Shown: one piece after another, positions 1-55,844 of the stretch
Numbering within the stretch: the first letter of the stretch is position 1
Layout of the letters: each line of letters begins with the position of its first letter
Assembly: GCF_001424755.1 (NCBI RefSeq)
Contig: NZ_LMRF01000004.1
Coordinates: 1-55,844 of the forward strand
Length of the DNA: 55,844 nucleotides
DNA from: Marmoricola sp. Leaf446
Lineage (GTDB): Bacteria; Actinomycetota; Actinomycetes; Propionibacteriales; Nocardioidaceae
Direction of reading: 5' to 3'
Notes under the pieces: generated by a model
Told to the model about the DNA's origin: nothing
Database searches by the model: none
The model's input: only the letters and a program-made list of their open reading frames with translations
Program-made: the position numbers and the translations under genes

Positions 1-124
1 CGGCGCGACGAGCGTGGAGAACGGTCGGCTGCTGTGCGGTCACCACCACCGCCGGGTCCACGACCCGGCCTACCACCACCGCGTCAGACCCGACGGCAAG
101 ATCGACTTCCACCGACGGGAGTGA
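1..124 (+). CDS. HNH endonuclease domain protein, C-terminal fragment
   Basis: Only the last 40 codons are in the window; the gene enters from the left edge and stops with TGA at 122-124. The visible residues run from an Asn-Gly-Arg-Leu-Leu-Cys-Gly-His-His-His segment through RRVHD to the C-terminus. That Cys-x-x-His-His plus downstream Val-His-Asp pattern is typical of the metal-binding end of the HNH nuclease domain that follows a DUF222 (13E12-repeat) region in many actinobacterial proteins. The family is usually 400-500 residues and multi-copy in Nocardioidaceae genomes. The function of these proteins is not well established, and the DUF222 part cannot be checked because it lies outside the window. 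Confidence 0.6.
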   Translation, partial: GATSVENGRLLCGHHHRRVHDPAYHHRVRPDGKIDFHRRE

Positions 125-236
125 GGGACAGCCCTCCAGGACGGTCGCAGAGCGACCTCCTCAGTGAACCGAGCAGCCATCTCAGGGACCCGGGCCGGCC
201 GTGGCCACCGGGCGCGGGGAGTCCTAGATTCGGTTG

Positions 237-1529
237 ATGGACACCACCACTTCTCGGGACTCCACGCCGACGCTGACGCGGCGGCAGCGCACCCGGCAGG
301 TCGCCGCGGCCTCGGTCGGCAACGCGGTGGAGTGGTACGACTGGTACGTCTACACCTTCCTCACCCCGGTGTTCGCGACGCAGGTCTTCGCGTCCGGCGA
401 CCAGGTGTCCGACGTGCTGAACACGTTTGCGATCTTCGCCGTCGGCTTCTTCTTCCGCCCGATCGGTGGGCTGCTGATCGGCTCGCTGGCCGACCGCTGG
501 GGCCGCAAGAACACGCTGACCCTGACCATCCTGCTGATGGGTCTGGGCAGCCTCATCATCGCGGCCACCCCGACCCACGCCGCCGCCGGCATCTGGGCCC
601 CGGTCGTGCTGGTCGTGGGTCGGCTCCTGTCCGGCTTCTCGGTCGGCGGCGAGTTCGCCGCCAACACCACCTTCCTGATCGAGTCCGCGCCGCCGCGACG
701 TCGGGGGCTGTTCGCGTCCTTCCAGTACGTCACCACCACCGTCGGCCAGCTGCTCGCCTCGCTGACCGCGACGCTGCTCGCGCTCACCCTGACCGACGCC
801 CAGCTCGAGGGCTGGGGCTGGCGGATCGCGTTCGTCGTCGGCGGGCTGCTGTCGCTGGTCGGGCTGTGGATCCGGTCCGGCGCCGAGGAGACCCGCGTGG
901 CACCGCCCGCCGACGAGAGGCCCGGCCTGCTCGACGCGGTGCGGCTCTACCCGCGCCAGACGCTGCTGCTGTGCGGCGTCACGGTCGCCGGCACGATCGC
1001 CTACTACACGTGGACGACCTACCTCCCGACGTACGCCGAGCAGAACAGCGGCGTCAGCCTCGACCAGGCGCTGCTCGTCAGCACGCTCTCGCTGGTGCTC
1101 TTCGGGCTGGCCCAGCCCGCGCTGGGGGCGCTCTCGGACCGGGTCGGGCGGCGACCGGTGATGATCGCCTTCGCCGTGCTCTTCGGGGGCGGCATCGTGC
1201 CGGCCCTCGCGCTGGTGCGGGCCAACAGCACGGTGCTGGGGCTGCTGGCGATCAGCGCGGTCGGGATGGTCGTGGTCGGGCTCTGGACCTCGGTCAGCGC
1301 GGCGGTCAATGCCGAGCTGATCCCCGGCCACGTCCGTGCCGCGGGCATCGGCTTCCCCTACTCGCTGACGGTGGCGCTGTTCGGCGGCACCGCGCCCTAC
1401 GTGGGGACGCTGTTCACCAAGCTCGGGAACCCGGGGCTGTTCGGGTGGTACGTCGCGGCGCTGTGCCTGGTCTCGCTCGTGGTCTACGTCCGGATGCCCG
1501 AGACCGCGGCCCGTCCGCTGCCCGAGTGA
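237..1529 (+). CDS. MFS transporter, metabolite:H+ symporter (MHS) type
   Basis: 430-residue polytopic inner-membrane protein with about 12 hydrophobic segments. The N-terminal motif GNAVEWYDWYVYT (residues about 28-40) and the loop motif GSLADRWGRKN (about 82-92) are hallmarks of the MHS branch of the major facilitator superfamily, whose members import dicarboxylates, alpha-ketoglutarate, proline/betaine or shikimate with protons. The substrate cannot be read from sequence. A TTG at 234 is in frame, but ATG 237 is preferred because a TAGATT -10 hexamer (225-230) ends exactly six bases upstream, giving a leaderless transcript. The gene stands alone between the HNH fragment and the acyl-CoA synthetase. 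Confidence 0.85.
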   Translation: MDTTTSRDSTPTLTRRQRTRQVAAASVGNAVEWYDWYVYTFLTPVFATQVFASGDQVSDVLNTFAIFAVGFFFRPIGGLLIGSLADRWGRKNTLTLTILLMGLGSLIIAATPTHAAAGIWAPVVLVVGRLLSGFSVGGEFAANTTFLIESAPPRRRGLFASFQYVTTTVGQLLASLTATLLALTLTDAQLEGWGWRIAFVVGGLLSLVGLWIRSGAEETRVAPPADERPGLLDAVRLYPRQTLLLCGVTVAGTIAYYTWTTYLPTYAEQNSGVSLDQALLVSTLSLVLFGLAQPALGALSDRVGRRPVMIAFAVLFGGGIVPALALVRANSTVLGLLAISAVGMVVVGLWTSVSAAVNAELIPGHVRAAGIGFPYSLTVALFGGTAPYVGTLFTKLGNPGLFGWYVAALCLVSLVVYVRMPETAARPLPE

Positions 1530-1579
1530 CCACTCCGCCACCGTGACCCGGGTCACACGCCGTGGCTAGGGTGCGCGTC

Positions 1580-3214
1580 ATGGAGTCCTACGCCGCCGGA
1601 GAGACCACGCCGCCGCTGATCGAGCGCACGATCGGGGCCGACTTCGAGGTCGCGGTCGCGGCGTACCCCGACCACGAGGCGCTGGTGGAGTTCGCCACCG
1701 GGAGGCGCTGGACCTACGCCGAGCTCGACCGCGACGTCGACGCCTTCGCGCGTGGGCTGATCGGCGCTGGGATCGCCCAGGGCGACCGGGTCGGGGTGTG
1801 GGCGCCCAACTGCGCGGAGTGGACCATCGCGCAGTACGGCTCGGCCAAGGCCGGCGCGATCCTCGTCAACGTCAACCCGGCCTACCGCACCCACGAGCTG
1901 TCCTACGCGCTGCAGCAGTCGGGGCTGCGGCTGCTGGTGAGCGCGGAGAGCTTCAAGGGCAGCGACTACCGCGCCATGACCGAGGAGGTGGTCGCGGCGG
2001 GCGAGGCCGGCTCGCTCGAGCGCACCGTGCACATCGGCACCGACGAGTGGGACGCCCTGCTGGCCGAGGGCGAGGGCCTGCCTGAGGACGCCGTGGCGGA
2101 GCGGATGGCCACGCTCTCGCCCGCTGACCCCATCAACATCCAGTACACGAGCGGCACCACGGGCTACCCCAAGGGAGCCACGCTGAGCCACACCAACATC
2201 CTCAACAACGGCTTCTTCACCACCGAGCTCGTCAACTTCACCGACGCCGACCGGCTCTGCATCCCGGTGCCCTTCTACCACTGCTTCGGCATGGTGATGG
2301 GCAACCTCGGCTGCACCACCCACGGCGCGACGATGGTGATCCCGGCGCCCGGCTTCGACCCCGAGACGACGCTGCGGTGCGTGGTCGAGGAGAGGTGCAC
2401 GGCGCTGTACGGCGTGCCGACGATGTTCATCGCGATGCAGAACCACCCGACGTTCGCCGAGCACGACCTCTCGACCCTGCGCACCGGCGTGATGGCCGGG
2501 TCGATCTGCCCGGTCGAGGTGATGAAGCACTGCATCGACGACATGCACATGGCCGAGGTGTCGATCGCCTACGGCATGACCGAGACCTCGCCGGTGTCGT
2601 GCCAGACCCGCGCCGACGACGACCTGGAGCGGCGTACGGCCACGATCGGGCGGGTCCACCCGCACGTCGAGGTCAAGGTCGTCGACCCGGCCACGGGCGA
2701 GACCGTCGAGCGCGGCACCCCGGGCGAGCTGTGCACCCGCGGCTACTCGGTGATGCTCGGCTACTGGCAGGACGAGGAGAAGACCGACGAGGCCATCGAC
2801 GCGGACGGCTGGATGCACACCGGCGACCTCGCCGAGATGCGCGAGGACGGCTACTGCAACATCGTCGGCCGCATCAAGGACATGGTGATCCGCGGCGGGG
2901 AGAACATCTACCCCCGCGAGATCGAGGAGTTCCTCTACACCCACCCCGACGTCGAGGACGTCCAGGTCATCGGCGTGCCCGACGAGAGGTACGGCGAGGA
3001 GCTGTGCGCCTGGGTCAAGCTGCGCGCCGGCGCCGCCCCGCTCGACGCGGCCGGCGTCCGCGAGTTCGCCACGGGGAAGCTGTCGCACTACAAGATCCCG
3101 CGCTACGTGCTGCTGGTCGAGGAGTTCCCGATGACCGTCACCGGCAAGATCCGCAAGGTGCAGATGCGCGAGGAGACCACCCGCCAGCTGGGCCTCGGCA
3201 CCGGGCACGCCTGA
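1580..3214 (+). CDS. Fatty-acyl-CoA synthetase (AMP-binding, FadD type)
   Basis: 544-residue member of the adenylate-forming family, which activates a carboxylic acid with ATP and joins it to CoA. The P-loop-like motif [11 protein letters not shown] starts near residue 189, the YGMTETSP motif follows in the middle, the hinge region contains [20 protein letters not shown], and the catalytic lysine of the C-terminal domain is in TGKIRK. Overall layout and length match FadD35-like medium/long-chain acyl-CoA synthetases of actinobacteria; chain-length specificity is not readable. In-frame GTG codons lie upstream (1562, 1571), but ATG 1580 sits seven bases after TAGGGT (1567-1572) and is preferred as a leaderless start. 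Confidence 0.85.
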
Positions 3215-3231
3215 CCTCGTAGGTTGGACCG

Positions 3232-4902
3232 GTGAGCACCGAGACCACCCCCCACGAGTCCGTCGCCCGCCTGGCCGAGGAGTACTGGCAGCACCACCTC
3301 CGGACCAACCCGACCAGCGCCCACCTGCTCGGCGACTACCGCGCGCCGGGGGAGTTCGAGCGCGGCGACCGGGCCTCGGAGGACGCCGACGTCGCGGCGC
3401 TGCGCGACCTCGCCCGGCGGGCCGAGGAGGTGCCCGAGGACGGGCTCGACGAGCAGGACCGGATCACCCGGGCGGTGCTCCTCGACGACGCCCGATCCCG
3501 CTCGGCGCTGCTCGACGAGCGGCTGGCCGAGATCGCGGTCGACCCGATCTTCGGGCCGCAGGTCACGATGCCGCTGCTCGCCGGGATGCTCGCACTGCCG
3601 ACCCCGGACGTCGCCGAGGCGCTGGTGGACAAGTACGCCGGCGTCGGCCGCTCCTACCGCGAGGCCGCCGAGCGGCTGCGCGAGGGCGCCGCGGCGGGTC
3701 GGCTCCCGGCCGCGTTCGCGGTCGAGGACACGCTGGTGCAGCTCGAGCGGATCCTGGGCACCCCGGTGGCCGACGACGGCCTGCTGCTGACGACGCGGCC
3801 GCCGGACGGCCTCGACGTCGACGGCTGGAAGGCGCGGCTGCGCATGGTGGTCGAACACGAGGTGCGGCCCGGGATGGAGGCCTACCGCGACGTGCTGCGC
3901 GACGAGCTGCTGGAGCAGGCCCGCTCCGACGACCGGGTCGGGCTGACCCACCTGCCCGGCGGCGACGCGTCGTACGCCGCGGCCCTGCGCTACTTCACGA
4001 CCACCGACAAGAGCGCCCAGGAGATCCACGACCTCGGCCTGGAGACCGTGGCCGCGCTCGCCGAGGAGTACCGCGCGCTCGGCCCGGAGGTGGTCGGCAC
4101 CGACGACCTCCAGGGCGTCTTCGACGCGCTGCGCACCGACCCCGCGCTGCACTTCGAGCGCGGCGAGCAGCTGGTGGAGGCCTCCGAGGTCGCGATGGCG
4201 CGCGCCTGGGAGGCGATGCCCGACTGGTTCGAGGTGCTGCCGCAGGCGCCCTGCGGCGTCCAGGGCACCACCACCGGGGCCAAGGCGTTCTACTTCCCGC
4301 CGGCCTCCGACGGCAGCCGCGGCGGCACGTTCTTCGTCAACGTCAAGGACCCCGCGTCGTGGGGCACCTTCGAGCTGGAGTCGATGGCCTTCCACGAGGG
4401 CATCCCCGGCCACCACCTCCAGCTGACCATCGCGGGCGAGCTGACGGGCGTGCCGGAGTTCCGCAAGCACCTCCACAACGCGGCGTACGCCGAGGGCTGG
4501 GGCCTCTACACCGAGCGGCTGGCCGACGAGATGGGGCTCTACTCCGGGCCCGTCGACCGGATCGGCATGCTCGCCGCCGACTCGATGCGCGCCTGCCGCC
4601 TCGTCGTCGACACCGGCATGCACGCGCTCGGGTGGAGCCGTCGCGAGGCGATCGACTACATGGTCGCCAACTCCCCGCTGCGCGAGGCCATGGTGCGCCC
4701 CGAGATCGACCGCTACGCCGTCACGCCCGGTCAGGCCTGCTCCTACATGGTGGGCCGCGTCGAGATCCAGCGGATGCGCGCCGAGGCGCAGGCGCGCCAG
4801 GGGGAGGGGTTCTCGGTCAAGGCCTTCCACTCCGCCGTCCTCGACTCGGGCTCGCTGCCGCTCGGGGTGCTCGACGACGTGGTGCGGGCGCGGCTGCCGT
4901 GA
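3232..4902 (+). CDS. DUF885 family protein (predicted metallo-hydrolase)
   Basis: 556-residue DUF885 protein. The family signature FHEGIPGHHLQ (about residues 386-396), a modified HExxH-like zinc site, and the later AYAEGWGLYTERLADEMGLY segment are both present, so the fold should be a thermolysin-like helical metallopeptidase. Substrates of the family are largely unknown. No signal peptide is evident, so a cytoplasmic location is inferred. GTG 3232 is preceded by TAGGTT (3220-3225) with six bases between, another leaderless arrangement. Its TGA stop overlaps the GTG start of the following epimerase gene (GTGA), so the two are almost certainly translated together. Confidence 0.8.
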   Translation: MSTETTPHESVARLAEEYWQHHLRTNPTSAHLLGDYRAPGEFERGDRASEDADVAALRDLARRAEEVPEDGLDEQDRITRAVLLDDARSRSALLDERLAEIAVDPIFGPQVTMPLLAGMLALPTPDVAEALVDKYAGVGRSYREAAERLREGAAAGRLPAAFAVEDTLVQLERILGTPVADDGLLLTTRPPDGLDVDGWKARLRMVVEHEVRPGMEAYRDVLRDELLEQARSDDRVGLTHLPGGDASYAAALRYFTTTDKSAQEIHDLGLETVAALAEEYRALGPEVVGTDDLQGVFDALRTDPALHFERGEQLVEASEVAMARAWEAMPDWFEVLPQAPCGVQGTTTGAKAFYFPPASDGSRGGTFFVNVKDPASWGTFELESMAFHEGIPGHHLQLTIAGELTGVPEFRKHLHNAAYAEGWGLYTERLADEMGLYSGPVDRIGMLAADSMRACRLVVDTGMHALGWSRREAIDYMVANSPLREAMVRPEIDRYAVTPGQACSYMVGRVEIQRMRAEAQARQGEGFSVKAFHSAVLDSGSLPLGVLDDVVRARLP

Positions 4903-6137
4903 GCGCCGGGGCCGACGTCCCGGGCCCGGTCGGCAGCGACGCCTGGCTGGCCGCGGAGCTCGACCGGCTGCTGCGGTTCGCCGAGGCGGCGGCCGACCCC
5001 GACGGCGGGTTCGGCTACCTCGACGACGACGGTCGCCCGGTGCCCGGTCGGCCGCTCGAGCTGTGGATCACCTGCCGGATGACCCACGTGTTCGCCCTCG
5101 GCCACCTGCTGGGTCGGCCGGGCGCGGCGGCGCTGGCGGAGGTCGGGCTGGCCGGGCTGCGCGGCCGGTTCCACGACGACACGCACGGCGGCTGGTGGGC
5201 CCAGGTGGACGCCGACGGACCGGTGACGACCGCCAAGACGGCGTACGAGCACGGGTTCGTGGTGCTGGCCGCCTCCAGCGCCACCGCCGCCGGGCTCCCC
5301 GGCGCGGGCGAGCTGCTGGCCGACGCCGTCGCGGTGCTGCTCGACCACTTCTGGGACGACGAGGCCGGGATGCTGGTGGAGGAGTGGGACGCGGCCTGGA
5401 CCGCGCTCGACGGCTACCGCGGCGTCAACGCCAACATGCACGGCGTCGAGGCGCTGCTCGCGGCCGCCGACGTGCTCGACGACCCGACCCTGCGCGAGCG
5501 GGCGGAGCGCATCCTCACCCGCGTCGTGCACGACCTCGCGCCCGCCCACGACTGGCGCATCCCCGAGCACTTCGACGCCGCCTGGACGCCGCTGCCCGAC
5601 TACCACCACGACCAGCCCGCCCACCCCTTCCGGCCGTACGGCGCCACCATCGGCCACTGGCTGGAGTGGTCCCGCCTGACGCTGCACCTGCGCGCCGCGC
5701 TGGGCAGCGACGCGCCGGCCTGGATGCTCGACCACGCCGTCGCGCTCCTCGACGCCGCGGTCCGCGAGGGCTGGCACGCCGACGGCGCCGACGGGTTCGT
5801 CTACACCGTGGACTGGGACGGCCGGCCGGTCGTGCGCCAGCGGATGCACTGGGTGGTCGCCGAGGGCGTCGCGGCCGCGGCGGCGCTGCACCAGGCGACC
5901 GGCGACGCGTCGTACGCCGACCTGGCGACCGCCTGGTGGGAGTACGCCGCGGCCCACCTCCTCGACACCGAGCGCGGCTCCTGGCACCACGAGCTGGGCC
6001 CCGACAACCTGCCCGCCGCCACGACCTGGGCCGGGAAGCCCGACGTCTACCACGCCGTCGGGGCCACCCTGGTGCCCCGGCTGCCGCTCAGCCCGACGAC
6101 GTCGGTCGCGCTGCGCGAGGGCCTGCTGCGCGGCTGA
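4899..6137 (+). CDS. AGE-family epimerase/isomerase
   Basis: 412-residue protein of the N-acylglucosamine 2-epimerase (AGE) superfamily, an (alpha/alpha)6-barrel group that includes GlcNAc 2-epimerase, mannose isomerase, cellobiose epimerase and the sulfoquinovose isomerase YihS. Family-like segments visible are an early Trp-Ile-Thr-Cys-Arg-Met-Thr stretch, NANMHGVEALLAA in the middle, a PYGATIGHWLEWSRL stretch, and RMHWVVAEG near the C-terminus carrying the conserved His-Trp...Ala-Glu. The early arginine motif and overall length resemble aldose-ketose isomerases more than GlcNAc epimerases, but the sugar is not established. GTG 4899 overlaps the DUF885 stop. Its 3' end overlaps the convergent membrane-protein gene by 50 bp. 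Confidence 0.75.
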   Translation: MSAGADVPGPVGSDAWLAAELDRLLRFAEAAADPDGGFGYLDDDGRPVPGRPLELWITCRMTHVFALGHLLGRPGAAALAEVGLAGLRGRFHDDTHGGWWAQVDADGPVTTAKTAYEHGFVVLAASSATAAGLPGAGELLADAVAVLLDHFWDDEAGMLVEEWDAAWTALDGYRGVNANMHGVEALLAAADVLDDPTLRERAERILTRVVHDLAPAHDWRIPEHFDAAWTPLPDYHHDQPAHPFRPYGATIGHWLEWSRLTLHLRAALGSDAPAWMLDHAVALLDAAVREGWHADGADGFVYTVDWDGRPVVRQRMHWVVAEGVAAAAALHQATGDASYADLATAWWEYAAAHLLDTERGSWHHELGPDNLPAATTWAGKPDVYHAVGATLVPRLPLSPTTSVALREGLLRG

Positions 6138-6546
6138 GCCGCCGCACCACCAGCGCCCCGAGGGCGGCGACCGCGAACTCCTGGGGCAGCCGACGCACCG
6201 ACTCGCGCTGGATGTCGCGGTGCCACGCGTCGACGACCGCCGGGAACGGCGAGCGGCCGAAGAACAGCGTGCTGGGCTTGTCGGCGTCGGGCAGGCACGC
6301 GCCCGCCATGCCCGCCAGGACCCGCACCCGGGCGGCGGGCTCGGTGGTGCGCCACACCCACGCCATCGCGCCCAGGCCCACCAGGCCGTCGGGCACGGCG
6401 ACCTGGAGGAAGATCCGGTCGTCGCCCCAGTGGGGGACCGTGTCGAGCGCGAAGTGCGAGGCCACGCCCAGGGCGAAGGCCGAGGCCGGGCCGGGGGCCG
6501 CGCGGCCGACCAGCGCGCCGGACAGGACGTGGTTGGTGATCAGCAC
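6088..6546 (-). CDS. YdjM-like membrane protein (predicted metal-dependent hydrolase)
   Basis: 152-residue protein beginning Met-Leu-Ile-Thr-Asn-His with three to four hydrophobic segments. The TNHVLSGALVG start followed by SHFALDTVPHW resembles the YdjM / membrane-bound metal-dependent hydrolase family, where His and Asp residues at the membrane surface may bind a metal. No substrate is known. GTG 6546 is chosen over an upstream ATG at 6585 because TACATT (6553-6558, minus strand) ends exactly six bases before it. The last 50 bp overlap the 3' end of the epimerase gene tail to tail. Confidence 0.55.
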   Translation of the reverse strand: MLITNHVLSGALVGRAAPGPASAFALGVASHFALDTVPHWGDDRIFLQVAVPDGLVGLGAMAWVWRTTEPAARVRVLAGMAGACLPDADKPSTLFFGRSPFPAVVDAWHRDIQRESVRRLPQEFAVAALGALVVRRLSRAAGPRAARPTSSG

Positions 6547-6611
6547 ACTGCGAATGTAGGGGGCCGACCCTGGTCCGCCGCGCACCCGGGACCCGGACGT
6601 AGCCTGGCGTC

Positions 6612-8042
6612 GTGGACGAGCAGCTGGTGGTCGGGTTCGACCTCGACATGACGCTCATCGACACCGTCCCGGGCTTCGCCGCCACCCTGGAGGTGCTCGG
6701 CTCCGAGCTCGGCGTCGAGCTCCCGATCACCGAGCTGACCGGCAACCTCGGCCCGCCGCTCGACCTGCTCCTCGAGCCGCACCTGCCGGCCGCGCAGGTC
6801 CCGGCCGCCATCGCGCGGTTCCGCGAGATCTACCCCGGCACCGCGGTCGCGCCGACCCCGGCGACCGCCGGCGCGGCCGAGGCCCTGGCCGCCGTACGCC
6901 GCCACGGCGGCCGCACCCTGCTGGTCACCGGCAAGTTCACCCCCAACGCCCGGCTGCACGTCGAGCACCTCGGCCTCGACGTCGACGTGGTCGAGGGCGA
7001 GGTGTGGGGCGGCGCGAAGGGCGAGGTGCTGCGCCGCCACGGCGCCCACCTCTACGTCGGCGACCACGTCCACGACGTCGAGGGCGCGCAGGCGGCGGGC
7101 GTGCCGAGCGTCTCGGTCCTCACCGGTGGCTGCACGACCGGGCAGCTGCGTGCCGCCGGCACCGACGTGGTGCTCGACGACCTCTCGGGGTTCCCGGCCT
7201 GGCTCGACGACTTCGTGCTGCAGGCGCGGCTGGAGCGCCTCGAGGCCTCGCTGCGCGCCCACGACCGGGTGCTCGTGGCCTTCAGCGGGGGAGCCGACAG
7301 CGCGTTCCTGCTGGCGGCCGCCGTGCGCGCGCTGGGGCCCGACCGCGTCGGCGCCGCGACGGCGTACAGCAGCTCGCTGCCGCTCTCCGAGCGCGACCCT
7401 GCCCGCGCCTTCGCGGAGTCGCTGGGGGTGCGGGTGCTGACGCCGCAGACCCACGAGATGGATCGCGAGGGCTACCGCGCCAACGCCGGCGACCGCTGCG
7501 CCTTCTGCAAGTCCGAGCTGCTCGAGGTGCTCGGCCCGCTCGCCGCCGCCGAGGGGTACGCCGTGGTGGCCACCGGCACCAACGCCGACGACGCCCGCGC
7601 CGGGTTCCGCCCCGGCATCGCGGCCGCGGCCGACCGCGGCGCGGTGACGCCGCTGCTGGACGCCGGCATCACCAAGGAGCAGGTGCGCGCCGCCTCGCGG
7701 TCGTGGGGCCTGCCGACGTGGGACAAGCCGGCTGCCGCCTGCCTGTCCTCGCGGGTGGCCTACGGCATCGAGATCACCCCGTCGCGGCTGGCCCGGGTCG
7801 AGCGCGCCGAGGCCGACCTGCGGGCGGCGCTCGAGGCGGCCGGGCACGCGGTGCGCGACGTGCGCGTGCGCGACCTGGGGGAGACCGCCCGGGTCGAGGT
7901 CGACCGCGACCTGGTCGACGCGGTCGCCCACCACCTCGACGTGGTCCGCGCCGCGGGCTTCGAGGCGGCCGAGGTCGACCCGCTGGGCTTCCGGTCCGGC
8001 TCGATGAACGCGCTGCTGCCGGACCCCGAGCGCTGGCGCTGA
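6612..8042 (+). CDS. HAD hydrolase-LarE fusion (PP-loop sulfur transferase)
   Basis: 476-residue two-domain protein. Residues 1 to about 200 are a HAD phosphatase: DLDMTLID supplies the nucleophile and acid/base aspartates D10 and D12, with a VTGKF segment and YVGDHVHDVEGAQ (motif IV) following. From about residue 205 the chain is LarE-like: PP-loop SGGADS (225-230), RCAFCK with C296 and C299, and DKPAAACLSSR with C377, which is placed 152 residues after the PP-loop serine as the sacrificial cysteine is in Lactobacillus LarE. LarE donates sulfur to the nickel-pincer nucleotide. The three cysteines recall [4Fe-4S]-type LarE enzymes. No larA, larB or larC is in the window. GTG 6612 follows TAGCCT (6600-6605) by six bases. 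Confidence 0.8.
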   Translation: MDEQLVVGFDLDMTLIDTVPGFAATLEVLGSELGVELPITELTGNLGPPLDLLLEPHLPAAQVPAAIARFREIYPGTAVAPTPATAGAAEALAAVRRHGGRTLLVTGKFTPNARLHVEHLGLDVDVVEGEVWGGAKGEVLRRHGAHLYVGDHVHDVEGAQAAGVPSVSVLTGGCTTGQLRAAGTDVVLDDLSGFPAWLDDFVLQARLERLEASLRAHDRVLVAFSGGADSAFLLAAAVRALGPDRVGAATAYSSSLPLSERDPARAFAESLGVRVLTPQTHEMDREGYRANAGDRCAFCKSELLEVLGPLAAAEGYAVVATGTNADDARAGFRPGIAAAADRGAVTPLLDAGITKEQVRAASRSWGLPTWDKPAAACLSSRVAYGIEITPSRLARVERAEADLRAALEAAGHAVRDVRVRDLGETARVEVDRDLVDAVAHHLDVVRAAGFEAAEVDPLGFRSGSMNALLPDPERWR

Positions 8043-8047
8043 ACTGC

Positions 8048-8068
8048 GTGGCCGGGGTCGCCGGCCAC
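8048..8068 (+). terminator. Hairpin terminator after the HAD-LarE gene
   Basis: Inverted repeat GTGGCCGG / CCGGCCAC, 8 bp stem and 5-base loop, six bases after the stop codon of the fusion gene. There is no T-run, as usual for actinobacterial hairpins. A TACGCT hexamer (8073-8078) directly downstream is the likely -10 of the cold-shock gene, which would give a 5' leader of about 50 bases. Confidence 0.45.
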
Positions 8069-8137
8069 CCACTACGCTGGGCCGTCGCGGCCTCCAGGTC
8101 CGCGACCCACCCCCGACGCAACAGAGAGGCCGCTGCG

Positions 8138-8533
8138 GTGCCCACCGGAAAGGTCAAGTGGTACGACGCCGAGAAGGGCTTCGGCTTCCTCTCGCGCGAG
8201 GACGGCGAGGACGTCTACGTCCGCTCGTCCAACCTGCCCGCGGGGGTCGAGACCCTCAAGGCCGGCACCCGCGTCGAGTTCGGCGTGCTGTCGGGCCGCA
8301 AGGGCGACCAGGCCCACCAGGTGCGCGTCCTCGAGGCGCCGGCGTCGGTGAGCCAGAACCGCCGCGCCGCCCAGCGCCGCAAGCCCGACGAGATGGTCAC
8401 CATCGTCGAGGACCTCATCGGGCTGCTCGAGGGCGTGGAGCAGGGCTACCGCCACGGTCGCCACCCCGAGGCCCGCACCGCCAAGCCGACGGCCAAGCTG
8501 CTGCGCGCGCTGGCCGACGAGCTGGAGCTCTAG
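8138..8533 (+). CDS. Cold-shock domain protein with C-terminal extension
   Basis: 131-residue protein whose first 65 residues form a cold-shock domain binding single-stranded RNA/DNA. RNP1 is recognisable as KGFGFLS, RNP2 as DVYVRSS (usual form VFVHxS), so the normally conserved His is replaced by Arg. Unlike 67-residue CspA proteins it carries a basic and helical C-terminal extension of about 65 residues, as in the long actinobacterial Csp proteins of about 135 residues. The GTG start is set by the conserved beginning PTGKVKWYDAEKG; a purine-rich GAGAGG lies about nine bases upstream. The leader between the likely TACGCT promoter and the start is about 50 bases, so post-transcriptional control is possible. 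Confidence 0.85.
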   Translation: MPTGKVKWYDAEKGFGFLSREDGEDVYVRSSNLPAGVETLKAGTRVEFGVLSGRKGDQAHQVRVLEAPASVSQNRRAAQRRKPDEMVTIVEDLIGLLEGVEQGYRHGRHPEARTAKPTAKLLRALADELEL

Positions 8534-8537
8534 GACG

Positions 8538-8555
8538 CCGGCTGTCCGCAGCCGG
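8538..8555 (+). terminator. Hairpin terminator after the cold-shock gene
   Basis: Perfect 7-bp inverted repeat CCGGCTG / CAGCCGG with a TCCG loop, starting four bases after the stop codon. It ends just before the TAGGGT -10 hexamer (8559-8564) of the next gene. Confidence 0.45.
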
Positions 8556-8570
8556 GTCTAGGGTCGGCGC

Positions 8571-9233
8571 ATGGCGATCAGCGAGCAGGACCGGGAGCCG
8601 TTGCGCTCCCAGGAGGTCAGCGACGGTCTGCCCGACGGGTGGCGGCTGCTGCTCGGCCAGGTGGTGGCGCGCTACGCCACCGGCGACTTCACGACCGGTG
8701 CCCGACTCGTGCAGCGCGTCGCCGAGCTGGCCGACGAGGCCGACCACCACCCCGACGTCGACCTGCGCTACCCCCACGTGACCGTCGGGCTCAGCAGCCA
8801 CGACGTCGGCGCGGTGACGCGCCGCGACCTGCGGCTGGCGGCAGCGATCGCCGAGACGGCGGCCGAGCTGGGCGTGCAGCCCGGCGAGGTCCCCGACACC
8901 CTCGAGCTGGCGCTCGACACCCCCGACCACGACCGGGTGGCGCCGTTCTACGCCGCGCTGCTCGGCTACGACCGCTCCGCGCCCGACGACCTGGTCGACC
9001 CGGGGTCCCGCGGGCCCTCGGTGTGGTTCCAGGGCAGCGACGACCCCGGCGCCGACCGGCAGCGCTGGCACCTCGACGTCCGGGTGCCCCACGACCGGGC
9101 GCAGTCCCGGCTGGACGCCGTGGTCGCGGCCGGCGGACGGCTCGTCGACGAGTCCCACGCACCCGCGTTCTGGGTGGTCGAGGACGCCGACGGCAACCGG
9201 TCGTGCCTGACCACCTGGCAGGGCCGCGAGTGA
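8571..9233 (+). CDS. Pterin-4a-carbinolamine dehydratase-like / VOC domain fusion
   Basis: 220-residue protein. The first 105 residues match the PCD/DCoH fold: HHPDV (H59, H60, P61), YPHVTVGLSSHDVG and VTRRDLRLA reproduce the active-site histidine region of 4a-hydroxytetrahydrobiopterin dehydratases. Residues about 110-218 are a glyoxalase/VOC (bleomycin-resistance fold) domain beginning LELALDTPDHDRVAPFYAALLGY and ending WVVEDADGNRSCLTTW. This arrangement occurs in other actinobacteria; whether the PCD half is catalytic is uncertain, and the VOC substrate is unknown. ATG 8571 stands six bases after TAGGGT (8559-8564). Confidence 0.75.
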   Translation: MAISEQDREPLRSQEVSDGLPDGWRLLLGQVVARYATGDFTTGARLVQRVAELADEADHHPDVDLRYPHVTVGLSSHDVGAVTRRDLRLAAAIAETAAELGVQPGEVPDTLELALDTPDHDRVAPFYAALLGYDRSAPDDLVDPGSRGPSVWFQGSDDPGADRQRWHLDVRVPHDRAQSRLDAVVAAGGRLVDESHAPAFWVVEDADGNRSCLTTWQGRE

Positions 9234-9267
9234 GCGGTGGGCCCATCAAGCGGTGTCCGACATCCGG

Positions 9268-9298
9268 GACGTGCGTCCCACGCCTTGGGACGCGCGTC
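9268..9298 (+). terminator. Hairpin terminator before the ilvB promoter
   Basis: Inverted repeat GACGTGCGTCCCA / TGGGACGCGCGTC, 13 bp with one G-T wobble and a five-base loop. It lies between the VOC-fusion gene and the ilvB promoter, so it probably insulates the ilv operon from upstream transcription. Confidence 0.5.
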
Positions 9299-9306
9299 AC
9301 ACTGGG

Positions 9307-9335
9307 TTGAGCCCTGGCGGGGGTGGGGGCATGCT
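9307..9335 (+). promoter_or_regulatory. ilvB operon promoter
   Basis: TTGAGC (9307-9312) and CATGCT (9330-9335) are separated by 17 bases, a standard vegetative-sigma spacing. The leader-peptide ATG follows the -10 by six bases, so the transcript should begin at or next to that ATG. Confidence 0.6.
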
Positions 9336-9341
9336 TGGCCC

Positions 9342-9383
9342 ATGCGTTCCGACCTCCTCGTACGCACGCGACGCGTGAGCTGA
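9342..9383 (+). CDS. ilvB operon leader peptide
   Basis: 13-codon ORF reading MRSDLLVRTRRVS. It carries consecutive Leu-Leu-Val codons and a late Val codon, and it is placed between the ilv promoter and a strong terminator. Short branched-chain leader peptides of the same style precede ilvB in Streptomyces and corynebacteria. A ribosome stalled at Leu/Leu/Val codons (9354-9362) would sit beside the 8-base segment at 9369-9376, which is the exact complement of 9405-9412, so charging of tRNA-Leu/Val can be coupled to RNA folding upstream of the terminator. The start appears leaderless. Confidence 0.7.
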   Translation: MRSDLLVRTRRVS

Positions 9384-9447
9384 GTCCCCAGCCGGACTCG
9401 CGCCACGCGTCGACCCCTCGTCAGCCGACCGGCTCGAGGGGTTTTTT
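9369..9447 (+). terminator. ilvB transcription attenuator
   Basis: The terminator stem pairs CCCCTCG (9414-9420) with CGAGGGG (9435-9441), with an inner AGCC/GGCT pairing, and is followed by six T (9442-9447). Upstream, CGACGCGT (9369-9376, within the leader ORF) pairs with ACGCGTCG (9405-9412), enclosing a small GAGTCC/GGACTC hairpin (9382-9399). I can see the terminator and this helix that abuts it, but I could not derive a unique antiterminator by eye. Confidence 0.7.
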
Positions 9448-9491
9448 GTTGCCACCGATCCACCCCGAACGACCGACGAAGAGATGAGCAG

Positions 9492-11318
9492 ATGAGCGAG
9501 CAGCACGCGGGTCAGACCACGCGGCCCAACCCCGGCCAGCGGGTGGCCCAGGGCCTCGCGCAGGGACCGGCGGTCCCCGAGGCGCCCACCGTGTCCGGGG
9601 CCCAGAGCCTGATCAAGTCCCTCGAGCACGCCGGCGTGACCGAGATCTTCGGCATCCCCGGCGGCGCCATCCTCCCGGCGTACGACCCGCTCTTCGACTC
9701 CTCCATCCGCCACATCCTGGTGCGCCACGAGCAGGGCGCCGGCCACGCCGCCCAGGGGTACGCCTCGGCGACCGGCAAGGTCGGCGTCTGCATGGCCACC
9801 TCCGGCCCCGGCGCCACCAACCTGGTGACCGCGCTCGCCGACGCGCACATGGACTCGGTCCCCATCGTGGCGATCACCGGTCAGGTCGGCGCCAGCATGA
9901 TCGGCACCGACGCCTTCCAGGAGGCCGACATCCGGGGCATCACGATGCCCATCACCAAGCACAACTTCCTGGTCACCGACCCCGCCGACATCCCGCGCGT
10001 CGTCGCCGAGGCGTTCCACATCGCCTCGACCGGCCGCCCCGGCCCGGTGCTCGTCGACGTCGCGAAGTCGGCGCTGCAGGCGCAGACCACGTTCGTGTGG
10101 CCGACCGAGCTGAGCCTGCCGGGCTACCGCCCCGTCACCAAGCCCCACGCCAAGCAGATCCGCGAGGCCACCCGCCACGTCCTCGCCGCGCACAAGCCGG
10201 TCCTCTACGTCGGCGGCGGCGTGATCCGCGCCGACGCCTCGGCCGAGCTGCTCGAGCTCGCCGAGCTGACCGGGATGCCGGTCGTGACCACGCTGATGGC
10301 CCGCGGCGCCTTCCCCGACAGCCACGTGCAGAACCTCGGCATGCCCGGCATGCACGGCACCGTCGCCGCCGTCGCGGCGCTGCAGAAGAGCGACCTGCTG
10401 ATCAGCCTCGGCGCCCGCTTCGACGACCGCGTCACCGGCAACCTCGACTCGTTCGCCCCGCACGCCAAGGTGATCCACGCCGACATCGATCCCGCCGAGA
10501 TCGGCAAGAACCGTGTCGCCGACGTCCCGATCGTGGGCGACGCGCGCGAGACGATCACCGAGCTCGTCACCGCGCTGCGGGCCGAGAAGGAGCAAGGCCG
10601 CGCCGGGGACTACTCCACGTGGGTCGACTACCTGGCCGGGGTCAAGGAGCGCTACCCGCTCGGCTACGACACCCCCGAGGAGGGGCTGGCCCCGCAGTAC
10701 GTCATCGAGCGTCTGTCCGCCATCGCCGGCCCCGAAGCGGTCTACGTCTCCGGCGTCGGGCAGCACCAGATGTGGGCGACCCACTTCGTGCAGTACGAGC
10801 ACCCCCGCACCTGGCTCAACTCCGGCGGCCTCGGCACCATGGGGTACGCCGTCCCCGCCGCCATGGGCGCCAAGGTCGCCCGGCCCGAGGCGGTCGTCTG
10901 GGCCATCGACGGCGACGGCTGCTTCCAGATGACCAACCAGGAGCTGGCCACCTGCACGATCGAGGGCATCCCGATCAAGGTCGCCCTGATCAACAACGAG
11001 TCGCTCGGCATGGTGCGGCAGTGGCAGACCCTGTTCTACGAGGGTCGCTACTCCAACACCGACCTGCACTCCAAGCGGGTGCCCGACTTCGTCAAGCTCG
11101 CCGAGGCCTATGGTGCCGTGGGCCTGACCTGCGACGACCCGGCCGACGTGGACGCGACGATCCGCAAGGCGATGGAGATCAACGACGTGCCGGTCGTGAT
11201 CGACTTCCGGGTCGAGCGCGACGCCATGGTCTGGCCGATGGTGGCCGCGGGCACGTCCAACGACGAGATCAAGTACGCCCGCGACCTGGCCCCCGACTTC
11301 GAGGAGGACGACCTCTGA
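9492..11318 (+). CDS. ilvB: Acetolactate synthase, large (catalytic) subunit
   Basis: 608-residue thiamine-diphosphate enzyme that condenses two pyruvates to acetolactate (valine/leucine) or pyruvate with 2-oxobutanoate to acetohydroxybutyrate (isoleucine). The TPP-activating glutamate is E80 in [28 protein letters not shown] follows, and the TPP/Mg motif [12 protein letters not shown] lies near residue 475. Length is normal for the family; about 35 N-terminal residues precede the conserved core. It is the first structural gene of ilvBNC, behind the leader peptide and attenuator, and its TGA overlaps the ilvN ATG by one base, pointing to coupled translation of the two subunits. Confidence 0.97.
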
Positions 11319-11866
11319 TGACGACGCACACCCTCTCCGTGCTGGTCGAGAACAAGCCCGGCGTGCTGACCCGCGTCGCCGCGCTGTTCAGCCGCCGCGG
11401 CTTCAACATCGACTCGCTGGCCGTGGGCCCGACCGAGCACCCCGAGATCTCCCGGATGACCATCGTGGTCAGCGTCGAGGGCCTCCCGCTCGAGCAGGTC
11501 ACCAAGCAGCTCAACAAGCTGGTCGAGGTGCTCAAGATCGTCGAGCTCGACTACCGCGAGGCCGTCACCCGCGAGCTGCTCCTGGTCAAGGTCCGCGCCG
11601 ACGCCGAGACCCGCGGCCAGGTCGTCGACGCGGTGCAGCTGTTCCGCGCCAAGGTCGTCGACGTCGCCCCCGACGCGGTGACCATCGAGGTGACCGGCAA
11701 CTCCGACAAGCTCAAGGACTTCCTCGCGGTGCTCGAGCCCTTCGGCATCCGCGAGCTCGTCCAGTCGGGCATGGTCGCCATCGGCCGCGGCAGCCGCTCG
11801 ATCTCCGAGCGCACCGTCCGCCCCGTCCCGGTGCCGGTCCCCGTGGCCACCGCCGTCCCCGGCTGA
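11318..11866 (+). CDS. ilvN: Acetolactate synthase, small (regulatory) subunit
   Basis: 182-residue regulatory subunit. It begins HTLSVLVENKPGVLTRVAAL, the ACT domain that binds valine and confers feedback inhibition, and continues into the second conserved half (VTRELLLVKVRAD ... FGIRELVQSGMVAIGRGSRS). A short Pro/Val tail (VPVPVPV) closes the protein. It acts in complex with IlvB in the cytoplasm. The one-base TGATG overlap with ilvB and the 48-base gap to ilvC support one operon. Confidence 0.96.
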   Translation: MTTHTLSVLVENKPGVLTRVAALFSRRGFNIDSLAVGPTEHPEISRMTIVVSVEGLPLEQVTKQLNKLVEVLKIVELDYREAVTRELLLVKVRADAETRGQVVDAVQLFRAKVVDVAPDAVTIEVTGNSDKLKDFLAVLEPFGIRELVQSGMVAIGRGSRSISERTVRPVPVPVPVATAVPG

Positions 11867-12943
<1,077 letters not shown>

Positions 12944-12966
12944 TCGACCCGTCGCTCGACGACGGA

Positions 12967-13022
12967 TCCCAGGTTCGCCTGGGAGACCGGCGCTCCGCCG
13001 GGGTTGCGACCCCGGCGGAGCG
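12967..13022 (+). terminator. ilvC terminator, copy 1 (two hairpins)
   Basis: TCCCAGG-TTCG-CCTGGGA (12967-12984) is a 7-bp stem with a UUCG tetraloop. It is followed by a 14-bp perfect stem, CGCTCCGCCGGGGT (12991-13004) with its complement at 13009-13022 and a TGCG loop. There is no T-run. Confidence 0.6.
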
Positions 13023-13206
13023 TCTGTGTCTCCGGCGCAGTGCCCGCGTCGCGGCGTACGTGCTCGGCAGGCTTCTCCTCACCTTGGCGGGCATCGCGAC
13101 GCCTGCCAGGCACCAGATTCCCCGGACGTCCGGGGAACCTGCGGCCGCCGTACGCCGCTGATCGACCCGTCGCTCGTCGACGGATCCCCAGGTTCGCCGG
13201 GGAAGC

Positions 13207-13244
13207 AGACGCTCCGCCGGGGTTGCGACCCCGGCGGAGCGTCT
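13207..13244 (+). terminator. Terminator hairpin, copy 2 of the repeat
   Basis: 17-bp perfect stem: AGACGCTCCGCCGGGGT (13207-13223), loop TGCG, complement 13228-13244. The same hairpin as in copy 1 but three base pairs longer; the two copies stand 218 bp apart. Confidence 0.55.
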
Positions 13245-13402
13245 GTGTCTCCGGCGCAGTGACCGCGTCGCGGCGTACGTGCTCGGCAGGCTTCTCCTCA
13301 CCCTGGCGGGCATCGCGACGCCTGCCAGGCACCAGATTCCCCGGACGTCCGGGTAACCTGCAGCCGCCGTACGCCGCTTGAGCGACCGGCGACACTGGCC
13401 CC

Positions 13403-13990
13403 ATGAGCCAGCTGGACGCCCCCGCCCGGAGCCGACGGATGGGCCTGCTGCCCGCCGCCGTGGCGATGGGCGTGCTGGTGGTGGTGCTGTGGGTGCTCGA
13501 GGGGGTCGACCAGGCGACCGGCAACGCGCTGGACCCCTACGGCATCGAGCCGCGGCAGCTCGACAGCCTCGACAACGTGTTCTACGCGCCCTGGCTGCAC
13601 GGCGGCTACGCCCACCTGGTCTCCAACACGGTGCCGTTCTTCGTGCTCGGGGTGATCGTGCTGATGGACGGCTGGGGCCGCTGGCTGCGCACCAGCCTGG
13701 TCGTCGTCCTGGTCTCCGGCGCCGCGGTGTGGCTGTTCTCCCCGCCCGGCTCGCTCACCCTGGGCGCCAGCGGCGTCGTGTTCGGGTGGCTGACCTACCT
13801 GATGGTCCGCGGCTTCTACTCCCGCAGCCCCGGCCAGGTGGCGACCGGGGTGGTGCTGTTCCTGTTCTACGGCGGGCTGCTGTGGGGCGTGCTGCCGACC
13901 GACGCCGGGATCTCCTGGCAGGCCCACGCGGGCGGGGCGCTCGGCGGGCTGCTCACCGCCCGGTCGGCGCGGGGCCACCGGCCCGACTGA
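13403..13990 (+). CDS. Rhomboid-family intramembrane serine protease
   Basis: 195-residue membrane protein with six predicted transmembrane helices. Catalytic features are all visible: H71 and N75 in the HLVSN motif of TM2, nucleophile S123 in GASG, and the partner H175 in SWQAHAGG of the last helix. It should cleave transmembrane substrates within the membrane; targets are unknown. ATG 13403 stands six bases after GACACT (13391-13396), a weak -10 like others in this window. It follows the tandem repeat after ilvC and is convergent with the ABC exporter, with two strong hairpins between. Confidence 0.85.
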   Translation: MSQLDAPARSRRMGLLPAAVAMGVLVVVLWVLEGVDQATGNALDPYGIEPRQLDSLDNVFYAPWLHGGYAHLVSNTVPFFVLGVIVLMDGWGRWLRTSLVVVLVSGAAVWLFSPPGSLTLGASGVVFGWLTYLMVRGFYSRSPGQVATGVVLFLFYGGLLWGVLPTDAGISWQAHAGGALGGLLTARSARGHRPD

Positions 13991-14013
13991 GCGCCGACTC
14001 CCCGGAGGGAGCT

Positions 14014-14072
14014 GCTGCTCCCCGGGCGAAGTTCTGCCCGGGGAGCAGCGGTTTCACAGGGGACCCTGTGAA
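14014..14072. terminator. Two hairpins between convergent genes
   Basis: First a 14-bp perfect stem GCTGCTCCCCGGGC (14014-14027) / complement 14036-14049, loop of eight bases. Then the palindrome TTCACAGGG-GA-CCCTGTGAA (14053-14072). Both are symmetrical and can serve the rhomboid gene on the plus strand and the ABC permease gene on the minus strand. Confidence 0.6.
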
Positions 14073-14094
14073 TCCGCAGCCGCAGCGCCCCGCC

Positions 14095-14922
14095 CTACTT
14101 CACCTCCGACCGCCGCACGAGCAGCACCCCGACGGCGAGGGGGAGGACCAGCCAGAGCAGGCCGGAGACGCCGAGGTGGGCCCACTCCGTGGCGCTCAGG
14201 TCGCCCTCGTAGAGCAGCGTCGAGGAGTACTGGAAGTCGATCCAGCCCTGCACGTCGGCGAACCACGACTGGTAGGCCGCGAGCAGGCCGAACATCGTCG
14301 GCAGCAGGAACCAGTAGACGACGTACGCCGTGATGGCCGCCGGCGAGCTGCGCAACAGCACCCCGAGCGTGAACCCGACCAGCAGGCCGAGCACGTTGGC
14401 CAGCACGATCATCGCGAGCTGCTGCACCGAGGAGTCCCACACCGGGTCGACGCCGTTGATCGCAGCTCCGAGCAGGTTGCCCAGCGCGCCGATGCCCATC
14501 GCGAGCAGCATCGAGACCACGCCGACGGCCACGGCGACCACGCCCTTGGCCAGCAGCACGCGCCCGCGGCGGGGCACGAGGGTGAAGGTCGTCAGGCCGC
14601 TGCGCTGGGACCACTCGCTGGTGACCGCGAGCACGGCCACGACGGGCAGCAGCAGCGCCATCGGGAACCCGACGGCCTGGGCGAAGCTGCCGTAGACCTG
14701 GGCCGAGTCGGGGGCGAAGACGATCACCGCGGCGGTGGCCAGGGTGGCCGCGATGCCGATGCCGGCGAGCAGCCAGAACCCCGAGCGGGTGTCGAAGGTC
14801 TTGCGCGCCTCGACGCCGAGCAGCCGCGTGAACGGGATGGCCGCCAGGTCGGGCCGCGGTGCGGCCAGGTCGGTGGGCGTGGTCGCGGCGGACCGGGGGG
14901 CGGTGGTGGTGGCGGTGCTCAT
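14095..14922 (-). CDS. ABC transporter permease (ABC-2 type)
   Basis: 275-residue membrane protein with a Pro/Ala/Thr-rich cytoplasmic start, the segment LGVEARKTFDTRSGFWLL before the first helix, and about six hydrophobic helices, the usual layout of ABC-2 permeases of the NatB/antibiotic-resistance type. The ATG at 14922 overlaps the stop of the ATPase gene by four bases, so the two form a transporter. Substrate unknown; export is inferred from the family. Confidence 0.8.
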   Translation of the reverse strand: MSTATTTAPRSAATTPTDLAAPRPDLAAIPFTRLLGVEARKTFDTRSGFWLLAGIGIAATLATAAVIVFAPDSAQVYGSFAQAVGFPMALLLPVVAVLAVTSEWSQRSGLTTFTLVPRRGRVLLAKGVVAVAVGVVSMLLAMGIGALGNLLGAAINGVDPVWDSSVQQLAMIVLANVLGLLVGFTLGVLLRSSPAAITAYVVYWFLLPTMFGLLAAYQSWFADVQGWIDFQYSSTLLYEGDLSATEWAHLGVSGLLWLVLPLAVGVLLVRRSEVK

Positions 14923-15818
14923 GCTGCGACTCCCTCGCGCTGGCTGGAGGCGGTGAGCTCGAGGAACATCTCCTCGAGACCCGCGCTGTCCGCGGACCGG
15001 AGCTCGGTCAGCGGCACCCCGGCGGTGTGCGCGACCGTGCCGATGCGGGCGGCCTCGGCCGTGGCCAGGACGGCGCCGTCGGGCGCCACGGTGTGGTCGA
15101 TCCCGGCGGCGTCCAGGGCGGCGGCGAGGGCCGCGGTGTCCAGGGCGCGTACGACGCTCCCGGCGCCCGCGAGCAGCTCGGCCTTGGTGCCCTGCGCGAC
15201 CACCCGGCCGTGGCCGATGACGACGAGGTCGTCGGCGACCACCTCGATCTCGTGCAGCAGGTGCGAGGAGAGCAGCACGGTGCCGCCGGCGTCGGCGTAG
15301 CCCCGGAGCAGGTCGCGCATCCAGCGGATCCCCGCCGGGTCGAGCCCGTTGGCCGGCTCGTCGAGCACCAGGACCCGGGGGTCCCCGATCAACGCCGTGG
15401 CGACGCCGAGCCGCTGCCGCATGCCGAGGGAGTAGTGCCGCACCCGACGCTCGGCCTCGCGGTCGGTGAGCCCCACCCGGTCGAGCATCTCCGCGACACG
15501 GGCGCGGGGGAGCCCCATCGTGGCAGCGGCGATGCGCAGGATCTCCCGGCCGGTGCGGCCGGCGTGCTGGGCCGAGGCGTCGAGCAGGACCCCGACCTCG
15601 CGGCCGGGGTTGGGCAGGTCGCAGAACCTGCGCCCGTCGATGGTCGCCGACCCGGAGGTGGCGGGAGTCAGGCCGACCACGACGCGCATGGTGGTGGACT
15701 TGCCGGCGCCGTTGGGACCGAGGAACCCGGTCACGCGGCCCGGACGGGCGGTGAAGCTGACGTCGTCGACGGCGGTGGAGCCGGCGTATCTCTTGGTCAG
15801 GGACTCGATGGTGATCAT
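14919..15818 (-). CDS. ABC transporter ATP-binding protein
   Basis: 299-residue ATPase subunit. Walker A GPNGAGKST is at residues 34-42, the signature is YSLGMRQRLGVA, Walker B is RVLVLDEPANGLDP and the switch histidine is in SSHLLHEIEVVADD. The C-terminal 90 residues form the extra domain common in DrrA/CcmA-like exporters. It pairs with the overlapping permease gene downstream. ATG 15818 lies seven bases after GAGGCT on the minus strand (15826-15831), so the transcript may be leaderless. Confidence 0.85.
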   Translation of the reverse strand: MITIESLTKRYAGSTAVDDVSFTARPGRVTGFLGPNGAGKSTTMRVVVGLTPATSGSATIDGRRFCDLPNPGREVGVLLDASAQHAGRTGREILRIAAATMGLPRARVAEMLDRVGLTDREAERRVRHYSLGMRQRLGVATALIGDPRVLVLDEPANGLDPAGIRWMRDLLRGYADAGGTVLLSSHLLHEIEVVADDLVVIGHGRVVAQGTKAELLAGAGSVVRALDTAALAAALDAAGIDHTVAPDGAVLATAEAARIGTVAHTAGVPLTELRSADSAGLEEMFLELTASSQREGVAA

Positions 15819-15923
15819 GTCCCGCAGCCTCGCCGCGACCGACCTCGCGCCGCATCGGGTGATGCCCTGGACCCACCCCTGAACCCACCCCTGGGAGCAC
15901 CCCGAGCGCCCCGGGGGGCGGGG

Positions 15924-16472
15924 TCAGGGTCGGGGGTGGGTGGTCCGGTTGGCGCGGAAGACCTGGGAGGGCTCGTCGTACCACCAGGTGTGCACCCCGA
16001 GGTCGCGCATGCCGAGGGCGGAGGCCACCGCTCGCGACGGGTGGTTGGTGACGTGGGTCAGCGCCCACACCTCGTCCAGCCCGTGGTCGAACGCGCGGGC
16101 CAGGACGGCGGCGGCCGCCTCGCGCGCCCACCCCTGGCCCCAGCTGTCGGGGTGTAGGTGCCAGCCGATCTCGACCTCGCCGGCCTCGGCCTCGGGCAGC
16201 TCGAGGGTGAGCACCGACCCGACGGGCATCCCGGTGGCCCGGGGCACGACCGCCCAGAAGCCGATCGGCGGCGCCGTCGCGAGCCCGCGGTAGCGGTCGA
16301 TGCGGGCGTGGGCCTCGTCGAGGTCGGCCATCAGCTGCGGCGGCCCGTCGTCGAGCCACTGCACCACCTCGACCCGGCTCAGGATGTCGAGCAGCCGGGC
16401 GGCCTCGGCGTGTCGCCAGGGGCGTACGACGAGCCGCTCGGTCGCCACCACCACGTCCGTCAGGTCGTCCAC
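15924..16472 (-). CDS. GNAT-family N-acetyltransferase
   Basis: 182 residues. It has the RimJ/RimL-like beginning TERLVVRPWRHAEAARLLDILS, a central VEIGWHLHPDSWGQGWAREAA segment that carries the acetyl-CoA pyrophosphate-binding pattern (Gln/Gly-x-Gly-x-Ala), and a late NHPSRAVASALGMRDLG motif. It probably acetylates a protein N-terminus or small amine; target unknown. The start is uncertain: GTG 16472 gives a short lead-in, while GTG 16508 is also open and would place the start directly against the divergent FrnE gene within one CACGTG palindrome. Confidence 0.75.
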   Translation of the reverse strand: MDDLTDVVVATERLVVRPWRHAEAARLLDILSRVEVVQWLDDGPPQLMADLDEAHARIDRYRGLATAPPIGFWAVVPRATGMPVGSVLTLELPEAEAGEVEIGWHLHPDSWGQGWAREAAAAVLARAFDHGLDEVWALTHVTNHPSRAVASALGMRDLGVHTWWYDEPSQVFRANRTTHPRP

Positions 16473-16508
16473 GGGAACAGTCGACCACCTCGGGCGGTTG
16501 GGACGCAC

Positions 16509-17213
16509 GTGAGAATCGAGATCTGGTCCGACGTCGTGTGTCCCTGGTGCTACGTCGGCAAGCGCCGGCTCGAGACCGCGCTGGCGGGCTTCGAGCACGG
16601 CGGGGACGTCGAGCTGGTCTACCGCTCGTTCCAGCTCGACCCGTCGGCCCCGCTCGAGCCGACCGAGACGGTCGCCGAGTCGCTGGGACGCAAGTACGGC
16701 GGTGGCCCGGCCGCCGGCCAGCAGATGGTCGACCAGATGGAGGCGGTCGCCACCGAGGAGGGGCTGCTGTTCCGTCTCGGCGAGGCCCAGCACGTCGGCA
16801 CCGTCGACGCCCATCGGCTGCTCCACCTCGCCCTGGAGAGCGGCCCGGCCACGCAGGTGGCGCTGAAGGAGGAGCTGCTGGCGGCGTACTTCGTGCGTGC
16901 CGAGAACGTCGCCGACCACGGCGTCCTGCGCGCCGCTGCCGCGACCGTCGGGCTCGACGCCGCGCGCGTCGAGGAGGTCCTCGGCAGCCAGCAGTACGCC
17001 GACGCGGTGGAGGCCGACGTCCGCCAGGCCGCGGCGTACGGCGCCACGGGGGTGCCGTTCTTCGTCGTCGACGGCCGCTACGGCATCGCGGGCGCGCAGC
17101 CAGCGGAGACGTTCACGCAGGTGCTGACCCAGGCCTGGGACGACGCCCACCCGCGGCTGCAGACGGTCGGCGGCACCGACGAAGCCTGCGGCCCCGACGG
17201 CTGCGCCATCTGA
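16509..17213 (+). CDS. FrnE-like DsbA-family thiol oxidoreductase
   Basis: 234-residue thioredoxin-fold protein of the DsbA/FrnE branch. The catalytic motif C11-Pro-Trp-C14 lies in SDVVCPWCYVGKRR; the cis-proline region is GVPFFVVDGRYGIAGAQ, and the family FQLDPSAP stretch follows the active site. There is no signal peptide, so it is a cytoplasmic disulfide or polyketide-type oxidoreductase. The C-terminus has a Cys-Gly-Pro-Asp-Gly-Cys motif, a second Cys pair typical of the subgroup. The GTG start fits the family N-terminus (RIEIWSDVVCPWC). Confidence 0.85.
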   Translation: MRIEIWSDVVCPWCYVGKRRLETALAGFEHGGDVELVYRSFQLDPSAPLEPTETVAESLGRKYGGGPAAGQQMVDQMEAVATEEGLLFRLGEAQHVGTVDAHRLLHLALESGPATQVALKEELLAAYFVRAENVADHGVLRAAAATVGLDAARVEEVLGSQQYADAVEADVRQAAAYGATGVPFFVVDGRYGIAGAQPAETFTQVLTQAWDDAHPRLQTVGGTDEACGPDGCAI

Positions 17214-17246
17214 CCCGAGGCGGTCCGGCTGGGTACCGGCTGCGTC

Positions 17247-17774
17247 GTGCAGACCTTCCTCCCGTACGCCGACCCGGAGGCGTCGGCCCGCGCGCTGGAT
17301 GCCAAGCGGCTGGGCAAGCAGCGCGTGGAGTGCCTCCAGGTCGTGCGCGGCCTGACCGTGCCGGGCTACGGCTGGCGGCGGCACCCCGCGGTGACCATGT
17401 GGACCGGGTGCCTGGAGGCCCTGGGCCGCTACTCGTTGACCTGCTGCGAGGTGTGGGTCGAGGCCGGTCGGGCCGACACGGTGGCCGAGACGCTGCGGGC
17501 CGAGCTGGCGGCCGGTGGGGTGGCGCGCGTGCGGACCCAGGCCGAGCTGGAGGGCGCGGGCGAGGTCCCCTGGTGGTGGGGTCACGAGTCCGTCCACCGC
17601 TCGCACCGGTCGGCGCTGCTGCGCAAGGACCCCGAGCACTACGGCCCGATGTTCCCCGACGTGGCGGCCGACCTCGCCTACGTGTGGCCCGGCCCGGAGC
17701 CCCGCGAGATCACCGAGGGCGAGGCGTCCGCACGGTTCGTGCCCTCACCGCCGCGTGGGGGTCGCCAAGGCTGA
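17247..17774 (+). CDS. MSMEG_6728-like protein
   Basis: 175-residue protein matching the actinobacterial MSMEG_6728 family: it starts MQTFLPYADPEASARALD, then KRLGKQRVECLQVVRGL, YGWRRHPAVTMWTG and ends with a region containing HRSALLRKDPEHY. These segments resemble the pyrimidine-dimer DNA glycosylase (T4 endonuclease V-like) group, in which an N-terminal residue and neighbouring arginines act on DNA. A repair role is plausible but not shown. GTG 17247 lies about seven bases after TACCGG (17234-17239). Confidence 0.7.
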   Translation: MQTFLPYADPEASARALDAKRLGKQRVECLQVVRGLTVPGYGWRRHPAVTMWTGCLEALGRYSLTCCEVWVEAGRADTVAETLRAELAAGGVARVRTQAELEGAGEVPWWWGHESVHRSHRSALLRKDPEHYGPMFPDVAADLAYVWPGPEPREITEGEASARFVPSPPRGGRQG

Positions 17775-17864
17775 CCCGCCGTGGGCGCCGCCACCCTCGC
17801 GTAGGCTGACCGGCGCGCACAGCGTCGTGCCCCTCACCCCGTCAGGCCCCACGTCAGGACTGCC

Positions 17865-19475
17865 GTGACCACCACGCCCGCACCCCGTCCGCCCCGCCGG
17901 CCCGTCGTCCTCGTCGCCGAGGAGCTCAGCCCGGCGACGGCAGCCGCGCTCGGCGAGGCCGTGGATGTACGCCGCTTCGACGGCGCCGACCGCGCCGCGC
18001 TGCTCGCCGCCCTCCCCGAGGCCGAGGCGGTGCTGGTGCGCTCGGCGACCCGCGTGGACGCCGAGGCGCTCGCCCTCGCCCCGAGGCTGCGCGTCGTCGC
18101 CCGCGCCGGCGTCGGGCTCGACAACGTCGACGTGCGCGCCGCCACGCAGGCCGGCGTGATGGTGGTCAACGCGCCCACCTCCAACGTGGTCAGCGCCGCC
18201 GAGCTGGCCGTGGCGCTGCTCCTCGCCGCCGCCCGCCACGTCGGTCCCGCCCACGCCGCGCTGGTGCGCGGGGAGTGGGAGCGCGGTCGCTTCACCGGCA
18301 CCGAGCTCTACGGCAAGACCGTCGGCATCCTCGGCCTCGGTCGCGTCGGCGTGCTCGTGGCGCAGCGGCTGGCCGCGTTCGGGATGCAGGTGCTCGCGCA
18401 CGACCCCTACGTGCGGGCCGGCAAGGCAGCGCAGATGGGCGTGCGGATGGTGGGCCTGCAGGAGCTGCTGCGCGAGTCCGACGCGCTGAGCGTCCACCTG
18501 CCGCGCACCGCGGAGACCGTCGGGATGGTGGGGGCCGCAGAGCTCGCGCTCGCCCGCCCCGGCCTGATCCTGGTAAACGCCGCGCGAGGCGGCATCGTCG
18601 ACGAGGCGGCCCTCTTCGACGCGCTCAAGACCCGGCGCATCGCCGCGGCCGGGCTCGACGTCTTCGCCGAGGAGCCCGCGACCGGCTCGCCGCTGCTCGG
18701 GCTCGACAACGTCGTGGCCACGCCCCACCTGGGCGCGGCCACCCACGAGGCGCAGGAGAAGGCCGGGCTGGCGGCCGCCCGGTCGGTCCGGCTGGCCCTG
18801 GCCGGCGAGCTGGTGCCCGACGCCGTCAACGTGCAGGGCGGCTCCATCGCGGAGGTGGTGCGACCCGGCATCCCGCTGGCCGAGAAGCTCGGCCGCATCT
18901 TCACCGCCCTGGCCGGCGAGGTCGCCCAGCAGGTCGACGTCGAGGTGCGGGGCGAGATCGTCGACCACGACGTCAAGGTGCTCGAGCTGGCCGCGCTCAA
19001 GGGCGTCTTCGCCGACGTGGTGGGCGAGACGGTGTCCTACGTCAACGCGCCGCTGCTGGCCGCCGAGCGCGGCGTCGAGGTGCGGCTGCTGACCGAGTCC
19101 GAGAGCCCCGACCACCGCAACCTGATCACCCTGCGCGGCACCCTCGCCGACGGGTCCTCGGTGTCGGTGTCGGGCACGCTGGTCGGCATCACCCAGCGCG
19201 AGCGGGTGGTGGAGGTCGCCGGGTTCGACGTCGACCTCGAGCCCAGCGACCACCTCGCCTTCCTGCGGTACGCCGATCGCCCCGGCGTCGTCGGGGTGGT
19301 GGGGGGCATCCTCGGCCGGGCCGGCGTCAACATCGCCGGCATGCAGGTCTCCCGCGACCGACGCGGCGGTCACGCCCTGGTGGCGCTGTCGGTCGACTCC
19401 TCGGTGCCGGCCGAGGTGCTGGAGGAGATCCGCGTGACGATCCAGGCCGAGACCGCCCGGGCGATCGACCTGTAG
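17865..19475 (+). CDS. serA: D-3-phosphoglycerate dehydrogenase
   Basis: 536-residue long-form SerA, which oxidises 3-phosphoglycerate with NAD in the first step of serine synthesis. The substrate-binding ARAGVGLDNVDV, nucleotide-binding GLGRVGVLVA, NAARGGIVDEAAL and catalytic-His TPHLGAATHEAQ motifs are in order, then an intervening (ASB) domain and a C-terminal ACT domain (RPGVVGVVGGILGRAGVNIAGMQVSR) for serine feedback. GTG 17865 is preferred from the family start. A TAGGCT hexamer (17802-17807) suggests a leader of about 50 bases. A palindromic repeat follows the stop codon. Confidence 0.95.
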   Translation: MTTTPAPRPPRRPVVLVAEELSPATAAALGEAVDVRRFDGADRAALLAALPEAEAVLVRSATRVDAEALALAPRLRVVARAGVGLDNVDVRAATQAGVMVVNAPTSNVVSAAELAVALLLAAARHVGPAHAALVRGEWERGRFTGTELYGKTVGILGLGRVGVLVAQRLAAFGMQVLAHDPYVRAGKAAQMGVRMVGLQELLRESDALSVHLPRTAETVGMVGAAELALARPGLILVNAARGGIVDEAALFDALKTRRIAAAGLDVFAEEPATGSPLLGLDNVVATPHLGAATHEAQEKAGLAAARSVRLALAGELVPDAVNVQGGSIAEVVRPGIPLAEKLGRIFTALAGEVAQQVDVEVRGEIVDHDVKVLELAALKGVFADVVGETVSYVNAPLLAAERGVEVRLLTESESPDHRNLITLRGTLADGSSVSVSGTLVGITQRERVVEVAGFDVDLEPSDHLAFLRYADRPGVVGVVGGILGRAGVNIAGMQVSRDRRGGHALVALSVDSSVPAEVLEEIRVTIQAETARAIDL

Positions 19476-19488
19476 CCCGTGGCGGCCC

Positions 19489-19551
19489 GGTAGTCCGAGA
19501 CGATCGGCACCGGTCCGGGGCCCGTGGTGGTGCTTTTCGTCTCGGACTACC
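19489..19551. repeat. 63-bp palindromic repeat, copy A
   Basis: Fourteen-base arms GGTAGTCCGAGACG (19489-19502) and CGTCTCGGACTACC (19538-19551) are perfect inverted repeats, with an inner GCACC...GGTGC pairing. The same element, in the same plus-strand order, recurs at 37219-37282. Here it lies between convergent serA and phoD and may work as a terminator for either gene. Confidence 0.8.
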
Positions 19552-19559
19552 CCGCCGGT

Positions 19560-21275
19560 CTACTGCGTCTCGGCCGCAAGCGTGTCGGCGATCTTCTGGG
19601 CGTCGGTGCGGGGGGCGGGGAGGGCGCGGAGGGTGGAGCCGCGCGTCGGCAGCGGGTTGTCGAAGGTCTGGCGCATGCCGCGCACGCCGTCCTCGACCAC
19701 GAACCGTGCCCGGGTGAAGACCGGCTGGTCGGGGATCTTGACCCGGGTGACGCACCGGTAGTCGACCTCGAAGGCCTGCGGCGTGATCCGGGTGTTGACG
19801 TAGCCGCGCAGGTTGGTCCAGAACCGCAGGTTGGGGTTGTACGCCGCCCACGGGTGCTGGCCGGTCGGCTCGTCGTACCCGTCGCCGCCCGAGGTGATGG
19901 AGGAGCAGACGAACTCCGAGCCCACCACGGGGGAGTCGGCCGCTCGGAAGTCCTGGAGCACCTCGGAGGCCCAGTGGGCGTGGACGTCGCCGGTGAGCAC
20001 GACCGGGTTGCGGACCCCGGCGGACTGCCACGACCGCACGACGCGGTCGCGCGAGGCGCGGTAGCCGTCCCAGGCGTCCATCGAGACCGTGTTGTCAGGG
20101 GTGGCGGTGCTGTCGCGACGACCGAAGAACACCTGCTGGCCGAGGACGTCCCAGCGGGCGCGGGACCGGGCGAAGCCGTCGGCCAGCCACCGCTCCTGCT
20201 GGAGGCCGGGCAGCGAGCGCTCCGGGGCGTCGGCGTCGGGGCAGTCGTCGTAGCCGTCGCCGCAGGCCTGGTCGTCGCGGAACTGCCGGGTGTCGAGCAT
20301 GTGGAAGTTGGCCAGCCGTCCCCACTGCAGCCGGCGGTGGATCGAGATGTCCGGGCCACGCGGGACCGACGTGCGGCGCAGCGGCATGTTCTCGTAGTAG
20401 GCCTGGAAGGCCGCGGCCCGCCGGGCCGGGAGCGCCGCGCTCTCCTCGGGCTTCTCGGCGACGTCGTCGGCCCAGTTGTTGTCGACCTCGTGGTCGTCGA
20501 AGACCACCAGCCACGGCGCCACGGCGTGGGCGGCCTGGAGGTCGGCGTCGGACTTGTACTGCGCCAGCCGCTGCCGGTAGCCGGCCAGCGTCGTGGTCTC
20601 GGGCCCGCGGTGGTCGCGCACGTTGCCGCCGGGGGCGACGTAGGCGTCGGCGGTGTACTCGTACTGGTAGTCGCCCAGGTGCAGCACCAGGTCGGGCTCG
20701 TCCTGGGCGAGGCGGCGGTAGGCGGTGAAGAAGCCGTGCTCGTACTGGCTGCAGCTGACGAACGACATCGCCAGGGTGCCGCCGCTCGCGTCGTACGCCG
20801 GGGCGGTGCGGGTGCGGCCGACGGGGGAGACCCACTGGCCGACGCGGAAGCGGTAGAAGTACTCGGTGCCCGGTCGCAGCCCCGACGGCTCCACGTGCAC
20901 CGAGTGCGCGGCGGCCGAGGCGGCCCGCGCGGTGCCGGTGCGCACGCCGCGGCGGAAGCGCCGGTCGCGGGAGAGCTGCCAGCGGACCTGGTAGTCGCGG
21001 CGCGGCATGCCGCCGAGGCCGGAGTCGTTGAGCGGGTCCAGCGCGAGGCGGGTCCACAGCACCACCCCACCCGGACTGGGGTCGCCGCTGGCGACGCCGA
21101 GGGTGAAGGGGTTGCGGCGCAGCCGGGGCGACGCGGCCGAGGCCCGCGTGTCCAGCAGCGCGGGCCGAGGGCCGGCGAACCCGCCGGCGGTGACGACGGC
21201 GCCGGTGACCAGGCCCGTCCTGACGAGGGTCCGGCGCGAGGTGGTGCCGGGGAGATCGGTCCGAGAGGTGTGCAT
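19560..21275 (-). CDS. PhoD-like alkaline phosphatase/phosphodiesterase, Tat-exported
   Basis: 571 residues. The N-terminus TSRRTLVRTG followed by a hydrophobic stretch is a twin-arginine signal, so it is exported folded. Then comes a fibronectin-like PhoD N domain (FTLGVASGDPSPGGVVLWTRL) and the metallophosphatase core: SCSQYEHGFFTAYRR, LVLHLGDYQYEY, FDDHEVDNNW and LTGDVHAHWASEV, which hold the metal ligands. PhoD enzymes use Fe/Ca and hydrolyse phosphodiesters or monoesters, supplying phosphate. The start at 21275 is chosen because TGTGAT lies seven bases upstream; ATG 21284 is an alternative giving three more residues. Confidence 0.88.
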   Translation of the reverse strand: MHTSRTDLPGTTSRRTLVRTGLVTGAVVTAGGFAGPRPALLDTRASAASPRLRRNPFTLGVASGDPSPGGVVLWTRLALDPLNDSGLGGMPRRDYQVRWQLSRDRRFRRGVRTGTARAASAAAHSVHVEPSGLRPGTEYFYRFRVGQWVSPVGRTRTAPAYDASGGTLAMSFVSCSQYEHGFFTAYRRLAQDEPDLVLHLGDYQYEYTADAYVAPGGNVRDHRGPETTTLAGYRQRLAQYKSDADLQAAHAVAPWLVVFDDHEVDNNWADDVAEKPEESAALPARRAAAFQAYYENMPLRRTSVPRGPDISIHRRLQWGRLANFHMLDTRQFRDDQACGDGYDDCPDADAPERSLPGLQQERWLADGFARSRARWDVLGQQVFFGRRDSTATPDNTVSMDAWDGYRASRDRVVRSWQSAGVRNPVVLTGDVHAHWASEVLQDFRAADSPVVGSEFVCSSITSGGDGYDEPTGQHPWAAYNPNLRFWTNLRGYVNTRITPQAFEVDYRCVTRVKIPDQPVFTRARFVVEDGVRGMRQTFDNPLPTRGSTLRALPAPRTDAQKIADTLAAETQ

Positions 21276-21327
21276 GGCGCCCATCACATCGTCGTCGGGG
21301 GACCGCTGTCCGACGTCCGGGTGAACG

Positions 21328-22764
21328 TCAGGCCACCAGCCCGGGGGTCGCGCGGTGCGGCCGCGGGTAGGGGTCCGCCAGCGTCTCGCGCCACGCCGGC
21401 GCCAGCCGCTCGATCGCGGCCGTGAGCACGTGGGCCGGCTGGGTGAACGGGATGCGGACGAACCGGTCGAGCCCTCCCTCGGGGGCGAAGCTGGGGCCCG
21501 AGGCGAGCAGCACGCCGTGCCGCTCGGCCCGGGGCACCAGCGCCGTCGAGAGCGCCGTGGGGAGCTCGCACCACAGGTTGAGGCCGCCGGTGGGCCGTGT
21601 CGGGCGCCAGTCGGGCAGGTGCGCGGCCAGGGCGAGCAGCGCCGCGTCGCGGGAGGCACGCAGCTGCTCGCGGCGGTGCTCCAGCAGCTCGGCGCCGTCG
21701 CGCAGCAGGTCGGCGGCCACCAGCTGCTCCAGCGGCGAGGTGCCGAGGTCGAGGGTGAGGCGCGCCTTGAACACCGCGTCCAGGTGGGCCGCCGGCACCC
21801 GGATCCAGCCGATGCGCAGCCCGCCCCAGAACGGCTTGCTGACGCTGCCGACGCTCACCGCGTCCGCGGCGTACGACGCGAACGGCGCCGGCACCTGCTG
21901 CCCGTCCAGCGCCAGCGCCGCCATCGACTCGTCGACCACGGCCGTGGTGCGCGTCCGGGCCAGCGCGTGCGCGACCCGCTCGCGGGCCTCGTCGGGCAGC
22001 AGCGAGCCGGTCGGGTTGTGGAAGTCCGGGATGAGGTACGCCGCCCGCGGCACCACCTGGCGCAGCGTCGTGGTCATCGCCTCGGTGTCGGTCGCGTCGC
22101 GGGGCACGTCCACGCCCACGACGCGGGCGCCGCTCCGGGCGAGCGTGGCGATCGCGTTGGGGTAGGTCGGGCTCTCGGTCACGGCCCGGTCGCCGGCGCC
22201 CAGCAGCGCCCGGGCGACGATGGCGACCCCCGCCTGGGCGCCCGGCACGACCATCACCTGGTCGGGGCTGGTGGGCAGCCCGCGGGCGGCGTACGTCTCG
22301 GCGACGGCCTCGCGCAGCACCGGCAGGCCGGTCGGGAAGTAGCCCGGCCCGGCGAGGTGGCGGGGCAGCTCGGCCACCGCCCGCTCGTAGGCCGCGAGCA
22401 GCCCGGGACCCGGCAGCGGGGCCGCGCAGGTGAGGTCGGTCTTGCCGTCGGGGTGCTCGGTCAGGCGCAGCAGGTGGTCGTCGTGGCCGCGGCGTCCGGC
22501 CGGCAGGTGGGCCACGCTGCCGGACCCCTGGCGGGAGACCAGGAAGCCGTGGTCGCGCAGCTCGGCGTAGGCCCGGGCCACGGTGGTGCGGCTGACCTCG
22601 AGCGCCTCGGTCAGGTCGCGCTCGCTCGGCAGGCGCACCCCGACGGGCACGCGGCCGTCGGTGATGAGCACCCGCAGGCCCTCGGCCAGGCCGCGGTAGG
22701 CGGGGGAGCGGTCGAAGTCGCCGAGCAGGGTGGCCACCCGCGAGGCGGCTAGGTGACGGGACAT
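21328..22764 (-). CDS. MocR-family (YczR-like) transcription regulator
   Basis: 478 residues. It has a GntR winged helix-turn-helix (about residues 15-80: LPSERDLTEALEVSRTTVAR, GSGSVAHLP) joined to a fold-type I aminotransferase domain. The PLP lysine is K310 in SVSKPFWGGLRIGW; HNPTGSLLP and a late R-I-P-F segment match class I/II aminotransferase positions. MocR proteins use PLP or PLP-amino acid adducts as effector. It is divergent from a YczE-like membrane gene, the classic YczR-YczE arrangement, so it most likely controls that gene. ATG 22764 is preceded by TTCACT seven bases upstream on the minus strand. Confidence 0.85.
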   Translation of the reverse strand: MSRHLAASRVATLLGDFDRSPAYRGLAEGLRVLITDGRVPVGVRLPSERDLTEALEVSRTTVARAYAELRDHGFLVSRQGSGSVAHLPAGRRGHDDHLLRLTEHPDGKTDLTCAAPLPGPGLLAAYERAVAELPRHLAGPGYFPTGLPVLREAVAETYAARGLPTSPDQVMVVPGAQAGVAIVARALLGAGDRAVTESPTYPNAIATLARSGARVVGVDVPRDATDTEAMTTTLRQVVPRAAYLIPDFHNPTGSLLPDEARERVAHALARTRTTAVVDESMAALALDGQQVPAPFASYAADAVSVGSVSKPFWGGLRIGWIRVPAAHLDAVFKARLTLDLGTSPLEQLVAADLLRDGAELLEHRREQLRASRDAALLALAAHLPDWRPTRPTGGLNLWCELPTALSTALVPRAERHGVLLASGPSFAPEGGLDRFVRIPFTQPAHVLTAAIERLAPAWRETLADPYPRPHRATPGLVA

Positions 22765-22826
22765 GCAGGCCAGTGAATCACGATTGGCCATGCCCAACCA
22801 GGCCACTTCTCGGCCACGATGGACCC
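22765..22826. promoter_or_regulatory. yczR/yczE divergent promoter region
   Basis: 62 bases separate the two starts. Four copies of GGCCA in the same direction (22768, 22786, 22801, 22812) are spaced 18, 15 and 11 bases apart, the kind of direct-repeat array that MocR regulators can bind. CACGAT (22815-22820) ends six bases before the YczE ATG. Operator assignment is inference. Confidence 0.4.
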
Positions 22827-23558
22827 ATGACGAGCTGCCCCACCCTCGACGACCCGGCTCCGACCGCCCGGCGCGACCGCCGTCTCGCCGCCCTCGGTCC
22901 GGTCGCCCAGCTGCGCGCCGGTCGGCTCCCGCGCCGGCTGGGCCAGCTCGCGGTCGGGCTGACGCTGTACGGCGTCACGCTGGCGATGGTCATCCGGGCG
23001 ACCCTCGGCAACTCCCCGTGGGACGTGCTCCACCAGGGCCTGGCGCGCTACCTGCCGATGTCCATCGGCACGGCCGTGATCGTGATGAGCCTGCTGGTGC
23101 TGCTGCTGTGGATCCCGTTGCGCGAGCAGCCGGGGCTGGGCACGGTGGCCAACTCCTTCGTGGTCGGGCTGGTCGCCGACCGCGCCCTGGCCGTGCTGGT
23201 CGCACCCGACGAGCTGTGGCTGCGGGTGCTGCTCCTGGTGGGCGGGGTGGTCCTCAACGGGCTGGCGACCGCGCTCTACATCGGCTCCCAGTTCGGGCCC
23301 GGCCCCCGGGACGGGTTGATGACCGGGCTGCACCGTCGTACGGGCCTGCCGGTGGGGGTCGTCCGCACCGGCATCGAGGCCACCGTCGTCGCGCTCGGCT
23401 GGCTGCTCGGCGGCGTCGTGGGCCTCGGCACGCTGCTCTACGCGCTCGCCGTCGGCCCGCTGGTGCAGCTGATGCTGCCGTGGTGCGTCGTCGAGCTCAA
23501 CGACGGGTCGCGAGCAGCACGGCCGCGTCGGGGGCGACCATCACCTCGACCGCGGTGA
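22827..23558 (+). CDS. YczE-like integral membrane protein
   Basis: 243-residue protein with five to six hydrophobic helices after a basic, cytoplasmic N-terminus. The motif LGNSPWDVLHQGLARYLPMSIGTA and the later GPGPRDGLMTGLHRRTG are the diagnostic segments of the YczE/YitT-like membrane family found next to YczR regulators. Transport function has been suggested for the family but no substrate is known. The last 62 bp overlap the 3' end of the convergent methyltransferase gene, so the Arg/Pro-rich C-terminal tail is read antisense to that gene. Confidence 0.8.
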   Translation: MTSCPTLDDPAPTARRDRRLAALGPVAQLRAGRLPRRLGQLAVGLTLYGVTLAMVIRATLGNSPWDVLHQGLARYLPMSIGTAVIVMSLLVLLLWIPLREQPGLGTVANSFVVGLVADRALAVLVAPDELWLRVLLLVGGVVLNGLATALYIGSQFGPGPRDGLMTGLHRRTGLPVGVVRTGIEATVVALGWLLGGVVGLGTLLYALAVGPLVQLMLPWCVVELNDGSRAARPRRGRPSPRPR

Positions 23559-24063
23559 ACCGCTCGTCGGTCAGCCAGGTCTCGCGCAGCACGTCGACGC
23601 GGCCGCCGGTGATCGGCGGCCAGAACTCGCACGGCGTGAAGTCGTCGAGCACCACGATGCCGCCGGGCTCGACGAGGTCGGCCACCGCCTCGGCGCTCGC
23701 GTCCTCGGGTACCGAGGGGTCGAGGAACAGCAGCGAGTAGGGCCCCTTGTTGCGCAGCGTCGACCAGTCGGCGGCCAGCACCTCGACCTGCGGGTCGTCG
23801 GTGAAGATGTCCTGCGCCGCGGTGGCGAGCGTGGGGTCGAGCTCGGCGGAGAGGATGTGCGCGCCGGGCCGCACCCCCGAGCGCAGCCAGGCGGTGCCGA
23901 CCCCGCAGCCGGTGCCGAACTCCGCCATGATCCCGCTGCGGGTGGCCGCGAGCGCCGCGAGCAGCCGCCCGGTCTCGTTGCGGCAGAAGGACACGTAGCC
24001 GGCCCGCCGGGAGACGTCGAAGGCCCGCGACACGATCGGCGGCAGGTCGGGTGGGGCGCTCAT
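23497..24063 (-). CDS. Class I SAM-dependent methyltransferase (O-methyltransferase-like)
   Basis: 188 residues with the SAM-binding motif I EFGTGCGVGTAWL, an acidic motif near SAELDP, and the post-motif LLFLDPS / GGIVVLDDFTPCEFWP segments seen in CmcI/O-methyltransferase-3-like proteins. The substrate is not readable. ATG 24063 is chosen since GAGACT (24070-24075, minus strand) lies six bases upstream; a start further upstream would cross it. It overlaps yczE tail to tail by 62 bp. Confidence 0.7.
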   Translation of the reverse strand: MSAPPDLPPIVSRAFDVSRRAGYVSFCRNETGRLLAALAATRSGIMAEFGTGCGVGTAWLRSGVRPGAHILSAELDPTLATAAQDIFTDDPQVEVLAADWSTLRNKGPYSLLFLDPSVPEDASAEAVADLVEPGGIVVLDDFTPCEFWPPITGGRVDVLRETWLTDERFTAVEVMVAPDAAVLLATRR

Positions 24064-24181
24064 GTGACCAGTCTCGCAAATCGTGGCCATCCGCCCCGGT
24101 CGCGAGAATCCGTCTCACTGAATGGGACGGATCATCCGAGGGGTGGTCACGGCGTACGAGTGGGCCCAGGCTGTTCGGACC

Positions 24182-24226
24182 ATGCGGAACCAGTGCGTAC
24201 TTATTCGCTGCCGTGGCGGGGCCTGA
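24182..24226 (+). CDS. Candidate branched-chain leader peptide before leuB
   Basis: 14-codon ORF reading MRNQCVLIRCRGGA. It has consecutive Val-Leu-Ile codons written GTA-CTT-ATT, all rare in this GC-rich genome. CAGGCT (24167-24172) upstream could be a -10. Six bases after the Ile codon an 11-bp hairpin begins (CCGTGGCGGGG at 24211-24221 with CCTCGCCGCGG at 24238-24248, wobble pairs included). No T-run terminator follows, so a classical attenuator is not proven; the AT-rich stretch might instead be promoter sequence. Confidence 0.4.
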   Translation: MRNQCVLIRCRGGA

Positions 24227-24424
24227 CTGACGGGCCACCTCGCCGCGGAGTCCGGCGTACGCACACGCCACTGACGGCCTGTCACCCTCTCCGCGAGCGA
24301 GGCAGAGACGTCCACCCCTCACCTCTCGCCGGACGGGCCTCCGCCGCGCGATCCGCGGTCGTCTGAGACCGTCCACCTCCCTCGCGTCGATCCACATCCG
24401 ATCCGCGAACCAGGAGACACCACG
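24227..24424 (+). other. Non-coding leader upstream of the 40-residue ORF
   Basis: About 200 bases with several GC hairpins, including GGCGT/ACGCC near 24254 and CGGTC/GACCG near 24357, but no T-run and no credible ORF. With the candidate leader peptide it forms the 361-base gap between the methyltransferase and the leuB cluster. An AGGAG at 24412-24416 serves the next ORF. Confidence 0.4.
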
Positions 24425-24547
24425 ATGTACGACCTCTACCCCGAGTGGGGACCCGCCAAGAACAACCCCGAGAGCCCCACCTACCGGGCGCTGCAGACCG
24501 CGCTCGACCTGCGGGACGCCGGCGGGCAGCGTCCCGACGACAACTAG
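24425..24547 (+). CDS. Small protein of 40 residues, unknown function
   Basis: ORF of 40 codons starting [17 protein letters not shown] and ending in a Gly/Gln/Asp-rich tail. It is acidic, hydrophilic and has no membrane segment. The case for a real gene is the AGGAG ribosome-binding site eight bases upstream, GC-biased third positions and its position just before leuB. Small proteins with a Tyr-Pro-Glu-Trp-Gly-Pro motif are, as I recall, found in other actinobacteria. Its TAG stop overlaps the TAGCAT that could be the -10 of leuB. Confidence 0.6.
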
Positions 24548-24557
24548 CATCGCCCGC

Positions 24558-25634
24558 ATGCCCGATGCCCCCGTGACCCCCGACGCCTCCCGCTCCGTCC
24601 AGCTCGCCGTCATCCCCGGCGACGGGATCGGGCCCGAGGTGACCGCCGAGGCCCTGAAGGTGCTCGAGGCCACGCCCACCGGCGTGAAGTTCGAGCCCAC
24701 CCGCTACGACCTCGGCGCCGAGCGCTACCTCGCCACCGGTGAGGTGCTGCCCGACACGGTGCTCGAGGAGGTGCGCGCACACGACGCGATCCTCCTCGGC
24801 GCCGTCGGGGGGAAGCCGGGAGACCCGAACCTCCCGCCCGGCCTCCTCGAGCGCGGCCTGCTGCTGCGGCTGCGCTTCGAGCTCGACCACTACGTCAACC
24901 TGCGCCCGTCGCGCATCTTCCCCGGCGCGGCCTCACCCCTGGCCGAGCCGGGCGAGGTCGACTTCGTGGTCGTCCGCGAGGGCACCGAGGGCCCCTACAC
25001 CGGCAACGGCGGGGCGCTGCGCGTCGGCACCCCGGCCGAGGTCGCCACCGAGGTCTCGGTCAACACCGCCTTCGGCGTCGAGCGCGTCGTGCGCGACGCC
25101 TTCGACCGTGCCCGGAAGCGTCGCCGCAAGCTCACGCTGGTCCACAAGACCAACGTGCTCGTCCACGCCGGCGCGGTGTGGTGGCGGCTGGTGCAGGAGG
25201 TCGCGCCGGAGTTCCCCGACGTCACGGTCGACTACATGCACGTGGACGCGACGATGATCCACCTCGTCACGAACCCCTCGCGCTTCGACGTCATCGTCAC
25301 CGACAACCTCTTCGGCGACATCGTCACCGACCTGGCCGCCGCCGTCACCGGCGGCATCGGCCTGGCCGCGAGCGGCAACGTCAACCCCGACCGCACCTCC
25401 CCGTCGATGTTCGAGCCGGTCCACGGCTCGGCCCCCGACATCGCCGGCCAGGGCAAGGCCGACCCCGTGGCCGCGATCCTGTCGGGTGCGCTGCTCCTCG
25501 AGCACCTCGGCCTCGACGACGCCGCCGCCCGCGTCGAGCGTGCGGTGGTCGACGAGCTGGCCGCCCGCACCCCCGGCGCCCCGGTCGTCACCACCGAGGT
25601 CGGCGACTCCGTCGCCGCCCGCGTCGCCGGCTGA
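24558..25634 (+). CDS. leuB: 3-isopropylmalate dehydrogenase
   Basis: 358 residues. LeuB oxidatively decarboxylates 3-isopropylmalate with NAD in leucine synthesis. Diagnostic segments are [16 protein letters not shown] at the start, LRPSRIFPG and [12 protein letters not shown] for substrate contacts, [11 protein letters not shown] with the catalytic Lys, [15 protein letters not shown] for metal-binding aspartates and [12 protein letters not shown] for NAD. It is the actinobacterial short type. ATG 24558 follows TAGCAT (24545-24550) by seven bases, so it may have its own leaderless promoter in addition to read-through from upstream. Confidence 0.95.
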
Positions 25635-25657
25635 CCCACTGCGGCGCCTGCGGTCCG

Positions 25658-25743
25658 GTTTCCCAGGTGATGAACCCAGACCGGGTCCTCACACACGTCG
25701 CACCGTGTGCGAGGAGGCGGTTCGGGTTCATCACCTGGGAAAC
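25658..25743. repeat. 86-bp palindromic element between leuB and ilvE
   Basis: Outer arms of 20 bp are perfect complements: GTTTCCCAGGTGATGAACCC (25658-25677) and its inverse at 25724-25743. An inner stem CCTC-CACACG / CGTGTG-GAGG (25687-25714, one mismatch) gives a cruciform-like structure. It ends 21 bases before the -10 of ilvE. It may terminate leuB transcripts or be a mobile palindrome. Confidence 0.75.
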
Positions 25744-25776
25744 TGCCGCCCCCGACCCGAGAGATAGCGTGCCCCC

Positions 25777-26865
25777 ATGACCCTCGACATCTCCGTCACG
25801 ACGTCGACCTCCCCGCGCAGCGAGTCCGAGCTGGCCGAGATCCTGGCCAACCCGGGGTTCGGCACCCACTTCACCGACCACATGCTCACGGTCGAGTGGA
25901 CGCCGGAGCAGGGCTGGCACGACGCGCGGGTCACGGCGTACGGACCGCTGAGCCTCGACCCCGCGACCGCGGTGCTGCACTACGCGCAGGAGACCTTCGA
26001 GGGCATGAAGGCCTACCGCCACGACGACGGGTCGGTCTGGACCTTCCGCCCCGGTGAGAACGCCGCGCGGATGGCGCGCTCGAGCCACCGGCTGGCGCTG
26101 CCCGTGCTGGAGCCTGCGGACTTCGTGCGCTGCGTGGACGCGCTCGTCGAGGTCGACCAGCGGTGGGTCCCGGAGGGCACGGGGGAGAAGAGCCTCTACC
26201 TGCGTCCCTTCATGTTCGCCTCCGAGGCCTTCCTCGGCGTGCGGCCCGCCCAGCACGTGACGTTCATGGTCATCGCCTCGCCCGCGGGCGCCTACTTCAA
26301 GGGCGGCGTCAAGCCGCTCACGCTGTGGCTGACCGAGGACTACACCCGCGCCGGCCGCGGCGGCATGGGCGCGGCCAAGACCGGCGGCAACTACGCCAGC
26401 TCGCTGGTGGCGCAGCAGGAGGCCACCGCCCACGACTGCGACCAGGTGGTGTTCCTCGACGCCGCCGAGGGCAAGCACGTCGAGGAGCTCGGCGGCATGA
26501 ACCTCTACTTCGTCCACGCCGACGGCCACGTCGTGACCCCCGAGACCGGCACCATCCTCGAGGGCATCACGCGCTCGGCCATCATCGAGCTGGCCCAGAA
26601 GAAGGGCCACCGGGTCGAGGAGCGCAAGTTCGCCATCGACGAGTGGCGCGAGGGCGTCGCCTCCGGCGAGATCACCGAGGTCTTCGCCTGCGGGACCGCC
26701 GCCGTGGTCACGCCCGTCGGCACGCTGCGCTGGGACGGCGGCGAGGTCAGCGGCCGGGCCACCGAGGAGGCCGGCCCGCTCACCCTCGAGATCCGCCAGG
26801 ACCTCGTGGACATCCAGTACGGCCGCGCCGACGACGCCTTCGGCTGGATGCACCGGGTCGTCTGA
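25777..26865 (+). CDS. ilvE: Branched-chain amino acid aminotransferase
   Basis: 362-residue fold-type IV PLP enzyme that transfers amino groups between glutamate and the Val/Leu/Ile keto acids, the last step of all three pathways. Landmarks: HYAQETFEGMKAYRHDDG, RPFMFASEAFLGV, PLP lysine K201 in GAAKTGGNYA, FLDAAEGKHVEELGGMN with a metal/PLP-near glutamate, and VFACGTAAVVTPVG for the cofactor phosphate. It is class II, as in mycobacteria. ATG 25777 is preceded by TAGCGT (25765-25770) with exactly six bases between, so leaderless. Confidence 0.95.
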   Translation: MTLDISVTTSTSPRSESELAEILANPGFGTHFTDHMLTVEWTPEQGWHDARVTAYGPLSLDPATAVLHYAQETFEGMKAYRHDDGSVWTFRPGENAARMARSSHRLALPVLEPADFVRCVDALVEVDQRWVPEGTGEKSLYLRPFMFASEAFLGVRPAQHVTFMVIASPAGAYFKGGVKPLTLWLTEDYTRAGRGGMGAAKTGGNYASSLVAQQEATAHDCDQVVFLDAAEGKHVEELGGMNLYFVHADGHVVTPETGTILEGITRSAIIELAQKKGHRVEERKFAIDEWREGVASGEITEVFACGTAAVVTPVGTLRWDGGEVSGRATEEAGPLTLEIRQDLVDIQYGRADDAFGWMHRVV

Positions 26866-26910
26866 ACGACCCGGGCGGTGACCCCGGGGTGTCCGGGGTC
26901 CTGCGGGTGG

Positions 26911-27429
26911 CTAGGCCGTGGCGGCGTACGCCGCACGCAGCTCGTCGTAGCCGTCCCAGAACTCGTCCCACGGCAGCGCCTCGCCGTCGACGTGGGCGGC
27001 GAGGTACTGCAGGTGGCGGTGCCAGCCCGCGGCGTACGACGCCGGGTCGTCGAGGTCCTCGTGGACCACGGTGACGCGCGTGCCCTCGGGCAGCACCTCG
27101 AGGTCGAAGCCGACGCTGCTGCGGGCCTCGTCGGGGAAGTCCCAGGTCAGGGCCAGGCGACGGGGCCGCTCCCAGCGGCGCACCGTGTGGCGCGAGCGCT
27201 GGCCGCGCGAGTGCTCCAGCGCGAACCCGGGGCCGGGGCCGGGGTTGCCCTCGACGACGCGGCCCAGCCAGGTGGCGAGGCTCATCGGCCGCACCAGCGC
27301 GGTCCAGATCCGCTCGGGCTCGGCCAGGACGTCGACGCTCACGCGGGCGGTGCGGTGCCGGGCGGTGCCGGTGGGGGTCCCGACCGGGGCGTCGGCGGGG
27401 GTCTCGGTCGTGCCCTCGTCGGTGGTCAT
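26911..27429 (-). CDS. SRPBCC (AHSA1-like) domain protein
   Basis: 172 residues. After a Thr/Pro/Ala-rich lead of about 35 residues comes the START-like fold: VSVDVLAEPERIWTALVRP at its first strand and helix, WDFPDE... on the middle strands and GWHRHLQYLAAHVDGE in the last helix. AHSA1-type proteins bind a hydrophobic ligand or interact with other proteins; no specific role can be given. ATG 27429 follows TAGGCT by eight bases on the minus strand (27438-27443). Confidence 0.75.
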   Translation of the reverse strand: MTTDEGTTETPADAPVGTPTGTARHRTARVSVDVLAEPERIWTALVRPMSLATWLGRVVEGNPGPGPGFALEHSRGQRSRHTVRRWERPRRLALTWDFPDEARSSVGFDLEVLPEGTRVTVVHEDLDDPASYAAGWHRHLQYLAAHVDGEALPWDEFWDGYDELRAAYAATA

Positions 27430-27530
27430 GACGTCCGAGCCTACGTGGACCGCCGGCGCGGGTGTCGCGCAGGTCACGACACCCGCGTCGAGGGCCGGTC
27501 GGGCCTCGGGCCGCGGGCTACCGTGTGCCG

Positions 27531-29282
27531 GTGACCAGCAGCGCACGCCGCGACGAGCCGGAGGAGCACGTCGGCCCCTACCGGCTCCTCGCCCAGCTCG
27601 GCGAGGGCGGCATGGGCGTGGTCCACCTGGCGATGGCGCCGGACGGCAGCCGGGTCGCGCTCAAGGTGCTGCGCCCCCACGTCATCGGTGACCGCGAGGC
27701 CCGCGAGCGGCTCGCGCTCGAGGTCAGCTCGCTGCGCCGGATCCGCAGCCCGCGCATCGCCGAGATCATCGACGCCGACCCCGACGGCCCGATGCCCTAC
27801 GTCGTGACGCGCTACGTCCCCGGCCTGTCGCTCTACCACCACGTCGACGAGGAGGGCCCGGTCCAGGGTCGCGACCTCCTCCACGCCACCGCCTGCCTGG
27901 CCGAGGCGCTGCAGGCGGTCCACGACGTCGGCGTGCTGCACCGCGACGTCAAGCCGACCAACGTGCTGATGGAGGGGCGCTCGCCGGTCCTCATCGACTT
28001 CGGGCTGGCGCGGGTCTCCGACGACCCGCGGCTGACCCGCACCGGCTGGCTGCTGGGCACGCCCGGATACCTCGCGCCCGAGGTGCTGTACGGCGACGAC
28101 GCGACCGCCGCCTCCGACGTCCACGCCCTGGCCGCGACGCTCGTCTTCGCCGCGACCGGCCGCTCGCCCTACGGCGGGGGACCGTGGATGGGCGTGATGG
28201 ACCGCGTCCGGCGCGGCGAGCACGACCTGACCGGCGTGCCCGAGCCGCTGGCGGGGCTGCTCACCGCGTGCCTGGCCACCGAGCCCGGCGACCGCCCGAC
28301 GGTGCCCGAGATCCGCGACCGGGTCGGCCTGCTGCAGGCCGGGCTCGAGCCGCGCCCGGGGCGGTCCGCCGGCCGCCGCCCCACCGCCCCGGCGCCGGAG
28401 CAGTGGACGATGCCGTTCGCGACCGCCGGTGCTGCCGGTGCCGCCGTCCCCGCCCCGGTCGACGACGGCGGGACGAGGCTCGGACGCGCGGGCGACCCCG
28501 CGCCCGCCGCCGCGGCGTACGACGACCCGGCCACCACCGAGATCCCGGCCTACCGCGAGGCCGCTCCCTACCAGCAGCCGCCGGCCGCGCGCCCCGAGGC
28601 GGCCACGCAGGTGCTCCACGCCGACCGTCCGATTCCGCCCGGCCACGGCCCGGTCGTGTCGGCCGACCCGACCCGTGCCCGCCCGTTGCCGGCTGGCCCG
28701 CCGCCCTGGTTGGCGCCGACGCCGCCGGAGGCCAGCCGGGCCCAGCGGCTGTTGCAGCTGGTCGGGCTGGGGGCGCTCGCGGGGTCGGTGGTGGCCTACG
28801 CCCCCTACCTCGGCACCGCCCTGGTCGGGCTGGTCGTGCTGGTGCTGCGCACCGCCTCGGTCACCCGGCAGCGCCACGAGCGCCGCCGCCGGCTGCGCGG
28901 TCGCGAGCGCTGGTGGGACGTGCCGGCCTCCGTCGTCGCCTCCCCGGGGTACGCCGCGGTGGCCCTGGTCGGGGCGCTGTCCGGGGTGGTGGTCGCCGCC
29001 GTGGTGGCGCTGGCGGCGTTCTCGGTGGGCTACCTCCTCCAGCAGCCGCTCAGCACCTGCCTGGTCCTCGCGGGCGTCGGCTTCGTGCCCACGCTGTGGT
29101 GGGGTCCGGGGTCCCAGCGGTTGCGCGAGACCACGCGGGCGCTGGTCACCCGCACCGCGCGCACCGAGTTCGTGGGCTGGTTCGTGGCCGCCATGACCCT
29201 GCTCGGCGCCGCGGTGGTGCTCGGGCTGCTGTTCTCGGCCGGGCCCAACTGGGCGCCGGGGGTGGGCGCCCCCTGGCGGTAG
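27531..29282 (+). CDS. Ser/Thr protein kinase with C-terminal membrane domain
   Basis: 583 residues. An intact Hanks-type kinase domain covers about 15-275: G-loop LGEGGMGVV, ATP-binding K45 in VALKVL, E64 of helix C, catalytic D139 in HRDVKPTN, D156 of DFG, and the APE segment LAPEVLYGD. A Pro/Ala-rich linker of about 120 residues follows, then roughly four hydrophobic segments (about 405-445 and 475-575). There are no PASTA repeats, so signals must be sensed differently from PknB. The membrane anchoring by several helices after the kinase is uncommon. GTG 27531 has TACCGT (27519-27524) six bases upstream. Confidence 0.85.
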   Translation: MTSSARRDEPEEHVGPYRLLAQLGEGGMGVVHLAMAPDGSRVALKVLRPHVIGDREARERLALEVSSLRRIRSPRIAEIIDADPDGPMPYVVTRYVPGLSLYHHVDEEGPVQGRDLLHATACLAEALQAVHDVGVLHRDVKPTNVLMEGRSPVLIDFGLARVSDDPRLTRTGWLLGTPGYLAPEVLYGDDATAASDVHALAATLVFAATGRSPYGGGPWMGVMDRVRRGEHDLTGVPEPLAGLLTACLATEPGDRPTVPEIRDRVGLLQAGLEPRPGRSAGRRPTAPAPEQWTMPFATAGAAGAAVPAPVDDGGTRLGRAGDPAPAAAAYDDPATTEIPAYREAAPYQQPPAARPEAATQVLHADRPIPPGHGPVVSADPTRARPLPAGPPPWLAPTPPEASRAQRLLQLVGLGALAGSVVAYAPYLGTALVGLVVLVLRTASVTRQRHERRRRLRGRERWWDVPASVVASPGYAAVALVGALSGVVVAAVVALAAFSVGYLLQQPLSTCLVLAGVGFVPTLWWGPGSQRLRETTRALVTRTARTEFVGWFVAAMTLLGAAVVLGLLFSAGPNWAPGVGAPWR

Positions 29283-29439
29283 GCCGCCGGCTCCTGTTTG
29301 CGGACCGGCGCTCCGCTGCCGGTGTCGCATAGCGACCCCGGGGCCGCCCCACCACCGGTTCGAGCGACTCCGCGTGGCCGGTCTAGTGCGCAGAATCCGG
29401 GCAGTTCACCTATCCCGGCCAGCACGCCACGATACGGAC

Positions 29440-30483
29440 ATGAGCCCTCGTCGTACGTCCGCACCGCGGTCCCTCGCCGCCCTGCTGACCGCCGTCGTGC
29501 TCGCCCTGCTGGCAGCGCTGCTGGCCCCGCTCGCCCCCGCGACGGCTGCCCCGGCCGCGGCTGCCGCCGCGTCCCAGGAGGACGCCCGCCTGCTCCACCT
29601 CGGCGACGACGCGGTCCGCGCGCGGACCTCCAGCACCTCCCGGGCGGCCATCGCCTGGCGCGGGTCGCGGCTCTACGTCCGCGAGACCCTGCCGGCGCAG
29701 TGGGACTGGAGCCTGCGCACCGCGGTGGCCAAGTGGAACGCCTCCGGCTCGCGCATCACCCTCGTCCCCACCACCAACCGCCGGCTCGCGCAGGTGACGG
29801 TGTCCTACGGCAGCACCGGCGGCGCGGCCGGGCTGGCCACGGTGGGCCGCACCCGCGGTGCGTTCGTCGAGCTGAGCTCGGCGTACCGGACGGCCGACGC
29901 CACCAGCACACACACCCGCGTCGAGGTCATGAACGTCCTCGCCCACGAGCTGGGCCACGTGCTGGGCTTCGAGCACACCACCGCGCCCTGCTCGCTGATG
30001 GGTCCTGTGCTCGACGTCGCGGGCTGCGGCGTGGTCGCGACCGAGCACCCCGGCGCCTACGGCTGCCGCACGATCGACGCCCCGCTGGCCTCCCGGCTGG
30101 TGCGGCTCTACGGCGGGACCGCCCGGCTCGCCCCGCAGGGGTGGTGCCTCATCGACCCGCTGCCCGGTGCGCTGTCCGACGTCCGCATCGAGGTCGGCAC
30201 CTCGGGCGGGCTCGACGTGACCTGGCGGCCGCCGACCACGGTGCCCGACGGCGCCGTCGTGGAGGTCCGTGGCTGGGCCGGTGACTGCGCGCACCAGCCG
30301 TCGGACGTCATCCGGCACCAGGTCCCGGCGACCCAGGGTCGCTGGTCGCAGCCCGCCGGCGAGACCGGTGGCTGCCTCACCGTCGGGCTGGTCAACCGCT
30401 ACGGCCTGGCCCGCGCGCTCACGGCCGGGACCGTCTCCGAGGGCGCCGTGGCGATGGCGCCGTTCGTCCCCGCGGCACCCTGA
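29440..30483 (+). CDS. Secreted zinc metalloprotease (matrixin-like)
   Basis: 347 residues. A signal peptide is clear: basic MSPRRTSAPRS, a long Leu/Ala-rich core and an Ala-rich cleavage region near residues 37-45. The zinc motif HELGHVLGFEH (H169, E170, H173, H179) is followed by a Met-turn-like CSLMGP (M187), as in metzincin matrixins. Six or more cysteines suggest disulfides in the extracellular domain. The last 90 residues look like a fibronectin-type beta domain. Substrate unknown. ATG 29440 is preceded by CACGAT (29428-29433) six bases upstream. Confidence 0.8.
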   Translation: MSPRRTSAPRSLAALLTAVVLALLAALLAPLAPATAAPAAAAAASQEDARLLHLGDDAVRARTSSTSRAAIAWRGSRLYVRETLPAQWDWSLRTAVAKWNASGSRITLVPTTNRRLAQVTVSYGSTGGAAGLATVGRTRGAFVELSSAYRTADATSTHTRVEVMNVLAHELGHVLGFEHTTAPCSLMGPVLDVAGCGVVATEHPGAYGCRTIDAPLASRLVRLYGGTARLAPQGWCLIDPLPGALSDVRIEVGTSGGLDVTWRPPTTVPDGAVVEVRGWAGDCAHQPSDVIRHQVPATQGRWSQPAGETGGCLTVGLVNRYGLARALTAGTVSEGAVAMAPFVPAAP

Positions 30484-30581
30484 CGCGACGTCCCGACGTC
30501 CCGAGGCGCCGACCCGGCACGGCGTACGCCGCCTGCCGGACCGGATGCCGGTCGGGCGTTCCCGCCGCCGGTCATCCGTGG

Positions 30582-30587
30582 CAGACT
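30582..30587 (+). promoter_or_regulatory. Putative -10 of the cimA leader transcript
   Basis: CAGACT lies seven bases before the leader ATG, the same distance as other leaderless starts in this window. A weak TTCCCG (30559-30564) stands 17 bases further upstream. Confidence 0.4.
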
Positions 30588-30594
30588 CGCCGGC

Positions 30595-30624
30595 ATGCAG
30601 CACGGCACCCGCATCATCGCCTAG
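30595..30624 (+). CDS. cimA leader peptide (Ile-Ile)
   Basis: Nine-codon ORF MQHGTRIIA followed by TAG. Two consecutive isoleucine codons (30613-30618) stand two codons before the stop, right before a set of RNA hairpins and a terminator, upstream of the isoleucine-pathway gene cimA. This layout is that of an attenuator leader sensing charged tRNA-Ile. It appears leaderless. It shows the same logic as the ilvB leader but with only Ile codons. Confidence 0.65.
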   Translation: MQHGTRIIA

Positions 30625-30690
30625 CGCGACGGCCCCGCACCACCTGGCCGCCGCGCCGACCTCTCGTCCTCACGGGGGGTCTTTTTCTTT
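30624..30690 (+). terminator. cimA transcription attenuator
   Basis: Hairpin 1: GCGCGACGGCC (30624-30634) with GGCCGCCGCGC (30646-30656), one A-C mismatch, starting at the leader stop codon. Hairpin 2: GACCTCTCGT (30658-30667), loop CCTC, ACGGGGGGTC (30672-30681), ten pairs with two G-U wobbles, then TTTTTCTTT (30682-30690): an intrinsic terminator 48 bases before cimA. A ribosome held at the Ile codons would change the folding of hairpin 1; the exact antiterminator is not resolved. Confidence 0.65.
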
Positions 30691-30738
30691 GCCCCCGCAC
30701 GCACCCGCACGCCTCTCCCGCACCCGAAGGACCGGACC

Positions 30739-32316
30739 ATGACCGCCACCGGTGACCTGTTCCACGTCTACGACACGACGCTGCGCGACGGCGCCCAGCA
30801 GGAGGGACTCACCCTCTCGGTCGCCGACAAGCTCGCGGTCGCGCGCCACATCGACGGGCTCGGGGTCGGCTTCATCGAGGGCGGCTGGCCGGGCGCCAAC
30901 CCCCGCGACACCGAGTTCTTCCGGCGGGCCCGCGAGGAGCTGCACCTCGAGCACGCCCGGCTGGCGGCCTTCGGGGCGACCCGGCGCGCCGGGCTCGCCG
31001 CCGCCGACGACCCGCTCGTGGCGGCGCTGCGCGACTCCGGCGCCGGCGTGGTGACGCTCGTGGCCAAGTCGCACGACCGCCACGTCGAGCTGGCGCTGCG
31101 CACGACGCTGGCCGAGAACCTCGCCATGGTGCGCGACACCGTGGCCCACCTGCGGGCGGAGGGCCAGCGGGTCTTCCTCGACGCCGAGCACTTCTTCGAC
31201 GGCTACCGCGACAACCGCGACTACGCCCTCGAGGTGCTGCGCACCGCCTTCGAGGCCGGGGCCGAGGTCGCCGCGCTGTGCGACACCAACGGCGGGATGC
31301 TGCCCGGATGGGTGGGCGACGTGGTCCACGACGTCGTCGAGACGACCGGCGTCCGCGTCGGCATCCACTGCCACAACGACACCGGCTGCGCCGTCGCCAA
31401 CACCCTGGCCGCGGTCGACGCCGGCGCCACCCACGTGCAGGGCACGCTCAACGGCTACGGCGAGCGCACCGGCAACGCCGACCTCGTCACGGTCGTGGCC
31501 AACCTCGAGCTCAAGCTCGACCGGCAGGTGCTCCCCGCGGGCCTGCTCGGCGAGGCCACCCGGGTCGCGCACGCGGTCGCCGAGGTCACCAACGTGCCGC
31601 CCGCCTCGCGCCAGCCCTACGTCGGCACCTCGGCCTTCGCCCACAAGGCCGGCCTGCACGCCAGCGCCATCAAGGTCGACCCCGACCTCTACCAGCACAT
31701 GGACCCCGCGGGCGTCGGCAACGACATGAGGCTGCTGGTCTCCGACATGGCCGGGCGGGCCTCGATCGAGCTGAAGGGTCGCGAGCTCGGCTTCGAGCTC
31801 GGCCCCGAGCTGGTGCAGCGGGTCACCGGGCGGGTCAAGGACCTGGAGTCGCGCGGCTGGACCTTCGAGGCCGCCGACGCGTCGTTCGAGCTGCTGCTCC
31901 TCGAGGAGGTCGAGGGGGTGCGGCCGTCGTACGTCGAGGTGGAGTCGTGGCGCGTCATCACCGAGACCCGGATCGGCGACGACGCGCTGTCCGAGGCCAC
32001 CGTGAAGCTGCGCGCCGGAGGGGCGCGGATCGTGGTGACCGGCGAGGGCAACGGCCCGGTCAACGCCCTGGACGCGGCGCTGCGGCAGGCGATCAGCCAG
32101 CTCTACCCCGAGATCGTGAAGTTCGAGCTGATCGACTACAAGGTCCGCATCCTCGACCAGGGCCACGGCACCGACGCGATCACCCGCGTGCTGATCGAGA
32201 CCACCGACGGCCAGCGCTCGTGGGTCACCGTCGGGGTGGGCCCCAACGTCATCGAGGCCTCCTGGCACGCGCTCATCGACGGCCTCACCTTCGGGCTGCG
32301 CCGCCACGACGCCTGA
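30739..32316 (+). CDS. cimA: Citramalate synthase
   Basis: 525 residues, DRE-TIM metallolyase family. CimA condenses pyruvate with acetyl-CoA to (R)-citramalate, the threonine-independent route to 2-oxobutanoate and isoleucine. Seen: [17 protein letters not shown] at the start (metal-binding Arg-Asp), [11 protein letters not shown], the metal-histidine motif [28 protein letters not shown] and a C-terminal LeuA-dimer-type regulatory domain. The Gly-Trp-Pro sequence at the site that in isopropylmalate synthase differs, and the length, favour CimA over LeuA. A GAAGGA ribosome-binding site (30726-30731) precedes ATG 30739. It lies behind the Ile-Ile leader and terminator. Confidence 0.93.
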
Positions 32317-32399
32317 GCCGGACGACGCCGTGGGTGGCCCCCGCTAGATTCACGCGCACCACCCCGGGCGAGCGACCCGGTGACGCGAGAGGCCAGGCG

Positions 32400-33779
32400 A
32401 TGACGGACGTGAAGCAGCACAAGATCCTGCTCGACGAGGGCGAGATGCCGACGCGTTGGTACAACGTGCTCCACGACCTGCCCACGCCCCCGCCGCCGCC
32501 GCTGCACCCCGGCACCGGCCAGCCGATCGGCCCCGAGGACCTCGCGCCGCTGTTCCCGATGGCGCTGATCGAGCAGGAGGTCTCCACCGAGCAGTACCTC
32601 GACATCCCCGAGGAGGTGCTCGACGTCTACCGGCTGTGGCGGCCCAGCCCGCTGTTCCGGGCGCACCGCCTCGAGAAGGCGCTGGGGACGCCGGCGCGGA
32701 TCTACTACAAGTACGAAGGCGTCTCGCCGGCCGGCTCCCACAAGCCCAACACCGCCGTGCCGCAGGCGTTCTACAACAAGCAGGCCGGCATCTCCAAGCT
32801 CACGACCGAGACGGGTGCGGGCCAGTGGGGCACGTCGCTGGCGTTCGCGTGCGCGCAGTACGACATGGAGTGCGAGATCTGGCAGGTGCGGGCGTCGTAC
32901 GACCAGAAGCCCTACCGCCGGATGATGATCGAGACCTTCGGCGGCACGGTCCACCCGAGCCCCTCGGAGCTGACCGAGGCCGGTCGCGCGATCCTGGCCG
33001 AGCACCCCGACTCCACCGGTTCGCTCGGCATCGCCATCAGCGAGGCGGTCGAGGTCGCGGCGCAGGACCCGACCGTCAACTACGCGCTCGGCAGCGTGCT
33101 CAACCACGTGCTGCTGCACCAGACGATCATCGGCGAGGAGGCGCTGCTGCAGCTGGCCAAGGTGGGGGAGACCCCCGACCTGCTGGTGGGCTGCACCGGC
33201 GGCGGGTCCAACTTCGGGGGGTTGATGTTCCCCTTCCTGCGCGAGAAGTGGGCCGGCCGGATGTCGCCCGAGGTGCGGGCCGTCGAGCCGTCGGCGTGCC
33301 CGACCCTGACCCAGGGCACCTACGCCTACGACTTCGGCGACACCGCCGGCATGACGCCGCTGATGAAGATGCACACCCTCGGCCACGACTTCGTGCCCGA
33401 CCCGATCCACTCCGGCGGGCTGCGCTACCACGGCATGAGCCCGCTGATCAGCCACCTCTACGAGACCGGCGAGATCGGCGCGGTGGCCAAGCCGCAGTCG
33501 GAGTGCTTCGCCGCCGGGGTGCTCTTCGCCCGCACCGAGGGCATCGTGCCGGCGCCCGAGCCGACCCACGCGCTCGCCGCGGCGATCGAGGAGGCGGTGC
33601 GCTGCAAGGAGACCGGCGAGGAGAAGGTCATCCTCACCGCGCTCTGCGGCCACGGCCACCTCGACCTCCCGGCGTACGCCTCCTACCTCGCCGGCACGAT
33701 CGAGGACACCTCGTGGGAGGACGACGCCCTCCAGGCCGCCGTCGCCGAGGCGCTGACCAAGCTGCCCCAGCTCTCCTGA
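32400..33779 (+). CDS. TrpB2-type PLP enzyme (tryptophan synthase beta-like)
   Basis: 459 residues, longer than TrpB1 by an N-terminal extension and insert, as in TrpB2 proteins. The PLP lysine is in [16 protein letters not shown], the glycine-rich phosphate loop is [11 protein letters not shown] and [12 protein letters not shown] is near the C-terminus. TrpB2 proteins make tryptophan from indole and serine, or serve other beta-replacement roles, without TrpA; there are no other trp genes here. A TAGATT hexamer (32345-32350) suggests a transcript start about 43 bases before ATG 32400. It could be cotranscribed with the amidase gene that begins nine bases downstream. Confidence 0.88.
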
Positions 33780-33787
33780 GGTCGGTC

Positions 33788-35188
33788 GTGGCCGAGCTGC
33801 ACGACCTGACCGCCCTGGAGCAGGGAGCCGCGATCCGGGCGGGGGAGACCTCCAGCGCCGAGCTGGTCGAGCACTACCTGCGCCGCATCGAGGGCGAGCC
33901 GTACGGCGCCTTCGTCACCGTCACCGCCGACCGGGCGCGCGCGGCCTCGACGGCAGGGGAGGGCCCGCTCGCCGGGGTGCCGACCGCGGTCAAGGACCTC
34001 AACCTCACCGCAGGCGTGCCCACGTCGTTCGGGTCCGCGGCGTACGCCGGGTTCGTGCCCGACGTCGACGACGAGGTGGTGCGCCGGATCGGTGCCGCCG
34101 GGATGCCGGTGCTCGGCAAGACCGCGACGCCGGAGTTCGGCTCGCCCTGCTACACCGAGCCCGAGGGCCGGCCGCCGGCCGTGACGCCCTGGGACACCAC
34201 CCGGATGGCCGGGGGGTCGAGCGGCGGCGCGGGTGCCGCCGTCGCGGCCGGGCTGGTGCCGGTGGCGCAGGGCTCCGACGGCGGCGGCTCGATCCGGATC
34301 CCGGCCAGCTGCTGCGGGCTGGTCGGGCTCAAGCCCAGCCGCGGCCGGATCAGCGCCGCCCCGACCTACGGCGACCCGGTCGGGCTCTCGACCAACGGCA
34401 CCCTCGCCCGCACGGTGCGCGACGCGGCCGCGCTGCTCGACGTGCTCGCCGGCCGGGCGGTTGGCGACCCCTCGTGGGCGCCCCCGCCGGCCACGCCGTT
34501 CCTCGCCGCGTGCGACCGCGATCCCGGCCGCCTGCGGGTGGCGCGGTTCGTCGAGCCGGTCATCGCCGACGTGTCCGTCGACCCGGACTGCGTCACGGCG
34601 TGGGAGCAGCTCGGCGCACGGCTGGAGGCGCTGGGCCACGAGGTCGTCGACGTGCCTTCGCCGATGCCGCACGAGGCCGTCCCCGTCTTCGAGACCTGCT
34701 GGTCGGTGCTGACCGCCCAGTCGGTGGTCGGGCTGTCATCGGAGCAACGCTCGGTCATCCGCCCGCTGACCCGGTGGTTGGCGGGCCGCGCCGACGAGGT
34801 GTCCGGCGTGGCCTTCGGACTGGCGATCGGCGAGCTGCGGCGGCTCGCTGCCGGGGCGCTGACCCGGCTGGCGGCGTACGACCTCGTGCTGACGCCGACC
34901 CTCGCCTCCCCGCCGCTGCCGGTCGGGGCGATCCGCGACGACGCCGACCCGGCGGCCGACTTCGCGGCGCAGAAGCAGTTCACGCCGTGGACCTCGCTGT
35001 GGAACCTCACCGGCAGCCCCGCCGTCTCGCTGCCCACCCACCACACCGCCGAGGGGCTCCCCGTCGGCACGATGCTCGCCGCCCGTCCCGGCGAGGAGGC
35101 GCTCCTGCTCTCGGTCGCCGCCCAGGTCGAGGCGTCGTACGCCGACGAGGGTCGCGCCTGGCGCGACCGGGTGCCGCCCGGCTGGTGA
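33788..35188 (+). CDS. Amidase-signature family protein
   Basis: 466 residues. The Ser-cisSer-Lys triad is visible: K69 in AVKDLN, cis-Ser S144/S145 in [15 protein letters not shown] and nucleophile S168 in [24 protein letters not shown]. It hydrolyses an amide; the substrate is unknown. It is not accompanied by gatB or gatC, and its length and C-terminal part differ from GatA, so it is a stand-alone amidase. GTG 33788 is eight bases after the TrpB2 stop, so they probably share a transcript. Confidence 0.85.
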
Positions 35189-35238
35189 GGGGGAGTCAGG
35201 GGGGTGCCGCCGACCCGGCGTCCCACCGGAGGGCCGAC

Positions 35239-35256
35239 CACCCGGACGTCCGGGTG
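35239..35256. terminator. Palindrome between convergent genes
   Basis: CACCCGGAC-GTCCGGGTG, a perfect 18-base palindrome between the amidase (plus) and the YibE/F gene (minus, ends at 35264). The core CCCGGACGTCCGGG is the same as the palindrome in the ilvC-distal tandem repeat (13118-13137). Confidence 0.5.
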
Positions 35257-35263
35257 ATCGCAG

Positions 35264-36508
35264 CTACGCCGCCCGGTGCGTCGCCGCCCGGACGACCGTC
35301 GGACCCTCGACGGTCAGGGCGGCGATCGCGGTGGTGATCGGGACGGCGAGGACCAGGCCGATGCCCGAGGCGAGGGTGCGCACGATCTCCTCGGCGATCT
35401 CCTCGGTCGAGACCAGCGAGAGGGCGGGCCGCTCGTAGAAGTAGAGGAGCAGCAGCACCGACAGCGCCGCGCCGGAGTAGGCGAACACGACGGTGTAGAT
35501 GGTCGAGGCGATGTGGTCGCGGCCGATCCGCATGGCGCGCGAGAACAGCTCCGCCCGGCCGAGCTCGGGCGCGGCGCCGCGCAGCTCCCAGACCGAGGAC
35601 GCCTGGGTGATGGTGACGTCGTTGAGGACGCCGAGGCCCGCGACGATCACCGCGCAGGTGAGCAGGCCCTGGAAGTCGAGGTCGGTGACGAAGGTCGAGA
35701 GCAGCGACCCGGTCTCGTCGCTGACGCCGCTGAGCCGGGTCCGGTCGATGGCCAGGACCCCGATGAGGGCGGTGACGGCGACGCCGAGCAGGGTGCCGGC
35801 GAGCGCCGCGCTGGTGCGGATCGACAGGCCGTGGGCGAGGTAGAGGACGACGTACATGATCGCCGAGGAGCCGACCACCGCGACGAGCAGTCCGTCGGAC
35901 CCCTCGAGCAGCGCGGGCAGCATGAACCGCACCAGCACGAAGGCGCCGAAGCCGAGGCCCACCAGCGCCAGGACGCCGCGCAGCCGGGCGACGGCGGCGA
36001 CCGCGAGCACGAAGGCGAGCGCCAGCCAGCCGACCGGTGCGTTGCGGTCGACGCTGAAGAAGGAGAACGCCTGCTCGGTGCCGCTCGGCTCGGCGCCGCT
36101 GTCTGGCAGCTGCATCACCTCGATGCGGTCGCCGGCGCGCAGCCCCGAGCTGCTGACCTCGGGCGGCACCTGGATCGAGATCTGCTCGCCCTCCCGGCTG
36201 CCGGAGAGCACGGTCGCGCGGACGGCGCCGCAGCGCTGGCCGTCCTCGCCGCCCTGGGCGCTGGCCTCCGCGCTCTCGCAGGCCGGGGCGACCGCGGTCA
36301 CGTCGGCCTTGTGGAAGGTCACGCCCGGCGCCGCGAAGGCCGCGCTGGGGTCCTCCACCTGCGGGTCGCCCGACGGCCAGAGCAGCACCAGCCCCAGCAC
36401 GGTGGCGAGGCCGGCGACGACCAGCGAGGCCAGCAGGGCGACGCGGGCGGCGGGCCGGACGGCCACCTCGGCCAGGTCGGCGGGGTCGTGGACGTGCGAG
36501 TGGCTCAC
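35264..36508 (-). CDS. YibE/F-family membrane protein
   Basis: 414 residues. A short His-rich cytoplasmic start is followed by one helix, an extracytoplasmic domain of about 100 residues with several cysteines, then a cluster of about seven helices with GHGLSIRTSAALAGTLLGV, GLGVLNDVTITQASSVWEL and RIGRDHIASTIYTVVFAYSG, the conserved core of the YibE/F family. Function is unknown; transport is only inferred. GTG 36508 follows GGAAGG (about 36515-36520 on the minus strand). Its promoter must lie inside or after the glycosylase gene 34 bases upstream, so they may be one transcript. Confidence 0.85.
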   Translation of the reverse strand: MSHSHVHDPADLAEVAVRPAARVALLASLVVAGLATVLGLVLLWPSGDPQVEDPSAAFAAPGVTFHKADVTAVAPACESAEASAQGGEDGQRCGAVRATVLSGSREGEQISIQVPPEVSSSGLRAGDRIEVMQLPDSGAEPSGTEQAFSFFSVDRNAPVGWLALAFVLAVAAVARLRGVLALVGLGFGAFVLVRFMLPALLEGSDGLLVAVVGSSAIMYVVLYLAHGLSIRTSAALAGTLLGVAVTALIGVLAIDRTRLSGVSDETGSLLSTFVTDLDFQGLLTCAVIVAGLGVLNDVTITQASSVWELRGAAPELGRAELFSRAMRIGRDHIASTIYTVVFAYSGAALSVLLLLYFYERPALSLVSTEEIAEEIVRTLASGIGLVLAVPITTAIAALTVEGPTVVRAATHRAA

Positions 36509-36542
36509 CGGGGGCCTTCCGGGCGTGCGGTCATGGCGGGGG

Positions 36543-37508
36543 TCAGTGGACCACACCGGTGCGGCTGCCGCGCGACGCTGCGGCGGCTGCGGTTCCCGCA
36601 AGCGCGACCGCATCGTCGTCGGCCTCCAGCAGCCGTTCGCACCACCCGACGAGCGCCGCCCGCAGCGGGGCGCCGCGCTCGGCGAACCCGCGCTGCGCCG
36701 CGGCGTATCGCTGCTTGCCCTCGGCCGTCTCGATCCGGACCGGCTCGAAGCCGTGCCCGGCGAGGTCGTACGGCGAGGCGCGCATGTCGAGCTCGCGGAT
36801 GTCCCACGCCAGCGCGAAGCAGTCGGCCACCAGCTCGCTGGGCACCAGCGGGCTGAGCCGGAAGGCGTGCTTGTAGAGGTCCATCCCGGCGTGCAGGCAC
36901 CCCGGCTGCTCGTACGCCGCCCGGTCGTCGCGGCCCGGCGCGAGGGTGTTGAGCGGCCGGGCGGTGTCGGTGAAGAAGCGGAACGCGTCGAAGTGCGAGC
37001 AGGTGATCCGGTGGCCCTCGACGACCGCGTCGGTGCCGGCGCCGCCGAGCCGCAGCGGCACGTCGTGACGGGTGCCGTCGTCGGGCAGCCGGTGCACCAT
37101 CGCCCACTCGTGGAGCCCGAAGCAGCCCAGCGTCGGGGGCCGTCCCTGGGTGGCCACCAGCAGCCGGTGGATCGCCTCCACCACCGGTCGTTGCTTGGCG
37201 AGGTGGGCCGGGTCGACGGATAGTCCGAGACGTTCGGCACCGCCGGAGGGGGGTCCGGTGGTGCTTTTCGTCTCGGAGTATCCCTTCGCGCCGGCCAGCT
37301 CCGAGGCGTCGAGGAGGACGGTGCCGAACCCCGGGTGCCAGCGGCGCAGGGCGGCGGGGCGCTGGGAGTAGTAGGTGAACAGGAAGTCGTGGACGGGGTG
37401 CTTCTCGCCCCGGCGGCGGCGCTCGAGGTGGGGCTGCACCCAGACGTCGACGCGCTCGGCGTGCGCGCGGGCACGCGCCTGCCAGGCGCCGCGGGTGAGG
37501 TTCTCCAC
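36543..37508 (-). CDS. Predicted 3-methyladenine DNA glycosylase (actinobacterial)
   Basis: 321 residues. The layout (N-terminal TRGAWQARARAHAERVD, RRRRGEKHPVHDFLFTYYSQRPAALRRWHPG, then HEWAMVH, LNTLAPGRDDRAAYEQPGCLHAGMDLYKHAFRLSPLVPSEL and WDIRELDMRASPYDL) matches the family that genome annotations label 3-methyladenine DNA glycosylase in actinobacteria; direct biochemical proof is lacking to my knowledge. Residues 76-97 are encoded by a palindromic repeat inserted in frame. GTG 37508 is preceded by a Gly-rich GTGGAG start region. A repair role fits the Ada-AlkA and Ogt genes further along. Confidence 0.7.
   Translation of the reverse strand: MENLTRGAWQARARAHAERVDVWVQPHLERRRRGEKHPVHDFLFTYYSQRPAALRRWHPGFGTVLLDASELAGAKGYSETKSTTGPPSGGAERLGLSVDPAHLAKQRPVVEAIHRLLVATQGRPPTLGCFGLHEWAMVHRLPDDGTRHDVPLRLGGAGTDAVVEGHRITCSHFDAFRFFTDTARPLNTLAPGRDDRAAYEQPGCLHAGMDLYKHAFRLSPLVPSELVADCFALAWDIRELDMRASPYDLAGHGFEPVRIETAEGKQRYAAAQRGFAERGAPLRAALVGWCERLLEADDDAVALAGTAAAAASRGSRTGVVH
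37219..37282. repeat. 64-bp palindromic repeat, copy B, inside a CDS
   Basis: Arms GATAGTCCGAGACG (37219-37232) and CGTCTCGGAGTATC (37269-37282), one mismatch, with the inner GCACC...GGTGC. It is the same element as 19489-19551. It lies in frame within the minus-strand glycosylase gene and encodes residues 76-97 there (YSETKS...AERLGLS). Confidence 0.8.
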
Positions 37509-37560
37509 AGGCGACGACGGTAGTTCCTGCCACCGCGTCGACGCTCGGTAGGCTCACGTG

Positions 37561-38358
37561 GTGCGTATCGCCAGGTTCACCACCGGGGACGACCCCCGCT
37601 TCGGGCTCGTCACCGGAGACGTCGACGACCACGGGATCCCCGACGAGGACTCCCTGATCACCGCGCTGGTGGGTGACCCGCTCTACGTCGGCCTGCAGCC
37701 GACCGACGAGCAGGTGCGCCTCGCCGACGCCCGGCTGCTGTCGCCGGTGCTGCCGCGCAGCAAGGTGGTGGGCATCGGTCGCAACTACGCCGCCCACGCC
37801 GCCGAGCTGGGCCACGACCTGCCCGAGGAGCCGCTGATGTTCCTCAAGCCCAACACCTCGGTGGTGGGTCCGGGCGACCCGGTGTTCTACCCCCGCCAGA
37901 CCGAGGAGCTGCACTACGAGGGCGAGCTCGCCGTGGTGATCAGCCGGATCTGCCGCGACGTGCCGAAGGAGAAGTGGGCCGACGTGGTCCACGGCTTCAC
38001 CATCGGCAACGACGTCACCGCGCGCGACCTGCAGCGCAAGGACGGCCAGTTCACCCGGGCCAAGGGGTTCGACTCCTTCTGCCCGCTCGGCCCGTGGGTC
38101 GAGACCGAGCTCGACGTCAGCGACCTGCGGGTGCAGACCTTCCTCAACGGCGACGTCAAGCAGGACGGCCGCACCAGCGACCTCATCTTCGACGTCCCGA
38201 CCCTGGTCGCCCACGTCACCAGCGTGATGACGCTGCTGCCCGGCGACGTGATCCTCACCGGCACCCCCGAGGGCGTCGGTCCGATGGAGGCCGGTGACGA
38301 GGTCGAGGTCGTCGTCCAGGGCATCGGCAGCCTGACCAACAAGGTGGTACGCCGATGA
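37561..38358 (+). CDS. Fumarylacetoacetate hydrolase (FAH) family protein
   Basis: 265 residues. The FAH/HpcE fold is shown by GIGRNYAAHAAELG, MFLKPNTSVVGPGDPV, the metal ligands in ELHYEGELAVVI (two glutamates), the Asp in IGNDVTARDLQ and a GTPEGVG loop near the end. Such enzymes hydrolyse or decarboxylate acylpyruvates, or act as oxaloacetate tautomerase/decarboxylase; the substrate is not defined. GTG 37561 is chosen (37558 is in frame) because TAGGCT (37549-37554) ends six bases before it. Its stop overlaps the gltX start by four bases (ATGA). Confidence 0.85.
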   Translation: MRIARFTTGDDPRFGLVTGDVDDHGIPDEDSLITALVGDPLYVGLQPTDEQVRLADARLLSPVLPRSKVVGIGRNYAAHAAELGHDLPEEPLMFLKPNTSVVGPGDPVFYPRQTEELHYEGELAVVISRICRDVPKEKWADVVHGFTIGNDVTARDLQRKDGQFTRAKGFDSFCPLGPWVETELDVSDLRVQTFLNGDVKQDGRTSDLIFDVPTLVAHVTSVMTLLPGDVILTGTPEGVGPMEAGDEVEVVVQGIGSLTNKVVRR

Positions 38359-39863
38359 GCACCGACCCCGTCCTGGGCGACCTGGCCCCCGAGCAGGTGC
38401 GCGTCCGCTTCCCCCCGAGCCCGACCGGCAACCTCCACGTCGGCAACGTCCGCTCGGCGCTGTTCAACTGGGCCTTCGCCCGCCACCACGGCGGCACCCT
38501 GGTGCTCCGCATCGAGGACACCGACCTCGCCCGCAACACCCCCGAGGGCTACGCCTCGGTGATGGACGCCCTGGCCTGGCTCGGCATCGACCACGACGAG
38601 GGCCCGGACGTCGGCGGCCCCCACGCCCCCTACCTGCAGTCCGAGCGGTTCGACACCTACCGCGACGTCGTCGCGCGGTTGCGCGAGTCGGGAGCGGCGT
38701 ACGACTGCTACTGCACCAACGAGGAGGTCGAGGCGCGCCGCAAGGCCTCGGGCTCCAAGGTCCAGGGCTACGACGGCCACTGTCGCGCGCTCACCGACCA
38801 GCACCGTGCCGCCCTCGAGGCCGAGGGCCGCAGCCACGTCGTCCGGGTGCGGATGCCCGACCGCCCGATCGTCTTCGACGACCTGGTCCGCGGCGAGGTC
38901 ACCTTCCTGCCCGAGCACGTGCCCGACTTCGCGATCGTGCGCGCCAACGGCGACCCGCTCTACACGCTGGTCAACCCGGTCGACGACGCGCTCATGGGCA
39001 TCACCCACGTGCTGCGCGGCGAGGACCTGCTCTCCAGCACCCCGCGCCAGGTCGCGCTCTACGAGGCCCTCGAGGCCATCGGCATCGGCTCCGGCGCCCC
39101 GCGCTTCGGCCACCTGCCGATCGTGATGGGGGAGGGCAACAAGCGGCTCTCCAAGCGCGACGCGGGCTCGGGCCTGGCGGAGTACGTCGAGCGCGGCTTC
39201 CTGCCCGCCGGCCTGCTCAACTACCTCGCGCTGCTCGGCTGGGGCATCGCCGAGGACCGCGACGTGTTCACCATGGCCGAGATGGCCGAGGCCTTCGACA
39301 TCCGTCGGGTCAACCCCAACCCGGCCCGCTTCGACCTCAAGAAGCTCGAGGCGATCAACGCCGCCCACATGCGGCTGCTGAGCGTGCAGGAGCTCGAGGA
39401 GCGGCTGCTGCCGTTCCTCGTCGAGGCCGACCTCGTGGCCGACCCGCCGACGCCCGAGGAGCAGCTGAAGCTGACCGAGGGCAGCGTGCTGGTGCACGAG
39501 CGCGTCGGGACGCTGGGGGAGGGCGCCGACATGCTGGCCTTCCTGTTCCTCGACGAGCCGGTCTACGACGAGGCCGACGTGGCCAAGCTGCTCTCCGGCG
39601 ACGGCGGCCGCATCGTCGAGGCCTCCCACGAGGCGCTGGCCGCCCTCGACGACTGGACCACCCCGGCCATCGAGGCGGCGCTGCGCGCGGCGCTCATCGA
39701 CGGGCTCGGCCTCAAGCCCCGCGTCGCCTTCGGCCCGGTGCGCGTGGCCGTGACCGGGCGCCGGGTCTCGCCGCCGTTGTTCGAGTCGCTCGAGCTGCTC
39801 GGGCGGGAGGCGTCGCTGGCCCGGCTGGCCGGGGCGCCCCGTCCCGAGGCCCCCGCGTCGTGA
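38355..39863 (+). CDS. gltX: Glutamyl-tRNA synthetase
   Basis: 502 residues, class I aminoacyl-tRNA synthetase. The HIGH-like motif is in PSPTGNLHVGN (residues 21-31), KRLSKRD (263-269) is the KMSKS motif, and an alpha-helical anticodon-binding domain fills the C-terminal third. GluRS charges tRNA-Glu with glutamate; most actinobacteria lack GlnRS, so the enzyme is likely non-discriminating and also charges tRNA-Gln, which GatCAB then amidates. Both tRNA genes lie about 1.2 kb downstream. ATGA overlap with the FAH gene and a GTGA overlap with the CPBP gene make a three-gene transcript. Confidence 0.96.
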   Translation: MSTDPVLGDLAPEQVRVRFPPSPTGNLHVGNVRSALFNWAFARHHGGTLVLRIEDTDLARNTPEGYASVMDALAWLGIDHDEGPDVGGPHAPYLQSERFDTYRDVVARLRESGAAYDCYCTNEEVEARRKASGSKVQGYDGHCRALTDQHRAALEAEGRSHVVRVRMPDRPIVFDDLVRGEVTFLPEHVPDFAIVRANGDPLYTLVNPVDDALMGITHVLRGEDLLSSTPRQVALYEALEAIGIGSGAPRFGHLPIVMGEGNKRLSKRDAGSGLAEYVERGFLPAGLLNYLALLGWGIAEDRDVFTMAEMAEAFDIRRVNPNPARFDLKKLEAINAAHMRLLSVQELEERLLPFLVEADLVADPPTPEEQLKLTEGSVLVHERVGTLGEGADMLAFLFLDEPVYDEADVAKLLSGDGGRIVEASHEALAALDDWTTPAIEAALRAALIDGLGLKPRVAFGPVRVAVTGRRVSPPLFESLELLGREASLARLAGAPRPEAPAS

Positions 39864-40939
39864 GCGCGGGCTACCCGCCCCCGCCCCACGCCGGGCCGCC
39901 CGGCTACCCGCCGCCGCAGGGCCCGCCGCAGGGGCCGCCGCCGGGATCCGTGCCGGGACCGCCGCCCGGCTGGGCGCCCCGGCCGAGCCACCCGCACCCG
40001 GAGCCGCGCTCCTACCCGCTCATGCTCCGCACCTGGAGCTACGCCTGGTGGCGGCCGGTGGTCGGCATCCTCACCATGGTCGTGGGCGGGCTGATCGTCT
40101 TCCCGCTGGTGCTGATCCCCATCCTGTTCATCGGGGTCGCGATCGAGGGCGGGGAGGGCTCCTACGGCGACCGGGTCGAGGCCGCGGCGTCGCTGACCTC
40201 GGTCACGCCCAGCTCGATGCTCTACCTCAACCTCGCGCTCGCGTCCCTGACGGTCCTGGCCATGCTCATCGTGCGGGTCGTGCACGGCATGCGGCCGCGC
40301 TGGCTGGCCTCGGTGCGGCCGGGCATCCGGTGGCGCTTCCTGTGGGCCTGTGCGGGCCTGTCGGTGGTCGCGCTGGTCGTCTCCACAGCGATCAGCCTGC
40401 TGCTGCCCTCGGGCCCGCAGGACACCGTCAGCGGGCAAGCGGCGTTCCCGACGGGGCAGCTGCTCGCCACCACGGTCGTGATCCTGCTGACGACGCCGCT
40501 GCAGGCCATCGGGGAGGAGTACGCCTTCCGCGGCTACCTGATGCAGGCCTTCGGCTCCTTGCTCGGCCCGTGGCCCGCCCTGGTCGCCACCTCGGTGCTG
40601 TTCGCCTTCGCCCACGGCGCGCAGAACTTCCCGCTGTTCTTCGACCGGTTCGCCTTCGGCATGATCGCCGGCACCACCGTGATCCTGCTGGGTGGCCTCG
40701 AGGCCGGCATCGCGCTGCACGTGGTCAACAACCTGGTCGCCTTCGGCTTCGCGATCGCCTTCGACCAGCTCTCCGGCACCCTCACGGTCTCCGAGGCGTC
40801 GTGGTGGCAGCTGCCCGTGACCGTCGTGCAGAACGGCCTCTACCTCGTCCTGGTGCTGCTCGTCGCGCGACGGATGGGCCTCGAGCGCACCAGCAGCCCG
40901 CCGCAGGTGGAGCGGAGCGGCGTACCTCACACCCTCTGA
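39860..40939 (+). CDS. CPBP-family intramembrane metalloprotease
   Basis: 359 residues. Residues 1-52 are a Pro/Gly-rich cytoplasmic tail (repeated Pro-Pro-x-Gly), then about eight helices. Catalytic motifs of the CAAX/CPBP (ABI) family are present: EExxxR as E219-E220...R224 in GEEYAFRGYLMQ, FxxxH as FAFAHG, and HVVNN in the last conserved helix. The substrate is unknown. GTG 39860 overlaps the gltX stop. The linkage to gltX is by translation coupling, not by known function. Confidence 0.85.
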   Translation: MSAGYPPPPHAGPPGYPPPQGPPQGPPPGSVPGPPPGWAPRPSHPHPEPRSYPLMLRTWSYAWWRPVVGILTMVVGGLIVFPLVLIPILFIGVAIEGGEGSYGDRVEAAASLTSVTPSSMLYLNLALASLTVLAMLIVRVVHGMRPRWLASVRPGIRWRFLWACAGLSVVALVVSTAISLLLPSGPQDTVSGQAAFPTGQLLATTVVILLTTPLQAIGEEYAFRGYLMQAFGSLLGPWPALVATSVLFAFAHGAQNFPLFFDRFAFGMIAGTTVILLGGLEAGIALHVVNNLVAFGFAIAFDQLSGTLTVSEASWWQLPVTVVQNGLYLVLVLLVARRMGLERTSSPPQVERSGVPHTL

Positions 40940-40951
40940 GGGCGCCCCCGA

Positions 40952-40981
40952 TTGGTGGCGCCGGAGCCGCATGTGTATCTT
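40952..40981 (+). promoter_or_regulatory. Putative promoter of the tRNA-Gln/tRNA-Glu unit
   Basis: TTGGTG (40952-40957) and TATCTT (40976-40981) are 18 bases apart, 13 bases after the CPBP stop. The first tRNA begins at 41034. A stable-RNA promoter is the simplest reading. Confidence 0.5.
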
Positions 40982-41033
40982 TGACCCTCGGTTCGCCCCA
41001 CAGCCTCACGGCCTGACAGGCGGACCGATCCCA

Positions 41034-41105
41034 TGGGGTATGGGGTAATTGGCAGCCCGACTGGTTCTGGTCCAGTTAGTCTAGGTTCGAGTCCTAGTAC
41101 CCCAG
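41034..41105 (+). tRNA. tRNA-Gln (CTG)
   Basis: 72 nt. Acceptor TGGGGTA (41034-41040) pairs with TACCCCA (41098-41104), discriminator G. The anticodon arm is ACTGG-TTCTGGT-CCAGT, anticodon CTG. The T arm CTAGG-TTCGAGT-CCTAG is standard. CCA is not encoded. The weak-paired first base (T-A) is typical for tRNA-Gln and matters for amidation by GatCAB. Confidence 0.92.
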
Positions 41106-41161
41106 CGATGTCACGGATTTGGTGGCTGGTTCAACCAGCCGATACAGTTCCGCTGGCTCAG

Positions 41162-41237
41162 GCCCCCGTTGTGTAGTGGCCTAGCACGCCGCCCTCTCAA
41201 GGCGGTAGCGCGGGTTCGAATCCCGTCGGGGGTACCA
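41162..41237 (+). tRNA. tRNA-Glu (CTC)
   Basis: 73 nt plus an encoded CCA (41235-41237). Acceptor GCCCCCG (41162-41168) with CGGGGGT (41227-41233, first pair G-T), discriminator A. The anticodon arm is CCGCC-CTCTCAA-GGCGG with CTC at 41196-41198; the T arm is GCGGG-TTCGAAT-CCCGT. It lies 56 bases after tRNA-Gln and likely shares its transcript. Confidence 0.92.
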
Positions 41238-41239
41238 CC

Positions 41240-41272
41240 CAGCAGCCCGGTCTCGCAGAGGCCGGGCTGCTG
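41240..41272 (+). terminator. Terminator after the tRNA pair
   Basis: A 15-bp stem with one G-U wobble and a GCA loop: CAGCAGCCCGG-TCTC (41240-41254) with GAGG-CCGGGCTGCTG (41258-41272), followed by TCTTCCC. It begins three bases after the tRNA-Glu CCA. Confidence 0.65.
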
Positions 41273-41342
41273 TCTTCCCAGCTGGTGCGTGCACGTCCGA
41301 TTCCCGCGAGGTCCGGGTCGGGCCGGCAGGCACACTGGTGCC

Positions 41343-42857
41343 ATGACCGGCACCGACACCGAGTGGGAGGCGCGCTACCGCGCCGTGCAGGGGCGCGACC
41401 GCCGCTTCGACGGCATGTTCTACACCGCGGTCCGCACGACCGGCATCTACTGCCGCCCGTCCTGCCCCGCGATCACCCCGCGCCGGCACAACGTCACCTT
41501 CTTCCCGACCGCGGCGGGCGCCCAGGACGCGGGCTTCCGTGCCTGCCGCCGGTGCCTGCCGGACGCCACGCCGGGGTCGCCGCGCTGGGACGTCGTGGCC
41601 GACGCCGCCGGCCGCGCGATGCGCCTGGTCGCCGACGGCGTGGTGGAGCGCGAGGGCGTCGAGGGACTGGCCTCGCGGCTGGGCTACTCCGTGCGCCAGC
41701 TGCACCGCGTCGTCACCGGGGAGTACGGCGCCGGCCCGCTTGCGCTGGCCCGCTCGCGCCGGGCGCAGACCGCCCGGGTGCTGATCGAGACCACCGACCT
41801 CCGCTTCGCCGACGTGGCCTTCGCCGCCGGCTTCACCAGCGTGCGGCAGTTCAACGACACCGTCCGCGAGGTGTACGCCGCCTCGCCCACCGACCTGCGC
41901 GCCGCCGCCTCCGGCCGGCACCCCAGCCTGGTGCCGGGCACGCTGCACACCCGGGTCGCCGTGCGCGAGCCGTTCGCGGCGGCCGACCTGCACTGGTTCC
42001 TCGCCGTGCACGCCGTGCCCGGCCTGGAGGCGGTCGGCGAGGACTGGTACGAGCGCGCGGTGCGGCTGCCCCACGGCCCGGGCGTGGTCCGGGTCGACCT
42101 CAGCGGCCGTACGCCGGGCACGGTGCCCTGCACCCTGACGCTGGCCGACACCCGCGACCTGGCGCCGGCCACCGAGCGCGCCCGCCGGCTGCTGGACGCC
42201 GACGCCGACCCCGTCGCGGTCGACGCCGCGCTGGCCGAGGACGGCCTGCTGGCGCCGCTGGTGGCGTCCCGCCCGGGGCTGCGGGTGCCGGGCCAGCTCG
42301 ACGGCGCCGAGGTGGCCGTCCAGACGGTCCTGGGGCAGCAGGTGAGCCTGGCCTCGGCGCGCACCGCCGCCGCCCGCCTCGTCGAGCGCTGGGGCGACCC
42401 GCTGGGCCTGGACGGCCCGCACGAGGTCACCCGGCTGTTCCCCACCCCGGCCACGCTCGCGGCGCTCGACCCGGAGGACCCCGAGGTGCTGCGGATGCCG
42501 CGTGCCCGCGCCCGGGCGCTGACCACGCTCGCGGGCGCCCTGGCCGACGGCACGGTGGTGCTCGACCGCAGCGTGGACCGGGCCGAGACCCGGGCGGCGA
42601 TGACCGGCCTGCGCGGCATCGGCCCCTGGACGGCCGACTACGTCCCCATGCGGGCCCTCGGCGACCCCGACGTCTTCCTGCCCACCGACATCGGCGTCCG
42701 CAACGCCGCGACCGCGCTCGGCATCGACGACGTCACCCGGCGCAGCGACGACTGGCGGCCGTGGCGCTCCTACGCGCTGCTGCGGCTGTGGTCCGTCGTG
42801 CTCGACCAGCTCCGCGAGCGCGAGCAGCGCCGCGGTCCCACGAGGAGGAACCCGTGA
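41343..42857 (+). CDS. Ada-AlkA fusion, DNA alkylation repair/regulator
   Basis: 504 residues. N-terminal Ada zinc domain with C37, C41, C68 and C71 (GIYCRPSC ... CRRC), where C37 should accept the methyl group of methylphosphotriesters; an AraC-type helix-turn-helix (about 85-190) that can then activate promoters; and a C-terminal AlkA 3-methyladenine glycosylase of about 290 residues with a helix-hairpin-helix and catalytic D449 in GIGPWTADYVPMRAL ... PTDIGVR. This Ada-AlkA fusion is common in actinobacteria. ATG 41343 follows CACACT by six bases. The TGA overlaps the ogt start (GTGA), so the adaptive-response genes are co-translated. Confidence 0.9.
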   Translation: MTGTDTEWEARYRAVQGRDRRFDGMFYTAVRTTGIYCRPSCPAITPRRHNVTFFPTAAGAQDAGFRACRRCLPDATPGSPRWDVVADAAGRAMRLVADGVVEREGVEGLASRLGYSVRQLHRVVTGEYGAGPLALARSRRAQTARVLIETTDLRFADVAFAAGFTSVRQFNDTVREVYAASPTDLRAAASGRHPSLVPGTLHTRVAVREPFAAADLHWFLAVHAVPGLEAVGEDWYERAVRLPHGPGVVRVDLSGRTPGTVPCTLTLADTRDLAPATERARRLLDADADPVAVDAALAEDGLLAPLVASRPGLRVPGQLDGAEVAVQTVLGQQVSLASARTAAARLVERWGDPLGLDGPHEVTRLFPTPATLAALDPEDPEVLRMPRARARALTTLAGALADGTVVLDRSVDRAETRAAMTGLRGIGPWTADYVPMRALGDPDVFLPTDIGVRNAATALGIDDVTRRSDDWRPWRSYALLRLWSVVLDQLREREQRRGPTRRNP

Positions 42858-43438
42858 ACGCACCCACCGACCAGGCCCTGGACCAGGCCACCCACCAGGC
42901 CACCCAGCAGGCCACCCAGCAGGCCACCGCGACCCCGACGCAGGCCGACGCGGGCAGCGCCTGGTCACAGGTCGACACCCCGATCGGGCCGCTGCGCCTC
43001 GTCGCCCGCGGGGACGCGCTGCGGGCCATCGAGTTCAGCCCCTGGCCCTCCGAGGAGGTCGAGGCCGTGGGGGAGCGCGACGACGACCGACCGGTGCTGC
43101 GGCGCACGGCCGAGCAGCTCGCGGCGTACTTCTCGGGCGACCTGCGCGAGTTCGACCTCCCGCTCGACCCCGGCGGCACCCCGTTCCAGCAGCGGGTGTG
43201 GGCCGAGCTCTCCCGGATCGGCTACGGCACCACCACGTCCTACGGCGAGGTGGCCCGGCGCCTGGGGATGACCAACGCGGCGTCCCGGGCGGTCGGGCTG
43301 GCCAACGGCCGCAACCCGATCCCGGTCGTGGTGCCCTGCCACCGCGTCATCGGGGCCGACGGACGGCTGACGGGCTACGCCGGCGGGCTGGAGCGCAAGC
43401 AGCTGCTGCTCGACCTCGAGCGTCCCGGCCTGTTCTAG
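42854..43438 (+). CDS. ogt: Methylated-DNA--protein-cysteine methyltransferase
   Basis: 194 residues. The methyl acceptor C162 is in VVVPCHRVIGADGRLTGYAGG, with an N-terminal RNase H-like part (DTPIGPLRLVARGDALRAIEF). It removes O6-alkyl groups from guanine in a suicide reaction. The first 30 residues are a low-complexity run of Gln-Ala-Thr units (tandem 12-base repeats of CAGGCCACC type) that is absent from most Ogt proteins and probably disordered. GTG 42854 is preceded by GAGGAGGAA and overlaps the Ada-AlkA stop, an operon for alkylation repair. Confidence 0.93.
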   Translation: MNAPTDQALDQATHQATQQATQQATATPTQADAGSAWSQVDTPIGPLRLVARGDALRAIEFSPWPSEEVEAVGERDDDRPVLRRTAEQLAAYFSGDLREFDLPLDPGGTPFQQRVWAELSRIGYGTTTSYGEVARRLGMTNAASRAVGLANGRNPIPVVVPCHRVIGADGRLTGYAGGLERKQLLLDLERPGLF

Positions 43439-43467
43439 GCCGGGGACCGGGGTGCGAGGCTGGCGGG

Positions 43468-44487
43468 GTGAGCGACGCAGCGACCGACCCGGGCACGACC
43501 GGGACCCCCACCACGGACGGCCAGGACGAGTCGGCGGGCACGGTGCTGCTGGCCGGGTCGGCCAACCTCGCGATCGCGATCGCCAAGCTGGTCGGCGGCC
43601 TGGTCTCCGGCTCGGCGGCGATGCTGGCCGAGGCGGCGCACTCGTTCGCCGACACCCTCAACCAGGTGTTCCTGATGGCCTCGCTGAAGCGCAGCCGGAA
43701 GCCGGCCGACGCCCAGCACCCGTTCGGCTACGGGATGGAGCGCTACTTCTGGGCGCTGATCGCCGCGGTCGGCATCTTCGTGCTCGGCGCCGGCTACTCG
43801 GTGCTGGAGGGCGTCCGCGCCATCCTCGATCCCGAGGAGCTGGGGCCGCTGACGATCCCCTACGTCGTGCTGGCGCTGAGCTTCGTGTTCGAGGGGGTGT
43901 CGTGGCTCAAGGCGGTGCGCCAGCTGCGCGGCCAGGCCCAGGACGCCGACCGCGGGTTCTTCGAGCACCTCAAGATCACCCCGGACCCCACCGTCAAGAC
44001 GGTCGCCTTCGAGGACACCGCCGCGCTGATCGGCATCGTGCTCGCCGCCGTCGGGATCACGCTCCACCACTACACCGACCACGGCTACTGGGACGGGCTC
44101 GCCTCGGTCCTGATCGGGCTGCTGCTCGCGGTCGTGGCCTACGCCCTCGGCCAGCAGAACAAGCGCGCCCTCATCGGCGAGGCGCTCTCACCCGAGGTGC
44201 AGGAGTCGTTGCGCCGGACCGTGGCGGAGTCCCCCGGCATCGACGCGGTGGTCGAGCTGATGACGATGCGGCTCGGGCCCGACGAGGTGATCGTGGCGGC
44301 GAGGGTCGACCTCGACGACGACGCCTCGGCGGACGAGCTGGAGCAGGCGGCCGACGAGGTCGAGCGGCGGCTGCGTGAGGCCCACCCCGAGGTGCGCCAC
44401 GTCTTCCTCGACCCGACCGACCTGCCCGACGGGGCCTCGCCCGTGCCGGGCCCCGGGGCTCAGAACGGGAAGGACTCGTCGCGGTAG
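43468..44487 (+). CDS. Cation diffusion facilitator family transporter
   Basis: 339 residues with six helices after a Thr/Asp-rich start of about 25 residues. The TM2 metal motif HSFAD (within EAAHSFADTLNQVF) and an acidic TM5 segment FEDTAALIG are present, and the C-terminal domain has the ferredoxin-like CDF fold (VAARVDLDDDA ... VRHVFLDPTD). It likely exports Zn, Mn or Fe out of the cytoplasm; the TM5 variation (Glu-Asp instead of His/Asp) is like ZnT9-type members. GTG 43468 follows GAGGCT (43456-43461) by six bases. Its last 28 bp overlap the convergent DUF6752 gene. Confidence 0.85.
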   Translation: MSDAATDPGTTGTPTTDGQDESAGTVLLAGSANLAIAIAKLVGGLVSGSAAMLAEAAHSFADTLNQVFLMASLKRSRKPADAQHPFGYGMERYFWALIAAVGIFVLGAGYSVLEGVRAILDPEELGPLTIPYVVLALSFVFEGVSWLKAVRQLRGQAQDADRGFFEHLKITPDPTVKTVAFEDTAALIGIVLAAVGITLHHYTDHGYWDGLASVLIGLLLAVVAYALGQQNKRALIGEALSPEVQESLRRTVAESPGIDAVVELMTMRLGPDEVIVAARVDLDDDASADELEQAADEVERRLREAHPEVRHVFLDPTDLPDGASPVPGPGAQNGKDSSR

Positions 44488-44759
44488 CGCTGCAGCACCT
44501 CGCGCACCTTCTCCTCGTCGCGGTCGGCGATCGGCAGCAGCAGCTCGCCCACCACGTCGGTCAGCTCCGCGACGCGCCGCTGCAGCCGACGGTTCTCGTG
44601 GGCCTCGGCCTCGAGGTCGCGGATCCGCTGCGGGAGCGACAGCAGGCCGCGCACGGGGCCGCGTCGGGCGGGCGCGACGCCGTCGACGACCAGGCGTCCT
44701 CCGGCGGTCGGTCGGGTCGTCGTACGACGGCTGCGCACCGCGTCGCTCAAGCGGCTCAC
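44460..44759 (-). CDS. Small coiled-coil protein (DUF6752-like)
   Basis: 99 residues. A basic start with repeated Arg/Thr, then LPQRIRDLEAEAHENRRLQRRVAELTDVVGELLLP, a clear heptad pattern, and an acidic end. The DUF6752 label is from memory of Nocardioides proteins. The GTG start overlaps the stop of the LicD-methyltransferase gene by four bases and has GAGGAG upstream. Thus it probably works with the product of that gene. Confidence 0.6.
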   Translation of the reverse strand: MSRLSDAVRSRRTTTRPTAGGRLVVDGVAPARRGPVRGLLSLPQRIRDLEAEAHENRRLQRRVAELTDVVGELLLPIADRDEEKVREVLQRYRDESFPF

Positions 44760-46375
44760 GGGGTCTCCTCGGAGGTGGTGGTGCCGGCGGGTCGCCGGGT
44801 GGGCAGGGGGTGGTCCCAGCGGACCACGAGCCGGGACACCCAGGGGTCGTCCTCGCCGAGGACGTCGTGCCCGGCGACGTGCTCCTCGTGGGTGACGCGA
44901 CCGCCGGCGGCCTCCAGCTCGGACCGGAGCCCGGCGGTCGAGACCCGGGAGACCATCGCGTCGAGCCGGTCGACGGGCAGGTCGTCGCGGGTGGCGGCCT
45001 GCTCGAGCAGCAGCGCCCCGCCGCGGCGCAGCGACATCGAGCACAGCCGCCACAGGTGGGCCCGTGCCTCGCGGTCGAGGCACCCCAGCAGGCCCCGGGC
45101 CAGGAGCCACGGTGGGGACTCCTCGCGCGCCAGCTCGGCGCCGGCGAGGAGGGCGGAGCGGGCGTCGTTGAGCGTCAGCACGCGTACGTCGGCGGCGGGG
45201 TCGCCCGCCCGGGTGATCCGCCGCCGCGACCGGGTCAGCGCCGCGCCGGAGTAGTCGAGCGCCGCCACGCGGTGCCCCCGGCGCCGGAAGAAGGCGGCGT
45301 CGCGGCCGGTGCCCGACCCGACGTCGACGACCATGGCGTCGTCGGGCACCCGCGGGGCCGCCCAGCGGGCGAAGTCGCTGCCGCCGTGGGGGAGGTCGGC
45401 ACCCCGGGTGCGGTAGAGCTCGTTCCACCGCGGGAGGCCGTCGCGGGGGCCGCGCAGCCACCCGTCGAGCCGTCGTACGCCGGCAGCCGGGTCGACCGGG
45501 ACGAACGCCGGGTCGGGCACCCGCCACGACTCGCCGTACAGGAAGGCCAGGACGCGCTCGGGGTCGGCCGGAGCCGCCAGCTCGACGCCCTCGAGCACGA
45601 CCGTCGCCGCCGGGGTGAGGGCGGCGGCGGGCAGCGTGCCGCTGCGGCCGCCCAGCTGGTAGAAGACGCCGTCGGCGTGGAAGGCGCCGAAGACGTCGAT
45701 CTGCACCACCCGACCGTCGTCGAGCGGCAGGAACAGCTTGAGGTCCCCGCCCGACATCCGCACCACCTTCCACCCGAGGCGACGCAGGCCGCGCTCGACC
45801 TCGAAGGACTCGCGGACCACGTCGACGGGGTGGGCGTGGTGGCTGTAGTAGGCGAGGTCGGCGTCGGAGTCGTGGCCGATCATCCGCCCGTCGCGCACCG
45901 CCCCGAGCAGGCACCCGTAGCTGAGGTGGGCGTCGACACCGAGCCGGTCACGCAGGTCGGTCAGGGCGCGGGCCGCGCCCAGCACGACCTGGCGGCGCCC
46001 CTCGTCGGAGGTCTCCGCGAACACCCGGGTGAGGTGGTGCGCGCGGTCCACGGCCAACGGGTGCCCGTGGGCGTCGACCAGCCGCAGCGGCTCGGCGACC
46101 CCGCCGAAGCTGACCACCTCGTCGAGGTGCACGACCGCGCCGTCGGCGTCGCTGACGCACACCCGCGTCGTGCCGTGCAGCCGCTCGGCCAGCACGACGG
46201 GCCAGGTCACCTGCCGGGAGCCGCCCACGACCCGGCCGTCGCGGCGGGGCGAGAACGACCAGACGAACTGGTCCTCGAAGCGCACGACCACCGAGCCCTC
46301 GACGTCGGGCACCACGAGACCGTGGTCATCGACGGTCGCCCCCGGTCCGCGCTCGCGCACGCCGGGGAGCGGCAT
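44756..46375 (-). CDS. LicD-type nucleotidyltransferase fused to a SAM methyltransferase
   Basis: 539 residues. After about 130 residues of unassigned, mainly beta sequence, a LicD/FKRP-like segment reads LSYGCLLGAVRDGRMIGHDSDADLAYYS (about 148-175), with the Asp-x-Asp that binds metal in nucleotidyltransferases. From about 300 a class I methyltransferase follows, motif I VVDVGSGTGRDAAFFRRRGH near 345. LicD proteins modify surface teichoic acids or glycans with phospho-groups. A role in cell-envelope glycopolymer modification is inferred. ATG 46375 is preceded by GGAGG (46382-46386), and a TAGTGT -10 (46422-46427, minus strand) gives a leader of about 40 bases. Confidence 0.7.
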   Translation of the reverse strand: MPLPGVRERGPGATVDDHGLVVPDVEGSVVVRFEDQFVWSFSPRRDGRVVGGSRQVTWPVVLAERLHGTTRVCVSDADGAVVHLDEVVSFGGVAEPLRLVDAHGHPLAVDRAHHLTRVFAETSDEGRRQVVLGAARALTDLRDRLGVDAHLSYGCLLGAVRDGRMIGHDSDADLAYYSHHAHPVDVVRESFEVERGLRRLGWKVVRMSGGDLKLFLPLDDGRVVQIDVFGAFHADGVFYQLGGRSGTLPAAALTPAATVVLEGVELAAPADPERVLAFLYGESWRVPDPAFVPVDPAAGVRRLDGWLRGPRDGLPRWNELYRTRGADLPHGGSDFARWAAPRVPDDAMVVDVGSGTGRDAAFFRRRGHRVAALDYSGAALTRSRRRITRAGDPAADVRVLTLNDARSALLAGAELAREESPPWLLARGLLGCLDREARAHLWRLCSMSLRRGGALLLEQAATRDDLPVDRLDAMVSRVSTAGLRSELEAAGGRVTHEEHVAGHDVLGEDDPWVSRLVVRWDHPLPTRRPAGTTTSEETP

Positions 46376-46477
46376 CAGTGCCTCCGGGAGGTCGGGTGTA
46401 CGGCGGGAAAAGTCCAGCAGAACACTACACTTCGCCGACGCCGACGGGGCGATCCCGCGCCTCGCGCCGCCCGAGGA

Positions 46478-47200
46478 TCAGTCGGCCGAGGAGCGGCGCA
46501 GCGACTCCGAGAGCCGCTCGGCCGCGGCGAGCACCGCCGGGGCGTGCATCCGACCGGGCTGCCGCGAGAGCCGCTCGAGCGGGCCGGAGACCGAGACGGC
46601 CGCGATGATCTTGCCGCTGGGGGAGCGGACGGGGGCCGAGACCGAGGCCACGCCCTGCTCCCGCTCGCCGATGGACTGCGCCCAGCCCCGACGGCGGATG
46701 CCGGCGAGGGCGGTGGCGGAGTACGCCGCGTGCTGGAGCCCGCGGTGCATCCGCTCGGGGTCCTCCCAGGCGAGCAGCACCTGGGCGGCGGAGCCGGCGC
46801 GCATCGTCAGCTGGGAGCCGACCGGGATGGTGTCGCGCAGGCCGCTGGGACGCTCGGCGGCGGCGACGCACACGCGGTGGTCGCCCTGACGACGCCACAG
46901 CTGGGCCGACTCCCCGGTGATGTCGCGCAGGCGGGCCAGCACGGGGCCGGCGGTGGCGAGCAACCGGTCCTCGCCCGCGGCGGCCGAGAGCTCGGAGAGC
47001 CGGGGGCCGAGGACGAAGCGTCCCTGCATGTCGCGGGCGACGAGCCGGTGGTGCTCGAGAGCGACGGCCAACCGGTGCGCGGTGGGCCTCGCCAGACCGG
47101 TTCCGGCCACCAGGCCGGCGAGCGTCGCCGGGCCCGACTCGAGGGCCGTGAGCACGAGGGCGGCCTTGTCGAGCACGCCCACTCCGCTGGAGTTGTCCAT
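46478..47200 (-). CDS. ndgR: IclR-family regulator, NdgR type
   Basis: 240 residues. It begins MDNSSGVGVLDKAALVLTALE, which is the near-invariant start of NdgR/LtbR regulators, followed by the winged helix (TGLARPTAHRLAVALE, DMQGRFVLGPRLSEL) and an IclR effector domain with GSAAQVLLAW. In Streptomyces and corynebacteria the orthologue lies divergent from leuCD and controls leucine and other amino acid genes; the same arrangement is present here. CAGTAT (47207-47212, minus strand) is six bases before the ATG, which fits a leaderless start. In-frame upstream starts exist but would cross this promoter. Confidence 0.92.
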   Translation of the reverse strand: MDNSSGVGVLDKAALVLTALESGPATLAGLVAGTGLARPTAHRLAVALEHHRLVARDMQGRFVLGPRLSELSAAAGEDRLLATAGPVLARLRDITGESAQLWRRQGDHRVCVAAAERPSGLRDTIPVGSQLTMRAGSAAQVLLAWEDPERMHRGLQHAAYSATALAGIRRRGWAQSIGEREQGVASVSAPVRSPSGKIIAAVSVSGPLERLSRQPGRMHAPAVLAAAERLSESLRRSSAD

Positions 47201-47343
47201 GATGTAATACTGCCGTCTCAGATGTTGGGATGCAAAGCCACGAGATTTCGCAGCCGCGTCGGACTTGTCGTTCAGTGGGACCAGCACGCCGCGGTGGGGC
47301 CGCAGGCGTTCAGCATGTGAAACGAGAGGGGTCGAGAGACGTC
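47201..47343. promoter_or_regulatory. ndgR/leuC divergent control region
   Basis: 143 bases between divergent starts, with a lower GC stretch at 47201-47250. CAGTAT (47207-47212, minus strand) is a plausible ndgR -10. Binding of the NdgR-type protein here is expected from the family; I could not pick a certain operator or leuC promoter. A 32-codon ORF at 47222-47320 is discussed under rejected items. Confidence 0.5.
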
Positions 47344-48804
47344 ATGGCCAGAGCAGCCGGGAATCCCGAGGTTGGCGGCACACCGCCACGCACGTTGTCC
47401 GAGAAGGTCTGGGACGAGCACGTCGTCCGCAGCGCCGAGGGCGAGCCCGACCTGCTCTTCATCGACCTCCACCTGATCCACGAGGTGACCTCCCCCCAGG
47501 CCTTCGAGGGGCTGCGGCTCGCCGGTCGCGGCGTACGCCGGCCCGACCTGACCCTCGCCACCGAGGACCACAACGTGCCCACGGTCGACTGGGACAAGCC
47601 GATCGCCGACCCCGTCTCCCGCACGCAGGTGGACACCCTGCGGGCCAACGCCGAGGAGTTCGGGGTGCGCCTGCACCGGCTCGGCGACAAGGAGCAGGGC
47701 ATCGTCCACATCATCGGCCCGCAGCTGGGCCTGACCCAGCCGGGCATGACGATCGTCTGCGGCGACAGCCACACCTCCACCCACGGCGCCTTCGGTGCGA
47801 TCGCGTTCGGCATCGGCACCTCCGAGGTCGAGCACGTGCTCGCCACGCAGACGCTGATGCAGACCCGGCCCCGGACGATGGCCGTGACCGTGAACGGCTC
47901 GCTGCCCGAGGGCGTCACCGCCAAGGACCTCGTGCTCACCCTGATCACCCACACCGGCACCGGCGGTGGCCAGGGCTACATCGTGGAGTACCGCGGCCAG
48001 GCCATCGAGGAGCTCTCGATGGAGGGCCGGATGACGGTCTGCAACATGAGCATCGAGTGGGGTGCCAAGGCGGGCCTGATCGCCCCCGACCAGACCACGT
48101 TCGACTACATCCAGGGTCGCCAGGAGGCCCCGACGGGCGCCGACTGGGACGCCGCCGTGGCGCACTGGACGAGCCTGCGCACCGACGACGGCGCCGAGTT
48201 CGACGCGGAGATCGTCCTCGACGCCTCCACCATGACCCCGTTCGTCACCTGGGGCACCAACCCCGGCCAGGGCGTGCCGCTCGGCGGCACGGTCCCGGAC
48301 CCCGCGGCGTACGAGGACGACGACGACCGCGTCGCGGCCGAGAACGCGCTGCGCTACATGGACCTGCAGGCCGGCACCCCGATGCGCGAGGTCTCGGTCG
48401 ACACCGTGTTCGTGGGCTCCTGCACCAACGGCCGCATCGAGGACCTCCGGCTCGCTGCCGAGGTGCTGCGTGGCCGCACCGTCGACCCCGACACGCGCCT
48501 GCTCGTCGTGCCGGGCTCGGCCCGGGTACGGCTGCAGGCCGAGGACGAGGGCCTCGACGTGGTCTTCAAGGAGGCCGGTGCGGAGTGGCGCGGCGCCGGG
48601 TGCTCGATGTGCCTGGGGATGAACCCCGACCAGCTCCAGCCGGGTGAGCGCAGCGCGTCGACGTCCAACCGCAACTTCGAGGGCCGTCAGGGCAAGGGGG
48701 GTCGCACCCACCTGGTCTCGGTCCCGGTCGCCGCCGCCACCGCGGTCCGCGGCACCCTGTCCTCGCCCGCCGACCTCGAGCCCGTCCAGACCCAGGAGGC
48801 CTGA
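47344..48804 (+). CDS. leuC: 3-isopropylmalate dehydratase, large subunit
   Basis: 486 residues, aconitase superfamily. LeuC/LeuD isomerise 2- to 3-isopropylmalate in leucine synthesis. The [4Fe-4S] cysteines are in [12 protein letters not shown] and [38 protein letters not shown] and [16 protein letters not shown] are family signatures. ATG 47344 fits the family start ([26 protein letters not shown] is slightly longer than usual), with a purine-rich stretch upstream. leuD starts three bases after its stop. Confidence 0.96.
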
Positions 48805-48807
48805 GCC

Positions 48808-49410
48808 GTGGAGCCCTTCACCACCCACACCGGCGTCGGCGTGCCGCTGCGGCGCAGCAACGTCGACACCGACCAGATCATCCCCGCCGTCTACCTCAAG
48901 CGGGTGACGCGCACGGGCTTCGAGGACGGGCTGTTCGCCGCCTGGCGCAACGACCCCTCGTTCGTGCTCAACCAGGCCGAGTACGCCGCGGGCTCGGTCC
49001 TCGTCGCCGGTCCCGACTTCGGCACCGGCTCCTCGCGCGAGCACGCCGTCTGGGCGCTGCAGAACTACGGCTTCCGGGCCGTCATCAGCCCGCGCTTCGC
49101 CGACATCTTCCGCGGCAACTCCGGCAAGGCCGGCCTCGTCGCCGCGCAGGTCGACGAGAAGGTCGTGCAGCGGCTCTGGGACCACCTGGCCGAGAACCCC
49201 GGTGCCACGGTGACCGTCGACCTCGAGAGCCGCACGGTGCGAGCGGGGGAGGGCCCCGACGCCATCGAGGACTCCTTCGACATCGACGACTACACCCGCT
49301 GGCGGCTGCTCGAGGGCCTCGACGACATCGACATCACGCTGTCGCACGCCGACGACATCACCGAGTTCGAGCAGCACCGCCCGGCCTGGAAGCCGGTCAC
49401 GCAGCACTGA
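48808..49410 (+). CDS. leuD: 3-isopropylmalate dehydratase, small subunit
   Basis: 200 residues. It begins [27 protein letters not shown], with [15 protein letters not shown] in the swivel-domain substrate loop and [10 protein letters not shown] after it. It completes the LeuCD dehydratase. The GTG start follows the leuC TGA by three bases and CAGGAGGCC serves as ribosome-binding site. Confidence 0.96.
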
Positions 49411-49431
49411 GCCGCCACCCCGTGCGAATCG

Positions 49432-49460
49432 TTGTGGTGCGCGTCACGACGCCCTAGCGT
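49432..49460 (+). promoter_or_regulatory. Putative hupB promoter
   Basis: TTGTGG (49432-49437) and TAGCGT (49455-49460) are exactly 17 bases apart, with the HU start about 55 bases downstream. Confidence 0.55.
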
Positions 49461-49514
49461 GCCTTGCACGACCGGGCACGAGGCGCGGTCGTTGCGTCCG
49501 CGAAGGGGACCAGC

Positions 49515-50279
49515 GTGAACAAGAGCCAGCTGATCGACACCCTGGCGGCACGGTTCGAGGGCAACCGCAAGGCGGCGGCCCACGCCCTCGACTCCGTGCT
49601 CGACACGATCACCCGCGAGGTGGCCAAGGGCGAGAAGGTCGCCATCACCGGCTTCGGCTCGTTCGAGAAGCGCGTCCGCGGGGCCCGCTGGGTCCGCAAC
49701 CCCTCCACCGGCGTCCGGATGCAGTCCTCGGAGAAGGCGGTGCCCGCCTTCAAGCCGGGTGCCCAACTGCGTGACGTGGTCTCGGGTGCCAAGAAGCTCC
49801 CGGCGCTGACCCTGGCCGCCGTCGAGGCCGCCGCCCCCGCCGTCGCCCAGCCGGCCATCGCCCAGGCCGCCGCCGTGGCGCGCCGCGCGACGGGCGTGGG
49901 GTCCCCGGATCCGGCACCGGCGACGAAGTCGTCGTCCGGGAAGTCCTCCACGAAGAAGTCCTCTGCCTCGTCCTCGCCCGCCACGAAGAAGTCGACCACG
50001 AAGAAGTCGACCGCGAAGAAGTCGGCCCCCGCGAAGTCCACGGCCAAGAAGTCGACCGCCAAGAAGTCGACCGCCACGAAGTCGACCGCCACGAAGTCCG
50101 CGGCGAAGAAGTCGGGCGCGTCGACGTCCGCGGCCACGAAGAAGTCCGCCGCCACGACGTCCTCGGCCACGACGTCCTCGGCCAAGAAGTCGCCCGCGAA
50201 GAAGTCTCCCGCGAAGAAGTCGACGGCCAAGAAGTCGACCGCGAAGAAGTCGACGGCAAAGGGCTCCAGCAGCTCCTGA
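49515..50279 (+). CDS. hupB: HU-family DNA-binding protein with Lys-rich tail
   Basis: 254 residues. Residues 1-90 are the HU domain: MNKSQLIDTLAARFEG, ITGFGSFEKR and the DNA-arm motif VRNPSTGVRM. Residues about 130-254 are a repetitive tail of KKSTAK / KKSAPAK-type units, like histone H1 or PAKKA repeats of mycobacterial HupB, which compacts DNA and may be acetylated. The tail is encoded by near-identical 9-15 base repeats (AAGAAGTCGACC). GTG 49515 is preceded by AAGGGGA. It follows leuCD with its own promoter. Confidence 0.92.
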   Translation: MNKSQLIDTLAARFEGNRKAAAHALDSVLDTITREVAKGEKVAITGFGSFEKRVRGARWVRNPSTGVRMQSSEKAVPAFKPGAQLRDVVSGAKKLPALTLAAVEAAAPAVAQPAIAQAAAVARRATGVGSPDPAPATKSSSGKSSTKKSSASSSPATKKSTTKKSTAKKSAPAKSTAKKSTAKKSTATKSTATKSAAKKSGASTSAATKKSAATTSSATTSSAKKSPAKKSPAKKSTAKKSTAKKSTAKGSSSS

Positions 50280-50302
50280 GCCGGTCGTCGCCGGCCGGCC
50301 GG

Positions 50303-50926
50303 CTACCCCGTCGGGCGTCCGTCGGGGTGGGCGGGGGGTCCGTCCGCCGCCAGGGCCTCGCGGGTGTGCGCGCCGACGCCGAGGTCGAGGGCGGCCCGGA
50401 GGTCGAGGTCGGTGTCCACGTCGCGTCGCAGCGAGGGGACCTCGGCGCGCACCGGCACCGCGCCCGACACCTCGTGGCGGACGGCCGACCCCGCGCCGAA
50501 GCGGGGGTCGAGGTCGGTGCCGGGTCCGGCGGCGAGCAGCGTCGTCCCGGTGCCGTCGGCGTCCGCGACGTACCACCGCGAGCGGAGACCGGCGCCGAGC
50601 GCCGCGTCGAGGTCGGGGGTGCGCAGCGCGGGGAGGTCGGCGAGCAGGGCGGCGACGCCGAGCCCGGGATGGCGCAGCCGCACCTCGCGCTCGGCGACGC
50701 GCAGGGCGAGGTTGAGGTCACCCTCGCCCTCGTCGCCGATCGCCTCGCCGAAGCCGTCCTCGTCGGTGACGACGTAGGTGTGCGCGACCGACGTCGCCGC
50801 ACGGGCGGCGGCGAGCGCGTCGAGGGCGAAGGCCCGCATCAACAGGTCGCGACCCGGTCGGGGCGCCAGCCGGGTCTTGGCCCGGGCCAGGGTCTTGACC
50901 GGCACCAGCAGGACGAACGTGGACAT
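50303..50926 (-). CDS. cofC: 2-phospho-L-lactate / phosphoenolpyruvate guanylyltransferase
   Basis: 207 residues. It begins MSTFVLLVPVKTLARAKTRLA, the nucleotide-binding loop of CofC/FbiD proteins, with LRHPGLGVAALLADLPALRTPDLDAAL, and ends in the SLRRDVDTDLDLRAAL motif typical of the MobA-like GTase fold. In actinobacteria FbiD activates phosphoenolpyruvate with GTP for coenzyme F420. The ATG at 50926 gives the family N-terminus. It is divergent from plsC. Other F420 genes are not in the window. Confidence 0.85.
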   Translation of the reverse strand: MSTFVLLVPVKTLARAKTRLAPRPGRDLLMRAFALDALAAARAATSVAHTYVVTDEDGFGEAIGDEGEGDLNLALRVAEREVRLRHPGLGVAALLADLPALRTPDLDAALGAGLRSRWYVADADGTGTTLLAAGPGTDLDPRFGAGSAVRHEVSGAVPVRAEVPSLRRDVDTDLDLRAALDLGVGAHTREALAADGPPAHPDGRPTG

Positions 50927-51026
50927 CCGCCCGATCATCCCAGAGCGGCACACCCCGGCGACACCGCCGCCCGGCGATAGGCTCGCGTCCGGCGCGGGCC
51001 CCGCAGGGCCCGACGGCAGGAGATCG

Positions 51027-51071
51027 GTGTCCGAGACGCACGACGAGGTGCGTCGGTGGGAGGTCAGGTGA
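51027..51071 (+). CDS. Small upstream ORF before plsC
   Basis: 14-codon ORF MSETHDEVRRWEVR with a good AGGAG (51018-51022) four bases before the GTG, downstream of the likely promoter TAGGCT (50978-50983). Its last codons contain the GGGAGGT that is the best ribosome-binding site for plsC, and its TGA is seven bases before the plsC GTG. A role in coupling plsC translation is possible; it may be chance. Confidence 0.35.
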   Translation: MSETHDEVRRWEVR

Positions 51072-51078
51072 GCGTCGG

Positions 51079-51846
51079 GTGACGAAGGTCCGCAGGCTGC
51101 AGGAGCGTCGCGGCTGGGCGTGGACCGTGGTCGTCTCGATCGTGAAGCCCACCCTGGTGCTCACCACCAAGCGCGACTGGATCGACGGCGAGAAGGTGCC
51201 GGCGACCGGCGGCTGCATCGTGGTCGTCAACCACGTCTCCCACCTCGACCCGATGACGCTGGGGCACTTCCTCTACGAGCACGGTCGGCTGGTGCGCTAC
51301 CTGGCCAAGGACGCGCTGTTCCGCACCCCGGTGCTCAAGCACATCGTCCGCGACGCGGGCCAGATCCCCGTCGCGCGGCAGACCGACCGGGCCGTCAGCG
51401 CCTACGACGCCGCCGTGGAGGCCGTACGCCGCGGCGAGTGCGTCGGCGTCTACCCCGAGGGCACCATCACCCGCGACCCCGACGGCTGGCCGATGCGGGG
51501 CAAGACCGGCGCCGCCCGGATCGCGCTGGCCACCGGCGCGCCGGTGGTCCCGATCGGGCAGTGGGGCGCGCAGGAGGTGCTGCCGGCGTACACCGCGAGG
51601 CCGCACGTGCTGCCCCGGCGCACGACGCACTACAAGGTGGGTGACCCGGTCGACCTGCAGGACCTCGCCGGCCGCGAGCTCACCCCCGAGGTGCTGGCCG
51701 AGGCCACCGACCGGATCATGGCCGCGATCACCGCGCTCGTAGCCGACCTGCGGGGCGAGCCCGCGCCCGCCGTACGCTTCGACCCGTCGACCGCCGGCGC
51801 GCGCGTGATCGGCAACCCCCACAAGCAGAAGCGAGGGCGTCGATGA
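51079..51846 (+). CDS. plsC: 1-acyl-sn-glycerol-3-phosphate acyltransferase (PlsC family)
   Basis: 255 residues. The acyltransferase boxes are NHVSHLD (H(x)4D, about 51-57), GQIPVAR (about 96) and VYPEGTITRD (about 123-132), then a proline motif in APVVPIGQWG. PlsC makes phosphatidic acid from lysophosphatidic acid at the inner membrane. GTG 51079 gives a start that suits the family; GGGAGGT is 14 bases away, slightly far. The ATGA overlap with gpsA joins two steps of phospholipid synthesis. Confidence 0.85.
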   Translation: MTKVRRLQERRGWAWTVVVSIVKPTLVLTTKRDWIDGEKVPATGGCIVVVNHVSHLDPMTLGHFLYEHGRLVRYLAKDALFRTPVLKHIVRDAGQIPVARQTDRAVSAYDAAVEAVRRGECVGVYPEGTITRDPDGWPMRGKTGAARIALATGAPVVPIGQWGAQEVLPAYTARPHVLPRRTTHYKVGDPVDLQDLAGRELTPEVLAEATDRIMAAITALVADLRGEPAPAVRFDPSTAGARVIGNPHKQKRGRR

Positions 51847-52844
51847 CCAAGGTGGCCGTGTTCGGTGCCGGTTCGTGGGGCACGGCGTTCAGCCGGGTGC
51901 TGGCCGACGCGGGCAACGAGGTGACGATCTGGGCGCGCCGCGAGGAGGTCTGCGCCTCGATCAACGACCAGCACGAGAACCGCGAGTACTTCCCCGGCAT
52001 CGAGCTGCCCGACACGATCCGCGCGACCACCGACCCCGGCGAGGCCGCGTGGGAGGCGGAGTTCGTGGTGCTGTCGGTGCCGTCGCAGAAGCTGCGCGAG
52101 AACCTCACCACCTGGACCGGCGTGCTGCCGCCCGAGGCGGTCTTCGTCTCGTTGATGAAGGGTGTCGAGCTCGGCTCGACCAAGCGGATGAGCGAGGTCA
52201 TCGCCGAGGTGACCGGCGCCGGTCCCGAGCGGATCAGCGTCGTCAGCGGCCCCAACCTCGCCCGCGAGATCGCGCTGCGCGAGCCGGCCGCCAGCGTCGT
52301 CGCGTGTGCCGACGAGGACGTCGCGCACCGCGTGCAGCAGCTGTGCCACACCCAGGCGTTCCGGCCCTACCGCAGCACCGACGTGCTCGGCTGCGAGCTC
52401 GGTGGCGCCTACAAGAACGTGATCGCGCTGTGCGTCGGCATGGCGGTGGGGCTCGGGTTCGGCGACAACACCACCGCCTCGCTCATCACTCGTGGCCTGG
52501 CCGAGACGGCCCGGCTCGCCCAGCGCCTCGGCGCCGACCCGATGACGCTGATGGGCCTCGCCGGCCTCGGCGACCTGGTCGCCACCTGCTCCTCGCCGCT
52601 GAGCCGCAACCGCACCTTCGGCGAGAAGCTCGGCCAGGGGATGACCACCGAGGAGATCATCGCCTCGACCCGCCAGGTCGCCGAGGGCGCCAAGTCGTGC
52701 GCCTCGATCTACGACCTCGCCGCCAAGCACGGCGTCGACGCCCCCGTGGCCGAGCACGTCGACCGCGTCGTCCGCGGCGAGATCAGCGCCCGCGACATGA
52801 TGTACGCCTTCATCGCGCGCGACACCAAGCACGAGAAGGACTGA
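51843..52844 (+). CDS. gpsA: NAD(P)H glycerol-3-phosphate dehydrogenase
   Basis: 333 residues. It reduces dihydroxyacetone phosphate to sn-glycerol 3-phosphate, the backbone for phospholipids. The nucleotide-binding GAGSWGTAFSRVLADAGNEV is at the N-terminus, SGPNLAREIALREPAASVVA and the catalytic Lys in CELGGAYKNVIALCVGM in the second half, and GLAGLGDLVATCSSPLSRNRTFG near residue 240. It overlaps plsC by four bases and follows it functionally. A bidirectional terminator region lies beyond its stop. Confidence 0.95.
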   Translation: MTKVAVFGAGSWGTAFSRVLADAGNEVTIWARREEVCASINDQHENREYFPGIELPDTIRATTDPGEAAWEAEFVVLSVPSQKLRENLTTWTGVLPPEAVFVSLMKGVELGSTKRMSEVIAEVTGAGPERISVVSGPNLAREIALREPAASVVACADEDVAHRVQQLCHTQAFRPYRSTDVLGCELGGAYKNVIALCVGMAVGLGFGDNTTASLITRGLAETARLAQRLGADPMTLMGLAGLGDLVATCSSPLSRNRTFGEKLGQGMTTEEIIASTRQVAEGAKSCASIYDLAAKHGVDAPVAEHVDRVVRGEISARDMMYAFIARDTKHEKD

Positions 52845-53035
52845 CCGGCCGGGCGTCGTGGGTGGGCGCCGGGCGCGTGGGTGTGTGGGACGAGTCGTCG
52901 GCTGGCCGGGTGGTGGACGAACGTGCTGTCGCACTGAGTCACTGATGACCCGGCCGTCCGGGGATTCGGTGTGCGGCAGTCGCGTCACGGGGCGGCGTAC
53001 GGACCAAGGGCGCATAGGGGGCGGCCGGTGTGGCA

Positions 53036-53104
53036 AAACTGCCCACCAACGCCCGGTTCGCCCCATTCGGAGGGCAGTTTCACCGGCCAGCCGGTGAAAC
53101 TGCC
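53036..53104. terminator. Bidirectional terminator region with alternative pairings
   Basis: GGCAGTTTCACCGG (53073-53086), loop CCAG, complement at 53091-53104: 14 bp, symmetrical, between convergent gpsA and the trans-sulfuration gene. A third segment AAACTGCCC (53036-53044) is the exact complement of GGGCAGTTT (53072-53080), so it can compete for the left arm. Confidence 0.6.
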
Positions 53105-53119
53105 TCGCGCGCGCCCCCC

Positions 53120-54172
53120 CTACCTCCCCGCCACGTCCAACGCCTGGGAGAGGTCGTCCCAGAGGTCGTCGACGTCCTCGATGCCGACGGAGAGGCGGAG
53201 GAGGCCGTCGGGGATGGTGGCGGCCTCGGCCTGCCAGCGGCGACGGCGCTCCAGCGTGGACTCGACGCCGCCGAGCGAGGTGGCGTAGACCCAGAGCCGG
53301 GTGGAGTGCTGCACCAGGTCGGCGTGGTCGCCGGTGGGCAGCACGATGGAGACCATGCCGCCGAAGCCGGGGTAGCGGACCTCGGTCAGGTCGGTGCGCT
53401 CGCGCAGGCGGCGCACCAGCTCCTGCGCGTTGGCCTGGGCCTTCTCGACGCGCAGGTGCAGGGTGCGGAGGCCGCGCAGCGCCAGCCACGCCTCGAAGGT
53501 GCCGGGGATGGCGCCGAGCAGGTCGCGGCGGCCCTTGAGCACCTTCAGCAGCTCCTCGTCGCTGGTGACGACGGCGCCCATGAGGACGTCGGAGTGTCCG
53601 GAGAGGTACTTCGTGGCCGAGTGCACGACCAGGTCCACGCCCCACTCCAGCGGCCGCTGCAGCACCGGCGTCGCGAAGGTGTTGTCGACGACGACGTAGG
53701 CGCCCGCGGCGTGCGCCGCCGTGGTGATCGCCTCGACGTCGACGACCTCCATGGCGGGGTTGGACGGCGACTCCAGCCACACCAGCGAGGCGTCGTCGCA
53801 GGCGGCCACGACGGCGTCGAGGTCGGTCATGTCGACCAGGACCGGGGCGACCCGCTCGCGCAGCTCGAGGTCGCCCAGCTGCATCACGGTGCCGGTGTAG
53901 GAGTGCCGGGGCGCGACCACCTTCTGGCCCTGCCCGACGAGGTCGAGGATCGTCGCCACGGCGGCCAGGCCGCTGGAGAAGGCCAGGCAGCGCCCGCCCT
54001 CGAGGGCGCCGAGGGCCTGCTCGAAGGCGTCCCAGGTCGGGTTGGCGTAGCGGCCGTACTCCAGGTCGCCGCCCGCGACGTAGGTCGAGGCCATCGTGAT
54101 CGGGGTGTTCAGCGGCTGGTCGGGCTCGTGGGGCGGGCGGCCGACGTGGACGGCCTGGGTGGCGGGGCGCAT
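53120..54172 (-). CDS. Trans-sulfuration enzyme (Cys/Met metabolism PLP family)
   Basis: 350 residues, fold-type I PLP enzyme of the cystathionine gamma-synthase/gamma-lyase/beta-lyase family. Visible: [22 protein letters not shown], cofactor-stacking [27 protein letters not shown], the PLP lysine K188 in [16 protein letters not shown] and [12 protein letters not shown]. It is short compared with MetB/MetC of about 390, and the exact reaction is not readable. ATG 54172 has TAGGCT (54179-54184, minus strand) six bases upstream. No met genes are nearby. Confidence 0.85.
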
Positions 54173-54252
54173 CGGTCCAGCCTAGGAAGCAGGCGGTGGG
54201 GCACGCGGTGCGGGTCCGGTGCCGCGTCCGACGTACGCCGTAGGGTCGCCGC

Positions 54253-55368
54253 GTGACCAGCGAGCACCCAGCACCCGCCCGTCGGCCCCGGGTGGCCGTC
54301 GTCTTCGGAGGTCGGTCGAGCGAGCACTCGATCTCGTGCATCTCGGCCGGCAGCGTCATCGCGGCGCTGGATCCCGAGCGCTACGACGTGGTGCCGGTCG
54401 GCATCGCCCCCGACGGCCGCTGGGTGCTGGAGTCCGCCGACCCCGCGCGCCTGGCCCTGGGGCCCGGGGGCGAGCTGCCCACGGTGACGGGCGACCGCGA
54501 GGTGACGCTGACTGCCGGGCAGGGCCTGGTGGTGACCGACGCCGGTGACGTGCCCGAGGTGCTCGGCCAGGTCGACGTGGTCTTCCCCGTGATGCACGGG
54601 CCGTGGGGCCAGGACGGCACCCTCCAGGGGCTGCTGGAGATGACGGGGGTCCGCTACGTCGGCGCCGGCGTGCTGGCCAGCGCGGTCGGCACCGACAAGC
54701 ACTTCATGAAGCAGGTCTTCAGCGCCGCGGGGCTGCCGGTGCTGCCCTACGTCCTGGTCCGGCCCCGGGCCTGGGAGCGCGACCCCGGGGCGGTGCGCGA
54801 GGCCGTCGCTGCGCTGGGCCTGCCCGTCTTCGTCAAGCCGGCCCGCGCCGGGTCGAGCTTCGGCATCAGCCGGGTCGACGACCTCGCCGAGCTCGACGCG
54901 GCGATCGAGGAGGCGCGCCGCCACGACCCCAAGGTGCTGGTCGAGGCCGCCGCGGTCGGCGCCCGCGAGATCGAGGTCGGCGTGCTCGAGGGTCTCGACG
55001 GCGGCGACCCCGAGACCAGCGAGCTGGCCGAGATCACCGTGGGCGCCGAGCACGCCTTCTACGACTTCGAGGCGAAGTACCTCGAGCAGAGCTTCACCCT
55101 GCCCGCCTCGGTGCCCGAGGACGTCCGCGACCAGGTGCGCGCGCTGGCGGTCCGGGCCTTCGAGGCGCTCGACGTGGAGGGTCTCGCCCGGGTCGACTTC
55201 TTCGTCATGGCCGACGGCCGGGTCGTGGTCAACGAGGTCGAGACCATGCCGGGGTTCACCGCCACCTCGATGTTCCCGCTGATGTGGCGCGAGTCGGGCC
55301 TGGACTACCCGGCGCTCGTCGAGCGCCTCGTGACGCTGGCCGCGCAGCGCGAGACCGGCCTGCGCTAG
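54253..55368 (+). CDS. ddl: D-alanine--D-alanine ligase
   Basis: 371 residues, ATP-grasp fold. It forms the D-Ala-D-Ala dipeptide for peptidoglycan in the cytoplasm. Key segments are VVFGGRSSEHSISCISAGSVI, FPVMHGPWGQDGTLQGLLE, GAGVLASAVGTDKHFMK, VKPARAGSSFGISRV in the ATP-binding domain, and NEVETMPGFTATSMFPLMW with metal ligands. GTG 54253 is preceded by TAGGGT (54241-54246) with six bases between, a leaderless start. It lies 80 bp from the divergent trans-sulfuration gene. Confidence 0.95.
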   Translation: MTSEHPAPARRPRVAVVFGGRSSEHSISCISAGSVIAALDPERYDVVPVGIAPDGRWVLESADPARLALGPGGELPTVTGDREVTLTAGQGLVVTDAGDVPEVLGQVDVVFPVMHGPWGQDGTLQGLLEMTGVRYVGAGVLASAVGTDKHFMKQVFSAAGLPVLPYVLVRPRAWERDPGAVREAVAALGLPVFVKPARAGSSFGISRVDDLAELDAAIEEARRHDPKVLVEAAAVGAREIEVGVLEGLDGGDPETSELAEITVGAEHAFYDFEAKYLEQSFTLPASVPEDVRDQVRALAVRAFEALDVEGLARVDFFVMADGRVVVNEVETMPGFTATSMFPLMWRESGLDYPALVERLVTLAAQRETGLR

Positions 55369-55394
55369 CGGGACCGGACCGTGGTCTGGTCCCG
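55369..55394. terminator. Hairpin between ddl and the DUF3515 gene
   Basis: CGGGACCGGACC (55369-55380), GT, GGTCTGGTCCCG (55383-55394): twelve pairs with one G-U wobble, starting directly after the ddl stop codon. It may serve both convergent genes. Confidence 0.5.
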
Positions 55395-55418
55395 ACGGGC
55401 TCGACCGACGAGACGGAC

Positions 55419-55844
55419 TCAGCCGCAGGGCGCGTCGGGGTCCGGCGTGCGCCCCTGGGCGCCCAGCGCGTCGGAGAGGTCGGTGAGGATGCCCTGGGGC
55501 GGGCGCAGCGCGGCAGGGACCGCCACCTCGACCCGGGGGAGCGAGCCCATCGAGGTCGCGACGACGTCGGCCGACTGGTCGGTGATCTGCCCCTCGGGCA
55601 CGAACCACAGCACGCCGTTGATCTCCTGGCACGTCGAGAGCGGCGTGAAGTCGGCAGGGCTGCCGACCCCGCAACGCAGCACGACCGGCGGGTCGCCCCA
55701 CGCGGCCGCGAGCTCGTCGCCGGTGACCTCCTCGCGGGGCTGGTCGCCGACGGCGTCGGGGAGGTCGGCGACCAGGCGCTCGCAGGCCCGCCGCTCGGCC
55801 GCGGGCAACGCGTCGTCGGAGCGGCGGGGGGGGGCCTCCACCCC
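55419..55844 (-). CDS. DUF3515 family protein (partial)
   Basis: The last 142 codons of a minus-strand gene that runs off the right edge. The segment PAAERRACERLVADLPDAVGDQ, the ELAAAWGDPPVVLRCGVGSP stretch, CQEINGVLWFVPEG and a C-terminal Cys-Gly are characteristic of DUF3515, an actinobacterial family usually anchored or exported by an N-terminal signal. Cysteine pairs suggest an extracytoplasmic domain. The function is unknown. The N-terminal signal region is outside the window. Confidence 0.75.
   Translation of the reverse strand, partial: GVEAPPRRSDDALPAAERRACERLVADLPDAVGDQPREEVTGDELAAAWGDPPVVLRCGVGSPADFTPLSTCQEINGVLWFVPEGQITDQSADVVATSMGSLPRVEVAVPAALRPPQGILTDLSDALGAQGRTPDPDAPCG

Follow-up and report, generated by a model that had tools for sequence, protein, structure and literature searches.

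The gene cimA, encoding citramalate synthase, lies at positions 30739–32316 of the plus strand in the window, by which we mean the whole 55,844-nucleotide stretch of Marmoricola sp. Leaf446 DNA analysed here. Its product (P0001) scores 627.7 bits against TIGR00977 (cut-off 450), and the models for 2-isopropylmalate synthase score below their own cut-offs. A ribosome-binding site, AAGGA (30727–30731, plus strand), stands 7 nt ahead of the cimA ATG at 30739; an earlier note on this DNA had called it a good site. The preceding gene (29374–30483, plus strand) encodes a protein with the stretch HELGHVLGFEH, which we take to be a zinc-protease motif. Between positions 30579 and 30739 there follow, in order, an extended −10-like element, a short open reading frame (ORF), two hairpins termed P and T, the U-tract of T, AAGGA and cimA.

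All elements of this leader are on the plus strand. The −10-like element, TGGCAGACT (30579–30587, hexamer CAGACT at 30582–30587), was recognised by its sequence pattern and ends 7 nt before the leader ATG. The ORF runs for nine codons, from the ATG at 30595 to the TAG at 30622–30624, and encodes MQHGTRIIA, the very peptide ORF that the earlier note had picked out. That note had placed an Ile-Ile pair next to the stop; the two ATC codons are indeed present at 30613–30618, but one Ala codon (GCC) intervenes between them and the stop. Hairpin P (30624–30656; arms GCGCGACGGCC and GGCCGCCGCGC, loop 30635–30645) is a GC hairpin with one A·C mismatch, supported by folding and covariation; 5 nt separate its foot from the last Ile codon, and the foot coincides with the final G of the stop codon TAG, which thus overlaps it. 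Hairpin T is a predicted intrinsic terminator (30658–30690) whose 10-pair stem (30658–30667 with 30672–30681) begins 1 nt after P and leads into the U-tract TTTTTCTTT at 30682–30690, the same succession of a GC hairpin and a 10-pair hairpin with a U-tract that had been described from the letters. Besides folding and covariation, T is supported by a terminator scan of positions 29500–32000, which returned two overlapping sites, both of them hairpin T, compared with 0.2 (sd 0.5) in shuffled sequence.

The window (G+C 73.9%) contains only two runs of at least five T on its plus strand, at 9442–9447, before ilvB, and at 30682–30686, in agreement with the earlier note, and no run of at least five A. 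Among the genomes surveyed in PMC2965389, Actinobacteria have the fewest predicted intrinsic terminators, with 30 in a Nocardioides, according to the figures given there, which makes the two terminators of this window notable. The folding energy of the leader itself (30595–30738) is unremarkable (z −0.30, 81 of 200 shuffles as good); its significance comes from conservation. No Rfam family reaches its gathering score in the leader, and hence no T-box or riboswitch model matches it. At 30615–30688 (plus strand) the Rfam family ncS54, an sRNA of Burkholderia, matches below threshold (E 0.012, 21 of 43 bits), possibly on account of a similar hairpin-plus-terminator shape. Two tRNA genes are found at 41034–41105 and 41162–41234 (plus strand; Rfam RF00005). 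Elsewhere in the genome (G000:C3:114361–115494) a threonine ammonia-lyase scores above its cut-off, so this organism has two possible entries to isoleucine; inspection by eye of some 170 nt upstream of that gene showed no Ile-run leader.

Conservation of the leader with cimA

Relatives were drawn from 80 cimA loci of a named species collection and from 24 genomes of the genus, together with 148 family genomes, 140 of which carry cimA (E up to 1e-150), and 246 class genomes, 197 of which do, upstream stretches being taken from part of the cimA genomes found. These gave 251 loci, of which 8 were skipped as non-cimA and 12 lacked the CimA motif, and the remaining 231 upstream regions were deduplicated to 213. 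A rule that asked for an A...T box followed by a short ORF containing an Ile run was passed by 130 of the 213, and 126 of these have a T-run; two (L067 and L238) were dropped by hand, which left 124 leaders for folding. Because this rule itself selects on Ile, the search was repeated blind to Ile, requiring only a hairpin that ends 0–2 nt before a terminator hairpin, in 191 actinomycete upstream regions (the 213 minus 22 removed by hand as non-actinomycete, as Nitriliruptoria or as too short). Abutting P and T hairpins precede cimA at 141 of these 191 loci, against none of 573 dinucleotide shuffles.

The strict P and T pair is missing from 50 of the 191 upstream regions. A few of the 50 fail by strictness alone (L087, L135 and L136, by eye), and others are truly without it, for example all seven examined from family f17. 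At four loci (L022, L037, L038 and L224) cimA directly follows the upstream gene, presumably ilvE, leaving no room for a leader as judged by eye. Two Nitriliruptoria loci (L054 and L059) have short ORFs with Ile runs before cimA, ending in RPLP and RLLP, and nowhere in the scanned stretch do four T stand in a row; they perhaps represent a variant without an intrinsic terminator.

In the structure-selected leaders, the codon before P (position −1) is Ile in 139 of 141; as the frame for this count was picked by the presence of Ile, the codons at −2 (Ile in 128 of 139) and −3 (68 of 139) give the fairer measure, and those at −4 and earlier are mixed. An Ile-Ile hexamer stands just before P and T in 128 of the 141, whereas 12-nt windows taken from the same regions contain one in 106 of 6110 cases. 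The pair is absent from 13 of the 141; among these, a leader from the same genus (L084) has a single Ile codon, and in two leaders from family f18 (L218 and L249) the Ile codon is placed further upstream. Conservation of the Ile codons and the terminator among relatives had been set beforehand as a test of the earlier note's proposal, and these counts speak in its favour.

The −10-like element recurs as well. The pattern TGN[CT]ANNNT ends 6–8 nt upstream of the leader start in 101 of the 124 relatives, against 42 of 4966 other positions under the same A...T rule, which is the fair control (an earlier control without that rule gave 3 of 2133). In the structure-selected set 116 of 141 leaders have it; for control windows the figure is 13 of 823. 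Start codons in the 124 leaders used for folding are GTG in 73 and ATG in 51. With a −10-like pattern so close to their starts the leaders look leaderless, and we predict a leader mRNA of this type.

Both hairpins covary. Alignment A1, made of 63 of the 92 non-redundant leaders (29, mostly with long loops, were left out by hand), has 96.0% of its pair cells standard, with P 93.5% and T 98.8% paired. Double changes occur at 13 of 20 pairs, and none of 500 shuffles, which ignore relatedness, reached either score. Sliding the partners by 1–3 columns left only 40–59% paired, and RNAalifold, unaided, recovered the same two helices, including 8 of T's 10 pairs. The covarying stems anticipated for an alignment of cimA upstream regions are therefore present. 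Some positions are kept beyond what pairing requires: the T 5′ strand retains CCUCUCG (A1 columns 51–58) even where its partner gives U·G, with such wobbles in 33 of 63 and 28 of 63 leaders at two pairs, and the P foot GCGC is nearly invariant. Pairing alone fails to explain these two conserved motifs. They would fit a protein or small-molecule ligand that binds the P and T RNA, the peptide then being incidental; we consider such a ligand very improbable, given that Rfam offers only the ncS54 match (21 of 43 bits) and no family at gathering score, that P spans anything from 22 to 71 nt across leaders, and that codon identity tracks the gene, as set out below.

R1, a covariance model made from cimA leaders, matches the cimA site of the window at 30613–30690 with 75.4 bits (E 2.5e-19). 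A match at 34194–34243 (15.6 bits) was taken as chance. Of 41 family genomes, 37 have cimA, and in 31 of these R1 finds the element before the gene, at E 3.0e-9 or better; the four genomes without cimA (G003, G033, G041 and G060) give only E 3.3e-5 to 0.009, and three of their matches precede leuS. In 78 class genomes, 61 have a match at E up to 0.001. The element is thus conserved with cimA. Together, the conserved Ile codons, the P and T hairpins and the covarying stems support the attenuator reading put forward in the earlier note. Judged by this sequence comparison, the cimA leader is probably an Ile-sensing attenuator, and we assign a probability of roughly 0.78 to the whole explanation, namely that a leader-peptide transcription attenuator sensing charged tRNA-Ile would control cimA, whose product opens the threonine-independent route to isoleucine.

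Leaders of the same layout before other genes

The window holds a second leader of this kind. Before ilvB (9492–11318), a leader at 9342–9450 on the plus strand, recognised by R1 (18.9 bits) and by folding, encodes MRSDLLVRTRRVS followed by a stop, and then forms a hairpin 1 nt before a terminator whose U-run lies at 9442–9447. Its layout is that of the cimA leader, and it forms a separate unit.

Away from the known cimA sites, 40 R1 matches were examined, 20 from the family and 20 from the class. The family matches, all weaker, fall before leuS with Leu codons in 16 cases and before ilvB with Leu, Val and Ile codons in 3, with nothing recognisable at the remaining one. Those from the class, examined by eye, comprise 9 before diverged cimA, 7 before ilvB, 1 before leuA (with LLL), 2 before an ilvA-like threonine ammonia-lyase, and 1 with Ile codons before an unidentified gene. 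Neighbouring genes were named by eye. In NCBIfam, L289, L285 and L301 were confirmed with scores above cut-off, L287 fell just short (538.5 against 548.4) and L327 was confirmed as leuA; the cut fragments of L334 and L336 matched threonine ammonia-lyase at scores under the cut-off. A script that allowed P–T gaps of 0–3 nt found a gap of 0–1 in 18 of 19 leuS and ilvB leaders (15 of 16 leuS, 3 of 3 ilvB) and no contact in L288; in the ilvB leader of the window the gap is 1.

The two leaders before ilvA-like genes, L334 (G228) and L336 (G195), read G-I-T and V-I-T before the stop, followed by P and T and then the gene. Both genomes belong to family f17, and their cimA upstream regions (L216 and L215) are without such a leader, so that the predicted Ile sensor seems to sit there on the other entry enzyme. 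In a further leader (L319, G230:C6) the peptide ends in R-I-I-I at the stop, with flush P and T and then a short gene without a match in NCBIfam or Pfam.

Codon identity therefore follows the gene, with Ile codons at cimA, Leu codons at leuS, Leu, Val and Ile codons at ilvB, and LLL at the one leuA. Since the leuS and ilvB leaders share its layout, the predicted cimA element adds a new member to the branched-chain leader attenuators of the ilvB/leuS type already known from actinobacteria.

Hairpin geometry and the switching step

Two distances in the leader are nearly fixed. In the 124 folded leaders, the spacing between P and the last of the one to three Ile codons averages 5.0 (sd 0.9) nt, and under free folding the gap between P and T is 0, 1 or 2 nt in 84, 38 and 2 leaders, respectively. 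The stop codon lies at the P foot in 87 leaders and within P in 37, and its position thus varies; what stays near-fixed is the distance from sensor codon to P and from P to T, not the stop.

Taking the front of a ribosome to reach 12 nt from its A-site codon, a ribosome with its A-site on the first Ile codon covers a median of 0 (0–3) nt of the P 5′ arm, and P folds in every one of the 124 leaders. With the A-site on the last Ile codon, a median of 4 (1–6) nt is covered, and P is kept in 61 and lost in 63 of the 124; at the stop, the median is 10 (8–16) nt and P is lost in all 124. As P survives in about half the leaders in the second case, the outcome would depend on the particular Ile codon that meets the shortage. 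For a ribosome on the first Ile codon, on the last and at the stop, T folds by prediction in 124, 123 and 121 of the 124 leaders, respectively, and since it does so in nearly all leaders at the three positions modelled, thermodynamics alone gives no read-through state. This is what one would see if T were a conserved but unregulated terminator beside a decoy ORF, a fixed partial termination setting the level of cimA; such an arrangement would not lead us to expect gene-matched codons at a fixed place before P at cimA, leuS and ilvB, and we regard it as quite improbable.

Competing pairings were compared with permuted partners in 120 of the 124 leaders, those whose P loop does not exceed 30 nt. 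The duplexes that form the two hairpins, P5:P3 and T5:T3, beat all 300 permutations. Pairing of the P 3′ arm with the T 5′ arm (P3:T5), as in an antiterminator, was weaker than permuted partners in 300 of 300, and P3:T3 was like them (161 of 300 as good). The P loop paired with the T 3′ arm (loop:T3) no better than permuted partners, with 71 of 300 as good and, in a repeat of loop:T3 and loop:T5 that set unpairable cases to 0, 42 of 200 for loop:T3. Neither loop:T5 nor any pairing of P or T with the leader or with the region downstream rose above permuted partners; the best of these, between leader and P3, had 41 of 200 as good. In prefixes folded with the ribosome-covered part masked, at most 7 nucleotides of the T 5′ arm pair upstream (median energy −5.85, against −15.4 for T). 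An extension of P competing for T's first base was rejected by eye on A1, where the facing bases are mostly A·A or A·C. Judged by sequence, in which no antiterminator sharing bases with T was found, the switch departs from the textbook scheme, although a pairing that does not covary may have gone unnoticed.

These results bear most directly on a classical three-part attenuator, in which the stalled ribosome would mask the P 5′ arm and the freed 3′ arm or loop of P would pair with T in a weak or variable antiterminator. We rate this arrangement as possible but rather unlikely. It agrees with the median of 4 nt of the P 5′ arm covered by a ribosome on the last Ile codon, where P is kept in only 61 of 124 leaders, and with an average of −4.1 kcal/mol for loop:T3 duplexes in cimA leaders; a loop-to-T3′ antiterminator is also proposed for Corynebacterium ilvB-II in the relevant part of PMC10272879, and the account of C. 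glutamicum ilvBNC in PMC11857589 includes a mutation-supported three-hairpin model with a 3-nt antiterminator/terminator boundary. Against it stand the pairing and prefix-fold results above and the prediction that P stays unmasked when the ribosome waits on the first Ile codon.

Because the classical pairings do not stand out, we read P as a read-through hairpin that excludes T by its position. When Ile-tRNA is ample, a ribosome would pass the Ile codons to the stop and cover the P 5′ arm; T would then fold and most transcripts would end. When Ile-tRNA is scarce, a ribosome would wait on the first Ile codon with its front edge at the P foot, and P would stay. Folded P, 0–1 nt upstream of T, would then get in the way of T as it closes where the RNA leaves the polymerase, allowing transcription of cimA. 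That P hinders T in this positional manner is a conjecture we hold with considerable doubt.

The hairpin might also serve merely to pause polymerase and synchronise it with the ribosome, the speed at which the ribosome clears the leader then deciding the fate of T, with no action of P on T. Pause hairpins are known in the trp and his leaders, and the P 3′ foot lies about 9 nt before a conserved C|G step in the T 5′ arm in A1; this spacing departs from the 11–12 nt usual for pause hairpins, and a pause would leave the P–T gap of 0–1 nt in 122 of 124 leaders unexplained, so that we find this role unlikely.

Returning to exclusion by position, its most general form would be an attenuator that needs no competing pairing, in which flush P blocks T as the ribosome dictates, used as one module with exchanged codons at cimA, ilvB, leuS, one leuA and, in two genomes, an ilvA-like gene. 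We offer this generalisation only tentatively and think it doubtful. If it were true, removal of the leader start codon would give read-through and not super-termination.

Relation to known attenuators

As an enzyme central to isoleucine synthesis and to engineered C4–C5 products, CimA gains a predicted Ile-sensing control in many actinobacteria. Additionally, R1 and the near-fixed geometry provide a means to find the leaders of a branched-chain regulon. If P does exclude T by position, the leader would represent a termination switch of a kind that structure prediction based on competing pairs misses, and might help to reconcile the results with codon mutants and alternative structures in actinobacterial ilvB leaders.

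Attenuators of the E. coli trp type sense codons through ribosome position and act on an intrinsic terminator. The cimA leader differs from them in that no 2:3 antiterminator was found, and in that a stall on the first codon would keep P folded instead of masking region 1.

Among actinobacteria, candidate elements are listed in PMC1262725 (Seliverstov 2005) for trp, trpS, cys, ilvB, leuS and leuA, with T-boxes for ileS; the relevant passages describe other amino acid pathways as without conserved structures and do not name cimA. The same source reports, citing other work, that changes to candidate codons in the S. coelicolor ilvB leader left regulation unaffected, which counts against the Ile-sensing attenuator reading. 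In S. lividans, the part of PMC8079986 that deals with leaders gives eight, none of them at cimA, and its Table 4 lists IlvL as MRTRILVLGKRVG. No cimA leader in actinobacteria appeared among the literature matches listed, in line with the earlier note, which knew of none described; Neshat 2014 and Wolf 2017, on C. glutamicum and Actinoplanes, may mention cimA.

For the M. tuberculosis ilvB1 attenuator, reporter and end-mapping work is described in PMC13236596, with the proposal that a stalled ribosome lets an antiterminator form and that a ribosome at the stop masks it. As outlined there, this resembles our cimA model, in which a stalled ribosome would permit, and a ribosome at the stop would mask, the read-through hairpin; it differs in that the ilvB1 antiterminator and terminator are mutually exclusive, whereas P and T of the cimA leader share no bases. 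The C. glutamicum ilvBNC and Corynebacterium ilvB-II leaders, in the descriptions cited above, likewise have a branched-chain leader peptide and a hairpin beside a terminator. Their antiterminator and terminator overlap by 3 nt, or a loop pairs with T3′, and neither feature is supported in the cimA leader.

Also close are the leuS and ilvB leaders of actinobacteria. The Streptomyces leuS leader, MRAVRLLLSEPR (PMC8079986; PMC1262725), uses Leu codons before a tRNA synthetase gene and is presented in PMC1262725 as a classical candidate attenuator; the leuS leaders found with R1 in the family genomes have the spacing and the P/T contact of the cimA leader. Actinobacterial ilvB leaders, as characterised in the sources above, share with it a leaderless-type short ORF with branched-chain codons, one or more hairpins and a terminator, and the cimA leader is set apart from them by its gene and by codons for Ile only, where theirs are for Ile, Leu and Val.
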